DNA from: Peptococcaceae bacterium BRH_c4a
GTDB lineage: Bacteria > Bacillota > Desulfotomaculia > Desulfotomaculales > Desulfocucumaceae
Direction of reading: 5' to 3'
DNA length: 64,000 bases
NCBI GenBank assembly: GCA_000961585.1
Contig: LADN01000035.1
Location: forward strand, 62,001-126,000
The notes under the pieces are model-generated. The model saw nothing but the letters and a program-made list of their open reading frames with translations. It did not search any database and had not been told where the DNA came from. Position numbers and translations under genes: made by a program. The first letter of the stretch is position 1, and every line of letters begins with the position of its first letter. Of the stretch, positions 1 to 64,000 are shown in pieces.

Positions 1-203
1 AGTATAACGCAGTCCAGACCTTTTAGCAGAATATCGTTCCTTATAAGGTCCCTGCCATCGTCACCACACAACCAGGGATGCAACTGCCTTGCTCCCACTG
101 ATTTTTTTAATTTGGCCAGTTCTTCTTCCAACCGGGTAAAATTTATTACGTCAGATACCAAACCCTGGCAGCCGCATATAAATATCCCTATCTTTTTAGC
201 CAC
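1..203 (-). CDS. HdrA/QmoA-like protein, N-terminal fragment (runs off the left edge)
   Basis: The frame opens with GTG at 203 and is still open at position 1. The visible start, M-A-K-K-I-G-I-F-I-C-G-C-Q-G, is the hydrophobic strand plus Cys pair that begins HdrA and QmoA/QmoB flavoproteins. Those proteins move electrons between thiols, ferredoxin and quinones in methanogens and sulfate reducers. It follows the AprB-like gene on the same strand, as qmo genes follow aprBA in sulfate reducers, so a role in passing electrons to or from the AprAB-like pair is likely. Only about 67 residues are visible, so the FAD and Fe-S modules cannot be checked. A weak AAGGAT site precedes the GTG. Confidence 0.65.
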   Translation of the reverse strand, partial: MAKKIGIFICGCQGLVSDVINFTRLEEELAKLKKSVGARQLHPWLCGDDGRDLIRNDILLKGLDCVI

Positions 204-384
204 TTACAGCATCCTTTACCCGAAACAGCCTTCTAAATAATATTTCTCCAGACAGCCGGCGGCGCCACAGAGAATGAAAACATTTAATTTTGTTAGCCTG
301 CAGGAAACGCTTACGCATTCTGGATTCCGACAGAATAAGGTCTTCAGTATCATCTGTTTTATCAATCTTCATCTTCATCGTCAC
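196..384 (-). CDS. possible small basic protein between the aprB-like and hdrA-like genes
   Basis: A 62-codon frame starts inside the last codons of the AprB-like gene and ends over the start of the HdrA-like gene, so it fills the gap exactly. The product would be rich in Arg and Lys and has no motif I recognise. No convincing ribosome-binding site precedes its ATG. It may be a chance frame over a short intergenic stretch. It is listed only because its overlap at both ends is typical of a coupled operon gene. Confidence 0.2.
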   Translation of the reverse strand: MTMKMKIDKTDDTEDLILSESRMRKRFLQANKIKCFHSLWRRRLSGEILFRRLFRVKDAVSG

Positions 385-706
385 CGCTTACCAGTGTTTT
401 CATTACGAACCTCTCCACTTTGCCGTTACAGTCAATGGATGTCCAGGTGACGCTGTTTGTCCCCACCATGGGTATCAGTTTGCCCGGAAAATACGCCAAC
501 TGGTACTGTAACACAGTCTGAATGGCCTGCCTGGGACATGCCTTTGTGCAAGTCATGCAGTCCCAGCAATCTCCGGGCTCACGAATAATGGCCTTCAGTG
601 ACTCTTTATGCATAGTCATAAGATTGCCCGGGCATACCTGCTCACAAAGCGGTTCCTTTTCACCCTGGCAGCCATCGCATTTTGTGGGATCGACTTTTGG
701 GGGCAT
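362..706 (-). CDS. aprB: AprB-like ferredoxin (adenylylsulfate reductase beta subunit family)
   Basis: The 114-aa protein begins M-P-P-K-V-D-P-T-K-C-D-G-C, which matches the AprB family opening. It carries two Cys clusters, CDGC with later CEQVCP, and CWDCMTCTKACP, enough for two [4Fe-4S] centres. A C-terminal segment of the AprB type (TNSVTWTSID, then NGKVERF) follows, ending in an acidic DDEDED tail. True AprB is longer, about 140-165 residues, so this is a shortened paralogue. It lies directly after the AprA-like gene with a strong AAGGAGG site. The aprA-then-aprB order is the reverse of the usual aprB-aprA order in sulfate reducers. The expected role is electron transfer between the flavoprotein and the HdrA-like partner. 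Confidence 0.75.
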   Translation of the reverse strand: MPPKVDPTKCDGCQGEKEPLCEQVCPGNLMTMHKESLKAIIREPGDCWDCMTCTKACPRQAIQTVLQYQLAYFPGKLIPMVGTNSVTWTSIDCNGKVERFVMKTLVSGDDEDED

Positions 707-733
707 CTTAAATCCTCCTTACCTCCAAACCAT

Positions 734-775
734 AAAGCTGATAGCTTACCGCTTAGAGCTAACAGCTATTATATG
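734..775. repeat. 7-bp-period degenerate repeat between aprA-like and aprB-like genes
   Basis: Reading the plus strand in sevens gives AAAGCTG, ATAGCTT, ACCGCTT, AGAGCTA, ACAGCTA, TTATATG. The core (A)NAGCTN recurs every seven bases. The array supplies the last codons and stop of the AprA-like gene. It is one of many such heptad arrays at gene borders in this window. Confidence 0.6.
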
Positions 776-2547
776 CTCTGCTTTCTGCGGTCACCCGGCA
801 CCAATTGCTGATAGGGAACCTTGAAGCATTTTACCTCGTCAGTTTCAGCATCCCATCTGGAGTTTATAAAACAGTCATAATCCGGATTGGTTTCGGGGTA
901 ATCAGTTCTGTTGACGTACCCCGGAAAACGGGTTTCTTTTCTGAAGCTTATGTGTTCGATAACCAGCTGGCATACATCCAGGCGGTTTATGACATCCCAG
1001 GCCAGCTGCAAATCATGCAGATCTCTGGCACACAAATATTGCAACTGATCATTTCTCATCCTCTTTATATGCTTACGGGCAATGCTCAGGTAAGTTTCAT
1101 TGACAAAGTACCAGTGGGTCCGGCCACCGCAATACTCATCCATTATTTTTTGCATGCGGGATTCCATATCCTTTGGGGATACGCCTCCGGACAATGTTCC
1201 GTCCGTCCACACACCCTCCGGGGACTTTTCCTCAAACCTTCTCATCGGGCCATAAGTTCTATTTTCCATGTCATCCAAAGTATCAGGATTGATTTCCAAC
1301 AGTTGGTAACTATTGTCCTTCAGGGCCTTTACCATGTGGCGGGCTGCAATCCTGCCACATGTCCAGGAACCTGATATAAACCTGCTGGGAGCTGCACCCA
1401 GGGCGTCACCGGACACATAAAGCCGGTCAACGGTTGTTTCCCGGGATATATCTCTGGTCCAGGCTCCGGACATACCTGCATGGGCCCCTACCAGGTGCGG
1501 ATCTCCCCCGTCCAGCTCTATTGGTTCCCTGGAGGGATCATGATCGTTGCAGCCCCAGTAAAGGACGATGGAGGGGCTCATATCCAGATACTGGCCCTTA
1601 AGGCCGATAACCTTGGCGGAATCTCCCCTGGTGGTATCCATATATATGGGGCTGCGATGGGCAAGGGTTTCCCTTTGGAAGGCCAGCATACGGATTGGGG
1701 TTGGGGCTGTGTGCCCTCCCCAGGAAAGATAGTAAGGGTCCTTTTCCATAAAGGAATCCCCAAGGGCGTTTACCATTGGAGCACCCATACCTATGGCTAG
1801 GGTGCCGGTGGGAGAAAAGGTGTCCTTGGTCCTCACCGGCACCAGGCGCATATCGAAGGAGGTCATTTCGGCCCCGGCCCGCTTGCACATGGCGTAGGAC
1901 GAACCGCAGTTAAAGGGGAAATACCATATCCTGTGGTGAGCATCTCTTCTGTTATTAGGCCGCCAAAGCCCTGCGGCGCCTCCGGTGCAAAGCAAGGTAA
2001 CCTTTCCCCGGCAGATATAGAATTTACCGTCACGGACACCGAACCCAACGGCCCCCACACACACATTATCCTTTATGATCAGTTCGGTAATATAAACCCT
2101 GTTATATATTTCAGCCTTGGCCTCATAAGCCTTGGAGGCAGTGATAGGCTTCAGAAGCGACCCATTCACCTCAATATTCCATTTTCCCCGGTTCAGATAA
2201 CGCCCGTCTTCCTTTTTCTTCATGGGAAGACCGGCTGCTTCCAGTATGCTGACTGTGTCATTGACCTCACGGGCGACGGAAAGAACAATATCCTCCCGTA
2301 TGGGGGCTCCGCATATATCATACCGGACATAGGAAACGTAGTCCTCCGGGGTTCCCTGGTTGATGTACATGTTAAGAGCGTTCATACCGGCAGAAAGGCT
2401 GCCGCTATGACGTATAAAGGCTTTTTCAACAATTACTATTTTCAGATCATCCCCGCCAACCTGTCTGGCTTCCCACGCAGCAAGGCATCCTGCGGTTCCG
2501 CCACCCAGTATCAGGACATCGGCGTCAATGTAGACCCTGTCTGCCAC
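769..2547 (-). CDS. aprA: AprA-like flavoprotein (adenylylsulfate reductase alpha / fumarate reductase flavoprotein superfamily)
   Basis: This 592-aa protein opens with an FAD-binding Rossmann motif (DVLILGGGTAGCLAAWEA, residues 9-26). It then shows the AprA-type blocks RHSGSLSAGMNALN, CTGGAAGLWRPNN, FDMRLVPVRTKDT, VGAHAGMSGAW and the C-terminal FAD loop LYVSGDALGAAPS. In AprA the substrate is adenosine phosphosulfate or sulfite, bound near an Arg and a His; the Arg in MRLVPVRTKDT and the His in GAHAG are candidates. It is shorter than canonical AprA (about 620-670 aa), lies upstream of its aprB-like partner, and has no sat gene nearby. It is therefore more likely a diverged paralogue than the main dissimilatory enzyme. 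The start is GTG behind GGGGGGG. Confidence 0.72.
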   Translation of the reverse strand: MADRVYIDADVLILGGGTAGCLAAWEARQVGGDDLKIVIVEKAFIRHSGSLSAGMNALNMYINQGTPEDYVSYVRYDICGAPIREDIVLSVAREVNDTVSILEAAGLPMKKKEDGRYLNRGKWNIEVNGSLLKPITASKAYEAKAEIYNRVYITELIIKDNVCVGAVGFGVRDGKFYICRGKVTLLCTGGAAGLWRPNNRRDAHHRIWYFPFNCGSSYAMCKRAGAEMTSFDMRLVPVRTKDTFSPTGTLAIGMGAPMVNALGDSFMEKDPYYLSWGGHTAPTPIRMLAFQRETLAHRSPIYMDTTRGDSAKVIGLKGQYLDMSPSIVLYWGCNDHDPSREPIELDGGDPHLVGAHAGMSGAWTRDISRETTVDRLYVSGDALGAAPSRFISGSWTCGRIAARHMVKALKDNSYQLLEINPDTLDDMENRTYGPMRRFEEKSPEGVWTDGTLSGGVSPKDMESRMQKIMDEYCGGRTHWYFVNETYLSIARKHIKRMRNDQLQYLCARDLHDLQLAWDVINRLDVCQLVIEHISFRKETRFPGYVNRTDYPETNPDYDCFINSRWDAETDEVKCFKVPYQQLVPGDRRKQSI

Positions 2548-3129
2548 AGTCTCTACCCCCCCGGTTTACTTTCACTTTTCCTTTTATCCCGGAAATCTTC
2601 AATTCCAGACCTTTTCCAAGTGCTGAAACAGCCGCCAACTAAAATCTACTGAATTTTAAAGCGGCGGCCGGAACGTACAAAATAAATTTGTGACGGTGAG
2701 GGCACTCATAACGTGCCTTATATATAAAAAAGCACGCATGGTGCTTGCCCTTATCTAACGCTTTCAGAGGAAGCTTTGAGGAAGCTTTTTTGAAACGCTC
2801 TTAACGGAAAGTCGGATACAGAGGAGAACTGTACTTTCCTAAGCGTTATAAAAAAACCGATGTACCCCTTCCTGACAGAATGATTATGCTGTAACTGACA
2901 GTAGGTTTTAGTCGGTGTGTGCACTAGATTGTATCCAGTATTATAGTTCTAGTCAGAATGAGAATTCCCTTCCAAACCCCATTAGAAAATAAAAAATATT
3001 TTCCGAACCATTAATAAGGAAAGGGGACACACCTCTCCAGTATGACTGCCTCCGGAGGTCAGAGGAATGTCCCCGATGCATAACGGCGGAATCCAGAATG
3101 AAAATCCCTGTGAGCCTGGGGCAACACCA
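2548..3129. other. 582-bp intergenic stretch with hairpins and a remnant of the dispersed element
   Basis: No coding frame with a ribosome-binding site was found here. The stretch should hold the terminator of the cysteine-cluster gene and the promoter of the apr-like operon, both leftward. Visible structures are GGCAC/GTGCC and AAGCAC/GTGCTT hairpins near 2700-2752 and an 11-bp tandem duplication of GAGGAAGCTTT at 2767-2792. ACTTTCCTAAGCGTTATAAA at 2833-2852 resembles the right end of the large dispersed element (ACTTTCCTAAACGATAAA). A stem-loop element also occurs at 3023-3074. Confidence 0.5.
3023..3074. repeat. GGGGACA...TGTCCCC stem-loop element
   Basis: Outer arms GGGGACA and TGTCCCC enclose an inner CCTC/GAGG pairing. 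It resembles, in size and in the GGGGAC terminus, the GGGGACGGTTC hairpins at 45255 and 48178. It sits downstream of the cysteine-cluster gene. Confidence 0.5.
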
Positions 3130-3867
3130 TTAGATATTGACAGCCCTTGCCTTTTTTATAAACTGATCCAGCCTGTCACTGCTTCCATTTTCCAGGTATT
3201 CCTTCATGATTTTGGGCCGCCTGACCCTGGCTCCCTCGGACAGCACCGTCAGGGCCAGGTGCGTAACGTAGGGGACAAAGGTATATTCCTTGTCCACCAG
3301 TTCGGTGGGAAATAGCTGACTTTCCAGTTGAGCAATATAAGAAATGGACACTTCCAGTAATTCAGTGGGAACTTTTTTACTATCCTCCAACCTGACATTG
3401 CCGCACTCCGGGAGCTGAAAATCCACGACTTCCCGGGGAAGTATGATATCATGTTGTACCCTGTACCTTTCGGCCAGCTCCTCCATCTCGCCCCGCATTC
3501 CCAGGAATGCTTTTTCTTTTTTTGAAAGTCCGTACCCACGGCAGCTTAGTGGCCGTACGGGATACACCAGGCAAAGCTGATCATCGCCGAGAAAAGGACA
3601 TTTAAGACTAATATCCACCAGCTCAAGAAAATAGAACCTTACCGCCTTCTCCACCATTTCGGGTATAAAATTACTAAGGTTTTTTTTCATATAACGGAAC
3701 ATGTTGAGATATTCCACAATATATGCCGGGGGCGGAACGGTACAACAGGTGCCGCAGCGTTCACAGTCGGTTTGGGGAAGACCCTTGTATATGGAATTAA
3801 GTTTGTCCAACAACCCGTTCTTTTCAGCATAACTAAGCTGCGGATAAAGTTTGTCCAGCGATAACAC
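3130..3867 (-). CDS. YkgJ-family cysteine cluster protein (putative Zn/Fe-chelating)
   Basis: The family signature is present: CERCGTCC in the N-terminal third, then CPFL...CLVYPVRPLSCRGYG, giving the C-x2-C-x2-CC and C-x-C spacing of YkgJ proteins, which are thought to bind zinc or an Fe-S cluster. A Cys near QLPECGN may complete the set. The C-terminal 100 residues are helical and unassigned. I place the start at GTG 3867 because AAAGGAG precedes it by seven bases; a frame opening at 3918 would add 17 residues with no such site. That gives 245 aa. Function in this organism is unknown. Confidence 0.8.
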   Translation of the reverse strand: MLSLDKLYPQLSYAEKNGLLDKLNSIYKGLPQTDCERCGTCCTVPPPAYIVEYLNMFRYMKKNLSNFIPEMVEKAVRFYFLELVDISLKCPFLGDDQLCLVYPVRPLSCRGYGLSKKEKAFLGMRGEMEELAERYRVQHDIILPREVVDFQLPECGNVRLEDSKKVPTELLEVSISYIAQLESQLFPTELVDKEYTFVPYVTHLALTVLSEGARVRRPKIMKEYLENGSSDRLDQFIKKARAVNI

Positions 3868-3976
3868 AATTTCACTCCTTTCTGCAAAAACTCCTTTGTA
3901 TAAAAACAATGCTTCCATAACAGTAATGATTTAGTCGACCCGGCAATTTACGTTCGGTGAGGCACAAAATCCGTAT

Positions 3977-4378
3977 TTACATAAAGAGTACGTTCCTAAT
4001 CTGATACGGGGACATCATAGCGCCGCACAGCTCCCCCTTTTCATTCAGCTCAGACGCAGACACCACCAACTCCAAAGGGTATCCGTCTTCGCAAAGCCTT
4101 AGCAAAACATCCAGGTGATCAGAACTGACACCCCTTACCATAAAATTGCTGCTGTGCTGCTCCAGTATTTCAGCCGCCCAGTCCGCCATATGTTTTTGGG
4201 GAAACAGCATGATCAGAGTGCGATTGTCTTTCTTGCCAATACTGTGGTAATTCCCCGTGTTATGCCCGTTTCTGATCTCCATAAGCACCCAGAAAGGATC
4301 ACCTTGAACATTTTCGCCGGGCAGAACGGCTTCAGCCTTTATGGTGTATTTTGTTATGATATCTCTCCAGTTGCCCAT
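3977..4378 (-). CDS. hypothetical protein, 133 aa
   Basis: A complete frame with an AAGGGG site six bases before its ATG. The predicted product is soluble, mixed alpha/beta, with no signal peptide or transmembrane segment and no motif I recognise (begins MGNWRDIITKYTIKAEAVLP). It is about 110 bp upstream of the cysteine-cluster gene on the same strand and may share its transcript. The coding call rests on the ribosome-binding site, length and lack of a competing frame. Confidence 0.6.
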   Translation of the reverse strand: MGNWRDIITKYTIKAEAVLPGENVQGDPFWVLMEIRNGHNTGNYHSIGKKDNRTLIMLFPQKHMADWAAEILEQHSSNFMVRGVSSDHLDVLLRLCEDGYPLELVVSASELNEKGELCGAMMSPYQIRNVLFM

Positions 4379-4628
4379 AAAATACCCCTTAATCCATTGA
4401 AGAATATACTTTCCTGTGCATTATAACAAAGGGTCTTATATTTCGCAATCGCACAATTATTTCTTTTAAATCCTGAGGTTGCCGTGGGAGGCGGACGTGG
4501 GTTAAGATGATAGTATGACTTAAGGGAGATTATGATGTTTGAAATTACTATAATATTAATGATTTTCCGGGGAGCCATTGAAAATCCATACCTGGGGGAA
4601 TAACCCCAAGCACTGAAGAGGAAAGCCT

Positions 4629-4844
4629 ATGCTCTTTTTAAGCCTTCTTTTTATATTGGCCGGAACGTCTCTGGTGGCTGCCGCCGGAGTAATGCTCACC
4701 TATACTCTTATAAACACGGGGGGAAAAATCAGTCCCCTTAAACCCAAAGTCTGGCCCCCTGCCCTACGGAAATGGGCCAGATTAGGGGCATACGGTCTGG
4801 CCGCAACCCTGGCGGGGATGATTTTTGCCATTATTGCCACCTAA
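4629..4844 (+). CDS. small two-helix membrane protein, 71 aa
   Basis: Preceded by GAGGAAAG. The protein has a hydrophobic helix at residues 3-28 and another at 50-70, separated by a short basic loop (PLKPKVWPPALRKWAR). That predicts a hairpin in the cytoplasmic membrane. No family was recognised. It stands alone between a leftward gene and tRNA-Leu. Confidence 0.6.
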   Translation: MLFLSLLFILAGTSLVAAAGVMLTYTLINTGGKISPLKPKVWPPALRKWARLGAYGLAATLAGMIFAIIAT

Positions 4845-4964
4845 AATAACCGCTTACAGGGTGACATTATCACAGACCGATAACAATTAAGTGGGTTTTA
4901 AGTTGACTCCCTGCATTGGGCTGTGTTAAAATTTTATGCGCACCCTTTTAGGGGAAAAAATCTG

Positions 4965-5052
4965 GCCGGAGTGGCGGAATAGGCAGACGCAAGGGACTTA
5001 AAATCCCTCGAAGATTTTCTTCGTACCGGTTCAAGTCCGGTCTCCGGCACCA
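4965..5052 (+). tRNA. tRNA-Leu (anticodon UAA)
   Basis: The acceptor stem GCCGGAG pairs with CTCCGGC, followed by A and an encoded CCA. The anticodon loop CTTAAAA at 4997-5003 gives UAA. There is a long variable arm (CGAAGATTTTCTTCG) and a T arm CCGGTTCAAGTCCGG. The long variable arm is as expected of a type II tRNA for leucine. Confidence 0.97.
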
Positions 5053-5184
5053 ACTACAGCAACAAGGCTTCCAGGGAATATTAAACCCTGGAAGTTTTCT
5101 TTTCCCGCAAAGAAGTCTAATAATGAGTAACACCATCAGATTTTTCCATAATATGTATAAATTAAAAGAAGGGGGTACTGCAGG

Positions 5185-5325
5185 ATGGATACAATTGTTG
5201 AAAACGCTTTAAATAGTGAGAAATCTCAAAATTACGAAGGCGATATCTTGTCGAACATTGGAAAAATATTCAGAAATCCTTTTATCACCATGCTTAACCA
5301 GTTGAAGAATAAAAAAACGCCCTGA
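5185..5325 (+). CDS. small hypothetical protein, 46 aa
   Basis: ATG 5185 follows an AGAAGGGGG site. The product begins MDTIVENALNSEKSQNYEGD and ends QLKNKKTP. It is amphipathic with a short hydrophobic patch (IFRNPFITMLNQL) and no known motif. The stop codon lies inside the first hairpin of the dispersed element that begins at 5311, so the last codons come from the repeat. The original C-terminus may have been replaced when the element arrived. Confidence 0.5.
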   Translation: MDTIVENALNSEKSQNYEGDILSNIGKIFRNPFITMLNQLKNKKTP

Positions 5326-5773
5326 CGGGCGTTGCCGTCTTGCAGACGGCGGAATCCAGAAGCCAGAAGCCAGAATAGTGACAGCATGCCTTAAAAACGA
5401 CCCTCAAGAGACCCCACAGCGACATGCAGTGAGGGGGAGGGGTTTTAGTCCAGGCGGATGTTCCGGAGGCTGTTATCTGGCTCTTGGCGACAGAGCCGTA
5501 CGGACTGCCGAACCGGCTGCAGGACGCAGCCGGTAGCCGGAATCGACGCAAGGACGCGGCGTTGGAGGCGGTCGGCAGTCCGTTAGGCGACGAGCTTAGA
5601 GACAGTTGCAGCCGGAGGATAAGTAGATCGGACTCAAACCCCTCCACCGGCCACAGAGCGACCCCGGAGCGACCCCAGAAAAACTCTGGGCTTGCATAAA
5701 AATGCTTTGGTGCTTCAGTACTTCAGCGCTTTAATGCTTTAATGTGTCATATACTTTCCTAAACGATAAAAAA
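5311..5773 (+). repeat. dispersed composite element, copy 1 (candidate structured RNA or MITE)
   Basis: In order: an A tract and hairpins CGCCC/GGGCG and GCCGTC/GACGGC; three heptads ATCCAGA, AGCCAGA, AGCCAGA; the constant ATAGTGACAGC; a CCCTCA/TGAGGG hairpin; the closing stem GGAGGGGTTTTAGTCC (5436-5451) with GGACTCAAACCCCTCC (5630-5645); inner stem CGGACTGCCGA (5501-5511) with TCGGCAGTCCG (5572-5582); and hairpin CCGGCTGC/GCAGCCGG. The 3' part has GCGACCC repeats, hairpin CCCAGA/TCTGGG, six octads of the TGCTTTAA type, and the right end ATACTTTCCTAAACGATAAA. It contains no credible gene. Confidence 0.85.
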
Positions 5774-5808
5774 GCCTCTTTCCGGTGAACGTCCGGAAAG
5801 AGGCTTTT
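5770..5808. terminator. bidirectional Rho-independent terminator
   Basis: Sixteen-bp perfect arms AAAAGCCTCTTTCCGG and CCGGAAAGAGGCTTTT around TGAACGT. On the minus strand it ends the lipoprotein gene at 5863. Its A tract is shared with the right end of element copy 1. Confidence 0.85.
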
Positions 5809-5862
5809 CCTTAGTGGAGATACCAACCCTCCGAGGAATGGAACGTTTTATTTTAATGACCG

Positions 5863-6537
5863 TTATTTTATTTCAAACCTTTTCAGCGCAGAGGCAACCC
5901 TGGCTTCCCCGGAAATGAACTCCCTCATGACCATACCAACGCCTTCCTTAAAATATTCATTAACAACGGAGTGTTGTCCGGCTATTTTAACCTTGACGCA
6001 GTTTTCCACTTTTCCCGAGGGGGTAGTTACGGTGGCGTTGAGATCGACGATTCGCCTCTCCCCGTTGGGGTCTTTCCACTTGTTTCCCACCTCCAGGGGG
6101 GATTTTAAAATAACTACGTTTTCATTGGAGGCCCGATCCAGGAGATTAACCTTCTCATAGGTTTCGGGCAGGTTGAAAACACGTGTCACGGCAGTATCGG
6201 TAACTTCAAAAATTGTCGCACTTACCGTTCCCCCATTGCTCTCCCTTATCTGGCCCCTGTTGCCCTTTACAAAAAGCACTTCCCTGGTAAAGGAGGCAAA
6301 CTCGTTCCCTTCTCCCTGGTACTCCCAGGTACTGCCTCTGGTCAGGGGAAAGTAATTGCTGACTTTTTGGGGAGACTTTTTTTCCGGGGACGCCTTGGGG
6401 ACTTGTTCACTGGATTTGGGTTGATCCTGCTGAACTTTCGAATCGGGGACAGTTTTGGTATCCCTGGAGCATCCCAGGGGCAATAGCCCAAGTAAAAAAA
6501 TCAGCCCCATTGCCACAACCATCAAAGATCTCTTCAA
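5863..6537 (-). CDS. predicted lipoprotein, 224 aa
   Basis: The N-terminus has a Lys-Arg start, a hydrophobic stretch and a lipobox LLPLGC with Cys about residue 23, so it should be lipid-anchored on the outside of the membrane. A Lys/Ser/Pro-rich linker follows to about residue 60. A beta-rich domain comes next, beginning NYFPLTRGSTWEYQGEGNEF and ending with an FKEGVGMVMREF motif. Similar 'YFPLTKGSTWEY' domains occur in clostridial secreted proteins of unknown function. Monocistronic, with a strong terminator directly downstream. Confidence 0.8.
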   Translation of the reverse strand: MKRSLMVVAMGLIFLLGLLPLGCSRDTKTVPDSKVQQDQPKSSEQVPKASPEKKSPQKVSNYFPLTRGSTWEYQGEGNEFASFTREVLFVKGNRGQIRESNGGTVSATIFEVTDTAVTRVFNLPETYEKVNLLDRASNENVVILKSPLEVGNKWKDPNGERRIVDLNATVTTPSGKVENCVKVKIAGQHSVVNEYFKEGVGMVMREFISGEARVASALKRFEIK

Positions 6538-6750
6538 TAGAAGCTCCCTCCACTCTTTAAATATTATACGGTGCGCATTTATACTACCCAGTATACCAAA
6601 GTTATAATGTTAAATTTATAGTATTATTGGTATTTAATAAGTGGGAGGCGATAAAAAATGTCAGCTTGATGACAATTCATTTTAATTTGTTCTGTTAAAA
6701 TTATGTTACATAAATTATATGTATTTTAGAGAATAGGGGGGAGAGCTTTG

Positions 6751-8628
6751 GTGGGTACAAGCCTTAAGTTGCGTATTCTCATTCCCGTGGCCCTGGTTTT
6801 AGTCTTAAGCTCCATCATGCTGACATATAATTCATATTCAAAAATCACCGCCATGATGAGCACCCAGGAACAGGAAAGGTACAGTTATATTCAGGCCCTT
6901 TTAAAGGGCAATATTGACGGGATCCTGAAACAGGCCAGGATAGGAGTACAGAGTGCGGTAAACAACCCCGGTATACAGGAGAGCTTTGCCAACCGGGACA
7001 GGGAGAAACTAATAAAGCAGACCTTATCCATCTTTGAACAGGCAAAAGAAGACGGGGTTGCCCAGTTCCAGTTCCACCTGGCCCCGGCGACTTCTTTTTT
7101 AAGGCTTCACATGCCGGCAAAATTTGGAGATGATCTGTCCTCCTTCCGAAAAACCGTGGTGGAGGCCAATCAGACCAGGAAAACAGTGGAGGGACTGGAG
7201 GAAGGCCGGGGAGACTTCGGATTCCGCGTGGTGATGCCGGTTTTCCACCAGGGAAATCATGTTGGAAGCGCTGAATACGGAATTGGTTTCGATAAAAAAG
7301 TGCTGGAAAAATGGCAGAAGGAGACCGGAGGGCAATTATTCGTATACAGGGCCGGCAAGGGTAACATTTCCTGGGTTCAAGACCAAAGTACCGACTTACT
7401 TATCTCCACTGAAAAGGAAGATCTTTACCCGATAAGCGATGATACTGTTAAAAAAGCAATTGAACAGGATAAAATGGAAGTTCAGTTCCTGGATAGCAAC
7501 CGGGCGGCGGCCCTTATCATCCCTCTGAGGGATTACTCAGGAAAGGTTTCCAACTACATAAAGGTGGTATTAAGCAGAGAAGAAATTATTGCCCAAATGT
7601 CCAATGCTCTGAGGAACAGCATTGTTATAATGGTAATAACACTGGTTGTGGTAAGCCTGATTATGTTCCTGCTGGTTCAAAGGGTTCTCCGCCCGGTTTA
7701 CGAGCTGAAAAATGTAATGGAAAAGGTGGGAAAAGGAGATTTGTCCGCCAGCATTACCTGCGGCAACAAGGATGAGATCGGCCAGTTGGTACAGGTTTTC
7801 TGCCAAATGCAGCAGAGCATACGCGATCTGATTGGGCAGATCGCCGCAAGCTCCCAACCTCTTACCTCCGCCAGCCAGGATCTTACCGCCACCGCTCAGC
7901 AAACATCGGCAACAATACAGCAAGTCAGCGCACTGGCCGATAATCTGGCCCTGGCCACAAAACAGTTGGCCGATAGCTCTCAGGAAATATCCATAGGGTC
8001 ACAAAATGCCCACCGGTCAGCCAGTGACGGAAAGCAATCTCTGGAAAATCTTCTTTCACAATTAAAGGCAGCCCGGGACAGGATCAATTCCCTGGCCGAC
8101 GCCATGGATAGCCTTGGTCGATCTACCGATGAGATTAACCAGATTGTCAATATTATCACGGAAATAGCCGATCAAACCAACCTTCTTGCCCTGAACGCCT
8201 CAATAGAAGCGGCCCGGGCCGGGGAACACGGCAGGGGATTTGCCGTGGTGGCCGAAGAGGTTCGTAAACTGGCTGAACAGTCAGGTGCGGCGGCCACCAG
8301 AATAAGTTCCATAACCAAGGAAATACAGCAAAAAACCGGCCAGGGCCTGCAGGAGGCCACCAACGGGGTAAATGAAACGGAAAAGAGCGTGCATCTGGGG
8401 GAAAATACCAGGGGACAATTTGAAAAGGTCACTATGGCTGTTGAAGATGTTACCTCCCAGGTCCGGAGAATAGCCTCTACCAGCAACGAAATCAGCCAGG
8501 CCAGCCAGGAAATAGCCGCCACCATGGAACAGGAGTCGAAGGAAGTGGATTCGGTCACACAAACCGCTGAAAAGCTGGCGCAAGTAGCCAGCCTGATGAA
8601 TGATCAAGTAACCAGGTTTAAACTTTAG
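6751..8628 (+). CDS. methyl-accepting chemotaxis protein with extracellular Cache-type sensor
   Basis: About 625 aa. The first membrane helix is at residues 6-24, then an extracellular domain to about 285 resembling Cache-type sensors ([17 protein letters not shown] and [20 protein letters not shown]). The second helix is at about 290-312, then HAMP, then a long signalling coiled coil with the conserved hairpin tip ([20 protein letters not shown]...[18 protein letters not shown]). It should signal to CheA/CheW; the ligand is unknown. GTG 6751 is seven bases after GGGGGGAG; TTG 6748 is an alternative. No chemotaxis genes adjoin it. Confidence 0.9.
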
Positions 8629-8671
8629 CAAAATATCCATTTTTATTACAAGTTAGCGGTTTTTTACAGTT

Positions 8672-8692
8672 AGGCTTAATCGCATCAAGCCT
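8672..8692 (+). terminator. probable terminator of the chemoreceptor gene
   Basis: AGGCTT (8672-8677) pairs with AAGCCT (8687-8692), followed by TT. It is a short stem with a weak T run, 44 bp after the stop. Confidence 0.4.
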
Positions 8693-8814
8693 TTGGTGAT
8701 AATAATTATACAGCTGATTATGGATTTCCCGGCTTGACGATATTAAGCCATCCTTTATAATTAAAAGAAAGGAAACAAAAGACCCCCTCGTCAAAGTTCA
8801 AAACCAGGCAAAGG

Positions 8815-8842
8815 AACACTCCGTTATACGGGGTGTTTTTTA
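8815..8842 (+). terminator. second terminator-like hairpin in the 8629-8949 gap
   Basis: AACACTCCG (8815-8823) pairs with CGGGGTGTT (8829-8837), followed by a T run. No coding frame with a ribosome-binding site was found between 8629 and 8949, so it may end readthrough from the chemoreceptor before the next gene. Confidence 0.6.
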
Positions 8843-8949
8843 AGGATTGCTGAAAGTCTGGCTTTTCGTTCTTGCCGTAAAAAATTTTGGTAATACTGAT
8901 ATTTATGGTATTATATTTTTTGTGGGAGGGTTTGTTGAAGGAGGATCCA

Positions 8950-9249
8950 ATGGATAATACAAGACTGCAAAAGACAATAGTAGTAAGCATCCAGGGCTGG
9001 GAACTGGAGGTATTTGAAGGCCCCAGAAAAGTGGACGTAGATCTGCTGGGAGAAATGCTGGAGTTTCGCGGAATCTGGCTGACCGAGCCGGAGCGGGGAA
9101 TGGTGACCGTCCTGTGCTATCCGGATAAATTATTTTATCTGGAAATCACTGAATCTGAAATACCGGCGCAAAGGCCGGGCAGAAGAAACAAGGTGACTCC
9201 TTTGAGGCGTATCGACAACGCTCCACCGGGTGACAATAACAGGGAATAA
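8950..9249 (+). CDS. hypothetical protein, 99 aa
   Basis: ATG 8950 sits five bases after a perfect AAGGAGGA, so I take it as the start although the frame is open upstream to 8887. The product begins MDNTRLQKTIVVSIQGWELE, is mostly beta in the first 70 residues and ends in a basic, Pro-rich tail. No motif recognised. It is followed 50 bp later by the flippase gene and may be cotranscribed with it. Confidence 0.6.
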   Translation: MDNTRLQKTIVVSIQGWELEVFEGPRKVDVDLLGEMLEFRGIWLTEPERGMVTVLCYPDKLFYLEITESEIPAQRPGRRNKVTPLRRIDNAPPGDNNRE

Positions 9250-9263
9250 AATAAATTATGGCA

Positions 9264-9284
9264 ACCCACGCCCATGGCGTGGGT
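9264..9284. other. perfect 9-bp-arm hairpin at the flippase gene start
   Basis: ACCCACGCC-CAT-GGCGTGGGT lies between the upstream ATG at 9258 and the ATG at 9300. It would be an RNA hairpin in the leader of the flippase transcript if translation starts at 9300. Confidence 0.55.
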
Positions 9285-9299
9285 TTAGGTTTTGGGGTG

Positions 9300-10946
9300 A
9301 TGGCTTTGGCGGGTAAAGCCTTGAACAAACAGACAATAATCCAGGGAGCCATAATATTGACCCTGGCCAGTATTATAATCCGGGTTCTGGGGGCGGCATA
9401 CAAGATACCCCTGGGAAGAATGCTGGGTGATGAAGGGCTGGGGATTTATGCAGTGCCCAACCAGTTTTACTTGCTCTTCTTTACCATCTCATCGGCCGGA
9501 ATACCCGTTGGAGTAGCCCGTCTGGTTTCGGAAAAAATATCCATGGGGCTGTACAGGGATGCCTACAGGACTTTTCAAATTTCCCTGGCTGCCATGGTGT
9601 CGGTGGGCATGGCCTTTTCACTGACGCTCTTTTTCGGCGCCTCCTGGCTGGTGGAAGTGGGACTGGTGGCAAACCCCCAGAGTTATTATGGGCTTTTGGC
9701 CATAGCCCCGGTGATATTCTTCGCTGCCGTTACATCTTCGTACCGGGGACTTTTTCAGGGGCTGCAGAATATGTCGCCTGTGGCCTCTTCCCAGGTAGCC
9801 GACCAGTTGATGCTGGTGGGCGGGACACTGCTTTTCAGCTACCTGATGCTGCCTCAGGGGCTGGCCATGGCGGCGGCCGGGGCCAATTTCGGGGCGGTCC
9901 CCGGAGCCGTGGCCGCCACCTTAATAATGATATATTATTACTATAGGCACAGAAGCAGCCTTCTGGAACTGGTGAGCCGTGACAAAGGGGAATACAGAGA
10001 AAAATCCCTGTCCCTGCTGAAGAAAATACTGGTGGTGTCTATACCCATTTCTTTCGCCAGTGTGGCCGTGGCCATAACCGGGGTGATTGACAACAAACTG
10101 ATTATTGACCGCCTGCAGATGGTGGGTTACTCTCAGCAGCAGGCCACCGCCATGTATGGCCAGTTTAACCAGATGGCCATGTCCTTTATAAATATCAGCA
10201 TAGCCTTCGCCTTTTCCGTAGGCACCAGCCTGGTGTCACCGGTGGCGGAAGCATACGGATCCCGCAATACTGTGCGCATCAGCCAGCAGACCTCCACAGC
10301 GCTGAGGCTTTCACTGTTAACCACCATTCCGTCGGCAGCCGGGCTATACTTCCTGGCGCCCCAGCTCACCCTTTTTATTTACGCCAATGAGCATGCCGGG
10401 GTACCTCTGGCAGCACTGGCCCCGGCAATTATATTCTGGGGGGTTCACCTGGTGCTTTCGGGTGTGCTGCAGGGCCTGGGCAGGGCAGACATACCGGTTA
10501 TTAACCTGCTGGCGGGAATAGCTTTTAAAATAGGCATCACCTACTACCTGACTCCCACCTCCCTGGGAATCAGGGCGGCTGCCCTGGGAACCCTGGCCAT
10601 GTTCGTGATTTCCTCCATATTAAATTTTATAAGCGTGAACCGCATGGTGGGCATAAAAATAGATCTTTCCTCCTCGGTGCTGAGGCCCGCCGCAGCGTCA
10701 CTGTTAATGGGGCTGGCGGCGAGGGAAGCATACGGCCTGGGCATGGCTCTTTCTGACAACAATTCTCTGGCCACCATGGGGGCCATGACGGCGGGAATGG
10801 CAGTTTTTCCGGTTCTGGCCGTGCTTACCGGAAGCATACTGCCGGACGACCTGAAAAACCTGCCCAGGATAGGCCCCAGGGCTGCCCTGATGCTCACGGC
10901 GTATGAAAGCCGAAGGGACAGGTTATTGTCTATTTTTAAAAAATAA
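9300..10946 (+). CDS. SpoVB/MurJ-like polysaccharide flippase (MOP superfamily)
   Basis: A 548-aa integral membrane protein with about 14 hydrophobic segments. It starts MALAGKALNKQTIIQGAIIL and has the family blocks IIRVLGAAYKIPLGRMLGDE and SSAGIPVGVARLVSE. These match the SpoVB/YtgP/polysaccharide biosynthesis group of MOP exporters, which flip lipid-linked cell-wall or cortex precursors. The frame also opens at ATG 9258, but that adds 14 residues encoded by a perfect hairpin; TTTTGGGGTG precedes ATG 9300, so I prefer that start. In a spore-former a role in cortex or envelope polymer export is plausible. Confidence 0.85.
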   Translation: MALAGKALNKQTIIQGAIILTLASIIIRVLGAAYKIPLGRMLGDEGLGIYAVPNQFYLLFFTISSAGIPVGVARLVSEKISMGLYRDAYRTFQISLAAMVSVGMAFSLTLFFGASWLVEVGLVANPQSYYGLLAIAPVIFFAAVTSSYRGLFQGLQNMSPVASSQVADQLMLVGGTLLFSYLMLPQGLAMAAAGANFGAVPGAVAATLIMIYYYYRHRSSLLELVSRDKGEYREKSLSLLKKILVVSIPISFASVAVAITGVIDNKLIIDRLQMVGYSQQQATAMYGQFNQMAMSFINISIAFAFSVGTSLVSPVAEAYGSRNTVRISQQTSTALRLSLLTTIPSAAGLYFLAPQLTLFIYANEHAGVPLAALAPAIIFWGVHLVLSGVLQGLGRADIPVINLLAGIAFKIGITYYLTPTSLGIRAAALGTLAMFVISSILNFISVNRMVGIKIDLSSSVLRPAAASLLMGLAAREAYGLGMALSDNNSLATMGAMTAGMAVFPVLAVLTGSILPDDLKNLPRIGPRAALMLTAYESRRDRLLSIFKK

Positions 10947-10974
10947 GGGCCGGAAACTTAATTAAATCCGGCCC
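10947..10974. terminator. hairpin between convergent flippase and phosphorylase genes
   Basis: GGGCCGGA (10947-10954) pairs with TCCGGCCC (10967-10974). It overlaps the stop of the phosphorylase gene. There is no long T run, so strength is uncertain. Confidence 0.45.
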
Positions 10975-13501
10975 AGGCAATCAGGGGAAGGTCAAATCTG
11001 TGCGCCAGATCCGGGCTGGCCGGCCTGACCCTTACAGTATAACCTACGGCGCCCTGGGGAAGAGTCATGTTTCCACGGTAATGGAAAATACCTTCCTCCA
11101 TCTGTTCCACCAGGCTCATGGGGATTGTTTTTATATTGTTGAGATTATCACCCTCCACGCCCCCGTAAACTATTTCCACGCTTACATTATGATTCTGAAT
11201 ACTGCCCAGACGGACGGTGGAGTTTATTACAAAATTCTCCCCGGCCTTCCTGAGGGTTCCGTGACCGTTGCCCACATCGTATATTGACACCTGGTGCCAG
11301 TTTTCCCTCAGAAAATTCTTGTAAGACTCAATCTTCTCGGCAGCGGCAAAACCGTCCCTCCTGAAATACTGACCCCTGGCCATGGCCGGAACGTAGTACT
11401 TTTCGGTATACTCCCTGACCATCCGGTCGGTGCTGAAATGCAGCCCCACCGATTTAATGGAGTTCTTCATATATTCCACCCAACTCCGGGGAACACCGTC
11501 ACCACCCGAAAAATACCTGGGAATAATTTCATTTTCCAAAATACTGTATAAAGAGAACCCGTCATTACGGTCCTGCATTTCTTCTCCCGGATAGTCCCTT
11601 TCCTCTCCTATGGCAAACCCATTTTTACCGTTATACGCCTCGGGCCACCAGCCGTCAAGAACACTGAAATTAACCACCCCGTTGATGGCTGCCTTCATTC
11701 CGCTGGTACCGCTGGCCTCCTGGGGCCTCCTGGGGTTGTTAAGCCAAATGTCCACGCCCCTGACCAAATACCTGGCCACGTTAATATCGTAATTCTCCAG
11801 GAAAACAATCTTCCCCCTGAAAGCATCTATATTGGATATGTCAACTACCCTTTTTATCAACTCCTGCCCCGGCCTGTCCGCCGGATGGGCCTTTCCGGCA
11901 AAAATAATCTGTATGGGCTTTTCCGGGTTGTTTACCAAATCGGCCAGCCTTTCCAGATCCCTGAAAATAATCAGCGCCCTCTTGTAGGTGGCAAATCTGC
12001 GGGCGAAGCCTATGGTAAGGGCTTCTGGGTTAAGATAGCCGTCCACCTCCGCCACCCGGTCCCTGGGCTCAAAATTTCTTATCCTCTGAGCCCTGAGATG
12101 ATCTCTGGCGAAATTAACCAGTTTGTTTTTTAATTGCAAATGCGTAAACCACAGAGCCTCGTCCGGAATGGCATCAATTTTACCCCAAACTTCCGGATCG
12201 TTTAAATTGTTTATCCAGTTTGAACCCACATGTTTTTTTATGAGATCCTTTATCTGTGGCGCCATCCATGTCTTGGTATGCACACCGTTGGTTACGTACT
12301 CTATGGGAACCTCTTCTGCCGGAACGCTTCCGTATAGCCTGCGAAACATACTGCGGGAGATCTGACCGTGCAGCCTGCTTACCCCGTTCTTAAAATCAGA
12401 AAGCTTTAATGCCAGCACAGTCATATTGAAGGCCCGGCGATCTTCGTCCCAACCCAGACGGGTGAAATCTTCCCGGCTCATGCCCAGTTGATGCTGATAG
12501 TATCCCAGATAGTAATCTATCATTTCTGCGCTGAATGTGTCGTGCCCGGCCGGCACCGGAGTATGGGTGGTAAACAGCGTATTGGACTTAACGGCCTCAA
12601 TGGCAACATCCGGCCTGACACCCGCGCCCACCTTTTCCCTGATTCGCTCAAGGCACAAAAAGGCGGCATGCCCCTCATTTATGTGCCACATGTAAGGCGA
12701 AATACCCATAGCTCTCAGTGCCCTTACACCACCAATACCCAGGATAATCTCCTGGGATATCCTGGTATCCCTGCAGCCGCCGTAAAGCTGTCCGGTTATA
12801 TTCCTGTCTTCATTGCTGTTTCCGGACACATCGGTATCCATGAGATACAGATTAACCTTTCCTATGATTACCTTCCACACCCTGGCATAAACTCTTCTAC
12901 CGGGCAGTTCAACAGAAACGGTGAGATCCTCCCCGTTTTCCTGTGTCACCGGTTTCATTGGCATTTGATGATAGTTCTGAAAGGGATACTCCGCTTCCTG
13001 CCAACCATCCCTGTTGATTCGCTGGGTAAAATATCCCTGCCTGTAAAGTAAGCCCACGGCCACCAGTGGCACACCCAGGTCGCTGGCGGATTTACAGTGA
13101 TCCCCCGCCAGCAGGCCCAAACCGCCGGAATAAATTGGATGAGACTCATGAAGCCCGAATTCGGCCGAAAAATAAGCCACCGGCTGCCCGGCATATTCGG
13201 GATAACGGTTGCTAAACCAGGTATCACCGGACATGTAACGGTCAAATTTATCAATAACCTGACCGTAAAGTTTCAGATATTCTCTGTCGTGTACAGCATT
13301 CTCTAAAATGTCGGTTTTAACCTTAATCAAAAACTTTACCGGGTTGTGATACACCTCTTCCCATAGGTCTTTATCAAGCCTGGAAAACAAGTCCTGGGCA
13401 GGCTCATACCAACTGAACCAAAAGTTATTGGCAATCTCCTTCAGCCTTGATATTCTGTCCGGAATCTCCGGAACAACCGATACAGTGTAAAATGAAAACA
13501 T
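10958..13501 (-). CDS. glgP: alpha-glucan (glycogen/maltodextrin) phosphorylase
   Basis: 847 aa. The N-terminal region (ISRLKEIANNFWFSWYEPA) is the DUF3417 module of the bacterial/archaeal alpha-glucan phosphorylase subgroup. The GT35 core contains YFSAEFGLHESHPIYSGGLG and the PLP site EASGTSGMKA with the Schiff-base Lys, followed by NGVVNFSVLDGWWPE. It releases glucose-1-phosphate from storage glucan in the cytoplasm. Glycogen debranching enzyme at 51.6 kb and glucokinase-like ROK at 53.8 kb would complete the mobilisation route. ATG 13501 follows AGGTGAGGAA. Confidence 0.95.
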   Translation of the reverse strand: MFSFYTVSVVPEIPDRISRLKEIANNFWFSWYEPAQDLFSRLDKDLWEEVYHNPVKFLIKVKTDILENAVHDREYLKLYGQVIDKFDRYMSGDTWFSNRYPEYAGQPVAYFSAEFGLHESHPIYSGGLGLLAGDHCKSASDLGVPLVAVGLLYRQGYFTQRINRDGWQEAEYPFQNYHQMPMKPVTQENGEDLTVSVELPGRRVYARVWKVIIGKVNLYLMDTDVSGNSNEDRNITGQLYGGCRDTRISQEIILGIGGVRALRAMGISPYMWHINEGHAAFLCLERIREKVGAGVRPDVAIEAVKSNTLFTTHTPVPAGHDTFSAEMIDYYLGYYQHQLGMSREDFTRLGWDEDRRAFNMTVLALKLSDFKNGVSRLHGQISRSMFRRLYGSVPAEEVPIEYVTNGVHTKTWMAPQIKDLIKKHVGSNWINNLNDPEVWGKIDAIPDEALWFTHLQLKNKLVNFARDHLRAQRIRNFEPRDRVAEVDGYLNPEALTIGFARRFATYKRALIIFRDLERLADLVNNPEKPIQIIFAGKAHPADRPGQELIKRVVDISNIDAFRGKIVFLENYDINVARYLVRGVDIWLNNPRRPQEASGTSGMKAAINGVVNFSVLDGWWPEAYNGKNGFAIGEERDYPGEEMQDRNDGFSLYSILENEIIPRYFSGGDGVPRSWVEYMKNSIKSVGLHFSTDRMVREYTEKYYVPAMARGQYFRRDGFAAAEKIESYKNFLRENWHQVSIYDVGNGHGTLRKAGENFVINSTVRLGSIQNHNVSVEIVYGGVEGDNLNNIKTIPMSLVEQMEEGIFHYRGNMTLPQGAVGYTVRVRPASPDLAHRFDLPLIAWAGFN

Positions 13502-13784
13502 TTCCTCACCTGTTATAAATTATTTTGTTAACACCTTATTATTTTCCCCTGGCAACCAAAAGAAATGCACATAAAAAAGGTGTTCAGATTAATTTAATCT
13601 TTGGTTATGCAAGCCCCCATACGGTAATGTGAACATAAATACATCCCCGAAAGCTGACATCCCTGTGAAACGTTGGACTTGGGAATACGGTGCCTGGGCT
13701 CTTATTTTGGTCCATTACCAGCTAAAGCATGGAACTGAAAAGCATCCCGGAATATTATTGTATTAACACTGGGAGGTGCTTGAC

Positions 13785-14129
13785 ATGTTTAGCCTTAAAC
13801 CATACAGTGGAGATCTTAAAAATAAGGACGGCTGGATTGATCCGCAAGGAAACTTTTATGCCTGCGCCTATGAGTATCACTGGAGATTTGCCGATGCGAT
13901 GTGCAAGAAATTCAAATACCGGTTACAAAGCAGGTTTCTGTTCAACATGGACAGCGAGTATACCCTGGAGGTCAACGGGTGGGTTAAAATAAGCACGGGA
14001 AAGGTTCAGTTTCACAATGAAAAGCCCATTACTAAAAAGCAGATGGATTTCCTTTTCGATTATTTCGTTGCCAATGGAAAGGATATTAATGAATATAACA
14101 GGCTGATGGCCCGGCGCCATTCTGCATAA
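13785..14129 (+). CDS. hypothetical protein, 114 aa
   Basis: ATG 13785 lies 9 bases after GGGAGG; GTG 13776 overlaps that site and is less likely. The protein begins MFSLKPYSGDLKNKDGWIDP and is rich in aromatic residues (FYACAYEYHWRFAD, FKYRL). It has two Cys and no membrane helix. Tyr/Trp-rich proteins of this size occur in Desulfotomaculum relatives, but I do not recognise a named family. The 280 bp upstream hold the promoter region shared with the divergent phosphorylase gene; no riboswitch was recognised there. Confidence 0.6.
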   Translation: MFSLKPYSGDLKNKDGWIDPQGNFYACAYEYHWRFADAMCKKFKYRLQSRFLFNMDSEYTLEVNGWVKISTGKVQFHNEKPITKKQMDFLFDYFVANGKDINEYNRLMARRHSA

Positions 14130-14217
14130 TAAACCGCCTTGTCGACGGTGCCGTCTTGCAGACGGCGGAATCCAGAAGCCAGGAGTCAGGAGCCAGAATA
14201 GTGACAGGCAGTACCCG
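14127..14217 (+). repeat. dispersed composite element, left-end fragment
   Basis: Contains hairpins CCGCC/GGCGG-like and GCCGTC/GACGGC, then heptads ATCCAGA, AGCCAGG, AGTCAGG, AGCCAGA and ATAGTGACAG. It stops before the closing-stem arm. It begins at the stop codon of the preceding gene. Confidence 0.8.
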
Positions 14218-14230
14218 TAAAAAAGGAAAA

Positions 14231-14254
14231 GAGGCTGGTTTTTCAACCAGTCTC
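14231..14254 (-). terminator. terminator of threonine synthase
   Basis: GAGGCTGGTT pairs with AACCAGTCTC. On the minus strand the stem is followed by TTTTCCTTTTTT, so it ends leftward transcription from thrC. Confidence 0.65.
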
Positions 14255-14354
14255 TCTAAGAAATATCCCCTTAGGGTACTCTCAGCTTTTGCTGAGTAAG
14301 TAACTGTCTTTAATTAAAATAACAGCAGTAGTCTTTAACTGTGAACAAGCTCAT

Positions 14355-15857
14355 CTAACAGGGCTTTTTCAGAAAATCCATCACGGCCTCCGACATTTGA
14401 TCCCTGTTCACCACTTGTCCGTGCAGCACCGGTTTTTTGTCAAGGCCTTTTAAATTGCGGGGGATTTCGGTTCCGCTTACCCGGGACAGTGTTTCCAGAA
14501 GCTCAAATTCACTGCGTCCGGCCACCGGCTCATCCCCCAGCAGGGCTTTTACCACGCTGCCGTTAAACTTGTAGGGGCTGGCCGTGGAAAGTATCACGGT
14601 TCGGGTATTATCACCGGTGAGATCCCGGTATTTATTGTAAACGTTGATTCCCACCGCCGTGTGGGTATCGGCCAGGTAACCGTTTTCGAAGGTTTTCTTT
14701 ATGGTTAGGAGGGTTTCCCGGTCATCGGCAAAATCAGACCAGAAAATATTCTGTATCTGTTCCAATATGCCTTTTCCCACGTCATATCTGCCTGCTTCCT
14801 TCAGTTGACCCATCCACTGCCTGACGGCCCCGGAATCCTTTCCGGCGAGCTCGAACAAAAGCCTTTCCAGATTGCTGGAGATCAGTATATCCATGGAAGG
14901 GGATAAAGTCTTGTGGAATGCGCGGTTGCGGTCATATACCCCGGTCTTTATAAAGTCGTTAAGCACGTTATTTTCGTTGGAGGCACAAATCAGACGGTTG
15001 ATGGGCAGGCCGGCCTGACGGGCGTAAAAGCCTGCCAGTATGTTCCCGAAGTTACCGGTGGGCACCACGAAATTCACCGGTTCCCCGCTTTCCAGCAACC
15101 CTTTTTGCTGCAAATCCAGGTAGGCGCTGAAGTAATAAACTATCTGGGGAGCCAGCCGGCCCCAGTTTATGGAGTTGGCCGAGGAGAATTTATAACCCCT
15201 CTCCCGCAGATCCATTTTTATTGACTCATCGGCGAATATGGCTTTTACACCGTTCTGGGCGTCGTCAAAATTCCCTCTGACGGCGGCCACTGCCACATTG
15301 CGGCCCTCCTGGGTAACCATCTGGAGCCGCTGCACCTCGCTTACACCCTGGTCCGGGAAGAATACCATGACGCTTGTTCCCGGAACATCCCTGAATCCCT
15401 CCAGGGCCGCCTTTCCGGTATCCCCCGAGGTGGCCACCAGTATGACAATTTCGGCCTTTTCACCTGTTTTGGCGGCGGCCAGGGGTAAAAAACGGGGCAG
15501 GGCCTGCAGGGCCATATCCTTGAAGGCGCTGGTGGGGCCGTGCCAAAGCTCCAGCACGTATATGCCTTTTTCCAATTCTCTCAGCGGCGCTATTTCCGGG
15601 TGATCAAAGGACAAAGGGCTGTAGGCCCCCCGAACACAGTCCCCAATCTCGCCGTGGGTAAAATCAGTCAGGTAAAGGGTCAGTATGGCGGTTGCCCTCC
15701 CGCAGTAGTCTTTCTGCCTGATCTCTTCCATCTGGCGGGAATCAATCTTCACCGGTGAATCCGGGACATAAAGCCCTCCATCCGGCGCTATACCTGCTTT
15801 AATAGCTTCTGCCGAACTAACCGGCGGCCCTTTGCCCCTTGTACTTAAGTAATACAT
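14355..15857 (-). CDS. thrC: threonine synthase
   Basis: 500 aa, PLP enzyme converting O-phosphohomoserine to threonine. It begins MYYLSTRGKGPPVSSAEAIK, the threonine synthase N-terminal motif. The PLP Lys lies in WHGPTSAFKDMALQ, with the phosphate loop TSGDTGKAAL further on. ATG follows GGAGGAG. It starts 43 bp after the CoA-transferase beta gene on the same strand, with no terminator between, so it may be read from the catabolic promoter as well as its own. No homoserine kinase or dehydrogenase lies nearby. Confidence 0.95.
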   Translation of the reverse strand: MYYLSTRGKGPPVSSAEAIKAGIAPDGGLYVPDSPVKIDSRQMEEIRQKDYCGRATAILTLYLTDFTHGEIGDCVRGAYSPLSFDHPEIAPLRELEKGIYVLELWHGPTSAFKDMALQALPRFLPLAAAKTGEKAEIVILVATSGDTGKAALEGFRDVPGTSVMVFFPDQGVSEVQRLQMVTQEGRNVAVAAVRGNFDDAQNGVKAIFADESIKMDLRERGYKFSSANSINWGRLAPQIVYYFSAYLDLQQKGLLESGEPVNFVVPTGNFGNILAGFYARQAGLPINRLICASNENNVLNDFIKTGVYDRNRAFHKTLSPSMDILISSNLERLLFELAGKDSGAVRQWMGQLKEAGRYDVGKGILEQIQNIFWSDFADDRETLLTIKKTFENGYLADTHTAVGINVYNKYRDLTGDNTRTVILSTASPYKFNGSVVKALLGDEPVAGRSEFELLETLSRVSGTEIPRNLKGLDKKPVLHGQVVNRDQMSEAVMDFLKKPC

Positions 15858-15899
15858 TTTACTCCTCCGAATGATACGTTTTTAAAAAGTTATTTTACA

Positions 15900-16769
15900 C
15901 TATTTTACTGCATGTTTCAAGGTTAAATCCACAAACTGGTCGTACCCGGATAAATGTTTTCTTGATTCAGCCCCTCCCAGAATAAGGTTGGCCGGGTCGG
16001 CCGACCTGAGAGCCGACAGCTCTGTGTCGAAGGGATCGGCGACCACCTTCAAATCCTCAGATACAATTAGATCCCAGCCGACACTTTGCCTTATTTCTTC
16101 CACATCGACCCCGGGATAAATTGTATGAAGATACATTTCTCCTGTTTCCGGGCGGAATCTAAATACCCCCTTGCTGGTTACCACAGCCGCCGGGCCTCCC
16201 CCCAGAAGTCCAACCCGCTTTCTGGCCCCGGGAGAGCCGTCCAGGAATCCCGGTGTTGTTATAAAATCAACCTTTTCCACAAAGCGGTGTTTCTCCAGTC
16301 TCATCATTATTACCACCCGTCCCACCGATGAGCCTATATCATTGCCGCCTCCGCTTCCCGGAAGCCTGACCTTGGGCCTGTGGTAGTCCCCTTCCCCGAA
16401 TATGGCGGTGGTATTCAGGTTGCCGTAACGGTCAATCTGGGCGCCCCCCAGAACTCCAATATCATAATAACCGCACTGGAGATCCCCAAAAACGTGCCAC
16501 TCCGATGTAAGGCAGAGGGCTCCGTCAGCCGCCGAGGAATCTCCCACATTAAAATCAACCCTCAATTTCTCAGGCCCGATTGATCCGGATTCATAAACGA
16601 TGATCAGGTTGGGGGCGTGCAGCCTTTTTGCCAGTATACCTGCCACCAGCGGAATTCCTATCCCCACAAAGGCAACTTCCCAGTCCTTAAACTCTTTGCA
16701 GGTGGTTATTGCCATCAATTCCGAGGCGGTGTAATTCTTTCCCTTTACATACTCGCCAGAACCATGCAT
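15900..16769 (-). CDS. gctB: CoA-transferase subunit beta (glutaconate CoA-transferase family)
   Basis: 289 aa with ATG 16769 following AAGGGG; the frame opens three codons earlier at GTG 16778. Family I CoA-transferase beta fold: ELMAITTCKEFKDWEVAFVG, then the glycine loop VGIGIPLVAGILAKRLHAPN and the ESGSIG motif holding the likely catalytic Glu (residue about 60). GGAQIDRYGNLNTT and PGSGGGND match GctB and related IpdB-type subunits. With the alpha subunit 14 bp upstream it would move CoA between acetyl-CoA or another donor and a dicarboxylic acid. Context suggests glutarate or glutaconate; specificity cannot be proven from sequence. Confidence 0.82.
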   Translation of the reverse strand: MHGSGEYVKGKNYTASELMAITTCKEFKDWEVAFVGIGIPLVAGILAKRLHAPNLIIVYESGSIGPEKLRVDFNVGDSSAADGALCLTSEWHVFGDLQCGYYDIGVLGGAQIDRYGNLNTTAIFGEGDYHRPKVRLPGSGGGNDIGSSVGRVVIMMRLEKHRFVEKVDFITTPGFLDGSPGARKRVGLLGGGPAAVVTSKGVFRFRPETGEMYLHTIYPGVDVEEIRQSVGWDLIVSEDLKVVADPFDTELSALRSADPANLILGGAESRKHLSGYDQFVDLTLKHAVK

Positions 16770-16783
16770 CTCGCACACACCCC

Positions 16784-17698
16784 TTAAATTCTGTTAAATT
16801 GTCTCTCCAGGCGGGTCATTGACTCCAGCCTTTTCCACCCAACCTGCCGGCAATATTCCGCATGGTCCTTGCAGCCATACACAAACCGGTCCAGCCAGCT
16901 CAGGAAGCCTTCCCGTGTTTTGGACATTTCGTGGTAGTCTCCGCAGAACAGCACGTCATAGGCATAATAGCCGTAGCATGACTGGGGAAAGCAGGCGTAA
17001 GGAACCTGGACAACGGCGTCCACGCAGTAAAAGGGTATCAGAGTAAGATTGCCCTGACTCCGGACCTGCTCGGTGGTTATTATTTCTTCGCAGGTTATGA
17101 TGGTGTGTTTGGCCGCTCTGGCCTTGTTTTCGTCATTGCCGGTAAAACCCCATATTTGAGCGTTACCCATAGGGTCGGCCTTCTGGGCGTGTATTATGGC
17201 GACATCGGGCCGGGCCGCGGGAACCAGCGCCACAGGCGTTCCGCTGTAGGGATCGTCAATTACCTTAATTCTTGAATTATATTTAATCATGTCGGATCCC
17301 AGCATTGACCTGGTGGCCATGAAGGGCAGATTAAGGCCTCCGGCCAGAAAGCGCATACTGACGGCTGCGTTTGACCAGTCCTCCATCTCGACGGAAAAAG
17401 GAATGCCACGTTCCACCGCCCGCCTGACATTGTTGGCTAGGCCTATGGATCCGTAACCGGCGTAAGCCCCCTCCCATCGCCTGACGCAGCCGGCTCCCAC
17501 CAGCATATCTATAACATCGGTCTTGCTGTCGTCTATTACCAACAGGTCTTTGACCCCCTGCCGGATTATCTCATGCACTGCCGCAAGGCAGTCGCGGCCA
17601 ATAAAGCCGCCGAAGGTTATGCTGGATCCATCCTTTACGTAGCTGCTCACAGCTTCCTTCAAGGTCATCAGTTTATTTGCCTTACTGCTACTGGACAA
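16784..17698 (-). CDS. gctA: CoA-transferase subunit alpha (glutaconate CoA-transferase family)
   Basis: I place the start at TTG 17698, five bases after AAGGGAGGGG, giving 304 aa (begins MSSSSKANKLMTLKEAVSSY); the frame is open to 17764 but lacks a ribosome-binding site there. The protein has the alpha-subunit pattern: ITFGGFIGRDCLAAVHEIIR, an aromatic GSIGLANNVRRAVERG segment, and RPDVAIIHAQKADPMGNAQI, which is a hallmark of family I enzymes. It forms an operon with the beta subunit and is divergent from the sigma-54 activator. Activation of glutarate to glutaryl-CoA would feed the dehydrogenase encoded at 21.9 kb. Confidence 0.82.
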   Translation of the reverse strand: MSSSSKANKLMTLKEAVSSYVKDGSSITFGGFIGRDCLAAVHEIIRQGVKDLLVIDDSKTDVIDMLVGAGCVRRWEGAYAGYGSIGLANNVRRAVERGIPFSVEMEDWSNAAVSMRFLAGGLNLPFMATRSMLGSDMIKYNSRIKVIDDPYSGTPVALVPAARPDVAIIHAQKADPMGNAQIWGFTGNDENKARAAKHTIITCEEIITTEQVRSQGNLTLIPFYCVDAVVQVPYACFPQSCYGYYAYDVLFCGDYHEMSKTREGFLSWLDRFVYGCKDHAEYCRQVGWKRLESMTRLERQFNRI

Positions 17699-17789
17699 GC
17701 TGTCCCCTCCCTTAGCAACTTCATTCACCACAGCATATCCTCCAACCTTTATCCGATACATCAAACGTCATCATTTAAACTTCTATGCC

Positions 17790-17803
17790 GCAACCTAAAC
17801 CCC
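17790..17803 (-). promoter_or_regulatory. possible sigma-54 promoter for the CoA-transferase operon
   Basis: On the minus strand AAGG-N10-GCGG gives GG at 17803-17802 and GC at 17791-17790 with the required ten-base gap, and TTGC at the -12 element. The -24 element (AAGGGGT) is a poor match to TGGCAC. The position, about 80 bp before the gctA start and next to a sigma-54 activator gene, supports it. Confidence 0.4.
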
Positions 17804-17930
17804 TTTTCCCCGATTCTATTTGCATTACATAAAATATTCCTTTCAGAATGAAGCTCCTGCTCATTAAAATTTCGAAAAGGAATTTAAAAAAATTCGGAGA
17901 AATCAAAGAACCAGGAAGGGATGTGCAATT

Positions 17931-20033
17931 ATGCAGGTAAAAAAGCTTATGACCAGAACCGAAGCTTCCATTACCCACCAACAGCCTATTATTGAAGCCT
18001 GGCGCCTGATGATAGACGGTGCGGCCATGGGGATCCCTGTCCTTGACGACTTGGGCAACATCTCCGGGATTATTACAAAGGAGCATATTTTTTCCACCGG
18101 CCCCGACGGTCCGTGGACCTCTGTCAATGTAGGCGAGATCATGGAAAGGGACGTGGCCATCCTTTCCGAACAATCCCCCCTGGTGGAGGCCTGGGCCTTG
18201 CCCGGAACCGTATTTCCAGTTGTGAACGAGCACAATAAACTGACCGGTGTTCTGGATAAAAGTCTGGTGGCCCCGGAGTTATTCAACTTTGCCGGTAAAA
18301 TGCTCCGGCAGGGTGAAACTATACTGGACTCAGCCCACAATGGCATCATAGCCGTTGACAGCGAAGGAATTGTAACCATTTTTAACAGCGCGGCTGAAAA
18401 AATTACCCGCCGGACCAAGGCCCAGGCCCTTGGCAAGCACCTCTCCCAGGTAATCATCCCCCAGGGCCTTCTGAACGTCCTCAAAGAGGGGAGGTTTCAG
18501 AGGCAGTACAAATTCAGCGTAAACTACTCCAGCGGCAGCCATATCTATTTAACCAACCGCAGCCCAATCATTGAGAATGATAAAATTACCGGGGCCATTG
18601 CAGTTTTTCAGGACATATCCGAAATAGAATTCATATCCGAGGAACTGAACTCGGTCAAACAGTTGAATAACGAGTTGGAATGCATTATTAACTCCTCATA
18701 CGATGGAATACTCATAACCGACTGCAAGGGGGATATTATCAATTCGAACAAGGCCTGCGAAAGAATTACCGGTAAGCAGCCCCTCTACCTGAAGGGTAAA
18801 AACATTACAGATATGGCCAATGAAGGTATTTCCCCCCCCTCAATAATTGAAAAGGTTATTGAAAAGGGCGAGGCGGCAACACTGGCCGAGGAAACACCAT
18901 CGGGAAATCATCTGCTGATTACGGCCAGCCCGGTTAAGAATCCTGAAGGCCAGATATTCAGGGTAGTGGTGAACGTCCGGGATCTGTCCGAGCTGAACCA
19001 GCTCAGGCAGGAGCTTGAGCAAAGCAAGGAGCTGAGCGAAAGATACCACAAAGAACTTGCCCACCTTCGCCAGAAACAATTCAGCCGGAAAGGCCTGGTA
19101 TTTAACTCGCCCAATATGCAGGAATTATTAAAAACAACGCTCAGGCTGTCCGAAGTTGATTCCACGGTGCTCTTACTGGGGGAATCCGGCGTTGGCAAGG
19201 AAGTTATCGCAACAATCATTCACTCCCGCAGCAAAAGAAAAGCAGGGCCTTTTATTGCCGTAAACTGCGGGGCAATCCCGGCAGGCCTTTTGGAATCAGA
19301 ACTCTTCGGATATGAAAAGGGAGCCTTTACAGGCGCCAACCGGGAAGGGAAAACGGGCATGTTCGAGATGGCCAACAACGGGACCCTTTTCCTTGACGAA
19401 GTGGGGGATACCCCCAAGGACTTCCAGGTAAAATTACTGAGGGCCATTCAGGAACGGGAAATACTTAGGGTAGGGGGAATTAAACCCAGGCCAATCAACG
19501 TAAGGATTATCGCCGCCACCAACAGCAACCTGGAAGCCCTTGTCCGGGAAGGCAGATTCCGCGAGGATCTTTATTTCCGCCTCAATGTCGTGCCGCTTTA
19601 TGTTTTTCCCCTGAGGGAAAGAAAAGAGGATATAATACCCCTGGCACACAGCTTTATGCGAGAATTCAGCAGAACCTATAATATCAAAAAAGAGTTTACA
19701 CCTGAAGCCTTTGAGGCCCTCCTGCAGTACGACTGGCCCGGAAATGTGCGGGAACTTGAAAATATTATCGAGAGACTAATGGTAACCCTTCCGGATCACA
19801 CCATAACGACCGAGCATATTTCTTCGCTGCTCTTTAAGGAGCCGGCCAGTTTCTCCCCGGAAATAAGCGTGAAAGGAATACTGCCCCTCAAGGAAGCCGT
19901 AAACCTGGTTGAAAAACAGCTTATTTTAAACGCTTTAAAAAAATATGGCAGCACTTATAAGGCTGCCAAGGCACTCCAGGTGGATCAGTCCACCATTGTA
20001 CGCAAATACAATAAGTTAATAACTGATTCCTGA
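17931..20033 (+). CDS. sigma-54-dependent transcriptional activator, CBS-PAS-PAS-AAA+-Fis HTH
   Basis: 700 aa. Two CBS motifs fill residues 1-120 (VKKLMTRTEASITH and VGEIMERDVAILS), which could sense an adenyl nucleotide. Two PAS domains lie at about 125-235 and 248-355, then a short coiled coil. The AAA+ domain at about 390-620 has Walker A GESGVGKE, the sigma-54 contact loop GAFTGA, Walker B TLFLDEVGD and the arginine finger region FREDLYFRLNVVPL. A Fis/TyrR-like HTH ends the protein (YKAAKALQVDQSTIVRKYN). It is flanked by the CoA-transferase operon (divergent) and the dehydrogenase operon (convergent), so both are likely targets. No phosphoreceiver domain is present; control is probably by ligand. 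Confidence 0.93.
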   Translation: MQVKKLMTRTEASITHQQPIIEAWRLMIDGAAMGIPVLDDLGNISGIITKEHIFSTGPDGPWTSVNVGEIMERDVAILSEQSPLVEAWALPGTVFPVVNEHNKLTGVLDKSLVAPELFNFAGKMLRQGETILDSAHNGIIAVDSEGIVTIFNSAAEKITRRTKAQALGKHLSQVIIPQGLLNVLKEGRFQRQYKFSVNYSSGSHIYLTNRSPIIENDKITGAIAVFQDISEIEFISEELNSVKQLNNELECIINSSYDGILITDCKGDIINSNKACERITGKQPLYLKGKNITDMANEGISPPSIIEKVIEKGEAATLAEETPSGNHLLITASPVKNPEGQIFRVVVNVRDLSELNQLRQELEQSKELSERYHKELAHLRQKQFSRKGLVFNSPNMQELLKTTLRLSEVDSTVLLLGESGVGKEVIATIIHSRSKRKAGPFIAVNCGAIPAGLLESELFGYEKGAFTGANREGKTGMFEMANNGTLFLDEVGDTPKDFQVKLLRAIQEREILRVGGIKPRPINVRIIAATNSNLEALVREGRFREDLYFRLNVVPLYVFPLRERKEDIIPLAHSFMREFSRTYNIKKEFTPEAFEALLQYDWPGNVRELENIIERLMVTLPDHTITTEHISSLLFKEPASFSPEISVKGILPLKEAVNLVEKQLILNALKKYGSTYKAAKALQVDQSTIVRKYNKLITDS

Positions 20034-20058
20034 AAGAACTGGTTTTTTGTCCCGATTT

Positions 20059-20268
20059 CTATTCCAGCACCATTATTACGCTTTCAGGGTTTACCACAGA
20101 ATCGGGAGAAGAGGTTATTTCCTTAACCCGGCCGTCCGCCGGAGCATATATTTTGACAAACATTTTCATGGCTTCAATGGTGGCCACAACATCATTTTTC
20201 TTTACCGGGTCGCCCACCTTAACGTCCAGGCTAATAAGTTTCCCAACCATAGGAGCAGTAACGTTCAC
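20059..20268 (-). CDS. biotin carrier protein (biotinyl domain, 69 aa)
   Basis: A stand-alone biotinyl/lipoyl domain with the biotinylation motif IEAMKM; Lys of AMKM at about residue 35. GTG 20268 is preceded by AAGGGGTG. It lacks the Ala/Pro linker seen in GcdC or MmdC subunits. It lies 17 bp after the carboxyltransferase gene in the same operon, so it should accept the carboxyl group removed from the acyl-CoA. The membrane subunit that would decarboxylate carboxybiotin is absent from this locus. Confidence 0.88.
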   Translation of the reverse strand: MNVTAPMVGKLISLDVKVGDPVKKNDVVATIEAMKMFVKIYAPADGRVKEITSSPDSVVNPESVIMVLE

Positions 20269-20285
20269 TAAAACTCACCCCTTAT

Positions 20286-21830
20286 CTACATATTGATATT
20301 GGAAAATTTTCTCCAGGGCCTTGCCACAGTCTTATTTTCCAGGAGATCCAGGGCCGAGCAGATTTGCTTCCTGGTCTCGGAAGGCATAATCACATCGTCT
20401 ATATATCCCCGTTCGGCCGCACTGTAGGGGTTCTCGTAAAGGTCACGGTACTCCTTGATCCTCGTCGCCTTTACCTCCTCAGGGTTTTCAGCTCCTTTTA
20501 TTTCCTTGGCGAAGATTACACTGGCCGCAGTTTCCGCCCCCACTATGGTAACCGTTGCCTCGGGCCAGGCAAACACCAGGTCGGCCCCGGTATCCTTGCA
20601 GCACATCCCCAGATAAGCTCCGGCAAAGGACTTGCGGATTATTACCGAAACCTTGGGAACGGTGGCGTCAATGTATGCATAAAGCATCTTGGCGCCATGC
20701 CTTAATATACCCTTCCACTCCTCGAAGGGGCCAATCATGAAGGCCGGGGTGTCATGAATATTGACCAGAGGAATATTGAACAAATCACAGAACCTGACAA
20801 ACCTGGCCACCTTGTCGGCGGCGTTGCAGTCGATCACTCCACCCATCCAGTTGGGCTGACTGGCCACCACTCCTGTGCTCCGGCCATTGAAACGGGCAAA
20901 GCCAACAATAACGTTTTTGGCAAAATCGGGGGATATTTCAAAGAAATATCCGTTATCAACAATCTTGAATAATATTTCGTGCATATCGTAGGGCATAAGG
21001 GTGTGCTCGGGGACCAGGCCGTCCAGTTCAGGGACCAGCCGCAGGGGATCATCTCCGGTTTCCACCCGGGCCGGCTTTTCCTTGTTATTCTGCGGAAAGA
21101 AATTGAGCAGCTCTTTGGTCTTTTCCAGGCAGTCCTTATCGTCCTCAACCACAACATGGGTGCAGCCTGATTTTACCGCATGGGCCTCAATACCGCAAAG
21201 GGTTTCCAAATCTATATCCACGCCCAGCTGAGTTTTAACGAAGGCAGGGCCGGCAATACCCATAAAGCCCGTCTTGCGGCACTGGAACACAAAGTCCTGC
21301 ATCACCGGGTGGTAAGCCTGTCCTCCCAGGCAGGGACCCATAAGCAGAGCCAGCTGGGGGATGATGCCGGAGGCCAGGTTTTGAGATTTGAAAAGCCATG
21401 CATATGCCTCAAGGGTATCTATCCCCTCCTGAAGCCGGGCGCCCCCGGAGTCGTTCATACCCACAAAGGGAATCCCCATTTCCTTGGCCATATCAATGGC
21501 CTGGGCGAATTTTTTGCCGTGGTACTCGCCAAAGGTCCCGGCCATGGCGGTATAGTCCTCGGCAGCGGCCATAACCATCCTGCCGTTAACTTTACCGTAA
21601 CCCACCACCACACCTTCAGCGGGCACATCTTTACCGGCCATGCCAAAGGCAGTGCTGCGGTGCTTCAAAAAGGGGGCGATCTCAGTAAATGTCCCTGGAT
21701 CGAAGAAATACTCTATCCTTTCCCTGGCGGTCCATTTTCCGGCCTTTTTCTGGTTGGCCACCGCCTTTTCCCCGCCCATCTGTCTTATCTTCTCTTTTCT
21801 TTGGGCCAGCTCTTTATAGATTTCACGCAT
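20286..21830 (-). CDS. biotin-dependent acyl-CoA carboxyltransferase / decarboxylase alpha subunit
   Basis: 514 aa, crotonase-fold carboxyltransferase of the PccB/MmdA/GcdA type, with both halves complete. The first half has the oxyanion motif MNDSGGARLQEG and MGPCLGGQAYHP; the second has VNIHDTPAFMIGPFEEWKG and KSFAGAYLGMCCKDTGADL. The length fits MmdA/PccB (about 510-520) better than glutaconyl-CoA decarboxylase GcdA (about 580-590). Its place directly after a glutaryl-CoA dehydrogenase-like gene argues for glutaconyl-CoA as substrate. Both readings are possible. The start ATG has AGGAGG. Confidence 0.85.
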   Translation of the reverse strand: MREIYKELAQRKEKIRQMGGEKAVANQKKAGKWTARERIEYFFDPGTFTEIAPFLKHRSTAFGMAGKDVPAEGVVVGYGKVNGRMVMAAAEDYTAMAGTFGEYHGKKFAQAIDMAKEMGIPFVGMNDSGGARLQEGIDTLEAYAWLFKSQNLASGIIPQLALLMGPCLGGQAYHPVMQDFVFQCRKTGFMGIAGPAFVKTQLGVDIDLETLCGIEAHAVKSGCTHVVVEDDKDCLEKTKELLNFFPQNNKEKPARVETGDDPLRLVPELDGLVPEHTLMPYDMHEILFKIVDNGYFFEISPDFAKNVIVGFARFNGRSTGVVASQPNWMGGVIDCNAADKVARFVRFCDLFNIPLVNIHDTPAFMIGPFEEWKGILRHGAKMLYAYIDATVPKVSVIIRKSFAGAYLGMCCKDTGADLVFAWPEATVTIVGAETAASVIFAKEIKGAENPEEVKATRIKEYRDLYENPYSAAERGYIDDVIMPSETRKQICSALDLLENKTVARPWRKFSNINM

Positions 21831-21886
21831 TTATAATACCTCCTAAATTAGTTGCCACGTTGACCGGAAATAAGTGAAAAAGAGAA

Positions 21887-23044
21887 CTACCGGTTGGCCT
21901 TGCGGTATCCCAGGGCGTCATTGGAAATAATAATTTTTTGTATATTGCTGGTGCCCTCCACGATCTGGTAAGACTTGGCGTCCCGGTAGAACCTGGCCAC
22001 CGGGTACTCCTCGGAATAACCGTATGATCCGTATATTTTCATGGCATAGTCAGCACACTTGTTGGCCGCCTCTGCTGCAGAATACTTGCCCATGGAAGTC
22101 TCCAGGGTGTTGGGAACATCCTTGTCCTTGAGGGTTGCGGCCCGGTAGACCAGCATCCTGGCCCCTTCAGTCTCCACTATCATCTGGGCGATCATGTCCT
22201 GGATCATCTGGAATTTACCGATGGGCTGTCCGAACTGCTGCCGCTCGTTGGAATACTGCAGCACCGCATCAATGCAGGCCTGGGCCACACCCAGGGCGCC
22301 GGCGGCGCATCCCATGCGGGTATCGTCCAACTGGCTCATGCAAATCTTGAAACCATCCCCCTCTTTGCCCAGCAGGTTTTCCTTGGGCAGCCGTACATTT
22401 TCAAAAGTCATGGCGCCAACCGGAGCCGACCATGTTCCAAGTTTTTCAGTAATGGCCTCAACAGTGACCCCAGGCAGCTTGCAGTCCAGAACAAAGGCCG
22501 ACATGCCCTTTGCCCCTTTGCCGGGTTCAGTGATGGCGTATAAAAGGGCCATATCGGCCACAGGGGCGTTGGATATCCACATCTTGCTTCCGTTTACCAC
22601 ATAATGATCCCCGTCCAGCACCGCCCTGGTCTTCATTGAGGCCACGTCGGACCCGGTGTCTGCCTCGGTTATGGCGAATGCGCCCAGCAGATCGGCGCTG
22701 ACCAGCCCGGGGATATATTTTTGCTTCAGCTCTTCACTGCCGAATTTCAGTATGGTTCTGGCCGGTCCCAGAGCGTTCATGTTAAAGGGAAGGCGCATGG
22801 AGCTGTGTACCCTGGCAATCTCTTCCGCAATCAGGGTTATAGCCAGAAACCCCATCTCGTTCCCGCCGTACTTTTCCGGCACAACACACCCAAAGAAGCC
22901 CAGGTCACCCATTTTTTTCACCAGATCACGGCGAAAGCGGTGGGCTTTGTCATCGAAATCCACCGTGGGCTGGATCTCTTTAACCGCAAAGTCTCTGGCC
23001 AGTTTTTTTATGTCCTGCAGTTCTTCAGTCAGTTCGAAATTCAA
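21887..23044 (-). CDS. acyl-CoA dehydrogenase, probable non-decarboxylating glutaryl-CoA dehydrogenase
   Basis: I use TTG 23044, six bases after AAAGGAGG, giving 385 aa; a longer frame from GTG 23089 would read through that site. The FAD/acyl-CoA dehydrogenase fold is complete, with AITEADTGSDVASMKT and the catalytic Glu at residue 363 in VEGTSNIQ. In decarboxylating glutaryl-CoA dehydrogenases the residue before that Glu is Tyr; in the glutaconyl-CoA-forming enzyme of Desulfococcus multivorans it is Val. Here it is Val 362. Arg 84 (SSMRLPFN) aligns with the carboxylate-binding Arg of the human enzyme. The following carboxyltransferase and biotin genes would remove CO2 in a separate step. Confidence 0.82.
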   Translation of the reverse strand: MNFELTEELQDIKKLARDFAVKEIQPTVDFDDKAHRFRRDLVKKMGDLGFFGCVVPEKYGGNEMGFLAITLIAEEIARVHSSMRLPFNMNALGPARTILKFGSEELKQKYIPGLVSADLLGAFAITEADTGSDVASMKTRAVLDGDHYVVNGSKMWISNAPVADMALLYAITEPGKGAKGMSAFVLDCKLPGVTVEAITEKLGTWSAPVGAMTFENVRLPKENLLGKEGDGFKICMSQLDDTRMGCAAGALGVAQACIDAVLQYSNERQQFGQPIGKFQMIQDMIAQMIVETEGARMLVYRAATLKDKDVPNTLETSMGKYSAAEAANKCADYAMKIYGSYGYSEEYPVARFYRDAKSYQIVEGTSNIQKIIISNDALGYRKANR

Positions 23045-23144
23045 AGTACTTCCTCCTTTTTTTATTTCCCATGAAAATTCAACTTTCACCGCCTACCTGC
23101 GGCGACTTCCGGCACTTTGATTTCATGGTCTGCATTATCATTAC

Positions 23145-23158
23145 GCAAAAACCATGCC
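23145..23158 (-). promoter_or_regulatory. sigma-54 promoter of the dehydrogenase operon
   Basis: Minus strand AGGCATGGTTTTTGCG: GG at 23158-23157 and GC at 23146-23145 are separated by exactly ten bases, and TTTGC matches the -12 box. Transcription would start near 23133, about 90 bp before the TTG start. A large palindrome stands about 120 bp further upstream, where activator sites usually lie. Confidence 0.65.
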
Positions 23159-23277
23159 TGAACAATATCAGAACCCGCCCGGACATTTGCGATTAAAAAA
23201 GCCCCTGAATAAAAGGCTTTGGCAACCCTGACAGATATCCAGCCGCAGAAAAAGCCTGTCTGCATTTATGCATTTTT

Positions 23278-23309
23278 ACATTGCCAATGCAAAAATGCAT
23301 TGGCAATGT
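23278..23309. promoter_or_regulatory. perfect inverted repeat, probable activator (enhancer) site
   Basis: ACATTGCCAATGCA (23278-23291) and TGCATTGGCAATGT (23296-23309) are exact inverted repeats around AAAA. A shorter TGCAT/ATGCA pair lies just left at 23261-23272. The site is 120-150 bp upstream of the GG-N10-GC promoter. The 14-bp arms fit a dimeric Fis-type HTH. A transcribed hairpin is less likely because no T run follows. Confidence 0.6.
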
Positions 23310-23374
23310 CTTGCCGGAAACAAGCCAGTCTGCGCTAACCAGTCAGGAGATTGACTTTACAATAACCATGCCGT

Positions 23375-23404
23375 AAAAAGACCTCAAGATATCAAGGTCT
23401 TTTT
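23375..23404 (-). terminator. terminator of the coat protein gene
   Basis: AAAAAGACCT and AGGTCTTTTT form 10-bp arms around a ten-base loop; on the minus strand a T run follows, ten bases after the stop codon. Confidence 0.85.
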
Positions 23405-23413
23405 ACTTTAATA

Positions 23414-24145
23414 TTAAGAAAACTGCCTGGGGTTATTGCCCTGTATACCGCTCTGGAAATTATGCTGAACTCCGGAGGGGGGGTGTTGCTGCATCCCGGT
23501 ATAATTTTGCTGCATTCCGGTAAATGTCTGCTGAGCCCCCTGATAATTCTGAACTCCCTGGTTCTGCATGTGATTGACAAAGCTCCTGGGCATTTCCGGT
23601 GTCTGGTAAATACCCCTCTGGGCCATGTACCTGAAAACTTCGTAGGCCATGTCCATACAGGTACGGGCCGAGTTGGACATCAGGTTCCGCAAGTGCGGCT
23701 CGGCGCTTTCCAGTGCCGCGGCCGTGGCTCTTTTGGCCCCGCACTTGTGGAATAACAGTGCCCCCTGGGCAATGGTGCTGTCATTAAGGACCCTTGATCT
23801 TGACTGAAGCTGCTGCTGGCCCTGCCCGGTTTGCTGAATGCCAAACTGGATGTTGGCATTTCCCTGCATTCCGGTCACACCAGCCGTTACTCCCGCTGCT
23901 GCCTGCTGTGCCGCCGTACCGGACTGAATCCTGGGGACACCGGCGGTATCAAGCCCATGTCCCTGCATGACGCTCAGCTTGTGGTTATACTCCTCCACAA
24001 GGTGCCGCTGCTGATTTTCCAGCATTTGCCTCAGGTTCGGATCCTGGCAGTGATTGATATAGTCCGTGAAATGATCAATCATGCATACGGAATCCCTGAG
24101 CATATCAAACATTTCCACTGCTTCACGCATCCCAAATTTCATCAT
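23414..24145 (-). CDS. spore coat protein, CotF family
   Basis: 243 aa from ATG 24145 behind GGAGGGG; upstream ATGs in the frame lack a site. The first part (MREAVEMFDMLRDSVCMIDHFTDYINHCQDPNLRQML) and the later block CMDMAYEVFRYMAQRGIYQ are helical CotF-type segments with a ferritin-like bundle. Between them lies a Gly/Ala/Gln-rich linker, and the tail is a Gln/Gly/Met-rich degenerate repeat (QNYTGMQQ, QTFTGMQQ). Expected in the spore coat. Monocistronic with its own terminator. Confidence 0.82.
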   Translation of the reverse strand: MMKFGMREAVEMFDMLRDSVCMIDHFTDYINHCQDPNLRQMLENQQRHLVEEYNHKLSVMQGHGLDTAGVPRIQSGTAAQQAAAGVTAGVTGMQGNANIQFGIQQTGQGQQQLQSRSRVLNDSTIAQGALLFHKCGAKRATAAALESAEPHLRNLMSNSARTCMDMAYEVFRYMAQRGIYQTPEMPRSFVNHMQNQGVQNYQGAQQTFTGMQQNYTGMQQHPPSGVQHNFQSGIQGNNPRQFS

Positions 24146-24268
24146 TTGCCGACCCCTCCGTTCCGAAAATATTATGCTTTCTCTATTATTCTTCCACATA
24201 CTTTCATAAAAAATCCCTGCTGCAGGATCCTATAAAAATTATTGGCTGGAGTTTTTCTTATGCCAATT

Positions 24269-24409
24269 TTAATATCCGTAAAAACTGTGGTATATTATGT
24301 GATCCTCAAACTCCTCATTTTCCTCTGATTCCTCCATCTCCATCTCCTCCTCCTCTTCTTCAGAACCGTCATCTTCAAAATTATAAATGTCCCTTTCTTC
24401 CCTGGCCAC
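24269..24409 (-). CDS. very acidic small protein, 46 aa
   Basis: GTG 24409 follows AAAGGGGG. The product begins MAREERDIYNFEDDGSEEEE and runs through a nearly pure Glu/Met stretch to end EDHIIYHSFYGY. More than 40 percent of residues are acidic; the aromatic C-terminus is conserved-looking. It lies upstream of and on the same strand as the coat gene. A spore-associated role is possible but unproven. Confidence 0.6.
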   Translation of the reverse strand: MAREERDIYNFEDDGSEEEEEEMEMEESEENEEFEDHIIYHSFYGY

Positions 24410-24556
24410 CTGAACACCCCCTTTGTTATCTTGTAATTACAATCATTCCGCTAATAAAATACCCATAATAAAGCCTGTTATTCTTAATTATCCGGCATTT
24501 GCCGTTTTTCTGATTTTTTGTTAAAATTACTCAAAAAATACGCCGGAGTTGATCAC

Positions 24557-25624
24557 ATGAATAACAATTTTATATATCTGTATCGAATCTTTGACGTGGC
24601 CGGGGAAATAAGGCTGGACAGGGTAGAGAACCTTCTTTCCCAAATTAAGCCCACCTCCAGAATGAGGCTGTCACGCATAAAGCCAAAATCAATAAATATC
24701 CCCAACCCCCCGGTAACAGTGGAACTGGGGGAGGACTCCATGGTGTTCCGCCAGGATCCATACACCATTAATTATATAGCCAGAGTTTTTGACCTGGGGG
24801 TAATAAGTATAACCATGCGCATTTCGGTTCCCCGGGATTATGACTACAACCGCATACACCGGCTGGCGGTTTACCTTTATAATGACGGCAGCCTGGAAGA
24901 CATTTTTGAACAGAAGTTGACCGAGATAAGCAAAACTCTTGGGGAAGCATTGATTAAGCCTGAAAATTCCCGATTCGTAGAGGATTACAGCATATACTAC
25001 TTTCACAATTGGAACACCGACTGGGACCCCACCCCCATTCTGCTGGCAGAAACTGAACCCTTAAGCGATCAGGTTAAGAAAAATGTGATGAGTAATTCCT
25101 TTTCTTACGGGAAGAACGATCTGGCCGTGCTGACCTGGGACTCGGCACTGGTGTACGACCCCACGGGAAGCGCAGATATACCGGACCTGCTGGAATTTGC
25201 CAACTCTCAGCTGCTGGAGCTGCGTTATTACGATAACCTGCTGTCCCAGCAAATGGACAGGATGTACCACGCCCTGGAGGAGGCTGAAACCTTAGCCCGG
25301 TACAGACGCCGGGGCCATTACCGGAAGATTATGAACAGAATGGCCGAGTTGGTCATAGACATAAGCGAGGTCACAGAACGCATTGACAACTCCCTGAAAC
25401 TGACCGAGGATGTTTTTTACGCCAGGGTATACAGCGCAGCTCTGAGCATATTCAGAACCAGGGAATGGGAGGAAAGCATCGACAGAAAAGTGACCATTAT
25501 TCAGCAGAACTATACCCTGCTGAACAATGAAATTACCAGCCAGCAGTCAACTATCCTGGAGGTGGCCATAGTACTGCTGATTCTGCTGGAGGTGCTGCTG
25601 GCCCTGGGAGGGTTTATGCCTTAA
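24557..25624 (+). CDS. RMD1/DUF155-family protein with C-terminal membrane anchor
   Basis: 355 aa from ATG 24557 (MNNNFIYLYRIFDVAGEI); an upstream in-frame start at 24518 has no site. The N-terminal half is a globular alpha/beta domain (VFDLGVISITMRISVPRDYD, YSIYYFHN). The C-terminal part (LKLTEDVFYARVYSAALSIF, then WEESIDRKVTIIQQNYTLL) matches the DUF155 signature of yeast Rmd1/Sif2 and human RMND1. A terminal helix (VAIVLLILLEVLLALGGF) anchors it to the membrane. The biochemical role is unknown; the eukaryotic relatives are mitochondrial membrane proteins. Confidence 0.72.
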   Translation: MNNNFIYLYRIFDVAGEIRLDRVENLLSQIKPTSRMRLSRIKPKSINIPNPPVTVELGEDSMVFRQDPYTINYIARVFDLGVISITMRISVPRDYDYNRIHRLAVYLYNDGSLEDIFEQKLTEISKTLGEALIKPENSRFVEDYSIYYFHNWNTDWDPTPILLAETEPLSDQVKKNVMSNSFSYGKNDLAVLTWDSALVYDPTGSADIPDLLEFANSQLLELRYYDNLLSQQMDRMYHALEEAETLARYRRRGHYRKIMNRMAELVIDISEVTERIDNSLKLTEDVFYARVYSAALSIFRTREWEESIDRKVTIIQQNYTLLNNEITSQQSTILEVAIVLLILLEVLLALGGFMP

Positions 25625-25633
25625 TACGTGCCT

Positions 25634-26139
25634 AAAAAAACGCCCTAACGGGCGTTGCCGTCTTGTAGACGGCGGAATCCAGAATTCAGAATTCAGAATT
25701 CAGAATGGTGACAGCATACTTTAAAAGTGACCCTCAAGCGACATGCAGTGAGGGGGAGTGATTTAAGTGCGGAATGTACCGGAGGCTGCTACTGTCTCTT
25801 AACGACCGAGCCTACGGAATGCCGAGCCGGCTGCAGGACGCAGCCGAGCCTACGGAATGCCGAGCCGGCTGCAGGACGCAGCCGGAAGCCGGAATCGACG
25901 CATGGATGCGGCGTTGGAGGCGGTCGGCATTCCGTTGGCGACCGAGTTTAGAGACAGTTGCAGCAGGAGGTTATGCAGGCCGGACTTAAATCGCTCCACC
26001 TACCCATTAGCGACAATGCAGCGACCCTCAAGTGACCCCGGAGCGACCCCGGAAAAACTCTGGGCTACATAAAAATGCTTTGGCGATTTAGCGCTTTAAT
26101 ACTTTAATATGGCATATACTTTCCTAAACGATAAAAAAA
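25634..26139 (+). repeat. dispersed composite element, copy 2
   Basis: Same order as copy 1. Four heptads ATCCAGA, ATTCAGA, ATTCAGA, ATTCAGA. The closing stem is GGAGTGATTTAAGT (25755-25768) with ACTTAAATCGCTCC (25984-25997), and the next stem ACTGTCTCT (25791-25799) with AGAGACAGT (25950-25958). The inner stem CGGAATGCCGA (25815-25825) is present twice because a 38-bp segment is tandemly duplicated (second copy 25853); its 3' arm is TCGGCATTCCG (25924-25934). Five octads precede the right end. It starts ten bases after the RMD1-like stop codon. Confidence 0.85.
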
Positions 26140-26230
26140 CGCCCTGCGGGCGTTGCCGCCTTTCAGGCGGCGGAATACAGAAGCCAGAATCCAGAATAGT
26201 GACAGCTTTCAGAGTTCTGAGTTCTAATGG
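26132..26230 (+). repeat. dispersed composite element, left-end fragment joined to copy 2
   Basis: Directly at the right end of copy 2 a second left end begins: CGCCC/GGGCG hairpin, GCCGCC/GGCGGC hairpin, heptads ATACAGA, AGCCAGA, ATCCAGA and ATAGTGACAGC. Two heptads of a different kind, GTTCTGA and GTTCTAA, follow. The GCCGTC/GACGGC hairpin of the other copies is here GCCGCC/GGCGGC, a paired change. Confidence 0.75.
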
Positions 26231-26323
26231 AGCCAGAATGGTAAGGCATTCAGCAATGTTGTAGTAATTAAAAGGTTCTTTAGATAATATATTCCATTAG
26301 GGAGCCGGATTCCGGGGGGAAGG

Positions 26324-28573
26324 GTGTTGAATTTGAATACCGTTATTGAATATATCCACCGGGCAACAAGCCTTCGTGAGATGGGCCCGGAAAGAGAAAC
26401 CCCTGCCTTCTTTGTGGCAGGCCCGGTGAATTCAGGAAAATCCACTCTTATTAATAACCTGTTGGACCAAAGGATATGTCCGGATGATGCCTCACCCTCA
26501 ACCATGTTTCCGGTTTCTTTCGGCTACTCCGAAACACCCCTGGCCCACAAGGCGGTCAAAGGCCGCATCATGCCACTGCCCCCGGGGGATCTGAGGGAAA
26601 CATTAAGAAAAAGGAGATTACCGATGCCGGAAAGGGCTGAAATTCTACTCCCATCCGGCATACTCCGCTGGTGTTCTCTGGTGGATACCCCCGGCATTGG
26701 ATTAACAGGTGAAATTGACGGATCGATCAGGAATGATCTGCGGCAGGCCGATGGAATTATATTTCTTTTCCACCAGCGGGGAATGGACAATGCAACATAC
26801 CAGTTTCTGAACGCACTGGCCAAACATAAGCTGCGGGGCTGGATATCTTTTTGGCTGAACGCCAACCACGGCCCCATAGACGGCACCTCCCTGACTGAAA
26901 CCAGACAGGCTTTGAAAGGCATATTTCCCGGCAGGGCCGAAATATATGCCACCAATACCAGGGACAGGTCCAGCACCGATCTAATATCGCTTTTCCTCCA
27001 GGTTAAGGCAATGGACTTTTCCATCCGGGGGATTGATCAAAGGCTTTTGAGGCTGGACAGGACTATCCCCGGCAAACTGGAGAGGTCATCCATGGTTGGC
27101 GAGGATAAACTTTTTCTTTTAAAACTTTGGGATGTTATGGAGGAGGCTGAAATAGTAAACCGGGGCAGGCAGGCCGTCAGGGATCTCCCGCTTATTTACG
27201 GAAACATGGTGAACAAGCTTCATGCCAACACCTGCCGCCTTACCACCAAGTCCAGGATAGCCCCCGGCATTAAAAAAGCCAAATCCGTTGCACAGAGTCC
27301 CGGAGAACAAGTCTGGTCACTGGTAAAGGAAATACAGTCCGATAAGAACCTGGCCGGATACCTGAACGGAATATCCCTGAGAAAGGCGGAAAGCCTCCGG
27401 GAAAAATGCAGGGTAATGGTGGCCGGGCCCTTTTCAACCGGCAAGACCACCTTTTTGAACGCCCTCCTGGGGGAAACACTGCTGCCTGCCGAAGACAGGG
27501 CCACCACTTCCTGCCCCGTCAGATTGTGTTACGGCCATCAAAAGACCGCCGAGGTCGATCATCTATTCAAGGCTGAATTCACTCCGGTGGATTACCTGAA
27601 GGGGAAATGCAACCTGAACAGGGAGGAAGTGCTGACCCTTACACAGATACTGGAAAACCCCTCGCTCAGAGATAAGATTTCCGGGGCCGAGGTCTGCCGG
27701 AATGGGCTATACAAAGGTGTGACACTTTCAGAGCTGGCCGTCATACTGGACCAAATATGCCAGTCACACGGCAAGAACACAGCGGGGGCAGAAGATGATA
27801 AAATCCGCCGAATTCCTCTTTTTTCAAGGAGGGTGGCGGATCACTCCCTTCTCCTCCCCCCTGTCACCGGCGTAAGGATTACTGTGGGCAACGGCGGGCT
27901 GAAATTCCGCCTGGATGACGACGGCCAGAGGCTGGATTTTTACAGGGCCATTTCACCCCCGGGGTCCTTTCTGGCAGAAAGAGTTTCCATCAGCCACCCG
28001 TCGGAAAATCTATCTTTCTCTGACTTTATTGACACCCCCGGGCTGGATTCCCTGCACAAAAGACACCATGACAGGTCAGCGGCCGCCATGTCTTCGGGGG
28101 ATCTGGCCCTTTTATTCCTGCATGCCAAGCATGTGCTGGCCGAAGGTATCCCCGGAAGCATCAACATTATTAAAGATTTGGGCTTAAAACTGCCGGTTTT
28201 TTATGTCATCAACTTCGCTGACACCATTTCAGATGTCGAGAGGGAGAAGGTTTCTCTCTATATCAGGCAAAAGCTGGGCCAACATACCGGTACCGGAGAT
28301 ATAGCGCCCTATCCTCAGGTTTACGCCATTTCGGCCCTAAATGCCCTGCACCGGGGAGACGAAGGCTTTGACAGGCTGCTCAGGCGGGTCAGGAAAAAAA
28401 TTGCCGATATTGAGATGGTTAAAATAACCGAGGCAACAAACGGAATAGTTAAGTGGCTTAAAAGTATCGCTTCCGGAGATCCTTCCGGAGGACGGCAAAA
28501 TATACCGGTAAAGGCCAGGCAGACAGCCGGGCTTTATCTGGAGGAGCTTAAAGGTATACTGAAAAAATTATGA
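26324..28573 (+). CDS. tandem dynamin-like GTPase, 749 aa
   Basis: Two complete GTPase modules in one chain. The first has Walker A GPVNSGKST (about residues 33-41), switch-like Thr in DDASPSTMFPV and DTPGIG (about 121). The second has GPFSTGKTT (about 367), DRATTSCPV and DTPGLD (about 569), with a possible G4 motif NFAD. A helical region separates them; the C-terminus is helical and basic. Two-domain architecture is known in Bacillus DynA. Three small genes follow in the same direction with tight spacing, the last with a membrane helix. Membrane remodelling or surveillance is an inference. GTG 26324 overlaps GGGGGGAAGGG; TTG 26327 is an alternative start. Confidence 0.78.
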   Translation: MLNLNTVIEYIHRATSLREMGPERETPAFFVAGPVNSGKSTLINNLLDQRICPDDASPSTMFPVSFGYSETPLAHKAVKGRIMPLPPGDLRETLRKRRLPMPERAEILLPSGILRWCSLVDTPGIGLTGEIDGSIRNDLRQADGIIFLFHQRGMDNATYQFLNALAKHKLRGWISFWLNANHGPIDGTSLTETRQALKGIFPGRAEIYATNTRDRSSTDLISLFLQVKAMDFSIRGIDQRLLRLDRTIPGKLERSSMVGEDKLFLLKLWDVMEEAEIVNRGRQAVRDLPLIYGNMVNKLHANTCRLTTKSRIAPGIKKAKSVAQSPGEQVWSLVKEIQSDKNLAGYLNGISLRKAESLREKCRVMVAGPFSTGKTTFLNALLGETLLPAEDRATTSCPVRLCYGHQKTAEVDHLFKAEFTPVDYLKGKCNLNREEVLTLTQILENPSLRDKISGAEVCRNGLYKGVTLSELAVILDQICQSHGKNTAGAEDDKIRRIPLFSRRVADHSLLLPPVTGVRITVGNGGLKFRLDDDGQRLDFYRAISPPGSFLAERVSISHPSENLSFSDFIDTPGLDSLHKRHHDRSAAAMSSGDLALLFLHAKHVLAEGIPGSINIIKDLGLKLPVFYVINFADTISDVEREKVSLYIRQKLGQHTGTGDIAPYPQVYAISALNALHRGDEGFDRLLRRVRKKIADIEMVKITEATNGIVKWLKSIASGDPSGGRQNIPVKARQTAGLYLEELKGILKKL

Positions 28574-28591
28574 AGAACGGAGGGAGTTGAC

Positions 28592-28789
28592 ATGGAAAAC
28601 GCCAGGCTGCTGGATGAACGGCTGCGCAGAATTATAAGAGAGGTCAGCACACGCACCGGGGAAGAAATGAAATTACAGATGGTGGAGGAGTTTACCCGAT
28701 CGGTGGACCGCATTACCGATCAAAACCACCGCAGGCAGGCCATTAACTTCATGTCAATGATTAAAAGATCTCTGGACGAGCTGGAATAA
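28592..28789 (+). CDS. small helical protein, 65 aa, in the dynamin-like operon
   Basis: ATG follows CGGAGGGAG, 18 bp after the GTPase stop. The product (MENARLLDERLRRIIREVST...) is almost entirely charged amphipathic helix with heptad spacing of hydrophobic residues, so it is likely to form a coiled coil. No family recognised. Confidence 0.6.
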   Translation: MENARLLDERLRRIIREVSTRTGEEMKLQMVEEFTRSVDRITDQNHRRQAINFMSMIKRSLDELE

Positions 28790-28848
28790 TGCGGTATCAT
28801 GCGGCGTAAGCTGTACCATTGCACTCAATAAAGTTGGGAGGTATTCTA

Positions 28849-29130
28849 ATGGCTGAAAATGTAATTCCGGATAGCCAGGACGGAGTCTTGCAAGGACTTA
28901 TGAGTGATATTGCAAAGGGGGTTAAAACCAAGCTGGTGGAACCTGTCATTGGTGAAAACAGAAAGTTGGGCACACTCCTGGAAGAGCTGCACAACAAGGA
29001 CCAGAAGGAATTTGCGGCCATCGGCGCCCGTCTTGAGAGCCTGGAGGCAGCCGTCAGGGAAACCCCGCTGCTGGTGCTGGCAGCCATCAAGGAGGCCATA
29101 AATCAAGCCGGGATGGATGAAAAAGCATGA
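28849..29130 (+). CDS. small helical protein, 93 aa, in the dynamin-like operon
   Basis: ATG 28849 is seven bases after GGGAGG; earlier frame extension lacks a site. It begins MAENVIPDSQDGVLQGLMSD. The middle (LLEELHNKDQKEFAAIGARL, ESLEAAV) is a predicted coiled coil. Its stop overlaps the next ATG as ATGA, so translation is probably coupled. Confidence 0.6.
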   Translation: MAENVIPDSQDGVLQGLMSDIAKGVKTKLVEPVIGENRKLGTLLEELHNKDQKEFAAIGARLESLEAAVRETPLLVLAAIKEAINQAGMDEKA

Positions 29131-29345
29131 TTAGCGATGCAGGAAATATTGAAAAGGAAATAAATTCCCTGGCTTCCTCCATAAAAAGAAATATGGTCCA
29201 CCCTGCCGAGCGGAGGATTGAGGAGATTCAACTAAGGCTCTGCCAGGCGGAAAGATCCATTACTTTTCTTAACAGGGCTTTTTTAACCGCCAGCATTATT
29301 TTCGCCACCATGGGAACGGTGCTGTACTACCTGGCAAGCAACTAA
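29127..29345 (+). CDS. small protein with C-terminal membrane helix, 72 aa, in the dynamin-like operon
   Basis: Starts within ATGA at the end of the previous gene. A coiled-coil stretch (RRIEEIQLRLCQAERSITFL) is followed by a membrane helix at about residues 49-70 (FLTASIIFATMGTVLYYLAS). It would place the preceding small coiled-coil proteins, and perhaps the GTPase, at the membrane. No family recognised. Confidence 0.6.
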   Translation: MISDAGNIEKEINSLASSIKRNMVHPAERRIEEIQLRLCQAERSITFLNRAFLTASIIFATMGTVLYYLASN

Positions 29346-29354
29346 CCAGAAGAT

Positions 29355-29396
29355 TTGGTTATTGGTAATTGGTTATTGGTAACTGGATTCTAGATT
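29355..29396. repeat. 7-bp-period repeat after the dynamin-like operon
   Basis: Six units: TTGGTTA, TTGGTAA, TTGGTTA, TTGGTAA, CTGGATT, CTAGATT. It begins 10 bp after the last stop codon of the operon and has no sequence relation to the AGCTT or CCAGA heptads elsewhere, only the same period. Confidence 0.75.
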
Positions 29397-29488
29397 GTTT
29401 TGCATTTATTTCCATGGTAAACAGCCTTGCGGGAACTGGTGTTCCTATTTATAATATTAGATAAGAACACCTGTTTGGAGTGATGTTG

Positions 29489-30670
29489 GTGGAAAGAACG
29501 GTCCTGCTGGCCGATATGAATTCCTTTTTTGCCAGTGTTCACCAGGCGCTGGATCCCTCTTTGAAAAACCGGCCCGTCATTGTGGGGGGCAGCCAGGAAA
29601 AAAGGCACGGCATTGTACTGGCCGCCTCCTATGAGGCCAAGGCGCAGGGGGTAAAAACCGGCATGGCCGTTTGGGAGGCCCGCCAAGCCTGCCCGGATGG
29701 TGTTTTGATCCCCCCCCGGCACCGCCTGTACGTTCATTTTTCCGCCAGGATAATAAGGATCATGAACTGTTTTACACCCCTGGTGGAGCCCTTTTCCATA
29801 GACGAGGCCTTTATGGACATAACAGGCTGCGAAAGCCTTTACGGCAATCCGGTTTCTGCCGCCCGCCTGCTGAAAGACCGCATCAGCCGTGAGGTGGGTG
29901 TGCTATGCAGTGTTGGCATAGGACCCAACAAGCTGCTGGCCAAGATGGCTGCCGGGTTGCAAAAGCCCGACGGCCTGACCGTTTTGGGGCGGGATGCTCT
30001 CAGAGTCAGGCTGTGGCCGCTGCCGGTGCGGGAACTGTTCGGCATCGGGCCGCGCTACGAGCGGCGCCTGAGGCAGTTCAACATCCACACCATCGGTGAT
30101 CTGGCCGTCTTCCCGGTGGAGGTGCTGAAAAGGCGCTTCGGCATAATGGGCGAGGTGATGTCCTGGTCGGCCAATGGCCTGGATTACAGCCCGGTGGATC
30201 CCCATTCCCTAGATACCGCCAAGAGCGTGGGACATCAGATAACCCTGCCCAGGGACTTCCACCGCAGGGATGAAATAGCCGTGGTCATACTGGAACTGAG
30301 CGATCTGGTGGCCCGGCGGGCCCGTCAGGGTGGATACAGGGGCAAGACGGTGGCTCTGTCCATAAAGGACAATAATTTCAACTGGCTGGGACGGTCCCGG
30401 ACGCTGAAGGAATACACCGATCTCACCGAGGATCTCTACCGGATCGGCCTGTTGCTGCTGGACAAGCACTGGCCCGGCTACCCGGTGAGAATGCTGGGCC
30501 TTTCCCTTTCCGGGCTGTTACAGAACTCTTCCCTGCAGCCCGACATTTTCGGCAGGGCGGAAAAACTGGGCCGGATTGACAGGGCCTGTGACAAAATCCG
30601 CAACCGCTTCGGAGAAAAAACCATCAAGAGGGCCTCTTACCTGACCCCTTCGGGGGTGCTTTATGAATAG
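29489..30670 (+). CDS. dinB: DNA polymerase IV (Y-family)
   Basis: 393 aa from GTG 29489, eight bases after TTTGGAG; in-frame GTG 29480 and ATG 29483 overlap that site. Catalytic motifs are DMNSFFASVHQ (first metal Asp) and SIDEAFMD (Asp-Glu pair), followed by SVGIGPNKLLAKMA in the palm and a helix-hairpin-helix region FGIGPRYERRL. It performs translesion synthesis. No canonical beta-clamp motif is obvious at the C-terminus, which ends SGVLYE. Confidence 0.92.
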   Translation: MERTVLLADMNSFFASVHQALDPSLKNRPVIVGGSQEKRHGIVLAASYEAKAQGVKTGMAVWEARQACPDGVLIPPRHRLYVHFSARIIRIMNCFTPLVEPFSIDEAFMDITGCESLYGNPVSAARLLKDRISREVGVLCSVGIGPNKLLAKMAAGLQKPDGLTVLGRDALRVRLWPLPVRELFGIGPRYERRLRQFNIHTIGDLAVFPVEVLKRRFGIMGEVMSWSANGLDYSPVDPHSLDTAKSVGHQITLPRDFHRRDEIAVVILELSDLVARRARQGGYRGKTVALSIKDNNFNWLGRSRTLKEYTDLTEDLYRIGLLLLDKHWPGYPVRMLGLSLSGLLQNSSLQPDIFGRAEKLGRIDRACDKIRNRFGEKTIKRASYLTPSGVLYE

Positions 30671-30926
30671 GGGAAACAAACTATGGGAGGGACACCGGCT
30701 CTTTCTGCCGGAACTGCGGGACAAGGCGGTTAATACCTGCCGCCACTGCGTATTTCTGACGGCTGTAATCGGGCGGGAGGAAACCAGGACCGGCTGTCCG
30801 GCAGGTGTTAAGGAATACGGCGCCCTGCAAAAAAGGACGCCCCGGAAAATTTACGCCTCCAGCCTTATCCGTCAGGTGGGGCAACCCCCTGTGGTTGCTC
30901 TGGTGGTGGTTGCCATTCATGCATAG
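30663..30926 (+). CDS. YolD-like small protein following dinB
   Basis: ATG 30663 overlaps the last eight bases of dinB. The opening MNRGNKLWEGHRLFLPE resembles the RG-K-W-x(5)-LPE start of YolD-like proteins, which commonly accompany Y-family polymerases in Firmicutes. After residue 40 it diverges, has three Cys, and its end (PPVVALVVVAIHA) runs to a dispersed hairpin at 30926. The C-terminus may therefore be repeat-derived. Confidence 0.5.
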   Translation: MNRGNKLWEGHRLFLPELRDKAVNTCRHCVFLTAVIGREETRTGCPAGVKEYGALQKRTPRKIYASSLIRQVGQPPVVALVVVAIHA

Positions 30927-30947
30927 GGCAGGCACAGGGGCCTGCCC
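30926..30947. repeat. GGGCAGGC/GCCTGCCC hairpin element
   Basis: Eight-bp perfect arms around ACAGGG, flanked by AGGG and CCTACC. Its form (a short GC hairpin followed by CCTACC) is that of a dispersed intergenic palindrome. Confidence 0.55.
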
Positions 30948-30950
30948 CTA

Positions 30951-30987
30951 CCAAAAAGCGCCGGGATTTTTGCCCGGCGCTTTTTGG
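30951..30987. terminator. strong bidirectional terminator between dinB/YolD-like and hppA
   Basis: Fifteen-bp perfect arms CCAAAAAGCGCCGGG and CCCGGCGCTTTTTGG around ATTTTTG, with T tracts on both strands. Confidence 0.92.
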
Positions 30988-31013
30988 TGTTATTTATCGT
31001 TATTTGCCTCAGT

Positions 31014-33098
<2,085 letters not shown>

Positions 33099-33163
33099 TT
33101 ATAAAACCCTCCTCTTCCCCAATAATTTTCGCGTCAATTCAATTAGGTCAAAAACAAGATAAA

Positions 33164-33400
33164 TTATTTCCCGAAAAACTGAAGACCCAAAACCAATGAT
33201 GTTACTGCAAATAAAATGCCCACCACGATAGTAACCTTGCCCAGCAACTCGTCCAATCCTTTTTTCTTACCAAAGAATGTCTCGGCGCCCCCGGCGATGG
33301 ATCCGGACAGGCCGGCACTTTTACCCGACTGCAGCAATACAACGGCGATAACTGCTATAGACATTATTACATGCAGAGCGGTTACCAGGCCTTTTAGCAC
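33164..33400 (-). CDS. secG: preprotein translocase subunit SecG
   Basis: 78 aa from GTG 33400, nine bases after GAGGGG; an ATG at 33421 would add seven residues. Two helices flank the conserved loop VLLQSGKSAGLSGSIAGGAETFFGK. It is a component of the SecYEG membrane channel. Position directly after eno is common in Clostridia and Bacilli. Confidence 0.92.
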   Translation of the reverse strand: MLKGLVTALHVIMSIAVIAVVLLQSGKSAGLSGSIAGGAETFFGKKKGLDELLGKVTIVVGILFAVTSLVLGLQFFGK

Positions 33401-33475
33401 ATACTTCACCCCCTCTACCATTCCATATAAAAGTAATTATAGCACGGTGTCCTGCAAATGACAATTGGACAGCCT

Positions 33476-34768
<1,293 letters not shown>

Positions 34769-34784
34769 TTATTGGTAGTAGGTT

Positions 34785-36335
34785 TTAATACCTTGAAAAT
34801 ATCAACGTGCTTCCGGTCATTTCCGGAGGCTTCTCCAGACCCATCAAGTCCAAAACGGTGGGGGCCACATCCTCCAATCGACCGGTTCTGATTGTTGGGT
34901 TGTCAAAACGGCGGCTAACCATTATAAACGGCACCGGATCGGTGGTATGGGCAGTGACCGGGTGACCCTCTTCGTCCCTCATGTATTCGGCGTTACCATG
35001 ATCGGCAGTGATCAGCACAACCCCGTTTTTTTCCAGAACCGCATCCACAACCCTGCCCAGGCATTTATCCACTGTCTCCACCGCTCTGACAGCAGCCTCC
35101 AAATCCCCGGTATGGCCCACCATGTCCGGGTTGGCGTAATTCATAATGATCACCTGATAACTGTCAAACTGCAGCTGCCCGAGAAATTCCTCAGTAACCT
35201 CAACGGCGCTCATTTCAGGCTTCTGATCGTAAGTGGCCACCCTGGGAGAGGGGATTAGTATTCTTTCTTCCCCTGGATAGGGCGGCTCCACCCCTCCGTT
35301 AAAGAAAAAGGTTACGTGGGCATATTTTTCTGTTTCGGCCAGTCTCAATTGCTTTATTCCCGCCAAACTGAGAACCTCTCCCAAGGTGTTCTTCAGCCGC
35401 TGGGGCCTGAAGGCCACCGGGGCCTCTATGGTTTTATCGTACTGAGTCATACATAGAAAATACAAATGGTCTATGGCTTCCCCCCGGTTAAAACCCTGAA
35501 AATCCCTGTCCACAAAGGACCGGGTAAGCTCACGGGCTCTATCCGGCCGGAAATTAAAGAAGATAACGGAATCACCGGCACTTATAGTGGCTACCGGGTT
35601 ACCCTCCCCATCCTCTATGACGGTGGGCTGAACAAATTCATCTGTTTCACCCCGCTTGTATGCTTCGGTAATGGCAGCCCCGGCCGACAAAGCTTTTAAT
35701 CCCCTGCCGGCGGCCAGGGACTCGTATGCCCTTTGGACTCTTTCCCAGCGCCTGTCACGATCCATGGCATAGTAACGTCCCATCACCGTGGCTATCCTGC
35801 CGGTTTTTAGCACCTTCAATTTTTGTTCCAATTGAGCCACGTATTCCCGGGCGTTGTCAGGGGGCACATCCCTTCCGTCCAGAAAACAGTGTATGTATAC
35901 TCTATCCAGCCGGCGGGCGGCGGCCAGCTCCAGGAGGGCAAAAAGGTGATTAATATGGCTGTGCACCCCGCCGTCGGATAAAAGCCCCATCAGGTGAAGA
36001 GAGCTTTTGTTTTTAAGCACATGGCTCATCGCCTCCAGGATCATGTCATTCCTGAAGAAATCCCCGTCCCTGATGGATCTTGAGATTCTGCTCAGTTCCT
36101 GATAGACGATCCTGCCAGCGCCCATATTCAGGTGGCCCACCTCGGAGTTTCCCATCTGCCCTTCGGGCAGCCCCACCTCTTCTCCAGAGCAAATCAAAGA
36201 CGTGTGGGGATATTCTTCAAGGTAGCGGGCCATGTTGGGCGTACTGGCCCCGGCAATGGCATTACCTTCTGTGACAGCCCTCAATCCCCAGCCGTCCAAT
36301 ATTACCAGTGCCAGGGGGCCCTTAAATCTGGCCAA
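34785..36335 (-). CDS. gpmI: 2,3-bisphosphoglycerate-independent phosphoglycerate mutase
   Basis: 516 aa from TTG 36335, six bases after GGGAGGT; the frame opens at 36350 without a site. Alkaline phosphatase superfamily: first metal site ILDGWGL, catalytic Ser in QMGNSEVGH, later metal ligands MVGHTGD and ITADHGNAE. It interconverts 3- and 2-phosphoglycerate with Mn2+. It starts four bases after the tpiA stop. Confidence 0.97.
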   Translation of the reverse strand: MARFKGPLALVILDGWGLRAVTEGNAIAGASTPNMARYLEEYPHTSLICSGEEVGLPEGQMGNSEVGHLNMGAGRIVYQELSRISRSIRDGDFFRNDMILEAMSHVLKNKSSLHLMGLLSDGGVHSHINHLFALLELAAARRLDRVYIHCFLDGRDVPPDNAREYVAQLEQKLKVLKTGRIATVMGRYYAMDRDRRWERVQRAYESLAAGRGLKALSAGAAITEAYKRGETDEFVQPTVIEDGEGNPVATISAGDSVIFFNFRPDRARELTRSFVDRDFQGFNRGEAIDHLYFLCMTQYDKTIEAPVAFRPQRLKNTLGEVLSLAGIKQLRLAETEKYAHVTFFFNGGVEPPYPGEERILIPSPRVATYDQKPEMSAVEVTEEFLGQLQFDSYQVIIMNYANPDMVGHTGDLEAAVRAVETVDKCLGRVVDAVLEKNGVVLITADHGNAEYMRDEEGHPVTAHTTDPVPFIMVSRRFDNPTIRTGRLEDVAPTVLDLMGLEKPPEMTGSTLIFSRY

Positions 36336-36339
36336 AACT

Positions 36340-37107
36340 CTACCTCCCAAGCTTCAAGCTTACAGCTTCAACAATGGCGGCAAAGCTTTTAACATCAAGG
36401 CTGGCTCCACCTACCAGGGCGCCGTCTATGTCCGGCTGTTCCATCAGCCCGGCGGCATTATCAGGTTTAACGCTTCCCCCGTAAAGTATACGTATCTTAT
36501 CAGCGGCACCCCGGCCAAACATGCTGTCCAGTATCTTGCGGATAAAGCCGTTGACCTGCTGGGCGTCTGAGGCCGAAGCCGTCCGCCCGGTGCCAATGGC
36601 CCACACAGGCTCATAAGCTATTATTATTTTTTCAGCTTGCCCGGAGGTCAATCCAGCCAGGGAACCCCTAATTTGAGCCTCCACAACCCCCTGGGTATCG
36701 CCGGCCTCTCTTTCGGCCAAAACCTCTCCCACGCATACAATGGGGCATAAATCCCGCTCCAGGGCTGAAGCCGCTTTTTCATTGACTCCCAGGTCGGTTT
36801 CAGCAAAATACTGCCTTCTCTCGGAATGTCCCAGTATTACGTAACGGCAGCCGGCGTCCTTTAACATCAGAGGGGATATCTCCCCTGTATAGGCCCCTTC
36901 CCCCCGGTGGTACATGTTCTGCGCCCCCAGGGCCACGGGACTTCCCCTGAGAACGCCGGAAACGGCGTGCAACGCTGTAAAAGGAGGACAAACCACCACC
37001 TGGCAGTTGCCGGGGATCTCCAGTTTGATTAATTCTTCAACAAAAAGCACTGACTCAGCAATACTCTTATACATTTTCCAGTTTCCTGCTATCACAGGCA
37101 GACGCAT
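36340..37107 (-). CDS. tpiA: triosephosphate isomerase
   Basis: 255 aa from ATG 37107 behind AGGGGTG. Active-site Lys in AGNWKMYK, His in LGHSERR and Glu in AYEPVWAIGTG are present, with the phosphate loop YGGSVKPDN. The last codons (EAVSLKLGR) fall in a 7-bp-period tract (CAAGCTT, CAAGCTT, ACAGCTT on the plus strand, 36348-36368). The extreme C-terminus may therefore be repeat-derived. Confidence 0.97.
   Translation of the reverse strand: MRLPVIAGNWKMYKSIAESVLFVEELIKLEIPGNCQVVVCPPFTALHAVSGVLRGSPVALGAQNMYHRGEGAYTGEISPLMLKDAGCRYVILGHSERRQYFAETDLGVNEKAASALERDLCPIVCVGEVLAEREAGDTQGVVEAQIRGSLAGLTSGQAEKIIIAYEPVWAIGTGRTASASDAQQVNGFIRKILDSMFGRGAADKIRILYGGSVKPDNAAGLMEQPDIDGALVGGASLDVKSFAAIVEAVSLKLGR
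36348..36375. repeat. short 7-bp-period repeat between gpmI and tpiA
   Basis: CAAGCTT, CAAGCTT, ACAGCTT, CAACAAT at 36348-36375. It overlaps the tpiA stop codon region. Only three good units, so weaker than the others. Confidence 0.45.
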
Positions 37108-37118
37108 AATAATCACCC

Positions 37119-38306
37119 CTATTTATCCTGTAGCACAGCCAGCCCGGGAAGTTTTTTACCCTCCAGAAACTCCAGGGACGCTCCCCCCCCTGTGGAAATA
37201 TGCGTAATACGACCGGCCACGCCGGCCTTTTCCACAGCCGCAGCCGAGTCTCCGCCGCCCACAATGGTGATGGCGCCGCTTTCGGCCAGGGAGCGGGCAA
37301 TACTAAATGTACCCTGGGCAAAGGGTTCCATTTCAAACACCCCCATGGGGCCGTTCCAGATTACTGTTTTTGCCTCCCTGACGGCCTGCCCGAATATCCG
37401 GGAACTTTCCGGTCCTATGTCCAGAGCCATCCAGTCTTCCGGAACACCGTCCACCGGAACCACCTTTCGCTCGGCCTCCGGATCGGCGGCTCTGGAAATC
37501 ACCAGGTCCACCGGCAGTAAGATTTTTACCCCGGCATCGGTGGCCTTTTCCATAAGTTCCCGGGCCAAATCCACCTTGTCTCCTTCCAAAAGTGACTTAC
37601 CCAGATCCAGCCCCTTTGCCCGAAGGAATGTATTGGCCATGCCTCCGCCTATGATTAATGTGTCCACCTTTCCCAAAAGGTTTCCTATAACGCCAATCTT
37701 GTCGGAAACTTTGGCCCCACCGATAATGGCCACAAAGGGATGATCAGGATTGTAAAGGGCCTTGCCCAGAAATTCTATTTCCTTTTCCATAAGAAAGCCT
37801 GCAACACCGGGAATGACACGGGCCACACCCTCGGTGGAGGCATGGGCCCGGTGAGCGGCGCCAAAGGCGTCATTTACAAATATTTCAGCCAGATCGGCCA
37901 GAGACCTGGCAAATCTGTCGTCATTCTTTTCTTCCTCGGGGTAAAATCTGACGTTTTCCAGCATTACAATTTCTCCGTCCTGCATCTGGGAAATGGCCTT
38001 TCTGGGCAGATCCCCCACGGTCTCTTCAACCAGAGTTACATTTTGACCCAGCAAATCCTGCAGACGGTGAGCCACCGGCTTTAAGCTGTAGCGGTCGTCA
38101 AAGGTGCCTTTGGGGCGCCCCAAGTGCGAGGCCAGTATTACCCTGGCTCCTTTTTCAACCAGATGGCGGATGGTGGGCAGAGCAGCCCTGATGCGGGTGT
38201 CGTCGGAAACTTTGCCTGTCTTGTTCAGGGGAACATTGAAGTCCACCCTTACGAGGACCCTTTTACCTTCTGCCTCTATGTCCCGAATACTCTTTTTGTT
38301 CATCAT
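37119..38306 (-). CDS. pgk: phosphoglycerate kinase
   Basis: 395 aa. N-terminal substrate motif [13 protein letters not shown], then SHLGRPKG and the nucleotide-binding end [13 protein letters not shown] with [14 protein letters not shown]. Generates ATP from 1,3-bisphosphoglycerate. It lies 105 bp after gap and 12 bp before tpiA. ATG 38306 follows ACAGGGGG. Confidence 0.98.
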
Positions 38307-38411
38307 TTACCCCCTGTGTTGTTTATCCCCGGGGAAACCGGTAAAAAAATACAGACCGGCCTGCCTCGACCGGTCTGATCTTCTCGAAAAACAGGGCCCT
38401 TTGTTATTTTG

Positions 38412-39443
38412 CTACAAACCCCTTGCCGCCATGTATTCAACAAGATCGATAATCCTGTTGGAATAACCCCACTCATTATCGTACCAGGCTACAACTTTAA
38501 TCATATCGTCCCCTATAGCCATGGTGGAAAGGGCATCAACTATGGAAGAATGGGTATCTCCGTTATAATCAGATGATACCAGCGGCAGTTCGCTGTACGC
38601 CATTATACCTTTTAATTCATTTTCGGCAGCTTCTTTTAAGGCTGCGTTTATTTCCTCACCGGTCACCTTGCGGCCCACCTGGGCCACCAAATCAACCACA
38701 CTGACATTGGTAACCGGAACCCTCATGGAAAAACCGTTAAGCCGGCCCTGCAGTTGGGGCAGCACAAGTGCCACGGCCCTGGCAGCGCCGGTGGTGGTGG
38801 GTATTATGTTATTAACCCCCGACCGGGCCCGCCTCATGTCACGGTGGGGCATATCCAGAATCTGCTGGTCATTGGTGACGGCATGTATGGTTGTCATCAG
38901 TCCCTTGATTAAACCGAACTTTTCCCATATCACTTTGGCCACCGGGGCAAGGCAGTTGGTGGTACAGGAAGCATTGGACACAACCCTGTGCACTGCCGGG
39001 TCATAATCGGTGTGATTAACCCCCATAACGGCAGTAAAGGCGTTTCCTTTGGCCGGCGCCGAGAGAACCACCCTTTTGGCCCCTGCTTTAAGGTGAAGTG
39101 CCGCACCCTCCGGAGCGTTGAATTTACCGGTGGACTCAACGACTATATCAACCCCCAGTTCACCCCACGGCAGATCGGCAGGATCCTTAACGGCCAGAAC
39201 CTTGATTTCCCGCCCGTCAACCTGGATATTATTTCCTGCGCCCTGTACATCATTATCCAGCTTACCATGTATAGTATCATATTTCAATAGGTGGGCCAGA
39301 GTCCCGGCAAACTTGTCATCAGCCGGCAAACGCCTTGATTTGTGGTTCAGCGCCACAACCTCAATACCCGGCCTCCCCAGAGCAATCCTTAAAACGTTGC
39401 GCCCGATTCTTCCGAAACCGTTAATACCTATACGTACAGCCAT
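38412..39443 (-). CDS. gap: glyceraldehyde-3-phosphate dehydrogenase, type I
   Basis: 343 aa. NAD-binding start GINGFGRIGRNVLRIA, catalytic Cys in SNASCTTNCLAP, and KVVAWYDNEWGYSNR at the end. First gene of the glycolytic operon. Clostridia usually have the repressor gene cggR directly upstream; here the upstream gene is rpoN. The 180 bp upstream are AT-rich and contain the rpoN terminator, so gap probably has its own promoter there. Confidence 0.98.
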   Translation of the reverse strand: MAVRIGINGFGRIGRNVLRIALGRPGIEVVALNHKSRRLPADDKFAGTLAHLLKYDTIHGKLDNDVQGAGNNIQVDGREIKVLAVKDPADLPWGELGVDIVVESTGKFNAPEGAALHLKAGAKRVVLSAPAKGNAFTAVMGVNHTDYDPAVHRVVSNASCTTNCLAPVAKVIWEKFGLIKGLMTTIHAVTNDQQILDMPHRDMRRARSGVNNIIPTTTGAARAVALVLPQLQGRLNGFSMRVPVTNVSVVDLVAQVGRKVTGEEINAALKEAAENELKGIMAYSELPLVSSDYNGDTHSSIVDALSTMAIGDDMIKVVAWYDNEWGYSNRIIDLVEYMAARGL

Positions 39444-39563
39444 TGTTAAACCCGCTCCCTTAATTAGTATGTTATAGTTAAGTAATTATGTTAATTATGA
39501 CATTCTATTCGTCGAATATTGATCAGATTCCTGCTCACAGTATACAAAAAAAGCATTTAATAA

Positions 39564-39590
39564 AAATCCGCCCATGCGTGCGGCGGATTT
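39564..39590 (-). terminator. terminator of rpoN
   Basis: AAATCCGCC and GGCGGATTT arms around CATGCGTGC; the minus strand continues TTTATT. It separates rpoN from the gap operon. Confidence 0.8.
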
Positions 39591-39623
39591 CAGAATTTGC
39601 CTGATTCTGGCTGCCGGGGCTAA

Positions 39624-41039
39624 TTAATACCTTTTCCTTTTCCTGATGGGAGCTATGCCCAGTTCCTCACGGTATTTGGCCACTGTGCGCCGTGAAATGT
39701 TTATATCCCTGCGTTTTAAGATCTCTACTATCTTCTGATCATTGTAAGGCTCCTTGGCGTCCTCGGAGGCCACAATTTCCCTGAGCGTTTTCTTGATGGA
39801 TTCGGCCGAGGTTGAGGATCCGGAGGGGTTAATCAACCCTGAGTCGAAAAAATATTTCAGCTCAAAAACCCCCCGGGGGGTCTGGATGTACTTGTTGGAG
39901 GTGGCTCTGCTCACCGTGGACTCGTGCAAGCCCACTATGTCCGCCACTCTTTTGAGATTTAACGGCCTCAGGTACTTAACGCCCCTGTCCAGAAAATCCC
40001 TTTGTAAATCAACCAGGCAATTGACTACCTTATAAAGTGTCATTCTGCGCTGTTCGATGCTGCGTAAAAGCCATGCGGCTGCATTCAGCTTGCCTTCCAC
40101 AAAGCGGCGGGTCTTGGTGTCCGAGTTCTTATCCTGGTTCAGTACTGACCGGTAAGCTGCATTTATGGTTATCCTGGGAATAGAATTATCATTAACCAGT
40201 ATTACATATTCCCCTCCCACCTTCTCCAGGACAACATCGGGGATTATATAGCGGGTGTCGTTGGGACTGCCAAAATTGCGGCCGGGCTTGGGATCCAGGG
40301 TTTTTATCATATCGGCCACCCTCTGCACTTCCTGTACCGTTACGCCCATGATTTGCGCCATTCGACCCAGTTTGCCCTTAGCAACATCCAGCAGGTGATT
40401 CTTTATTACCTGCCGCAGGAGGCTGTCTTTAATGCCCTTCTGTTCAACCTGTATTAAAAGGCACTCCTCCAGACTCCGGGCGCCCACACCCACGGGGTCA
40501 AAGGTTTGTATCACAGCCAGCACCCCTTCAACTTCCCCCACAGAAACTCCCAGGTGTGCGGCCGACTCCTCCAGGGTTATCTGGAGATAACCATTCCCGT
40601 CTATATTTCCTATAAGATATTCTCCTATATGCCTCTCACTGATACTGCACCAGCTGAGGCTGAACTGCAACATCAGGTGATCGGTCATGGAAGGGATTTG
40701 CCTTACGAAATTTTCATATGAATACTCCAGCTGGTCCGGGTTTCTTTCTATCTTGGGAAGTCCAAGGTCACTGCTGTCATGAAAGTACTCCTGCCAATCC
40801 ACGTCATTTTCCCGTGTCCGCTCGTCCCCTGCCCCTTCTTCCTGCAGTGTATTTGCTTCTTCAGTCTCATTATTGCCGTCTTCCTTAAGCTCCAGCAAAG
40901 GGTTTTCCTGCAGTTGCTGTTCAATATACATGCCCAATTCCAGGGAGGAGAGCTGCAGTACAGTGATGGCCTGACGCAGTTCAGGTGTCATGATTAATTT
41001 TTGTGTCTGTTCCATGTGGAGACCATAGCCCATGCGCAT
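39624..41039 (-). CDS. rpoN: RNA polymerase sigma-54 factor
   Basis: 471 aa from ATG 41039, eight bases after AAGGGAG. Region I (QKLIMTPELRQAITVLQLSSLEL) contacts activators; an acidic region II follows; the core-binding and HTH domains include VGLHESTVSRATSNKYIQTP; the C-terminal RpoN box ISRRTVAKYREELG reads the -24 element. Its presence supports the sigma-54 promoters proposed upstream of the acyl-CoA genes and the activator at 17.9 kb. It sits where cggR usually stands. Confidence 0.96.
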   Translation of the reverse strand: MRMGYGLHMEQTQKLIMTPELRQAITVLQLSSLELGMYIEQQLQENPLLELKEDGNNETEEANTLQEEGAGDERTRENDVDWQEYFHDSSDLGLPKIERNPDQLEYSYENFVRQIPSMTDHLMLQFSLSWCSISERHIGEYLIGNIDGNGYLQITLEESAAHLGVSVGEVEGVLAVIQTFDPVGVGARSLEECLLIQVEQKGIKDSLLRQVIKNHLLDVAKGKLGRMAQIMGVTVQEVQRVADMIKTLDPKPGRNFGSPNDTRYIIPDVVLEKVGGEYVILVNDNSIPRITINAAYRSVLNQDKNSDTKTRRFVEGKLNAAAWLLRSIEQRRMTLYKVVNCLVDLQRDFLDRGVKYLRPLNLKRVADIVGLHESTVSRATSNKYIQTPRGVFELKYFFDSGLINPSGSSTSAESIKKTLREIVASEDAKEPYNDQKIVEILKRRDINISRRTVAKYREELGIAPIRKRKRY

Positions 41040-41182
41040 GCCTTTCACTCCCTTCAGCCGTCGTCCCGAAACGGTGAAACTTTTAAAACATTCTTAATAT
41101 CAAATCTTTATTTCTCTGCAAACTGTGCTTTTTCCTGCAGGTATATATCTGATACCAGCATATTCAGCAGGTAATTGTTTCA

Positions 41183-41833
41183 TCACCAGTTGTTATCTGG
41201 AACTTTGGTCCTCCACAAATAAACCAATAAAACCAGCAAAACTCCGGAAAGGGACAGCGCCGAGAAAGCGGCCAGCCGTACCTGTCTCTGAAGATACAGG
41301 TACGGATAGATACCCAGGCGATAGTCCAGAAAATCGTTCAAAACCATCCATGTGCCCACGCCCGCAACAGCAGCGCCGGATAATGACGGGCCGGAAAAGT
41401 GTTTATTAAACCGGCTATTTATTGTTCTCAGATAAACCGCTCCCTGGGCGGCCATTCCCATGTGGGATACCCACAGCATGGCCGCCTTGTACTCAACCGG
41501 CCCCCCGCCAATCCAATAATCACCAATGATTATTACCGCCCAGAGACCGTATTTTATACAGCCCGTATAAGCCAGAGCGCTAAAAAAAGGAGAGTTTCGG
41601 CCCAGCAGTGACAGAATCAGCACAAACGAGAACATGGTGGTGGAAAGAGGGCTGTCCGGCACAAAGGGCCACAGTTTTACCGGTGTGGCGGCCAGTTGCC
41701 CGGCATACCAGTAATAGCCGTAAGCCGATCCTAAAATGTTGGCAATCATAATGGCCACCAGGTATTTTGGCTCCCATGGACGGGCCAGAAAGTTTTTCCA
41801 GTGATGCCACAACATATATAAAACCCGTTTCAT
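41183..41833 (-). CDS. DUF1405-family membrane protein (YpjA-like)
   Basis: 216 aa with about six membrane segments. Start MKRVLYMLWHHWKNFLARPW and internal YGYYWYAGQL and DYWIGGGPVEY match DUF1405/YpjA proteins of Firmicutes, which have no known function. Its ATG overlaps the stop of the acyltransferase gene as TAATG, so the two are probably translated together. Confidence 0.82.
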   Translation of the reverse strand: MKRVLYMLWHHWKNFLARPWEPKYLVAIMIANILGSAYGYYWYAGQLAATPVKLWPFVPDSPLSTTMFSFVLILSLLGRNSPFFSALAYTGCIKYGLWAVIIIGDYWIGGGPVEYKAAMLWVSHMGMAAQGAVYLRTINSRFNKHFSGPSLSGAAVAGVGTWMVLNDFLDYRLGIYPYLYLQRQVRLAAFSALSLSGVLLVLLVYLWRTKVPDNNW

Positions 41834-42342
41834 TATCCTGAAACAACCCTTTTTGATTTTTTGATCACCTGGGCCGGCACACCGGCCACAGTAACACCCG
41901 GCGGGACATCCCGGTTAACCAGCGCCCCGGCCCCCACCACAGCCCCGTCGCCTATTACAACCCCGGGAAGAATGGTGCTGTTGGCCCCTATCATCACTTC
42001 CCTGCCTATGACCACCTCCCCGGTGCGATATTCGTGTATGAGGAACTCGTGGCAGAGAATGGTGCTATTATATCCAATCACGCAATTTTCTCCGATGGTG
42101 ATTAAATGCGGGAAAAAAATATCCACCATGGAGGCCAGACCGAAGGATACATCCCTTCCGACCCTCATGCCGGTCATTTTATATAACCATCTCTTCATTC
42201 CCAAAAAAGGTATGTATTTGCAAAGAGTTATTATAATGAAATTAAAAACCACCCTGGCCGGACTGACCGCCCTGTGCCACAGGTGAAGGGAGTTTTTGCC
42301 CGGTGGGGCGGGAAAAATCTTTAGCCGACGTTTCATGTCCAT
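41833..42342 (-). CDS. left-handed beta-helix acyltransferase (maltose/galactoside O-acetyltransferase-like)
   Basis: 169 aa. From residue 75 it shows hexapeptide turns (ITIGENCVIGYNSTI, VVIGREVMIGANSTILPGVV, IGDGAVVGAGALV) and ends GVPAQVIKKS, as in LbetaH O-acetyltransferases. The N-terminus is basic with a short hydrophobic patch, suggesting membrane contact. Acceptor unknown; cell-envelope glycan is plausible. It lies 22 bp downstream of whiA in the same operon. Confidence 0.82.
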   Translation of the reverse strand: MDMKRRLKIFPAPPGKNSLHLWHRAVSPARVVFNFIIITLCKYIPFLGMKRWLYKMTGMRVGRDVSFGLASMVDIFFPHLITIGENCVIGYNSTILCHEFLIHEYRTGEVVIGREVMIGANSTILPGVVIGDGAVVGAGALVNRDVPPGVTVAGVPAQVIKKSKRVVSG

Positions 42343-42363
42343 GTCTTATCCTTTTTTCCCAGG

Positions 42364-43290
42364 TTAAATCTTGTCCGCAAATTCTTCTATTTTTTTTAAA
42401 CGATGATTCACTCCGGACTTGCCCAGTTTGGGGTCCAGCATGTCGCCCAGTTCTCTCAGGCTGGCATCGGGATTATTGATCCGGGCTTCAGCCACCTGCT
42501 GCAATGCCGGGGGGAGTTTGTCCAAACCTACTGCGGACTTTATGCGCATAATGCTTTCCAGTTGCTGCACCGATGCGTTTACCGTCTTATTAAGGTTTGC
42601 CGTTTCACAGTTCACCAACCTGTTAATCTGGTTTCTCATGCCCTTATATATTCTTTTGTTTTCAAAATCCAGCAGGGCATTATGCGCTCCCATTATATTA
42701 AGGCAGGATATTATCTGCTCACTTTCCTTAAGATATATGACAAACCAGTTTTTCCGGGAGTTTATCTTGGCTTCCAGCCTGAACCTCCTCATGAATTTTA
42801 TTATATCCCCGGCATGGTCCTCGTTATTGGTTATTATCTCAAAGTGGTAGGTGCCCTCGGGGTTGTTAACCGAACCACCGCCCAGAAATGCTCCCCGCAG
42901 ATAAGATCTCCGGCAGCATTCCTTTCTAAGGAAATCCTTCTTCACATTCTTCAGCAGGCTCCCGCTTTCATCCATCAGTCCCAGGGCGGTTAGAACTTCC
43001 CCGGTCTTCTCCTGGGGGGGAACCCTGACCAGGTAGATATTATTCTTCCTCAGTTTGCTTTTACGCTTTACCAACACCTCGGCCTGAGCGCCAAACACTT
43101 CCCTTACCAGGGAAAATATTTTGCGGGCTACGGCTGCGTTTTCATTTAAAACATTGATATAAATGCGCCTTCCGCTTATCTGAATGCTCCCGTCCATTCT
43201 GAAAAGAGCCGAAAGCTCGGCCAGTTTACAGCAGTCCTTGGAGCCCACCACCCGGGCCAGCTCATTTTTAGTCTGGGCCGAAAAAGACAC
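42364..43290 (-). CDS. whiA: DNA-binding protein WhiA
   Basis: 308 aa from GTG 43290 behind GGGGTGATCT ([14 protein letters not shown], the usual WhiA start); a longer frame to 43380 has no site. Two LAGLIDADG-like halves ([13 protein letters not shown] and [14 protein letters not shown]) are followed by a C-terminal HTH ([20 protein letters not shown]). It acts in cell division and chromosome segregation in Firmicutes. It is normally next to yvcK and rapZ; here 4.9 kb containing uvrA and a decayed locus intervene. Confidence 0.95.
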
Positions 43291-43350
43291 CAGATCACCC
43301 CACTTTGGCACGTACATTATACCATAAACCAAAGCCCGGGAAAAAATCTT

Positions 43351-43466
43351 TAAAAAAACGCCCTGATGGGCGGCTAGCAATCAGCTTTCAGCAGTCAGTA
43401 GTCAGAATCTGATAAAATCTAAGCGACCTCAAAGAGACATCCATCTGGGGGGAGTGATTTGAAGCC
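43351..43466 (+). repeat. dispersed composite element, left-end fragment upstream of whiA
   Basis: A tract and CGCCC/GGGCG hairpin, then a different heptad set (ATCAGCT, TTCAGCA, GTCAGTA, GTCAGAA at 43380-43407), then GCGACCTCAAAGAGACAT and GGGGAGTGATTTGAAG, which is the 5' closing-stem arm. The 3' half is missing. Confidence 0.7.
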
Positions 43467-43489
43467 ATTTCTTTTCATTTGTCGGTTGT

Positions 43490-44335
43490 AATAAATGACG
43501 TATCCTGTATTACTGATAGCGGTCGGTTACATTTCCGCTTACGTCGGTCAGGGCTACGGTGCTGCCCCTCAGGTCGTAGTGGCAGGTATGACATCCCCGG
43601 TCTCCTGCCCGATGAGGCCCAGCCCGTACACGTAGAATGTCTGGCTGCCATTCTCGTCTGTTTTTATCAATAATTGGCTTAAAAGCACATTAATCAGCCG
43701 GTTGGCAACATCATAGCCATACCTGACCTGCTTTCCATCCTGGACAGGTATAGTTTGGCGGTGGCGTTGGGAACAAAGTTTTCATTGGTGTCTTTTAGGC
43801 GGAATTTAACCCTTATGGACCTTCCCAGCCGGAATACACTGGTCCCGTCCTCCCTGATGGGCTTTTATGCGGCGCTGGCGGTGACAGTGGTATTTCCTGC
43901 GGCCAGCGGGATGATGGCGGCTGTGTTCCCGTTAGCAGTCACCGACGCCGCCGCCGGGTTTAAGGAAATCCATGTTACGCTCTTGTTGGTGGCGTTATCC
44001 GGTAAAACCGTGGCCGTCAGGGTGGCGGCCGGCCCCCCTGCGGTGATGCTTAAGGCGGTCTTATCCAGGGTTAACCCGGTTACCGGCACTGTGGAGGCAG
44101 TCACTGTAACCATGGCTGCGGCGGTCTTTCCTCCATAGACGGCGGTAATCTCCGCACTCCCCGGACGGACTGACCTTGACCACTGCCGGGTTGGTTGACT
44201 GGTACGATGCCAGGGCGGTTACATCAATGTTCTTTCCATCCGAATTGACCGCCGCAACCACCGTGTTTCTGTTTTCACCCACAGCCAGGCTATAAGACGT
44301 GGAATCCCGTGTGTTATCGTAGCAGCCAGTAAGTC
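43490..44335 (-). pseudogene. decayed Ig-like (BIG2) / PxKD-like / YD-repeat protein
   Basis: Leftward coding pieces in different frames. First DSTSYSLAVGENRNTVVAAV, then ALASYQSTNPAVVKVSPSG, then after a frameshift a BIG2 domain (VTGLTLDKTALSITAGGP...NTTVTASAA). A stop follows, then REDGTSVFRLGRSIRVKFRL...TAKLYLS, typical of modules in surface proteins. Another change of frame leads to VRYGYDVANRLINVLLS and GSQTFYVYGLGLIGQE, a YD/RHS repeat. At least three disruptions show it is not expressed as one protein. Confidence 0.7.
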
Positions 44336-44339
44336 ACGA

Positions 44340-44365
44340 GTGTCATGGTGACGGTCCCATGACAC
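44340..44365. repeat. GTGTCATGG/CCATGACAC hairpin
   Basis: Nine-bp perfect arms around TGACGGTC. The loop has the GACGGT core also seen in the hairpins at 45255 and 48178. It stands immediately downstream of the toxin gene. Confidence 0.6.
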
Positions 44366-44368
44366 GAA

Positions 44369-44633
44369 TTAGCGGTAAGCTTCACGCCTATGCTTTATTG
44401 TCAATATAGAGACTTGTTTCTCTTTAAAACGGTATTCGAAAGTTATTCGCCAATCACCTACCCTGAGTCTAAGTTCGCCCTGACCGCCCTTAAGTTTAGC
44501 TATATCACCTTTTGGTGTGTAATTGGCTAATTTAATTATAGCTTCTTTTATCCTGGCCTGAGTATGCCTGTCCAATTCCCTGAGGCTTTTTATGGCTTTT
44601 TCCGAAAAAGATTATCTCAAATTCCCAGTTCAC
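44369..44633 (-). pseudogene. RelE/ParE-family toxin with a frameshift in a T5 tract
   Basis: Reading from GTG 44633, which overlaps the antitoxin end, gives VNWEFEIIF. The next frame gives FSEKAIKSLRELDRHTQARI and onward through LKGGQGELRLRVGDWRITFEYR to the end IKHRREAYR, a complete short RelE. The two frames join only if one T is removed from TTTTT (plus strand AAAAA 44605-44609). As written, translation from GTG fails and only a fragment of about 68 aa without the first strand could be made. Either a natural inactivation, slippage-dependent expression or a sequencing error. Confidence 0.75.
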
Positions 44634-44826
44634 GCCATACATCCTCTGCTTTGACGCCCTTTCCGGCTTCTATTTCAGCCCGGGCTTGGTTAATCTCACT
44701 GGCTTCTTCCGGAGATATCTCCTCTTCCGGCCATGCCATAGAACTGAGAATAACCCACAGGGCTTGAACCTGCTCGTCAGTCAGCCGGTCAACAAGGGCT
44801 TTGATTTGATCACGAGCTACAGCCAT
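44617..44826 (-). CDS. antitoxin of the RelE-type pair
   Basis: 69 aa from ATG 44826 behind GAGGTGG. The helical N-terminus (ARDQIKALVDRLTDEQVQAL) should dimerise and bind DNA, and the acidic C-terminus (EEISPEEASEINQARAEIEA) should wrap the toxin. Its last codons overlap the toxin GTG, the standard arrangement. Family name not certain. Confidence 0.7.
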   Translation of the reverse strand: MAVARDQIKALVDRLTDEQVQALWVILSSMAWPEEEISPEEASEINQARAEIEAGKGVKAEDVWRELGI

Positions 44827-44865
44827 ATATACCACCTCAAGCTTATTATAACCCTTCTTCAATTT

Positions 44866-45249
44866 TTAAACCACCACTTTCCTAACAGAATAAAGAGAAT
44901 TATCTGCTATCAATACTCCGGGGAGGCGCCCTCCACCACCTGTTCCGGGCTGTGTTTGGATTCCCTTAAAGCTGTCGGGCTGGGTAAAGCGTCCTGTCTG
45001 GGGGTCGTACCAGCGGGAGTTGTAGAACATGAGCCCGGACTTGGGATCATGTTCTTTGCCGGTAATTCCCTTGAAGCTGTAGGGGGCCAGTGTGCCGGCG
45101 AACATGCCGGCGAAGGTGTCCCAGCGGTATTTGACGGTGTTTTCTCCCAGGTGGTCGGTAAGGTCGCTTACGCTGCCCAGGGCGTCATGGTGGTAGTACA
45201 GCAGTCCGCCACGGGTTCTGAGGTTGCCGTAGCGCCCTGGTCTTTTCTG
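44866..45249 (-). pseudogene. RHS-repeat core fragment
   Basis: The leftward frame gives YYHHDALGSVSDLTDHLGE, then ITGKEHDPKSGLMFYNSRWY and DPQTGRFTQPDSF, the RHS-associated core. Upstream it stops at a TGA beside the hairpin at 45255, so the long N-terminal part is missing; the C-terminal tip (NSLYSVRKVVV) is short. It is a remnant of a secreted polymorphic-toxin-like protein. Confidence 0.75.
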
Positions 45250-45254
45250 TCATG

Positions 45255-45283
45255 TGCGACAGCGAGAACCGTCCCCTGTCGCA
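45255..45283. repeat. TGCGACAG...CTGTCGCA hairpin, copy A
   Basis: Arms TGCGACAG (45255-45262) and CTGTCGCA (45276-45283) around CGAGAACCGTCCC. Nearly identical to the element at 48178; the two copies lie on either side of uvrA. Confidence 0.75.
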
Positions 45284-45300
45284 TTCCGGCCCCTGGGACG

Positions 45301-48108
45301 CTATGGCAGTACCCTTCGCAGGAACTGGCCGGTATATGAGGCCGGGCTGCCGGAAATCTCTTCCGGTGTTCCCGAGGCCACCAGGGCGCCTCCCCTGTGG
45401 CCCCCCTCGGGACCCAGGTCTATAACATGATCGGCTGTTTTGATAACATCCAGGTTGTGTTCTATTACTATCACGGTGTCCCCGGCGTCCACCAGCCTGT
45501 GCAGCACCCTCAGGAGCCTTTCAATATCATCCATGTGCAAACCGGTGGTGGGCTCGTCCAGAATATACACCGTTTTTCCGCTGGACCTCCGGGACAGCTC
45601 GGCGGCCAGCTTGACCCTCTGGGCCTCGCCGCCGGACAGCTCCGGCGCCGGCTGCCCCAGCCTTATATAGCCAAGCCCTACGTCCTGTAAGGTTTTCAGC
45701 TTTCGGTGTATCCTGGGCTGGTGCTGAAAGAACTCCACCGACTGATCCACCGTCATGCTCAAAACGTCCGATATATTTTTCCCCTTATACCTGACCTCCA
45801 GGGTCTCACGGTTATACCGGAGACCCTGGCACACCTCGCAGGGAACATAAACATCGGGCAGAAAGTGCATCTCTATTTTTATAATTCCATCTCCCTGGCA
45901 GGCCTCACAGCGGCCTCCCTTGACATTGAAGCTGAACCTCCCCAGTTTGTAACCCCTTACCCTGGACTCGGGTGTTTGGGCGAAGAGATCCCGTATGTCG
46001 TTGAAAACTCCGGTGTAGGTGGCCGGGTTTGACCTGGGGGTCCTCCCTATGGGCGACTGGTCCACCTCAATAACCTTGTCAATATTCTCAATGCCCCTTA
46101 TCTCGCGGCAGGCGCCGGGCTTTACCCTGGAGCCGTTCAGTGAAGAGGCCAGCTTTTTGTATAGTATCTCATTGACCAGGGTGCTCTTGCCTGATCCGGA
46201 AACCCCTGTGACGCAGACAAAAACATTCATGGGAAAATACACATCGATACTTTTCAGATTATTCTCCGAGGCACCCACAACCCAAAGCCCCTTCCCGTTG
46301 GGAGGGCGGCGGGTCCCGGGCACAGGTATACTCTTTTTACCGCTGAAATACTGCCCGGTTATGGAGTCCGGGTTGTTTATTATATCTGTGACGGTGCCGC
46401 TGGCCACCACCTCTCCGCCGTGGTCACCCGCCCCCGGCCCCATGTCTATGATGTAGTCGGCCTGCCGGATGGTGTCCTCATCGTGCTCCACCACTATTAA
46501 TGTATTGCCCACGTCCCTCAGCCTTACCAGTGTTTCCAAAAGCCTCCGGTTATCCCTCTGGTGCAGGCCGATACTGGGCTCATCCAGTATATACAGCACT
46601 CCCATAAGGCCGCTGCCAATCTGGGTGGCCAGGCGGATACGCTGGGCCTCACCCCCGGAAAGGGTCCCAGCCGCCCGGTTGAGAGTGAGGTAATCCAGCC
46701 CCACGTTGATCAGAAACCCCAGTCTCTCGTTAATTTCCTTCAAAATCTGCCTGCCTATCATCTTTTCCCGTTCAGTTAAATCCAGGTTCTGAAAGAAATT
46801 GAAGGACTCGGCCACCGGCATCCTGGAAACCTCATCGATGGACAGCCCCCCCATTTTGACTGAAAGGGACTCTGGCCGAAGGCGGGTGCCCTGGCATTGG
46901 GGGCAAAGCCTTGACCCCATGTACTGCTCGATTTCCCGGCGCATATACTCGGAACTGGTCTCCCGGTAACGCCTGGCCAGGTTGTTTATCACTCCCTCGA
47001 AGGGCATGTTATAGCTGTGGGTAAGCCCGCTGTTTCCGCTTAATACCACGCTGATACTTTCGGTTCCGGTTCCATGGAGAATCTTATCCAGGTCTTCCGG
47101 TTTCATTTTTTGTATCGGTGCGTCAAGGCTGAAGGAATACTTCCGGGCCACGGCCTCCAGAATTGAAAAGGAGTTCTGGCTCCTCATCCAGCCGTGAATG
47201 GCCCCTCCGTTTATGGATTTGCCCTTGTCCGGCATCAGCAAATCAGGATCGATCTCCTGCTTCACACCCAATCCTGTGCAGGTGGGGCAGGCCCCAAAGG
47301 GGTTGTTAAAGGAAAAAAGACGGGGGGCCAGCTCCGGAAGGCTGATACCGCAGTCCGGGCAGGCAAAATTCTCACTGAATACTGTCTCGTTGTCCCCAAC
47401 AGCCACCAGCACCAGCCCGGCGGCGTGCTTTAAAGAGGTTTCCAGTGAATCGGCCAGGCGCTTGGCTGATCCCGGCCGGACTATTATTCTGTCCACCACT
47501 ATTTCCACGGAGTGCTTTTTATTCTTTTCAAGTTTTATTTCCTCTGTAACTTCCCTCATTTCGCCGTCAACCCTAACCCTTACAAAGCCATTACGGCGAA
47601 TCTCTTCAAAGAGCCTGGTAAACTCCCCCTTTTTCCCCCGCACCACCGGGGCCATTACGGTAATCCTGGATCCCTCGGGGAGTTCAGCCAGGTGATCCAC
47701 CATCTGCTGAACGGTCTGCCTGCTTATGGGCTTTCCGCAACTGGGGCAGTGAGGCCTGCCCACCCTGGCGAACAGCAGCCGCAGGTAGTCATATATCTCG
47801 GTAACCGTTCCCACCGTGGATCGCGGATTGTGGGAGGTGGTCTTCTGGTCAATGGAAATGGCCGGCGAAAGCCCCTCAATATAATCAACATCGGGCTTGT
47901 CCATTTGTCCCAAAAACTGTCTGGCATAGGCCGAAAGGGATTCAACGTAGCGGCGCTGCCCCTCGGCGTAAATGGTGTCAAAGGCCAGGGATGACTTGCC
48001 CGACCCGGAAAGGCCGGTGATAACCACCAGTTTGTCCCTGGGAATCTCAATATCAATATTTTTCAGGTTATGGGCCCTGGCGCCCTTAATCACTATCTTG
48101 TCCTGCAT
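45301..48108 (-). CDS. uvrA: excinuclease ABC subunit A
   Basis: 935 aa, standard length. Two ABC ATPase modules: Walker [11 protein letters not shown] near the start and [12 protein letters not shown] in the second half, signatures [12 protein letters not shown] and [12 protein letters not shown]. Zinc-binding Cys sets include CPDCG, CPTC, CEAC and CEVC. It scans DNA for bulky lesions with UvrB. ATG follows GGAGGCGG. It lies away from uvrC (57.7 kb) and between yvcK and whiA, which is unusual. No uvrB in the window. Confidence 0.97.
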
Positions 48109-48177
48109 TGCCGCCTCCGCTGTTTTATGAATTATGGATAGCTTTTATAAGTATAACATATCATAAAGAGTCAACAG

Positions 48178-48206
48178 TGCGACAGCGGGAACCGTCCCCT
48201 GTCGCA
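48178..48206. repeat. TGCGACAG...CTGTCGCA hairpin, copy B
   Basis: Arms TGCGACAG and CTGTCGCA around CGGGAACCGTCCC, with another CCTGTCGCAC immediately after (48211-48220). Same unit as at 45255, bounding uvrA on the other side. Confidence 0.75.
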
Positions 48207-48237
48207 GTCACCTGTCGCACGGTGATCCAGCTTTGGG

Positions 48238-49515
48238 CTACTTTCTGTTCTTCAAAACCAACTTTAAAATGAGCCTTGCCAGCCTGTCGTGGTCGTGCCT
48301 TACCACGTCCCCCGGGGCCAGAAGAGGCTCAAGCACCGCCTTGAAGCCCATTCTTTCTATTTCCTTTGCGTCCGCTGTCACCGGAATAGCTCCTTCCTTA
48401 CTGTAGCGGTCCCGGAGCACCTTTGGAATACCCCCCCGATTTACCACAATAAAGTCCACAACCTTGCCGGCGTGGGACAGTATGGCCTTCACATGGGCGC
48501 TGGCAGTATATCCATCAGTTTCCCCCAGCTGGGTCATTATATTGCAAACATACATTTTGACCGCCCCAGATCTGGCAATTTCATCGGAAAACCCGGTTAC
48601 CATCAGGTTTGGAATTATGCTGGTATAAAGGCTGCCCGGGCCCAGCACAATGGCGTCGGCCTCGGCTATGGCCTGCAGCGCCTCGGGCAGCGGGAAGCAC
48701 TGGGCGGGCTCCAGAAAAATTTTTCTAATCCGCCTGCCATATTTGGGTATGTTTGACTCCCCGAAAACCACGGAGCCATCCGAATACTCCGCCCCCAGTG
48801 AAATATTCTCAAGGGTTGACGGCAGCACCTGCCCCCTTACGGCCAACACTCTGCTCATCCCCCTGATGGCCGGGTGGAATCCCCCGGCAAGGTCATTCAT
48901 GGCGGCTATGAGAAGATTTCCCAGGCTGTGCCCGGCCAGTTCGCCCACGGTAAACCTGTACTGCAGCAGTTGTTCCATAAGGGATTCCTTGTCGGCCAAG
49001 GCAACCAGGCAGTTTCTGATATCCCCGGGGGGGAGAATGCCCAGGTCGTCCCTTAACCTTCCGGAACTGCCCCCGTCATCGGCCACCGACACTATGGCCG
49101 TAATATTGCTGGTATATTTCTTTATTCCCCTCAGCAGCACAGAAAGGCCGGTGCCCCCGCCCACAACCACCACCCGGGGTCCCCGGTTGAGATACCGCCG
49201 GGTGTACAACACATCCACAAGACGGCCTCCATCTTCGGGCGCCAGGGTGAATACAATTGATCTAAACGCCCTTACCAATCCAATAACTATGGCTGAAGCT
49301 CCCAGCACAAAAAGGGCGACCGCTCCCGGAGGGGATGAAAGGGGGCCAAAGAAGCGTCCCCCCCACTCCAAAAGAAGGTTCCTGGACAGGGGCAGAAGAG
49401 ATCCCACCAGAAGAGAGGTGCCGGATATACTTAAAAAAGCCCCCAGGGCAGTAAGAATAAGCCACCTTTTGACATTAAGCCCGGGGTAAAACCACTTCAG
49501 CAATTTCATTGGCAT
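48238..49515 (-). CDS. yvcK: YvcK/CofD-like gluconeogenesis factor
   Basis: 425 aa. Two N-terminal membrane helices ([20 protein letters not shown] and a second near residues 60-80) anchor a CofD/YvcK fold. The fold contains [28 protein letters not shown] and [14 protein letters not shown]. In Bacillus YvcK is needed for growth on gluconeogenic carbon and for cell shape. Its start overlaps rapZ by ten bases. The membrane-anchored form is found in some clostridial relatives. Confidence 0.93.
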
Positions 49516-50387
49516 GACCCCGCCCTTTTTCCTATATCCCGGTGTTTTGTTCTTACATTGTATTTCCGGGCTTTCAGATAATCAGTCAGTTTGTTTGCCA
49601 GGGCCACTGAGCGGTGTACTCCTCCGGTGCAGCCAATGGCGATGGTAAGGGAGGTTTTTCCCTCCTTCATATACTGGGGTACCAAAAACTCCACAAAATT
49701 AAAGAATTTACTTACAAATTCCTCTGACACGGCGGAATTCATAACAAACTCCTGGACGTCCGGATCGTTTCCGGTCATTGGGCCTAAAACATCATCATAA
49801 TGAGGATTGGGAAGGAATCTTACATCGAACACCAGGTCACTGTCCATGGGCATGCCATATTTGTACCCAAAGGAAACCACAATAATCCTCAGGCTGGAAA
49901 CCGACGGACTGCCGCCGAACAGGTTGTTTATCTCCTCACGCAGCTGGCTGTTGCTCAGGTATGAGGTGTCAATGACCTTGTGGGCCTTTCCTCTTATATC
50001 CTGGAGACAACTTCTTTCCTCGTCTATCCAGTGCAGAACATCTCCGTCAGCCCCCAGCGGATGGCTGCGGCGGGTTTCCTTGAAACGGCGCAGGAGGGTT
50101 TCTCTGGATGCTTCCAGGAAAAGTATTTCATACCCTATATCCATGCTGTCCAAGTTACACAACACCCCGGAAAGGGAATTGAAAAACTCTCCCCCCCTTA
50201 TATCCACCACCAGGGCAATCTTATCCACATCTTTTTTGGACTGGGTGCAAAGCTCAACGAATCTTGGTATCAGGGTGGGGGGAAGGTTATCCACACAAAA
50301 AAATCCCAGGTCTTCCAGGCTGCGTACCGCCTGGGTTTTACCGGCCCCGGAAAGCCCGGTGACTATTACCAGCCTTTTTCTATTCAT
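49506..50387 (-). CDS. rapZ: RNase adapter RapZ / nucleotide-binding YvcJ
   Basis: 293 aa from ATG 50387, seven bases after GGAG; the longer frame to 50516 lacks a site. Walker A GLSGAGKT at residues 10-17, DNLPPTLIP, and the C-terminal block [16 protein letters not shown]. In Bacillus YvcJ hydrolyses GTP; in E. coli RapZ controls GlmZ. It is the first gene of rapZ-yvcK, normally followed by whiA. Confidence 0.95.
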
Positions 50388-50524
50388 AATCAAGCTCCAT
50401 TCCAGCATTATCGTCTGCATAATAAATTCTATACTTTCAGCGCCTAAAAATCTATACCCGGCGAAATTTACCTGTGTAAGTTCACCGGGTAAGATTGATT
50501 TTGTATTACTGACCAAAGTATCCG

Positions 50525-51604
50525 TTATTGTTCTTTCGCCAGCTCGTTTTTAAGATAGTCGATGACCTCCACCGGGCCGGGGTCTATGCCGTAGAGAAAA
50601 GCCAGGTACAGGCTGGTGTAGTCGCCGCTGTAAATAAGGGAGTAAGTCCTGGCCAAAACGCCCCCGCCGCTGGCCCTGACATCGGTTATACCGGCCACTG
50701 CTTTGCTGATTATGTTCTTGGTTATTTCCATTCGCTTCTGAACTCTGGGGTGATCCATGTCGTCCCTCAATATAACCACGTGAACCTGCTTCAGAATAGC
50801 TTCCGGGTATCTGAATCCCACCAGCTCATTGTGGTTCAGCTCCGGGAAAGTATTCCAGTAGGCCGGCGCCTTGGCGTTTTCATTTATCTGGCCTTTCCAC
50901 CTCTGGGCCACCACCTCGGTGGTGCCGCCGGACCCCCAGATGACCGGTATCCTGTTATACAGCTTCAAGGCCATCTGCTTGGCAGGATTATTTTCCGCCG
51001 GCACCTCGGGCCTGAGGTTGCCATATAGTATTTTAAGGTGGTTGACCAGCTTTTCCACCTCATCGGCAATGCCTGTGAGAAAACCCAGTCTTTCCATCAC
51101 TCTCAGGGTGGGTATGAAAAGAAAACCAGACGCAGATCGCGGGGAAATGCCGCCGGGCACCGGAATTACCGTGACACCTTCCCCAGCGGCCATTTCGGCC
51201 AGCTTTCCTCCGGTGGTGACGGCAATTATGGTGGCGCCTCTTTTCCTGGCATCCTGATAAGCGCTGAGGGTTTCCTCGGTGTTTCCCGAATAGCTCACCG
51301 CAAAAACCAGTGTGTCCCTGCCCACAAATTCGGGCATGGTGTAGCCCCTGTTCACCAATACAGGAACAGAGCATTTATCATTGCAGTAAACCCTCAGCAG
51401 ATCCCCCCCAATGGCCGATCCTCCCAGGCCGGTTACCACCACGCTGGATATGGCGTCCACCGCCGGCAGGTCGATGGCTCTGGATAAATCCCAGCAGGCG
51501 GTGGTGCACTGGCTGGCCAAAGTGGTCAGGGAGGGGAACATCCCCTTGGTGTCCGCCTGGTACATGTACTCAAAATCATTCAATAGCTTTTCCTTTTCGA
51601 TCAT
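50525..51604 (-). CDS. bifunctional phosphoglucose/phosphomannose isomerase
   Basis: 359 aa from ATG 51604 behind GGGAGG; an upstream frame opening at 51655 would overlap the preceding gene. SIS-fold enzyme: [27 protein letters not shown] and [11 protein letters not shown] in the first domain, and [19 protein letters not shown] with the catalytic Glu-His region. The family converts glucose-6-P or mannose-6-P to fructose-6-P. It links the glycogen genes to glycolysis. Confidence 0.9.
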
Positions 51605-51632
51605 ATAATTAAAACCTCCCTTTTCGGTTCTT

Positions 51633-53654
51633 TTAATCATTAATGGCGAAATCACGGGACGGACCTTCTTCCAGAACCTCTTCCACGTAAGCCCTCAAAA
51701 CCTCGGCCACCCCCCAGGCCTGGGCAATACATCCCCTGGGCACAACCGGGTCGTTACCGTCAAATATTTCCGAAATATACCCCACCCCATGGTGGCGTAA
51801 ATGATCCCTGAAAGGATTGATAAACATCCCGGCCTGCTCCCTGGTGGCGGGAGAATAGCCGTATGCCTTACGGTATGCGGTGATGAAGGGTCCCATCAGC
51901 CAACTCCACACCGTTCCCTGGTGGTATGCCCCGTCCCTGCTGAACCTGTCCCCAATATAAACTCCCCTGTAATGAGGATCATAATACGACAGGCTGCGCA
52001 GCCCGTATGTGGCGTATAGCTCCTGCCATACACGGCGAAGGGCCTGCCGCGCCTTTGAGGGGGCCACCGGCGAGTAAGGCAGGGCCATGGCTATAACCTG
52101 GTTGGGCCTAAGCCGGGCGTCCCTCTCCTCCCCGTTTATGACGTCATACATGTAGCCCCCGTCCTCATACCAGAATTTCTCTTTAAAACTTTTCCCCACC
52201 TTTTCTGAAAGACCGGCGCAGGGAAGGGACTCCCCTGCTCTTTGGGCCAGCCGGTCCAGTATTTTAAGCGCGTTATGCCAGAGGGCGGCTATTTCCACCG
52301 GCTTGCCGTGCCTGGGGGTAACCACCCAGCGATCCACCTTGGCATCCATCCAGGTAAGCTGATGGTCCGGGGTTCCGGCCGATATAAGCCCGTCTTCGTC
52401 CATCCCTATTTGGTATTTGGTGCCCTTTATGTAGAAGTTGACTATTTCCTTCAGCGCCGGGTATATTTCTTTTAAAATAAAATCAAAATCACCGGTATAT
52501 TGTAAATATTTATAAACAGCGTGGAAATACCACAGGGAGGCGTCCACCGTGTTATACAGGGGCTCCCCGGGGGTGTCGGGAAACATGTTGGGTATCAGCC
52601 CTTCATTGCAGTAACGGGCGAAGGTCAAAAGAATCTCCCTGGCGTCTTCATACCTGCCGGTAACCAGGGTCAGTCCCGGAAGGGCAATCATGGTGTCCCT
52701 GCCCCAGTCGTTGAACCAGTGATAACCGGCAATGACGCTTTTGGTTTGGGTGGACCGCCTCCTTACCACAAAGGCGTCACAGGCCAGAGCCAGCCGGCAG
52801 GCAAAATCATCCCGGAGTCCGGACTGTTCAATCAGCCTGCGGTGGCGGCCCTTTTCGGAATCCAGCAATATATCAGCATTGATGCACCGTTTATCAATCT
52901 CTTCCTCTGTACTGGCAATAAAGTAAAAAACCTTCTCTTCCCTGGCGGCCAGGGGTATGACAAAATGACCGGGAACAAAATGATCTTCCACGGCATTCTC
53001 TCCCCGCTCCTGCTCCCCGGGATAAAACATCCCCTTAAACCAGCCCTCCCCCCGGTAAAAGTGGGATTTACCCCCGCAAACAATATTAAGGGGCGGCGCC
53101 TCGGGCACAGCTTTTACCGAAATGCCGGCCCCCTCCCGTATTTTAAGAGTTTCCGGGCGGAAATTGATCTGCCCCATGCTGCTGGTCCAGTGAAAATCCC
53201 TGCAGTTTAAAAGGGGGATCAGACGGAAGGTGGCCGGGGATGATCCGTTTATAATACTATACCGGATAACGGTGGTATTTTCACCGTACACCATAAATAT
53301 TGTCTTTTCAATGACCACATCCACGAAGCTGTATGTAAAGGTGGGAAACTTGCCCACCAGAGCTCTCTGCAAGTGTATAAATCCGAATTCCGTTACACCC
53401 CGGACGGTTTTATTACTGGTCAGATTGTAGGTCCGCCCGCCTGCCTCAAACCTTTCGTCCACCTTTGACAGCAGCATGGTCCTTCTCACCGGCGGAGCCA
53501 GGGAGGCCACCAGAAGGCCGTGATATTTCCGGGTATTGGCGCCGATTACCGTTGACGAGGCATATCCTCCGATGCCGTTTGTTACAAGCCATTCCTTCTG
53601 AATTCCCTGTTCAAATGTCGGCCAGTCCCCCTTACCCAGATTAATATCCTCCAC
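51633..53654 (-). CDS. glycogen debranching enzyme, amylo-alpha-1,6-glucosidase (GH133)
   Basis: 673 aa. The N-terminal GDE_N domain begins GIGGYASSTVIGANTRKYHG. The catalytic GH133 barrel has YHWFNDWGRDTMIALPGLTL, SAGTPDHQLTWMDAKVD and RDGAYHQGTVWSWLMGPF, covering the acidic active-site residues. It trims branch stubs so that phosphorylase (10.9 kb) can continue. Immediately upstream of the isomerase gene in the same direction. Confidence 0.94.
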   Translation of the reverse strand: MEDINLGKGDWPTFEQGIQKEWLVTNGIGGYASSTVIGANTRKYHGLLVASLAPPVRRTMLLSKVDERFEAGGRTYNLTSNKTVRGVTEFGFIHLQRALVGKFPTFTYSFVDVVIEKTIFMVYGENTTVIRYSIINGSSPATFRLIPLLNCRDFHWTSSMGQINFRPETLKIREGAGISVKAVPEAPPLNIVCGGKSHFYRGEGWFKGMFYPGEQERGENAVEDHFVPGHFVIPLAAREEKVFYFIASTEEEIDKRCINADILLDSEKGRHRRLIEQSGLRDDFACRLALACDAFVVRRRSTQTKSVIAGYHWFNDWGRDTMIALPGLTLVTGRYEDAREILLTFARYCNEGLIPNMFPDTPGEPLYNTVDASLWYFHAVYKYLQYTGDFDFILKEIYPALKEIVNFYIKGTKYQIGMDEDGLISAGTPDHQLTWMDAKVDRWVVTPRHGKPVEIAALWHNALKILDRLAQRAGESLPCAGLSEKVGKSFKEKFWYEDGGYMYDVINGEERDARLRPNQVIAMALPYSPVAPSKARQALRRVWQELYATYGLRSLSYYDPHYRGVYIGDRFSRDGAYHQGTVWSWLMGPFITAYRKAYGYSPATREQAGMFINPFRDHLRHHGVGYISEIFDGNDPVVPRGCIAQAWGVAEVLRAYVEEVLEEGPSRDFAIND

Positions 53655-53670
53655 GAACCAACCCTCCTTT

Positions 53671-53766
53671 TGAGAAGTGAGATGTGGGAAGTTAGATGTG
53701 GGATTAAGATGGAATTAGCTAAACTAATTCCTACAAGATCTAACCTCTCGCCTCTCACATCTCAAT
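53671..53766. repeat. inverted pair of 7-bp-period arrays with central hairpin
   Basis: Left arm in sevens: GAGAAGT, GAGATGT, GGGAAGT, TAGATGT, GGGATTA. Right arm: AGATCTA, ACCTCTC, GCCTCTC, ACATCTC, roughly the reverse complement of the left. Between them GGAATTAG (53711) pairs with CTAATTCC (53724). The whole could fold into one long imperfect hairpin between the ROK and debranching-enzyme genes. Confidence 0.75.
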
Positions 53767-53798
53767 ACAACTGCTATAATATTCAAAGACCTCCAATA

Positions 53799-54782
53799 TT
53801 ATTCACCTGGAATAACCATACCTGCCCCCTTCAGGGCCAGGGCCACGGCGCCCAGCAGGCCGGACCGGCCCTCCAGTCCCGCTCTCACTACCTTTACCTG
53901 CCCCAGGGAAGAACCCAGTGCCCTGGCCGACAGTTCCCTTTTCATGCTGTCCCACAGAACGCTGCCCGCTCCCAAAGCCCCTCCACCCAGAACAAGCCTG
54001 TCCGGGTTTATCAAGTTCACCATATTGGCCATGCCCATTCCCAAATAATCCCCGGCTGTGGAAATTATGCCGGTGGCCTCGGGGTCACCTGATGCCGAGG
54101 CCTTTGCCACCGACACCGCAGTGATATCACCTGGATTTCCTCCGGCCTCCCGCAGTATGGCCCTGCCCCTTCCGGCCGCCACCAGTTCCCTGGCCCTGGA
54201 GGCCATAGCGGTTCCGGAAGAAAGGGACTCCAGACAACCTCTCCTGCCGCAGCCGCAAAGGGGACCGTCGGGATCCAGCACCATGTGGCCCACCTCACCG
54301 GCGCCTCCCCCGGCCCCCCGGTAAATATGGCCGTCCAGTATAAGACCTGCCCCTATACCGGTACTGACGGTGACATACACCATATGCCTGGACCCGCGGC
54401 CAGCTCCGAAAAAATACTCTCCCAGGGCGGCCAGATTGGCGTCGTTATCCACATACACCGGCAGACCGGTGATCTGCTCCAGTTTTTCCCTTAGTGGAAT
54501 ATTATTCCAGCCAGAAAGGTTGGGCGATCTGAACACCACCCCTTTGACCGGATCCAGAGATCCCGGCGAGCCTATGCCAATGGCCGCCGGTCCGGCCACG
54601 CCCACCGGCGTCAGGTCCTTGACCTGATTATAAGTTTCCACTATCCTCCCGATTACTGCCTCCGGGCCATCCCCGGCCCCGGTGGGAATCCTGGCCTCAG
54701 CCACTATCCTGCCCAGGGAATCGGCCAGGGCGGTATATATTTTTGTTCCTCCCAGATCTATTCCCACCACGTACCGGTTCAA
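53799..54782 (-). CDS. ROK-family glucokinase
   Basis: 327 aa from TTG 54782, eight bases after GAGGA; the start follows the upstream phosphatase stop by two bases. ATPase motif VGIDLGGTKIYTALAD, catalytic VDNDANLAALGEY and zinc/ROK signature GHMVLDPDGPLCGCGRRGCL are present, and no N-terminal HTH, so it is a kinase rather than a repressor. It would phosphorylate glucose released by debranching. Confidence 0.9.
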   Translation of the reverse strand: MNRYVVGIDLGGTKIYTALADSLGRIVAEARIPTGAGDGPEAVIGRIVETYNQVKDLTPVGVAGPAAIGIGSPGSLDPVKGVVFRSPNLSGWNNIPLREKLEQITGLPVYVDNDANLAALGEYFFGAGRGSRHMVYVTVSTGIGAGLILDGHIYRGAGGGAGEVGHMVLDPDGPLCGCGRRGCLESLSSGTAMASRARELVAAGRGRAILREAGGNPGDITAVSVAKASASGDPEATGIISTAGDYLGMGMANMVNLINPDRLVLGGGALGAGSVLWDSMKRELSARALGSSLGQVKVVRAGLEGRSGLLGAVALALKGAGMVIPGE

Positions 54783-54786
54783 AAGA

Positions 54787-55605
54787 TTAATCCTCCTCGT
54801 TGAAAATGAATTTGCCAATTACCCTGGCCACACCCCCACAGGTGTTGGAACCGGTAATAAAGTCGGCCTGACTTTTCAACTCTTTTCCGGCATTGGCCAC
54901 CGCCACTCCCAGGCCGGCGTAGCCAATCATGTCCAGATCATTGCAGCCGTCCCCTACCGCAATAATATCCCCTGGATCAATGCCGTAATAACCCGCCACC
55001 GCTTCCAGCGCTCTTCCCTTGGTGGCCTCGGGATGCATGCACTCCAGAAAAATAGGCTTTGACTCGGTAATGTACAGTCTATCTCCAAAAAGATTTTTTG
55101 TTTCCTCCCCCAGCCTGTCAATGTTCTCTTCCGAAGACACAACCAGGATCTTGGCGGGATCCCGGCGCTGCTCCCTCAGATAGGTTATCAGGTTGCCCAC
55201 CGGGATGGGTTCAATTCCCGATATGGACTGGTAGATTTTGCTTTCCTCTGTGATTTTTTCAACCAGGAGTTGGTCGTCAATATATATGTTTATGTGGTAA
55301 CCCTTGGGCATTAGCCTTTCCAGCAATTCCAAGGCGGTATTCAAAGGAACCGGTCGGCTGTACAGCACCTCTTTGGCGCGGGGGAATTTGACCAGTGCCC
55401 CCTGATAAGTAATAAGGGGGGTATCCAGCCCCAGCTCCCGGCAATACGGCAGTGCCGACCGGTACATGCGTCCGGTGGCCAGCACCACTTTAACCCCTGC
55501 CCTTACCGCTCTGGCAATGGCCCCCCGGTCGGCGGGAGAAATTTTAAAACTATTGTCCAAAAGTGAATCATCAAGGTCTGTGGCCAGCATTTTATACTGA
55601 AGCAA
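54787..55605 (-). CDS. Cof-type HAD hydrolase (sugar phosphatase)
   Basis: 272 aa. HAD motif I MLATDLDDSLLD, motif II TGRMY, and the C-terminal motif IAVGDGCNDLDMIGYAG with a Cof-type cap. It is predicted to dephosphorylate sugar phosphates or FMN; substrate not determinable. It starts the HAD-ROK-debranching-isomerase gene run. Confidence 0.9.
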   Translation of the reverse strand: MLQYKMLATDLDDSLLDNSFKISPADRGAIARAVRAGVKVVLATGRMYRSALPYCRELGLDTPLITYQGALVKFPRAKEVLYSRPVPLNTALELLERLMPKGYHINIYIDDQLLVEKITEESKIYQSISGIEPIPVGNLITYLREQRRDPAKILVVSSEENIDRLGEETKNLFGDRLYITESKPIFLECMHPEATKGRALEAVAGYYGIDPGDIIAVGDGCNDLDMIGYAGLGVAVANAGKELKSQADFITGSNTCGGVARVIGKFIFNEED

Positions 55606-55647
55606 GTTGCATCCTCCTGGTGTAGGTTATTGGCAATAAGTTAAGTT

Positions 55648-55795
55648 GTTGGCTTTAAGCTTTAAGCTGTAAGCGGTAAGCTATATGCTGTACGCTGCTG
55701 GTTACTTTTGTAAGCCACTACCTATTACCTCTGAAAGGTTCTTCCCCTTTCGTACACTCCGGCAAGGCTTATATAGCTTACAGCTTAAAGCCAAC
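55648..55795. repeat. heptad array with distant inverted partner at the uvrC 3' end
   Basis: Units CTTTAAG, CTTTAAG, CTGTAAG, CGGTAAG, CTATATG, CTGTACG run from 55653 to 55694. GTTGGCTTTAAGC (55648-55660) is the exact reverse complement of GCTTAAAGCCAAC (55783-55795), which overlaps the uvrC stop. The pair encloses about 120 bp and could form a stem-loop in the transcript. Confidence 0.75.
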
Positions 55796-57734
55796 GGCCA
55801 TTTTCAGGACAGAATGGTCCCATGCGGGTTTTCTTATTCTGACTTCTGAATTCTGGATTCTGTTTAAAAAATCGATGTACCGCCTCGGCGGCCGGTCTGT
55901 TCATACCGGGAACGGCCTCCAGTTGGTTTAGGGTGGCCCCGGCAACGGCCTCAATGGTGGGAAATGCTTTTAAAAGGGCTTTTTTTCTCACCCCACCTAT
56001 ACCGTCCACCTCGTCCAGCAGGGATTTGAGATTTCTTTTGGTCCTAAGCTGCCTGTGGTAGGTAACTGCGAAACGGTGCGCCTCATCCCGGATCCTCCGG
56101 AGCAGATAAAGCGCGCCGGAATCTCCGGGAAGCCGTATGGGCTGTTCTCTTCCGGGGGCGAACAACAACTCTTCCTCCTTGGCCAGAGCAAAAAGAGGAA
56201 TATCACAGCCGGCGGCGGCCATGGCCTCCAGGGCCGCCGAAAGCTGACCCCTGCCGCCGTCCACAATAACCAGATCCGGCAATATATGAAACTTTGCCTG
56301 CCTGGCGGACAGCCGGCCGCTGCCAATAAGTTCCTTCTCCTCCCGCCCCCTTTGGAAACGGCGGCCTATAACCTCCCGCATGGAGGCAAAGTCATCCTGT
56401 CCCTGAACAGTCTTGATCTTAAAACGCCTGTACTGATCGGGGGAGGGCTTCCCGAACTCAAATACCGCCATGGAGGCAACGGCCTCGGCCCCCTGTATGT
56501 TTGAGACATCGTAGCACTCTATCCTCCGGCAGTCCTCCGGCAGTCCCAGGGCCAAGGCCAGCTCAACAGCGTCCCGGGCCGCATCCCGCTTTGAAGCTGC
56601 CGCCAGCAGGGACTCCTCCAGGGCCAGGCGGGCATTTTTTTCCACCATTTCCATTAGCTTTTTCTTTTCTCCCCGCCTGGGGACCGCTATGGATACCTTC
56701 GATCCCTTTTTACCCGACAGCCATCTGGAAAGTATTTCAGCCTCCTTTGGATCAATCTTTTGAAGCAATATTTCACCGGGTATAAAATCAGCGCTGTTAT
56801 AATACTGCTTGGCAAAGGAGGTTATTATTTCCTCCCTTCCAAAAACCTTTGTGCCATTTAATATAAAATTTTCCCGTCCCAGCAATTTTCCCCCCCGCAC
56901 AAAAAAAACAGTAACCGCAGCTTCATTCTCACCTGCGGCAACGGCCACCACATCCCGGTCGTCCCTGCGGGTGGATATAATTTTTTGTTTTTCCAGAATC
57001 TTTTCCACCGCCCTGATCTGATCCCTCAGATCGGCGGCCCGCTCGAATTCCATTTTAGCGGAGGCCTCTGCCATCCGGGAAGCCAGTCTTTTAACCAGCT
57101 CCTCCTGCCTCCCCTCCAGAAAAAGGGACACCTCCCTGACCATGGCCAGGTATTCTTCCCGGCTGACCCTCCCACAGCAGGGTCCCAGGCAGCGCCTGAT
57201 ATGATTGTTTAAACAGGGCCTGCTTTTTGGCTTCAGTGCTTTGTCCTTGCATGTTCTGAAGGGAAACAGCCGCCTGATCAGGTTCAGCACCTCGTTAACC
57301 GCCCCTGTCTGGGTATAGGGTCCAAAATAAACGCCCCCGTCTTTCTGCACCTTCCTGGTTATGTGCACCCTGGGGAAGTCCTCCTGCATGGTTATTTTAA
57401 GATAGGGATAGCTCTTGTCATCCTTTAGAAGCACATTGTAGCGGGGGCGGTGTTCCTTGATCAGATTGCACTCCAGTATAAGAGCCTCCACCTCGCTGTC
57501 GGTGACAATGTACTCCACATTGACAGCCCTGTCGGTCAGTGATTTAACCTTGGCACTCCGCCCGGAAGGAGTGAAGTAAGACCGTACCCTGCTTTTCAGG
57601 GACACGGCCTTGCCCACATATATAATTTTATCTTCGGCGTCTTTAAAAAGATATACTCCTGGCCTGTCAGGAAAATTTTTTATCTTGTCCGCCGGGTTGA
57701 TAGTAACGCCCCCCCCCCATTTAGCTGTCAGCAA
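55785..57734 (-). CDS. uvrC: excinuclease ABC subunit C, with repeat-altered ends
   Basis: About 640 aa. The GIY-YIG nuclease domain is at the N-terminus (RPGVYLFKDAEDKIIYVGKA). A UVR motif follows in the middle, then the RNase H-like nuclease (VIVDGGRGQLSAALEAM) and a helix-hairpin-helix (VDGIGGVRKKALLKAFPTIE). Normal homology ends at about AAEAVHRFF. The last 26 residues are encoded by a heptad tract and what follows. At the 5' end there is no ATG in frame near NPADKIKNF: TTG 57734 lies inside another heptad array, and ATG 57719-57721 is followed by ten G and is out of frame. Confidence 0.93.
   Translation of the reverse strand: MLTAKWGGGVTINPADKIKNFPDRPGVYLFKDAEDKIIYVGKAVSLKSRVRSYFTPSGRSAKVKSLTDRAVNVEYIVTDSEVEALILECNLIKEHRPRYNVLLKDDKSYPYLKITMQEDFPRVHITRKVQKDGGVYFGPYTQTGAVNEVLNLIRRLFPFRTCKDKALKPKSRPCLNNHIRRCLGPCCGRVSREEYLAMVREVSLFLEGRQEELVKRLASRMAEASAKMEFERAADLRDQIRAVEKILEKQKIISTRRDDRDVVAVAAGENEAAVTVFFVRGGKLLGRENFILNGTKVFGREEIITSFAKQYYNSADFIPGEILLQKIDPKEAEILSRWLSGKKGSKVSIAVPRRGEKKKLMEMVEKNARLALEESLLAAASKRDAARDAVELALALGLPEDCRRIECYDVSNIQGAEAVASMAVFEFGKPSPDQYRRFKIKTVQGQDDFASMREVIGRRFQRGREEKELIGSGRLSARQAKFHILPDLVIVDGGRGQLSAALEAMAAAGCDIPLFALAKEEELLFAPGREQPIRLPGDSGALYLLRRIRDEAHRFAVTYHRQLRTKRNLKSLLDEVDGIGGVRKKALLKAFPTIEAVAGATLNQLEAVPGMNRPAAEAVHRFFKQNPEFRSQNKKTRMGPFCPENGRWL
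55834..55861. repeat. heptad array inside the uvrC 3' end
   Basis: TTATTCT, GACTTCT, GAATTCT, GGATTCT. The reverse complement (AGAATCC, AGAATTC, AGAAGTC) is the heptad of the large dispersed element, so this is probably a remnant inserted in the opposite orientation. Confidence 0.7.
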
Positions 57735-57748
57735 TCAGCCGTCAGCTA
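57721..57748. repeat. heptad array at the uvrC 5' end
   Basis: TTAGCTG, TCAGCAA, TCAGCCG, TCAGCTA, directly next to the C10/G10 run at 57709-57718. It covers the only in-frame start codon of uvrC. Confidence 0.7.
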
Positions 57749-57900
57749 CACTGAAAATAGCAGAGTGCAGAAAAATCAAGATATACTGTGATATCAAAAG
57801 CTTTTTAGCCAGACAAAAGTCCTTATTTATATTATGTGCGGAGATGCGAATAATCGCAATAAGTGTATTTTTATCAGTTATTCATTATGAATGGATATAA

Positions 57901-58316
57901 AATAACCGCCTTGTCGGCGGTGCCGTCTTGCAGACGGCGGAATCCAGGAGCCAGAATCCAGAATCCAGAATAGTGACAGCATACTTTAAAAGTGACCCTC
58001 AAGCGACATACATTGAGGGGGAGGGGTTTTAGTCCAGGCGGATGCTGGAATAGTCGTCAGTCGTAGGACTTCAGACGTCGGAATAGTTTCATTTTACCTC
58101 TGGTCAAAAGACTTTAAGACCTACGACTGAAGACTGACGACCGACGACTGATACAGCCAGTTCAGCCGGAGGATAAGTAGATCGGACTCAAACCCCTCCA
58201 CCGACCACAGAGCGACCCCAGAAAAACTCTGGGCTTGCATAAAAATGCTTTGGTGCTTCAGTGCTTCAGCGCTTTAATGCTTTAATGCGGCATATGCTTT
58301 CCTAAGCGATAAAAAA
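57901..58316 (+). repeat. dispersed composite element, copy 3, with a different loop
   Basis: Left hairpins, four heptads (ATCCAGG, AGCCAGA, ATCCAGA, ATCCAGA), ATAGTGACAGC, and the closing stem GGAGGGGTTTTAGTCC (58020-58035) with GGACTCAAACCCCTCC (58184-58199) as in copy 1. The loop is replaced by heptads GTCGTCA, GTCGTAG, GACTTCA, GACGTCG and, inverted, GACCTAC, GACTGAA, GACTGAC, GACCGAC, GACTGAT. Six octads and the right end CTTTCCTAAGCGATAAAA follow and abut the island repeat. Confidence 0.85.
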
Positions 58317-58381
58317 CGTGCAGCCATTGAAACTACACGTTTTTTGCACTGGAGCTGGTGAGGGGATTTGAACCCCTGACC
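58309..58381. repeat. 73-bp direct repeat, island end distal to tRNA-Thr
   Basis: Identical to 62583-62655. It contains the AAAAAACGTG/CACGTTTTTT terminator and the last 32 bases of the tRNA (acceptor, CCA and T arm), so it is the displaced tRNA end expected at the far border of an integrated element. Confidence 0.9.
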
Positions 58382-58402
58382 GCTGATTGTTGGTAAGGTA
58401 GT

Positions 58403-58437
58403 TTGTTTAAACCGTTGAAATCGACGGGTTTAAACAA
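58403..58437. other. 11-bp-arm inverted repeat near the island end
   Basis: TTGTTTAAACC (58403-58413) and GGTTTAAACAA (58427-58437) around 13 bases, just inside the left border. It could be a terminator of the leftward genes or a recombinase-binding site; no T run follows on the minus strand beyond TTT. Confidence 0.5.
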
Positions 58438-58486
58438 TATAACGCCTGGATTTCTATTAGACAGCTTTTCTGTCAATTATTACTCG

Positions 58487-58636
58487 TTAATTCTTGCACC
58501 CATTTTTATCACATGTGATTGCTTTGCTTGTATTCTGCCAATGATCGCTAATTTTTGTTGTGTCCACTCCGCAGCCAGTTTTACCACCTTTGACACCAGC
58601 ATGGACTTCTCCCGTTGGAATGTGTTCTACAGCCAT
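58487..58636 (-). CDS. small cysteine-containing protein, 49 aa
   Basis: ATG 58636 lies eight bases after a perfect AAGGAGG; the frame is open further upstream but that site decides the start. The product MAVEHIPTGEVHAGVKGGKT... has three Cys (GCGVD, TCDKNGC), suggesting metal binding or a disulfide. Unknown family. It is the last gene of the island's leftward series. Confidence 0.65.
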   Translation of the reverse strand: MAVEHIPTGEVHAGVKGGKTGCGVDTTKISDHWQNTSKAITCDKNGCKN

Positions 58637-58697
58637 TGTTTTTTCCTCCTTAAGCAAAATATTTATAATAAGGCATCTCGCCATTATTGCATATTCA

Positions 58698-59633
58698 CTA
58701 TTCATCCAACATCAGCTTTTTCTTTGAATTTCTAAGCTTGCGAATTTCCTCCCGTTCAATCGTTTGAATGCTTGATTCCCTAGGTGATCCCAACTGCTTC
58801 AGTCGTTCAATACCTGCACTGTCCAACAGTGATTTCATCATTTGTTTGGCGCTGGCATTAAGCCTAATGAGGCGTTCTTTTTGAGGTAACCCCTGACGGA
58901 TGAACTCTGCATTCAGGCTTTCCATATTTGACAGAACAATAAGCTGCTGAAGTGATGCCTCGTCACGGATATTTCCTTTAGCATCAGGATTAGCCAGCCG
59001 CCACTCTTTAGCAGTCATGCCAAACAGGGCAACATTCAAAAGGTCAGCTTCATTGGCATAAGTCATATTCTGCTTCTGCGGAGTAACATCAGGTGGGATT
59101 AGTACATCTTTGATGGCGTCCGTATGTATCCGATAATTAATTTTCGCAAGAGTACGGTTGAGATTCCAGCTGAGAGACAGGCGGTTATTTTCGTCCGCTT
59201 TTAAGCGTTGATAATCTTTTATAATGTAAAGTTTAAACTCAGGCGAAATCCATGAGGCAAACTCAAAGGCGATATCGGAATGCGCAAAGGTAGCTGCATA
59301 ACGGCCTTGTTTCGAAGTCATACCAATTGCTCCTGTTTTTTCAATCCACTTTTTAGGTGTCAAAACGAAACTATTGAGTCCAGCTTCATTTTCAATTGCC
59401 TCGAATTCGAGGCAATTGAAGTTCGGATTATTTAATTTCTCCCATAAGCTAAGAAATTGAACTACGTTACGATTCCTCATCCAGTTCTGTATCACATAAC
59501 CAGGATTTTCGTCTGTTTTATATTTTGCAATATCGGTCAATGAAATATAATCATTGTCATCTTCGCCGGAAATAACAGTGATTTCAGTCCCTTTAGCGAA
59601 AATAGTATCCTTAAAGTTTTTATCCTTTGGCAT
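58698..59633 (-). CDS. KilA-N domain-containing protein
   Basis: 311 aa from ATG 59633, seven bases after GGGGGC. The KilA-N fold covers the first 150 residues: DYISLTDIAKYKTDENPGYV, IQNWMRNRNVVQFLSLWEKL, WIEKTGAIGMTSKQGRYAAT and SDIAFEFASWISPEFKLYII. These proteins are phage or island DNA-binding antirepressor-like factors. The C-terminal half (ALFGMTAKEWRLANPDAKGN) matches the companion domain seen in bacterial members. A 30-bp palindrome lies in the coding sequence. Confidence 0.88.
   Translation of the reverse strand: MPKDKNFKDTIFAKGTEITVISGEDDNDYISLTDIAKYKTDENPGYVIQNWMRNRNVVQFLSLWEKLNNPNFNCLEFEAIENEAGLNSFVLTPKKWIEKTGAIGMTSKQGRYAATFAHSDIAFEFASWISPEFKLYIIKDYQRLKADENNRLSLSWNLNRTLAKINYRIHTDAIKDVLIPPDVTPQKQNMTYANEADLLNVALFGMTAKEWRLANPDAKGNIRDEASLQQLIVLSNMESLNAEFIRQGLPQKERLIRLNASAKQMMKSLLDSAGIERLKQLGSPRESSIQTIEREEIRKLRNSKKKLMLDE
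59391..59420. other. 30-bp perfect palindrome inside the KilA-N gene
   Basis: TTCAATTGCCTCGAA followed directly by its reverse complement TTCGAGGCAATTGAA, with no spacer. It encodes NFNCLEFEAIE in the reading frame, which fits the family, so coding constraint explains part of it but not the exact symmetry. Confidence 0.8.
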
Positions 59634-59901
59634 CGAATTTGCCCCCATTCAATATGTGACAAGAACACTTTAAATTCTCAAATAAAACACAGGAAAATCA
59701 TACCATATATCGAACACATGTTCAAGAGTTTAATTCTTGCTTTTTTTGCAAATCCCGCACCTCTTTTGCAGGATTTTAGTTTCATTGGAGCCAGAGGGGG
59801 AATCGCACGCCGCTTCGCCTAGCCGCGCGGCCCGCTCGGAGTTAGGCTCCCCAATACCCTCACGGTTGTTCGTAAGGTGGTATGAATCATAAACTCTCAT
59901 A
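59634..59901. other. 268-bp island gap with a GC-rich patch
   Basis: An AT-rich promoter-like stretch lies next to the KilA-N start. A GC-rich block follows at about 59785-59855 with GGAGCC/GGCTCC ends. A 77-codon leftward frame (59730-59963) overlaps the SEC-C gene and has no ribosome-binding site; I do not call it. Confidence 0.4.
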
Positions 59902-60348
59902 TTACAGGCAGCACTTTTTATATTTTTTGCCGCTCCCGCAAGGGCAAGGATCATTTCTGCCAACTTTTCTGTGATATTGGCGTTGAAAGCTCTCTATTCT
60001 GCTTTTCGCATATTCGACACTCAATTCTTTTAGTCGGTCAATCTCAGCAGGGGGTATATCGCTATAACTGCATTGCTTTCCTTTTGCGCCATGCAATTTT
60101 CCGTCTTTATCATAATCAATATCTATCCACATTATTGGCATTGACTCATCGCTGAGGATGGCAGACAAAACGTAATCCTGGCGTTCCGGTGTGCTCATGA
60201 TTTTAATACCAGGAACTGCAACGAACAGACAATACTTTATTTCACCAAAGGCAGACATTACAAGCATTCTGCCAATTTCAGGTTGTCTTCGCAACGCATG
60301 ATGAATTGCTTTACAAAAATCGTCCTTGGCTTCTGAATACATATTCAA
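59902..60348 (-). CDS. SEC-C motif protein, 148 aa
   Basis: The C-terminal 22 residues ([20 protein letters not shown]) form the zinc-binding SEC-C motif found at the end of SecA and in many stand-alone proteins. The N-terminal part ([32 protein letters not shown]) is unassigned. It starts 20 bp after the nuclease gene, so the two are probably one operon. Confidence 0.8.
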
Positions 60349-60368
60349 GAGGAAGTGCGTGTTCTCTC

Positions 60369-61223
60369 CTAATCTTCCTCGATTTCGTATTTTCCTTTAA
60401 TTCGCTTTTCAATATCCTCTGCCGAAGGCAATGTATCTGCCAATTCCTGCGGTACAAAGTCGGACAGCTTGTATTCGCTGACGCCGATAGGCTTGTTAAT
60501 ATCGCGCAGGGCATATTCAGCAGTCAACTTGTCACGTTCCTTGCAAAGCAGGATGCCAATCGATGGGTTGTCGTGCTCATGCCGTAGTATATCATCCACC
60601 GCCGAAAGGTAAAAGTTCAACTTCCCAGCGTATTCCGGTTTGAATTTTCCGGCCTTAAGTTCAACAACCACATAGCAGCGAAGCTTCGTGTTATAAAACA
60701 GCAAGTCGAGATAATAGTCCTCATTGCCTACAGTAAGATGGTACTGATTACCGAGAAACGCAAAACCTGTGCCGAGTTCAATCAGCGTCTTGGCGATATT
60801 CGCCACCAATTCGTTTTCTATCTCGCGCTCTATAATATCATCACGAATTTCAATGAAATCGAATACATACGGGTTCTTTAGCGTGTCCCTTGCCAGTTCA
60901 CTCTGCGGGGACGGTAGGACGTGCTCAAAGTTGGTGGCCTTGCTTGGCAAAGCTTGCCGTTCATACATTTTTGTTTCGATTTGATGAACAAGGATATTTC
61001 GTGACCAACCGTTTTCCAAGGTTTTTGCGGCATACCAAATGTAAGCTTCTTTATTGGGAACTTTGTCCATCAACGCCTGAAGATGATACCAAGTTAATTG
61101 TGCAAGTGGCGCTTGCACAAATTCAATTTCCGGAAACATAGTCGCAAATTTTTTCATATATTTAAAATTCCGCACGGAATATCCAGTGGCGTTAGGAAAC
61201 TCGGACTTGATATCACGAGCCAA
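60369..61223 (-). CDS. PDDEXK nuclease-domain protein (DUF1016/YhcG family), 5' truncated
   Basis: The frame remains open to 61289, where a TAA stops it, and the in-frame TTG at 61223 is the first possible start. The family normally has about 60 further N-terminal residues. What remains is part of the N-terminal helical domain ([35 protein letters not shown]) and the complete nuclease domain ([40 protein letters not shown]) with the D...E-x-K residues. Related proteins occur in restriction-modification loci and islands. Probably inactive or partly active. Confidence 0.8.
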
Positions 61224-61297
61224 ATTATCAATGTATTTGTTTCCCCATTCACCATTTTCGATGATAACCTTGCCTGCTCTCTCAAGAAGTTACGAGG

Positions 61298-61567
61298 GTG
61301 TTTGCCGCTGTCATGGACGGCAAGAATTATATTAAAGGCTTTAACAATGCCGACATTCGAGGGATCATTTACCCACACCATTTAAAGGACAACCCTCACC
61401 TCATCGGTAAAACAACCCGGCTTCTGGCAAAACTGAGAGCTCACGGGCTCATAGCAAAGATCCCGCATTCGTTTCGCTATAAACCCACGGTAAAGGGTAT
61501 CCGAATCATGTCTACCATACTCCGAGTCAAGAAGAAGGAGATCCCGAACCTTTTCGACGTGGCATAA
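61298..61567 (+). pseudogene. C-terminal winged-helix fragment of a larger protein
   Basis: The rightward frame is open from upstream of 61298 with no good start. It encodes GFNNADIRGIIYPHHLKDN, then TTRLLAKLRAHGLIAKIPHS and FRYKPTVKGIRIMSTILRV, ending in NLFDVA. The 'LRAHGLI-K-P-sYRY--T-kG' pattern is the winged-helix end of a long hypothetical protein family that I cannot name with certainty. Its N-terminal part is missing at the junction with the truncated nuclease gene. Confidence 0.55.
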
Positions 61568-61869
61568 CAATTTGACCTTACCAAGCCTTTTCCTGAAAAG
61601 CTTGTTTTTTCTTTATTGTTTTTGAGGATAATCACATAAATCAGTATTAAATGCTTTAGGATTTTCAGTCGTAATTTATAGAAATAATCATGAAATATGA
61701 TAGCCCAGCGTATTAATTAACCGCTTTCATAAACTTGTCCCAGTGTACCGGATATTTATTGCTTCCGTACACCTTAATTGGTTTGCGGTTCTTAAAATTG
61801 AGCTCCAGCAGAGTAATTAGTCGCTTCGCTTGGCTCGAGGACAGCAGTTCATTCCTAATTCTTGTTTGG
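61568..61869. other. 302-bp stretch with a leftover leftward reading frame
   Basis: A leftward frame of about 50 codons from roughly 61867 to a stop at 61713 encodes FSQTRIRNELLSSSQAKRLI, then LLELNFKNRKPIKVYGSN and YPVHWDKFMKAVN. It has no start of its own and continues from the zinc-ribbon gene in the +1 frame. The remainder (61568-61712) is AT-rich and without features. Confidence 0.45.
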
Positions 61870-62067
61870 CTAAAACAACCCACACCCTTGGGCTTTGAAA
61901 TCCTCTATCTTATCCAATAGTTCCTCGGTGGTTATTTCAAAATACTCCGCCATACAATCGATGCAGTAGAAGCGCTCTACTTTTCTGCCCAGCAGTTTCT
62001 TGTTGAGTCCTATATGGTTTTTGTTGGCTATTACTGCCCCGCATACAGAGCAATTTTTTGTATCCAC
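61870..62067 (-). CDS. zinc-ribbon protein, 65 aa
   Basis: GTG 62067 follows GAGAGG. The product MDTKNCSVCGAVIANKNHIG... has two CxxC pairs (CSVC and CIDC) about 30 residues apart, then a helical tail ending FKAQGCGLF. Its stop is TAG inside GTTGTTTTAGCC; one base less would continue for about 50 further codons. Either this is the full protein or it has been cut by a frameshift. Confidence 0.68.
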   Translation of the reverse strand: MDTKNCSVCGAVIANKNHIGLNKKLLGRKVERFYCIDCMAEYFEITTEELLDKIEDFKAQGCGLF

Positions 62068-62068
62068 G

Positions 62069-62206
62069 TTACCTCTCAGGTGAATATTTTTTAGCATGTC
62101 CATCGAAAAGCCAACGCAAAAAAGCATTACGGACTTCAACGACCGTGAAGGTGGCCGAATCACTGGTGTTTATGTTCGTTTTTGTCGGGTTATTTTCAAA
62201 AGCCAT
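62069..62206 (-). CDS. small hypothetical protein, 45 aa
   Basis: ATG 62206 follows AAGGAGACAAGCCCC, a strong site. The product begins MAFENNPTKTNINTSDSATF and ends KKYSPER; its last bases are the ribosome-binding site of the zinc-ribbon gene. No motif. It lies between the HTH gene and the zinc-ribbon gene in one leftward operon. Confidence 0.6.
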   Translation of the reverse strand: MAFENNPTKTNINTSDSATFTVVEVRNAFLRWLFDGHAKKYSPER

Positions 62207-62289
62207 GGGGCTTGTCTCCTTATCAGTTCAACCTATAAATCTACTCGCTGCCATCCTCACTCCGCCTTCCATTCAAGCGTCGGCATGTG

Positions 62290-62481
62290 CTATATTCTCT
62301 TATCCTTCTTTTTTGCCGCTTTAGTTCTTCCATCTGTCGGTTTCTCAGCATCCTTTGGGATAGCCCAAACACGACCGAGGCGATATGCTCCGGGGATACG
62401 GCCTTTATCGCAGAGCACTTCAACCCTGCGCTGTGTAAGACCCCATTCATTTGCTTTATCCTTGGGGGTAACATAATCCAT
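62290..62481 (-). CDS. excisionase-like helix-turn-helix protein, 63 aa
   Basis: ATG 62481 follows GGAG. The HTH is of the MerR/excisionase type: YVTPKDKANEWGLTQRRVEV, then LCDKGRIPGAYRLGRVWAIP, where a wing and a Trp-Ala-Ile-Pro end are typical. A basic tail follows (KAAKKKDKR). Its position just inside the tRNA border is where small integrative elements keep their directionality factor. Confidence 0.78.
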   Translation of the reverse strand: MDYVTPKDKANEWGLTQRRVEVLCDKGRIPGAYRLGRVWAIPKDAEKPTDGRTKAAKKKDKRI

Positions 62482-62582
62482 GGCAAAAAACTCCTATCTA
62501 TGTATCTCAACATTATCATACATCTCTCAAGCGAACAATACAAGATTTATTGCCCTAATTAATGGACAATGATGAATGAGCA

Positions 62583-62655
62583 ATAAAAAACGTGCAGCCA
62601 TTGAAACTACACGTTTTTTGCACTGGAGCTGGTGAGGGGATTTGAACCCCTGACC
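62583..62655. repeat. 73-bp direct repeat, island end at tRNA-Thr
   Basis: Identical to 58309-58381. It includes the 3' 32 bases of tRNA-Thr and its terminator; this copy belongs to the intact tRNA. Confidence 0.9.
62585..62619 (-). terminator. terminator of tRNA-Thr
   Basis: AAAAAACGTG and CACGTTTTTT arms; on the minus strand the stem ends in a T run five bases after the tRNA CCA. Confidence 0.8.
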
Positions 62656-62698
62656 TATTGATTACGAATCAATTGCGCTACCACTGCGCCACACCAGC
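62624..62698 (-). tRNA. tRNA-Thr (anticodon CGU)
   Basis: Acceptor GCTGGTG pairs with CACCAGC, then TCCA including encoded CCA. The anticodon loop TTCGTAA gives CGU (plus-strand ACG at 62664-62666). T arm GGGGTTCAAATCCCC. It serves as the integration site of the 4.3-kb island. Confidence 0.96.
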
Positions 62699-62848
62699 AT
62701 TTTAGCTTTTTTTAACGCAATATATATGATACCTCATAGAAATAACAAAGTCAACGAGAGCTGTGGCTTCTGCAGGCAAATTTCCCCTGGCTATTATTGT
62801 ATTTACACGGAAATGGAGCCAAACCCCGCTGACCAGCGTAATATGAAT

Positions 62849-63271
62849 AAAATAACCGCCTTGTGGGCGGTGCCGTCTTGCAGACGGCGGAATCCAGGAG
62901 CCAGGAGCCAGGAGCCAGAATGGTGACAGCCTGCCTTAAAAGCGACCCTCAAGCGACCCCACAGCGACATGCAGTGAGGGGGAGTGATTTAAGTCCGTGC
63001 GGAATGTGCCGGAGGATGCTACTGTCTCTTAACGACCGAGCCTACGGAATGCCGAGCCGGCTGCAGGACGCGGCGTTGGAGGCGGTCGGCATTCCGTTGG
63101 CGACCGCGTTTAGAGACAGTTGCAGCAGGAGGTAATGCAGGCCGGACTCAAATCGCTCCGCCTACCCATTAGCGACCATGTAGCGACCCTCAAGCGACCC
63201 TGGAGGAACTAGCGCCGATAAGGCTTTAGCACTTTAATATGACATATACTTTCCTAAACGATAAAAAAAAA
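62849..63271 (+). repeat. dispersed composite element, copy 4
   Basis: Left hairpins, four heptads (ATCCAGG, AGCCAGG, AGCCAGG, AGCCAGA), ATGGTGACAGC. Closing stem GGAGTGATTTAAGTCC (62981-62996) with GGACTCAAATCGCTCC (63144-63159); inner stem CGGAATGCCGA (63045-63055) with TCGGCATTCCG (63086-63096). The loop is shorter than in copies 1 and 2 because a segment between two GGAYGCRGCG-like repeats is deleted. The CCCAGA hairpin and part of the octads are reduced; the right end is intact. Confidence 0.85.
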
Positions 63272-63291
63272 CAAAGCCCGCTTAAGCGGGC
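63263..63291 (-). terminator. terminator of the gene at 63301
   Basis: GCCCGCTTAAGCGGGC (63276-63291) followed on the minus strand by TTTGTTTTTTTTT. Its A tract is shared with the right end of element copy 4. Confidence 0.85.
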
Positions 63292-63300
63292 GGGGATTTA

Positions 63301-63609
63301 TCAGTGCAGTGTGGCATACAGGGCATTTTCACCGGGATCGTACCTTGCTTCATATTTTCCTTTTTTACTTATCCCAAAGTAGTTAAAAAATCCTTTGCCA
63401 AAAACCTTTGTTTTACGCATTTCCAGGCCGCCTTCTTCTGCGGGCTTTATTCTCAATGTTTTTGTGTCTCTGTCATAAGCCAGCTCTATTTTGTTCCTGC
63501 CAATTTTCTGCCTTGCTACATTGTTAAGAACTATAGAAGATTTGGAAATCGATATGATAGGAACCTTTTCCATTCTCTCACTGCGAGGTTTATAGATTTC
63601 AAAAGCCAT
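63301..63609 (-). CDS. hypothetical protein, 102 aa
   Basis: ATG 63609 lies nine bases after GAGGGGG; upstream extension to 63648 lacks a site. The product MAFEIYKPRSERMEKVPIIS... is a basic beta-rich protein with ISISKSSIVLNNVARQKIG near the start, which resembles a small DNA- or RNA-binding fold, but I cannot assign it. Single gene with its own terminator. Confidence 0.65.
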   Translation of the reverse strand: MAFEIYKPRSERMEKVPIISISKSSIVLNNVARQKIGRNKIELAYDRDTKTLRIKPAEEGGLEMRKTKVFGKGFFNYFGISKKGKYEARYDPGENALYATLH

Positions 63610-63723
63610 ATTAACCAACCCCCTCTTTTTAACTATTATTGCCATCAATGATTATTATTAATACATGGATCTGCAAAAAGCATATAAAGTCAAAGCTTAT
63701 TGAACTTAAGGAGTGGTTATTAA

Positions 63724-64000
63724 ATGTTTGGCCAATACGGCGACATAATACTGGTTCACGGTGATAATATTGTTTCTGAAGCAATCCAGAACTTAACCCA
63801 AAGTTTTTTCTCTCATGCAGTGCTCTGCACCGATCCGGGGAAAATAGCCGAAATGACCAGGCATGGCTTTCGTCACCGGGATAATTATTATCTTACCGAT
63901 CCCAGACCGTTTATTGTATTAAGGCACAGAATTCTGTTCCCGGAAAACCCAATGGCGCATTACTACATAAAAAATATTAAAAACTGCATTAACAACTACA
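63724..64000 (+). CDS. YiiX/NlpC-P60-like cysteine hydrolase, N-terminal fragment (runs off the right edge)
   Basis: ATG 63724 follows AAGGAGTGG. The start MFGQYGDIILVHGDNIVSEA, then QNLTQSFFSHAVLCTDPGKI, shows the GD-(I/L)-x...SH pattern of permuted papain-like (YiiX/NlpC-P60) hydrolases in which His follows Ser. The Cys half would lie further on, outside the window. Substrate unknown. Confidence 0.6.
   Translation, partial: MFGQYGDIILVHGDNIVSEAIQNLTQSFFSHAVLCTDPGKIAEMTRHGFRHRDNYYLTDPRPFIVLRHRILFPENPMAHYYIKNIKNCINNY

Follow-up and report, generated by a model that had tools for sequence, protein, structure and literature searches.

TwoAYGGAY RNA domains at the apex of a dispersed, probably mobile palindrome of A/T-tracts and terminators in Peptococcaceae bacterium BRH_c4a

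TwoAYGGAY (RF01731 in Rfam) was described as a candidate RNA with no assigned function (Weinberg 2010, PMC2864571), for which binding by CsrA has since been proposed (PMC4333381). The consensus for CsrA is RUACARGGAUGU, with the core presented in an ANGGAN hexaloop (PMC7652899). Among mobile elements, those of the IS1202 family have TGT..ACA ends and target-site duplications (TSDs) that fall into three classes and reach 24–29 bp; for the long-TSD group the target is reported as not found (PMC10132070, PMC10045372). Here we relate these systems to a dispersed repeat in a 64,000-nucleotide stretch of the genome of Peptococcaceae bacterium BRH_c4a (contig LADN01000035.1; hereinafter the window). 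A preliminary description of the window had reported four full copies of a composite element with a single architecture, proposed as a structured RNA or mobile palindrome of an unrecognized family. We recovered four copies, starting at 5311, 25634, 57900, and 62850; however, the apex of the third is different, such that it lacks the full RNA part. Their anatomy is as follows:

5311..5773, plus strand: copy 1 of the composite element, including flanking A-tracts; the element proper stops at about 5766
5316..5333, minus strand: left-end hairpin AACGCCC-TGAC-GGGCGTT, terminator-like (minus-strand T-run); belongs to the element in this genome
5334..5350, plus strand: second left hairpin of copy 1, GCCGTCTTGCAGACGGC
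5351..5385, plus strand: CCAGAA-type microsatellite of copy 1, which differs among copies
5433..5451, plus strand: 5′ arm of the copy 1 closing stem, 19 nt, GGGGGAGGGGTTTTAGTCC
5461..5620, plus strand: RF01731 TwoAYGGAY domain (Rfam 48.4 bits, gathering 43)
5520..5526, plus strand: loop 1 of copy 1, CAGGACG, a CsrA-type GGA loop without the Y of AYGGAY
5549..5556, plus strand: loop 2 of copy 1, CAAGGACG, a CsrA-type GGA loop
5630..5648, plus strand: 3′ arm of the copy 1 closing stem, 19 nt, GGACTCAAACCCCTCCACC
5748..5766, plus strand: conserved 3′ terminus CATATACTTTCCTAAACGA, with 144 genomic copies at ≤3 mismatches
5768..5808, minus strand: locus-specific terminator hairpin AAAAAAGCCTCTTTCCGG...CCGGAAAGAGGCTTTT, adjoining copy 1
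14128..14207, plus strand: solo left end (head)
25634..26131, plus strand: copy 2, with an apical RF01731 match at 25861-25926 (39.7 bits)
26133..26206, plus strand: solo left end (head), directly adjoining copy 2
57900..58309, plus strand: copy 3, which keeps the ends and closing stem and has the TwoAYGGAY apex swapped for another palindrome
62850..63261, plus strand: copy 4, with a shortened apex and hairpins 1-2 partly deleted

The closing and inner stems read as earlier described in the four copies: copies 2 and 4 share the GTGATTTAAGT version of the closing stem, and the apical stem, CGGACTGCCGA/TCGGCAGTCCG in copy 1, is CGGAATGCCGA/TCGGCATTCCG in copies 2 and 4. The closing stem of copy 3 has 19-nt arms at 58017-58035/58184-58202, and copies 3 and 4 carry a left-end hairpin of a second type, ACCGCC..GGCGGT. 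In copy 2, the RF01731 match is shortened by a perfect tandem duplication of 38 bp within the apical stem (25806-25881). Another palindrome of ~75 bp (AAGGAAAGGGGACACACC...TGTCCCC) lies at window position 3016 and at five further loci (L034, L036, L049, L104, L169); it is often found 3′ of the same head hairpin, as a second REP-like family mixed in with the first. Near copies 3 and 4, the 3′ end of a tRNA gene (62627-62698), together with its terminator, is duplicated over 71 identical nt (58311-58381 and 62585-62655); the 4-kb stretch between the duplicates resembles an integrated element with a duplicated tRNA end at its borders, and a weak tmRNA match at 58356-58425 probably corresponds to the same duplicated tRNA end. 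When position 62585 was tried as a paralogous counterpart of the copy 3 insertion site, its right side was identical over 71 nt and its left similarity was non-significant (70/1000 shuffles); the copy 3 site is therefore supported at its right end only.

An Rfam search, which the preliminary description had named as a check, returned a match that explains the apical domain. The copy 1 apex lies over the RF01731 gathering score (48.4 versus 43 bits), ruling out an unknown RNA family, and that of copy 2, at 39.7 bits, falls under the cut-off of 43. The RNA domain is thus already known. What is new is its carrier, a dispersed palindrome without an ORF that has TwoAYGGAY at its apex: the impression of an unrecognized family stands for the composite element, its terminator preference, and its copy number, and the literature searched, with few subscription journals, held no prior account of the carrier, its amplification, or a duplication of terminator hairpins. 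The genome (3.49 Mb, 98 contigs) contains at least 115 RF01731 matches, 98 of which are over the cut-off. In the phylum, the domain is present in 51 of 398 sampled genomes, usually in multiple copies, and in none of 14 control genomes. A deeper count in 20 genomes found matches in 19 (e.g., 55 in G017, a member of the same order, 39 in G309, 29 each in G087 and G103, 28 in G016, 23 in G345, and a single one each in G001 and G005); congeners of the present genome have merely 1-9.

The fold of the copy 1 core (5430-5650), at –121.2 kcal/mol (z = –8.05), is far more stable than those of shuffled sequences, with none of 200 shuffles equally good. The earlier observation that stems change compensatingly between copies extends well beyond the window: in 24 aligned genomic copies (23 distinct), 15 of the 67 pairs are changed on both sides, against 7.3 ± 1.1 in shuffles, none of which reached 15 (0/500), and 78 distinct copies show both-sided changes in 16 of 61 pairs. 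Across the 24 copies, 97.9% of cells in the predicted 67-pair structure are paired, and its double-change signal disappears once the partner is slid. Many of the double changes represent a split between subfamilies, so that the independent events are fewer than the cells; nevertheless, compensations confined to single copies are also present. Mosaic copies (L020, L053) combine closing-stem arms from different subfamilies, which weakens this stem. Read as RNA, the plus strand of copies 1, 2, and 4 has a better fold than the minus strand, and paired positions hold more G.T than A.C cells (19 versus 5 in this genome and 13 versus 4 in G017, a small count), as expected of RNA read from the plus strand. 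These data show that conservation of the apex is of the RNA type.

Across genomes, CA(N)GGAYG is found in 33/34 cases for one loop and 31/33 for the other, on stems that never lose the innermost pair and form it with four pair types and up to 20 double changes; within this genome, both GGA loops are found in 75 of the 78 distinct copies. Those of copy 1, AGGAC and AAGGAC, are not strict AYGGAY. This loop conservation is partly ascertained, since RF01731 matches come from a model that already holds the loops. The domain displays the loops expected of a CsrA-binding RNA, namely ANGGAN-type GGA hairpin loops at two or more sites, and the loop sequence is that of the published CsrA site. Further, CsrA is encoded by 49 of the 51 RF01731 carriers, the present genome (G000, E=6e-23) among them, but by 236 of the 347 genomes without the domain (p=4e-6, for an association between lineages and hence confounded by them); the carriers lacking CsrA are G236 and G288. 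The loops on covarying stems, together with this co-occurrence, favor binding by CsrA. They would also suit a family of trans-acting host RNA genes, i.e., a CsrB/RsmZ-like CsrA sponge for which mobility is secondary and whose copies are kept by host selection: such a family could show two CsrA-type loops and covarying stems conserved across the phylum, along with CsrA in 49/51 carriers and both loops in 75/78 copies. However, more than 100 copies, tandem and nested ones among them, with ends that outlast a lost or replaced apex, are element-like, congeners retain only 1-9 matches, and no sigma-70-like promoter was found in copy 1. We hence regard the sponge as an improbable account of the family.

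Most copies span 390-530 bp and follow a set order. An A-tract and a hairpin of the AACGCCC..GGGCGTT or ACCGCC..GGCGGT type are followed by a GCCGTC..GACGGC hairpin and the CCAGAA microsatellite; GCGACCC 11-mers then precede the long irregular hairpin, which has TwoAYGGAY at its apex, and short hairpins lead from there to the terminus CATATACTTTCCTWAACGA. This 3′ terminus has 144 genomic copies against 4 for the control. Head and tail alone make up two of the copies (about 200 bp), and several others, including window copy 3, have another palindrome in place of the apex between the same ends. As the coreless and swapped-apex forms keep the ends, the ends and the apex are separable modules. In a set of five loci (L147, L151, L159, L161, L170), the palindrome GGAGGTTAGATGTTGGAAGTCGG replaces the TwoAYGGAY apex while the outer stem is kept, i.e., nested palindromes swap apices. 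Copies are tandem and nested in places; none of those we read contains a transposase-sized ORF, and in this genome the outer ends of the element showed no terminal inverted repeats. Like MITEs, the element is without coding capacity and occurs as many dispersed copies with common ends.

An A-run lies directly 3′ of the element end in 77 of 82 copies (random expectation 4%), and in this genome A-tracts alone recur on both sides of the copies. A perfect-stem hairpin begins within 12 nt of the 3′ end at 22 of the 56 ends that have no other repeat abutting, compared to 10 of 276 control TAAAA sites (p=3.5e-12); at 26 further ends the neighbor is another repeat with its terminator-like head hairpin, and about one third of ends have no such hairpin. 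Thus, the element often sits within the T-tract of minus-strand terminators, nested or in tandem. One copy (L030 1501-1983, G000:C36) lies not at a terminator but within an apparent RHS/YD-repeat coding sequence. Orthologous empty sites for the copies of this genome could not be recovered from the congeners G001 and G002, which offered no homologous flank. An intergenic position and the Rfam type Cis-reg might suggest a cis-regulatory RNA in the untranslated regions of neighboring genes; yet copies are often beside terminators, i.e., after genes, in unrelated contexts, and an informal look revealed no consistent downstream gene, which makes this role highly improbable. We instead consider that the feature probably belongs to a MITE-like, non-autonomous family of mobile palindromes that bear a GGA-loop RNA apex and insert at A/T-tracts and terminators. 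The structured RNA and the mobile palindrome that the preliminary description had posed as alternatives both find support, as one and the same object.

The relatives add an insertion signature. In G017, elements of about 260 bp with the ends CAGACTGTAGACAAA...TTTGTCGACACTCTG are each flanked by a directly repeated hairpin, a different one at every locus. The match between left and right flanks of 27 such elements has a mean score of 18.4, as opposed to 5.3 for cross-locus comparisons (maximum 9.5, n = 702), and 24 of the 27 loci outscore all 702 of these controls. The duplicated segments, mostly 20-26 bp and up to 32, fold for the most part as terminator-like hairpins; further loci repeat the duplication, and deletion forms of 50-115 bp retain the ends. 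The same hairpin duplication occurs in Desulforamulus putei DSM 12395 (NZ_FQUY01000003.1, L292 about 1690-1995), again around a form of ~260 bp whose ends are inverted repeats, and, in other families, in G090, G167, and G309. Inverted-repeat ends are clear in G017, G090, G167, and G309 (CAGA[CG]TGT[AC]GACAAA and variants); the ends of the element in the window genome differ from those in G017. Element-free orthologous sites in congeners, two loci in G055 and one in G039, have one terminator hairpin each, and at the L255 locus the stem of the element-free hairpin, AACACCCC/GGGGTGTTTT, is nearly that of the hairpin doubled in G017. The simplest reading is a target-site duplication of the whole terminator hairpin in the relatives. 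It was not seen in several other lineages (G016, G103, G116, G236, and G330, among others), and duplication is accordingly one of several insertion modes. At one G017 locus (L245), flanked by the duplicated hairpin AGCTGCACCAANAGTGCAGCT, the inner part is inverted relative to the ends, and in G090 (L201 1501-1656, 2272-2457) a 6S RNA gene is situated about 0.6 kb from a TwoAYGGAY element that has the hairpin duplication. At three loci (L230 and L231 in G298, L329 in G407), inverted GAGTCA..GGGGACGGTTCT palindromes bracket TwoAYGGAY elements, as if other machinery had moved the RNA core.

The duplications also bear on whether the palindrome might act as DNA, namely as a single-stranded hairpin acted on by a structure-specific enzyme, of the Y1/HUH (RAYT) type or another, with the GGA loops serving as recognition letters. 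Its size and conserved loops would befit such a substrate, the inverted GGGGACGGTTCT palindromes around the G298 copies are of the kind found beside a Y1 gene here, and the genome has two Y1_Tnp genes or fragments. HUH elements, though, are not known to make target duplications, unlike the copies in G017. The better fold of the plus-strand RNA in copies 1, 2, and 4 and the excess of G.T over A.C cells, albeit a small count, likewise speak for RNA, and the co-occurrence with CsrA would be left unexplained. We judge a DNA substrate unlikely, and retain the mobile palindrome with an RNA apex as the preferred reading.

As to the enzyme, a non-exhaustive search found no transposase with matching ends in the Y1 and reverse transcriptase (RT) loci of the genome itself or in 20 G017 regions. 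These regions, chosen around orphan inverted repeats as places for an autonomous G017 copy, contained short elements only, many with hairpin duplication. Y1/RAYT was rejected as the driver here, with two partial genes whose ends are not common to the element. The RT genes, located where contigs end, are fragments of group II intron type in which no common ends were seen. Group IIC introns insert downstream of intrinsic terminators; a group II intron or retron origin was set aside, as an Rfam scan of the window gave no group II family match. The best lead for the enzyme, and a lead only, may be the IS1202 family: the duplications in G017, mostly 20-26 bp, have the length of its long-TSD group. 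In the mechanism we propose, a trans-acting (DDE) transposase would mobilize the element via its ends; the element inserts at A/T-tracts and intrinsic terminators, sites at which the damage is probably slight, and has amplified here to over 100 copies; and in the relatives, insertion at a terminator hairpin leaves one copy of the hairpin on each side. A plus-strand RNA would be made and could bind a CsrA dimer through its two loops, and this binding might regulate or protect the element or act as a CsrA decoy. Tentatively, the elements may constitute a superfamily that recognizes the shape of terminator hairpins rather than their sequence, duplicates the whole hairpin, and engages CsrA through its own RNA. 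If so, host termination would survive on both sides of an insertion, and contact with CsrA would control mobility or host physiology. The duplication of hairpins unrelated in sequence from locus to locus would explain how many copies are borne without harm to transcription units. In addition, an Rfam family orphaned since 2010 gains a carrier and a testable partner, and terminator hairpins become a concrete candidate target for IS1202-type long-TSD elements that lack a reported one.

Several described systems share parts of this picture. Group IIC introns have a similar site, downstream of intrinsic terminators, but the element here has no group II Rfam match and no RT inside, and its relatives duplicate the target. 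Elements of the IS1202 long-TSD group resemble those of the relatives in a TSD of about 16-29 bp, TGT..ACA ends, and repeated end sites, the last seen in G017 as the left end TGTAGACAAAG / TGTAAAACAAAG; in the relatives TGT/ACA lies 5 nt inside the apparent ends, and the link is a candidate lead. The CsrA-sequestering RNAs CsrB and RsmZ likewise display GGA loops on hairpins (PMC7652899), whereas the putative RNA described here has two sites only, a different fold, and a mobile element as its setting. Bacterial MITEs are comparably short, ORF-less, palindromic, present in many copies, and mostly intergenic (reviewed in PMC10969869); in contrast to them, the present element bears an RNA fold conserved across a phylum, and its target in the relatives is the intrinsic-terminator hairpin, duplicated whole. 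Finally, RF01731 as published shares the two GGA-loop hairpins within a long irregular stem; presented there as a candidate RNA, it is found here as the apex of a dispersed and probably mobile palindrome with defined ends and up to more than 100 copies per genome.
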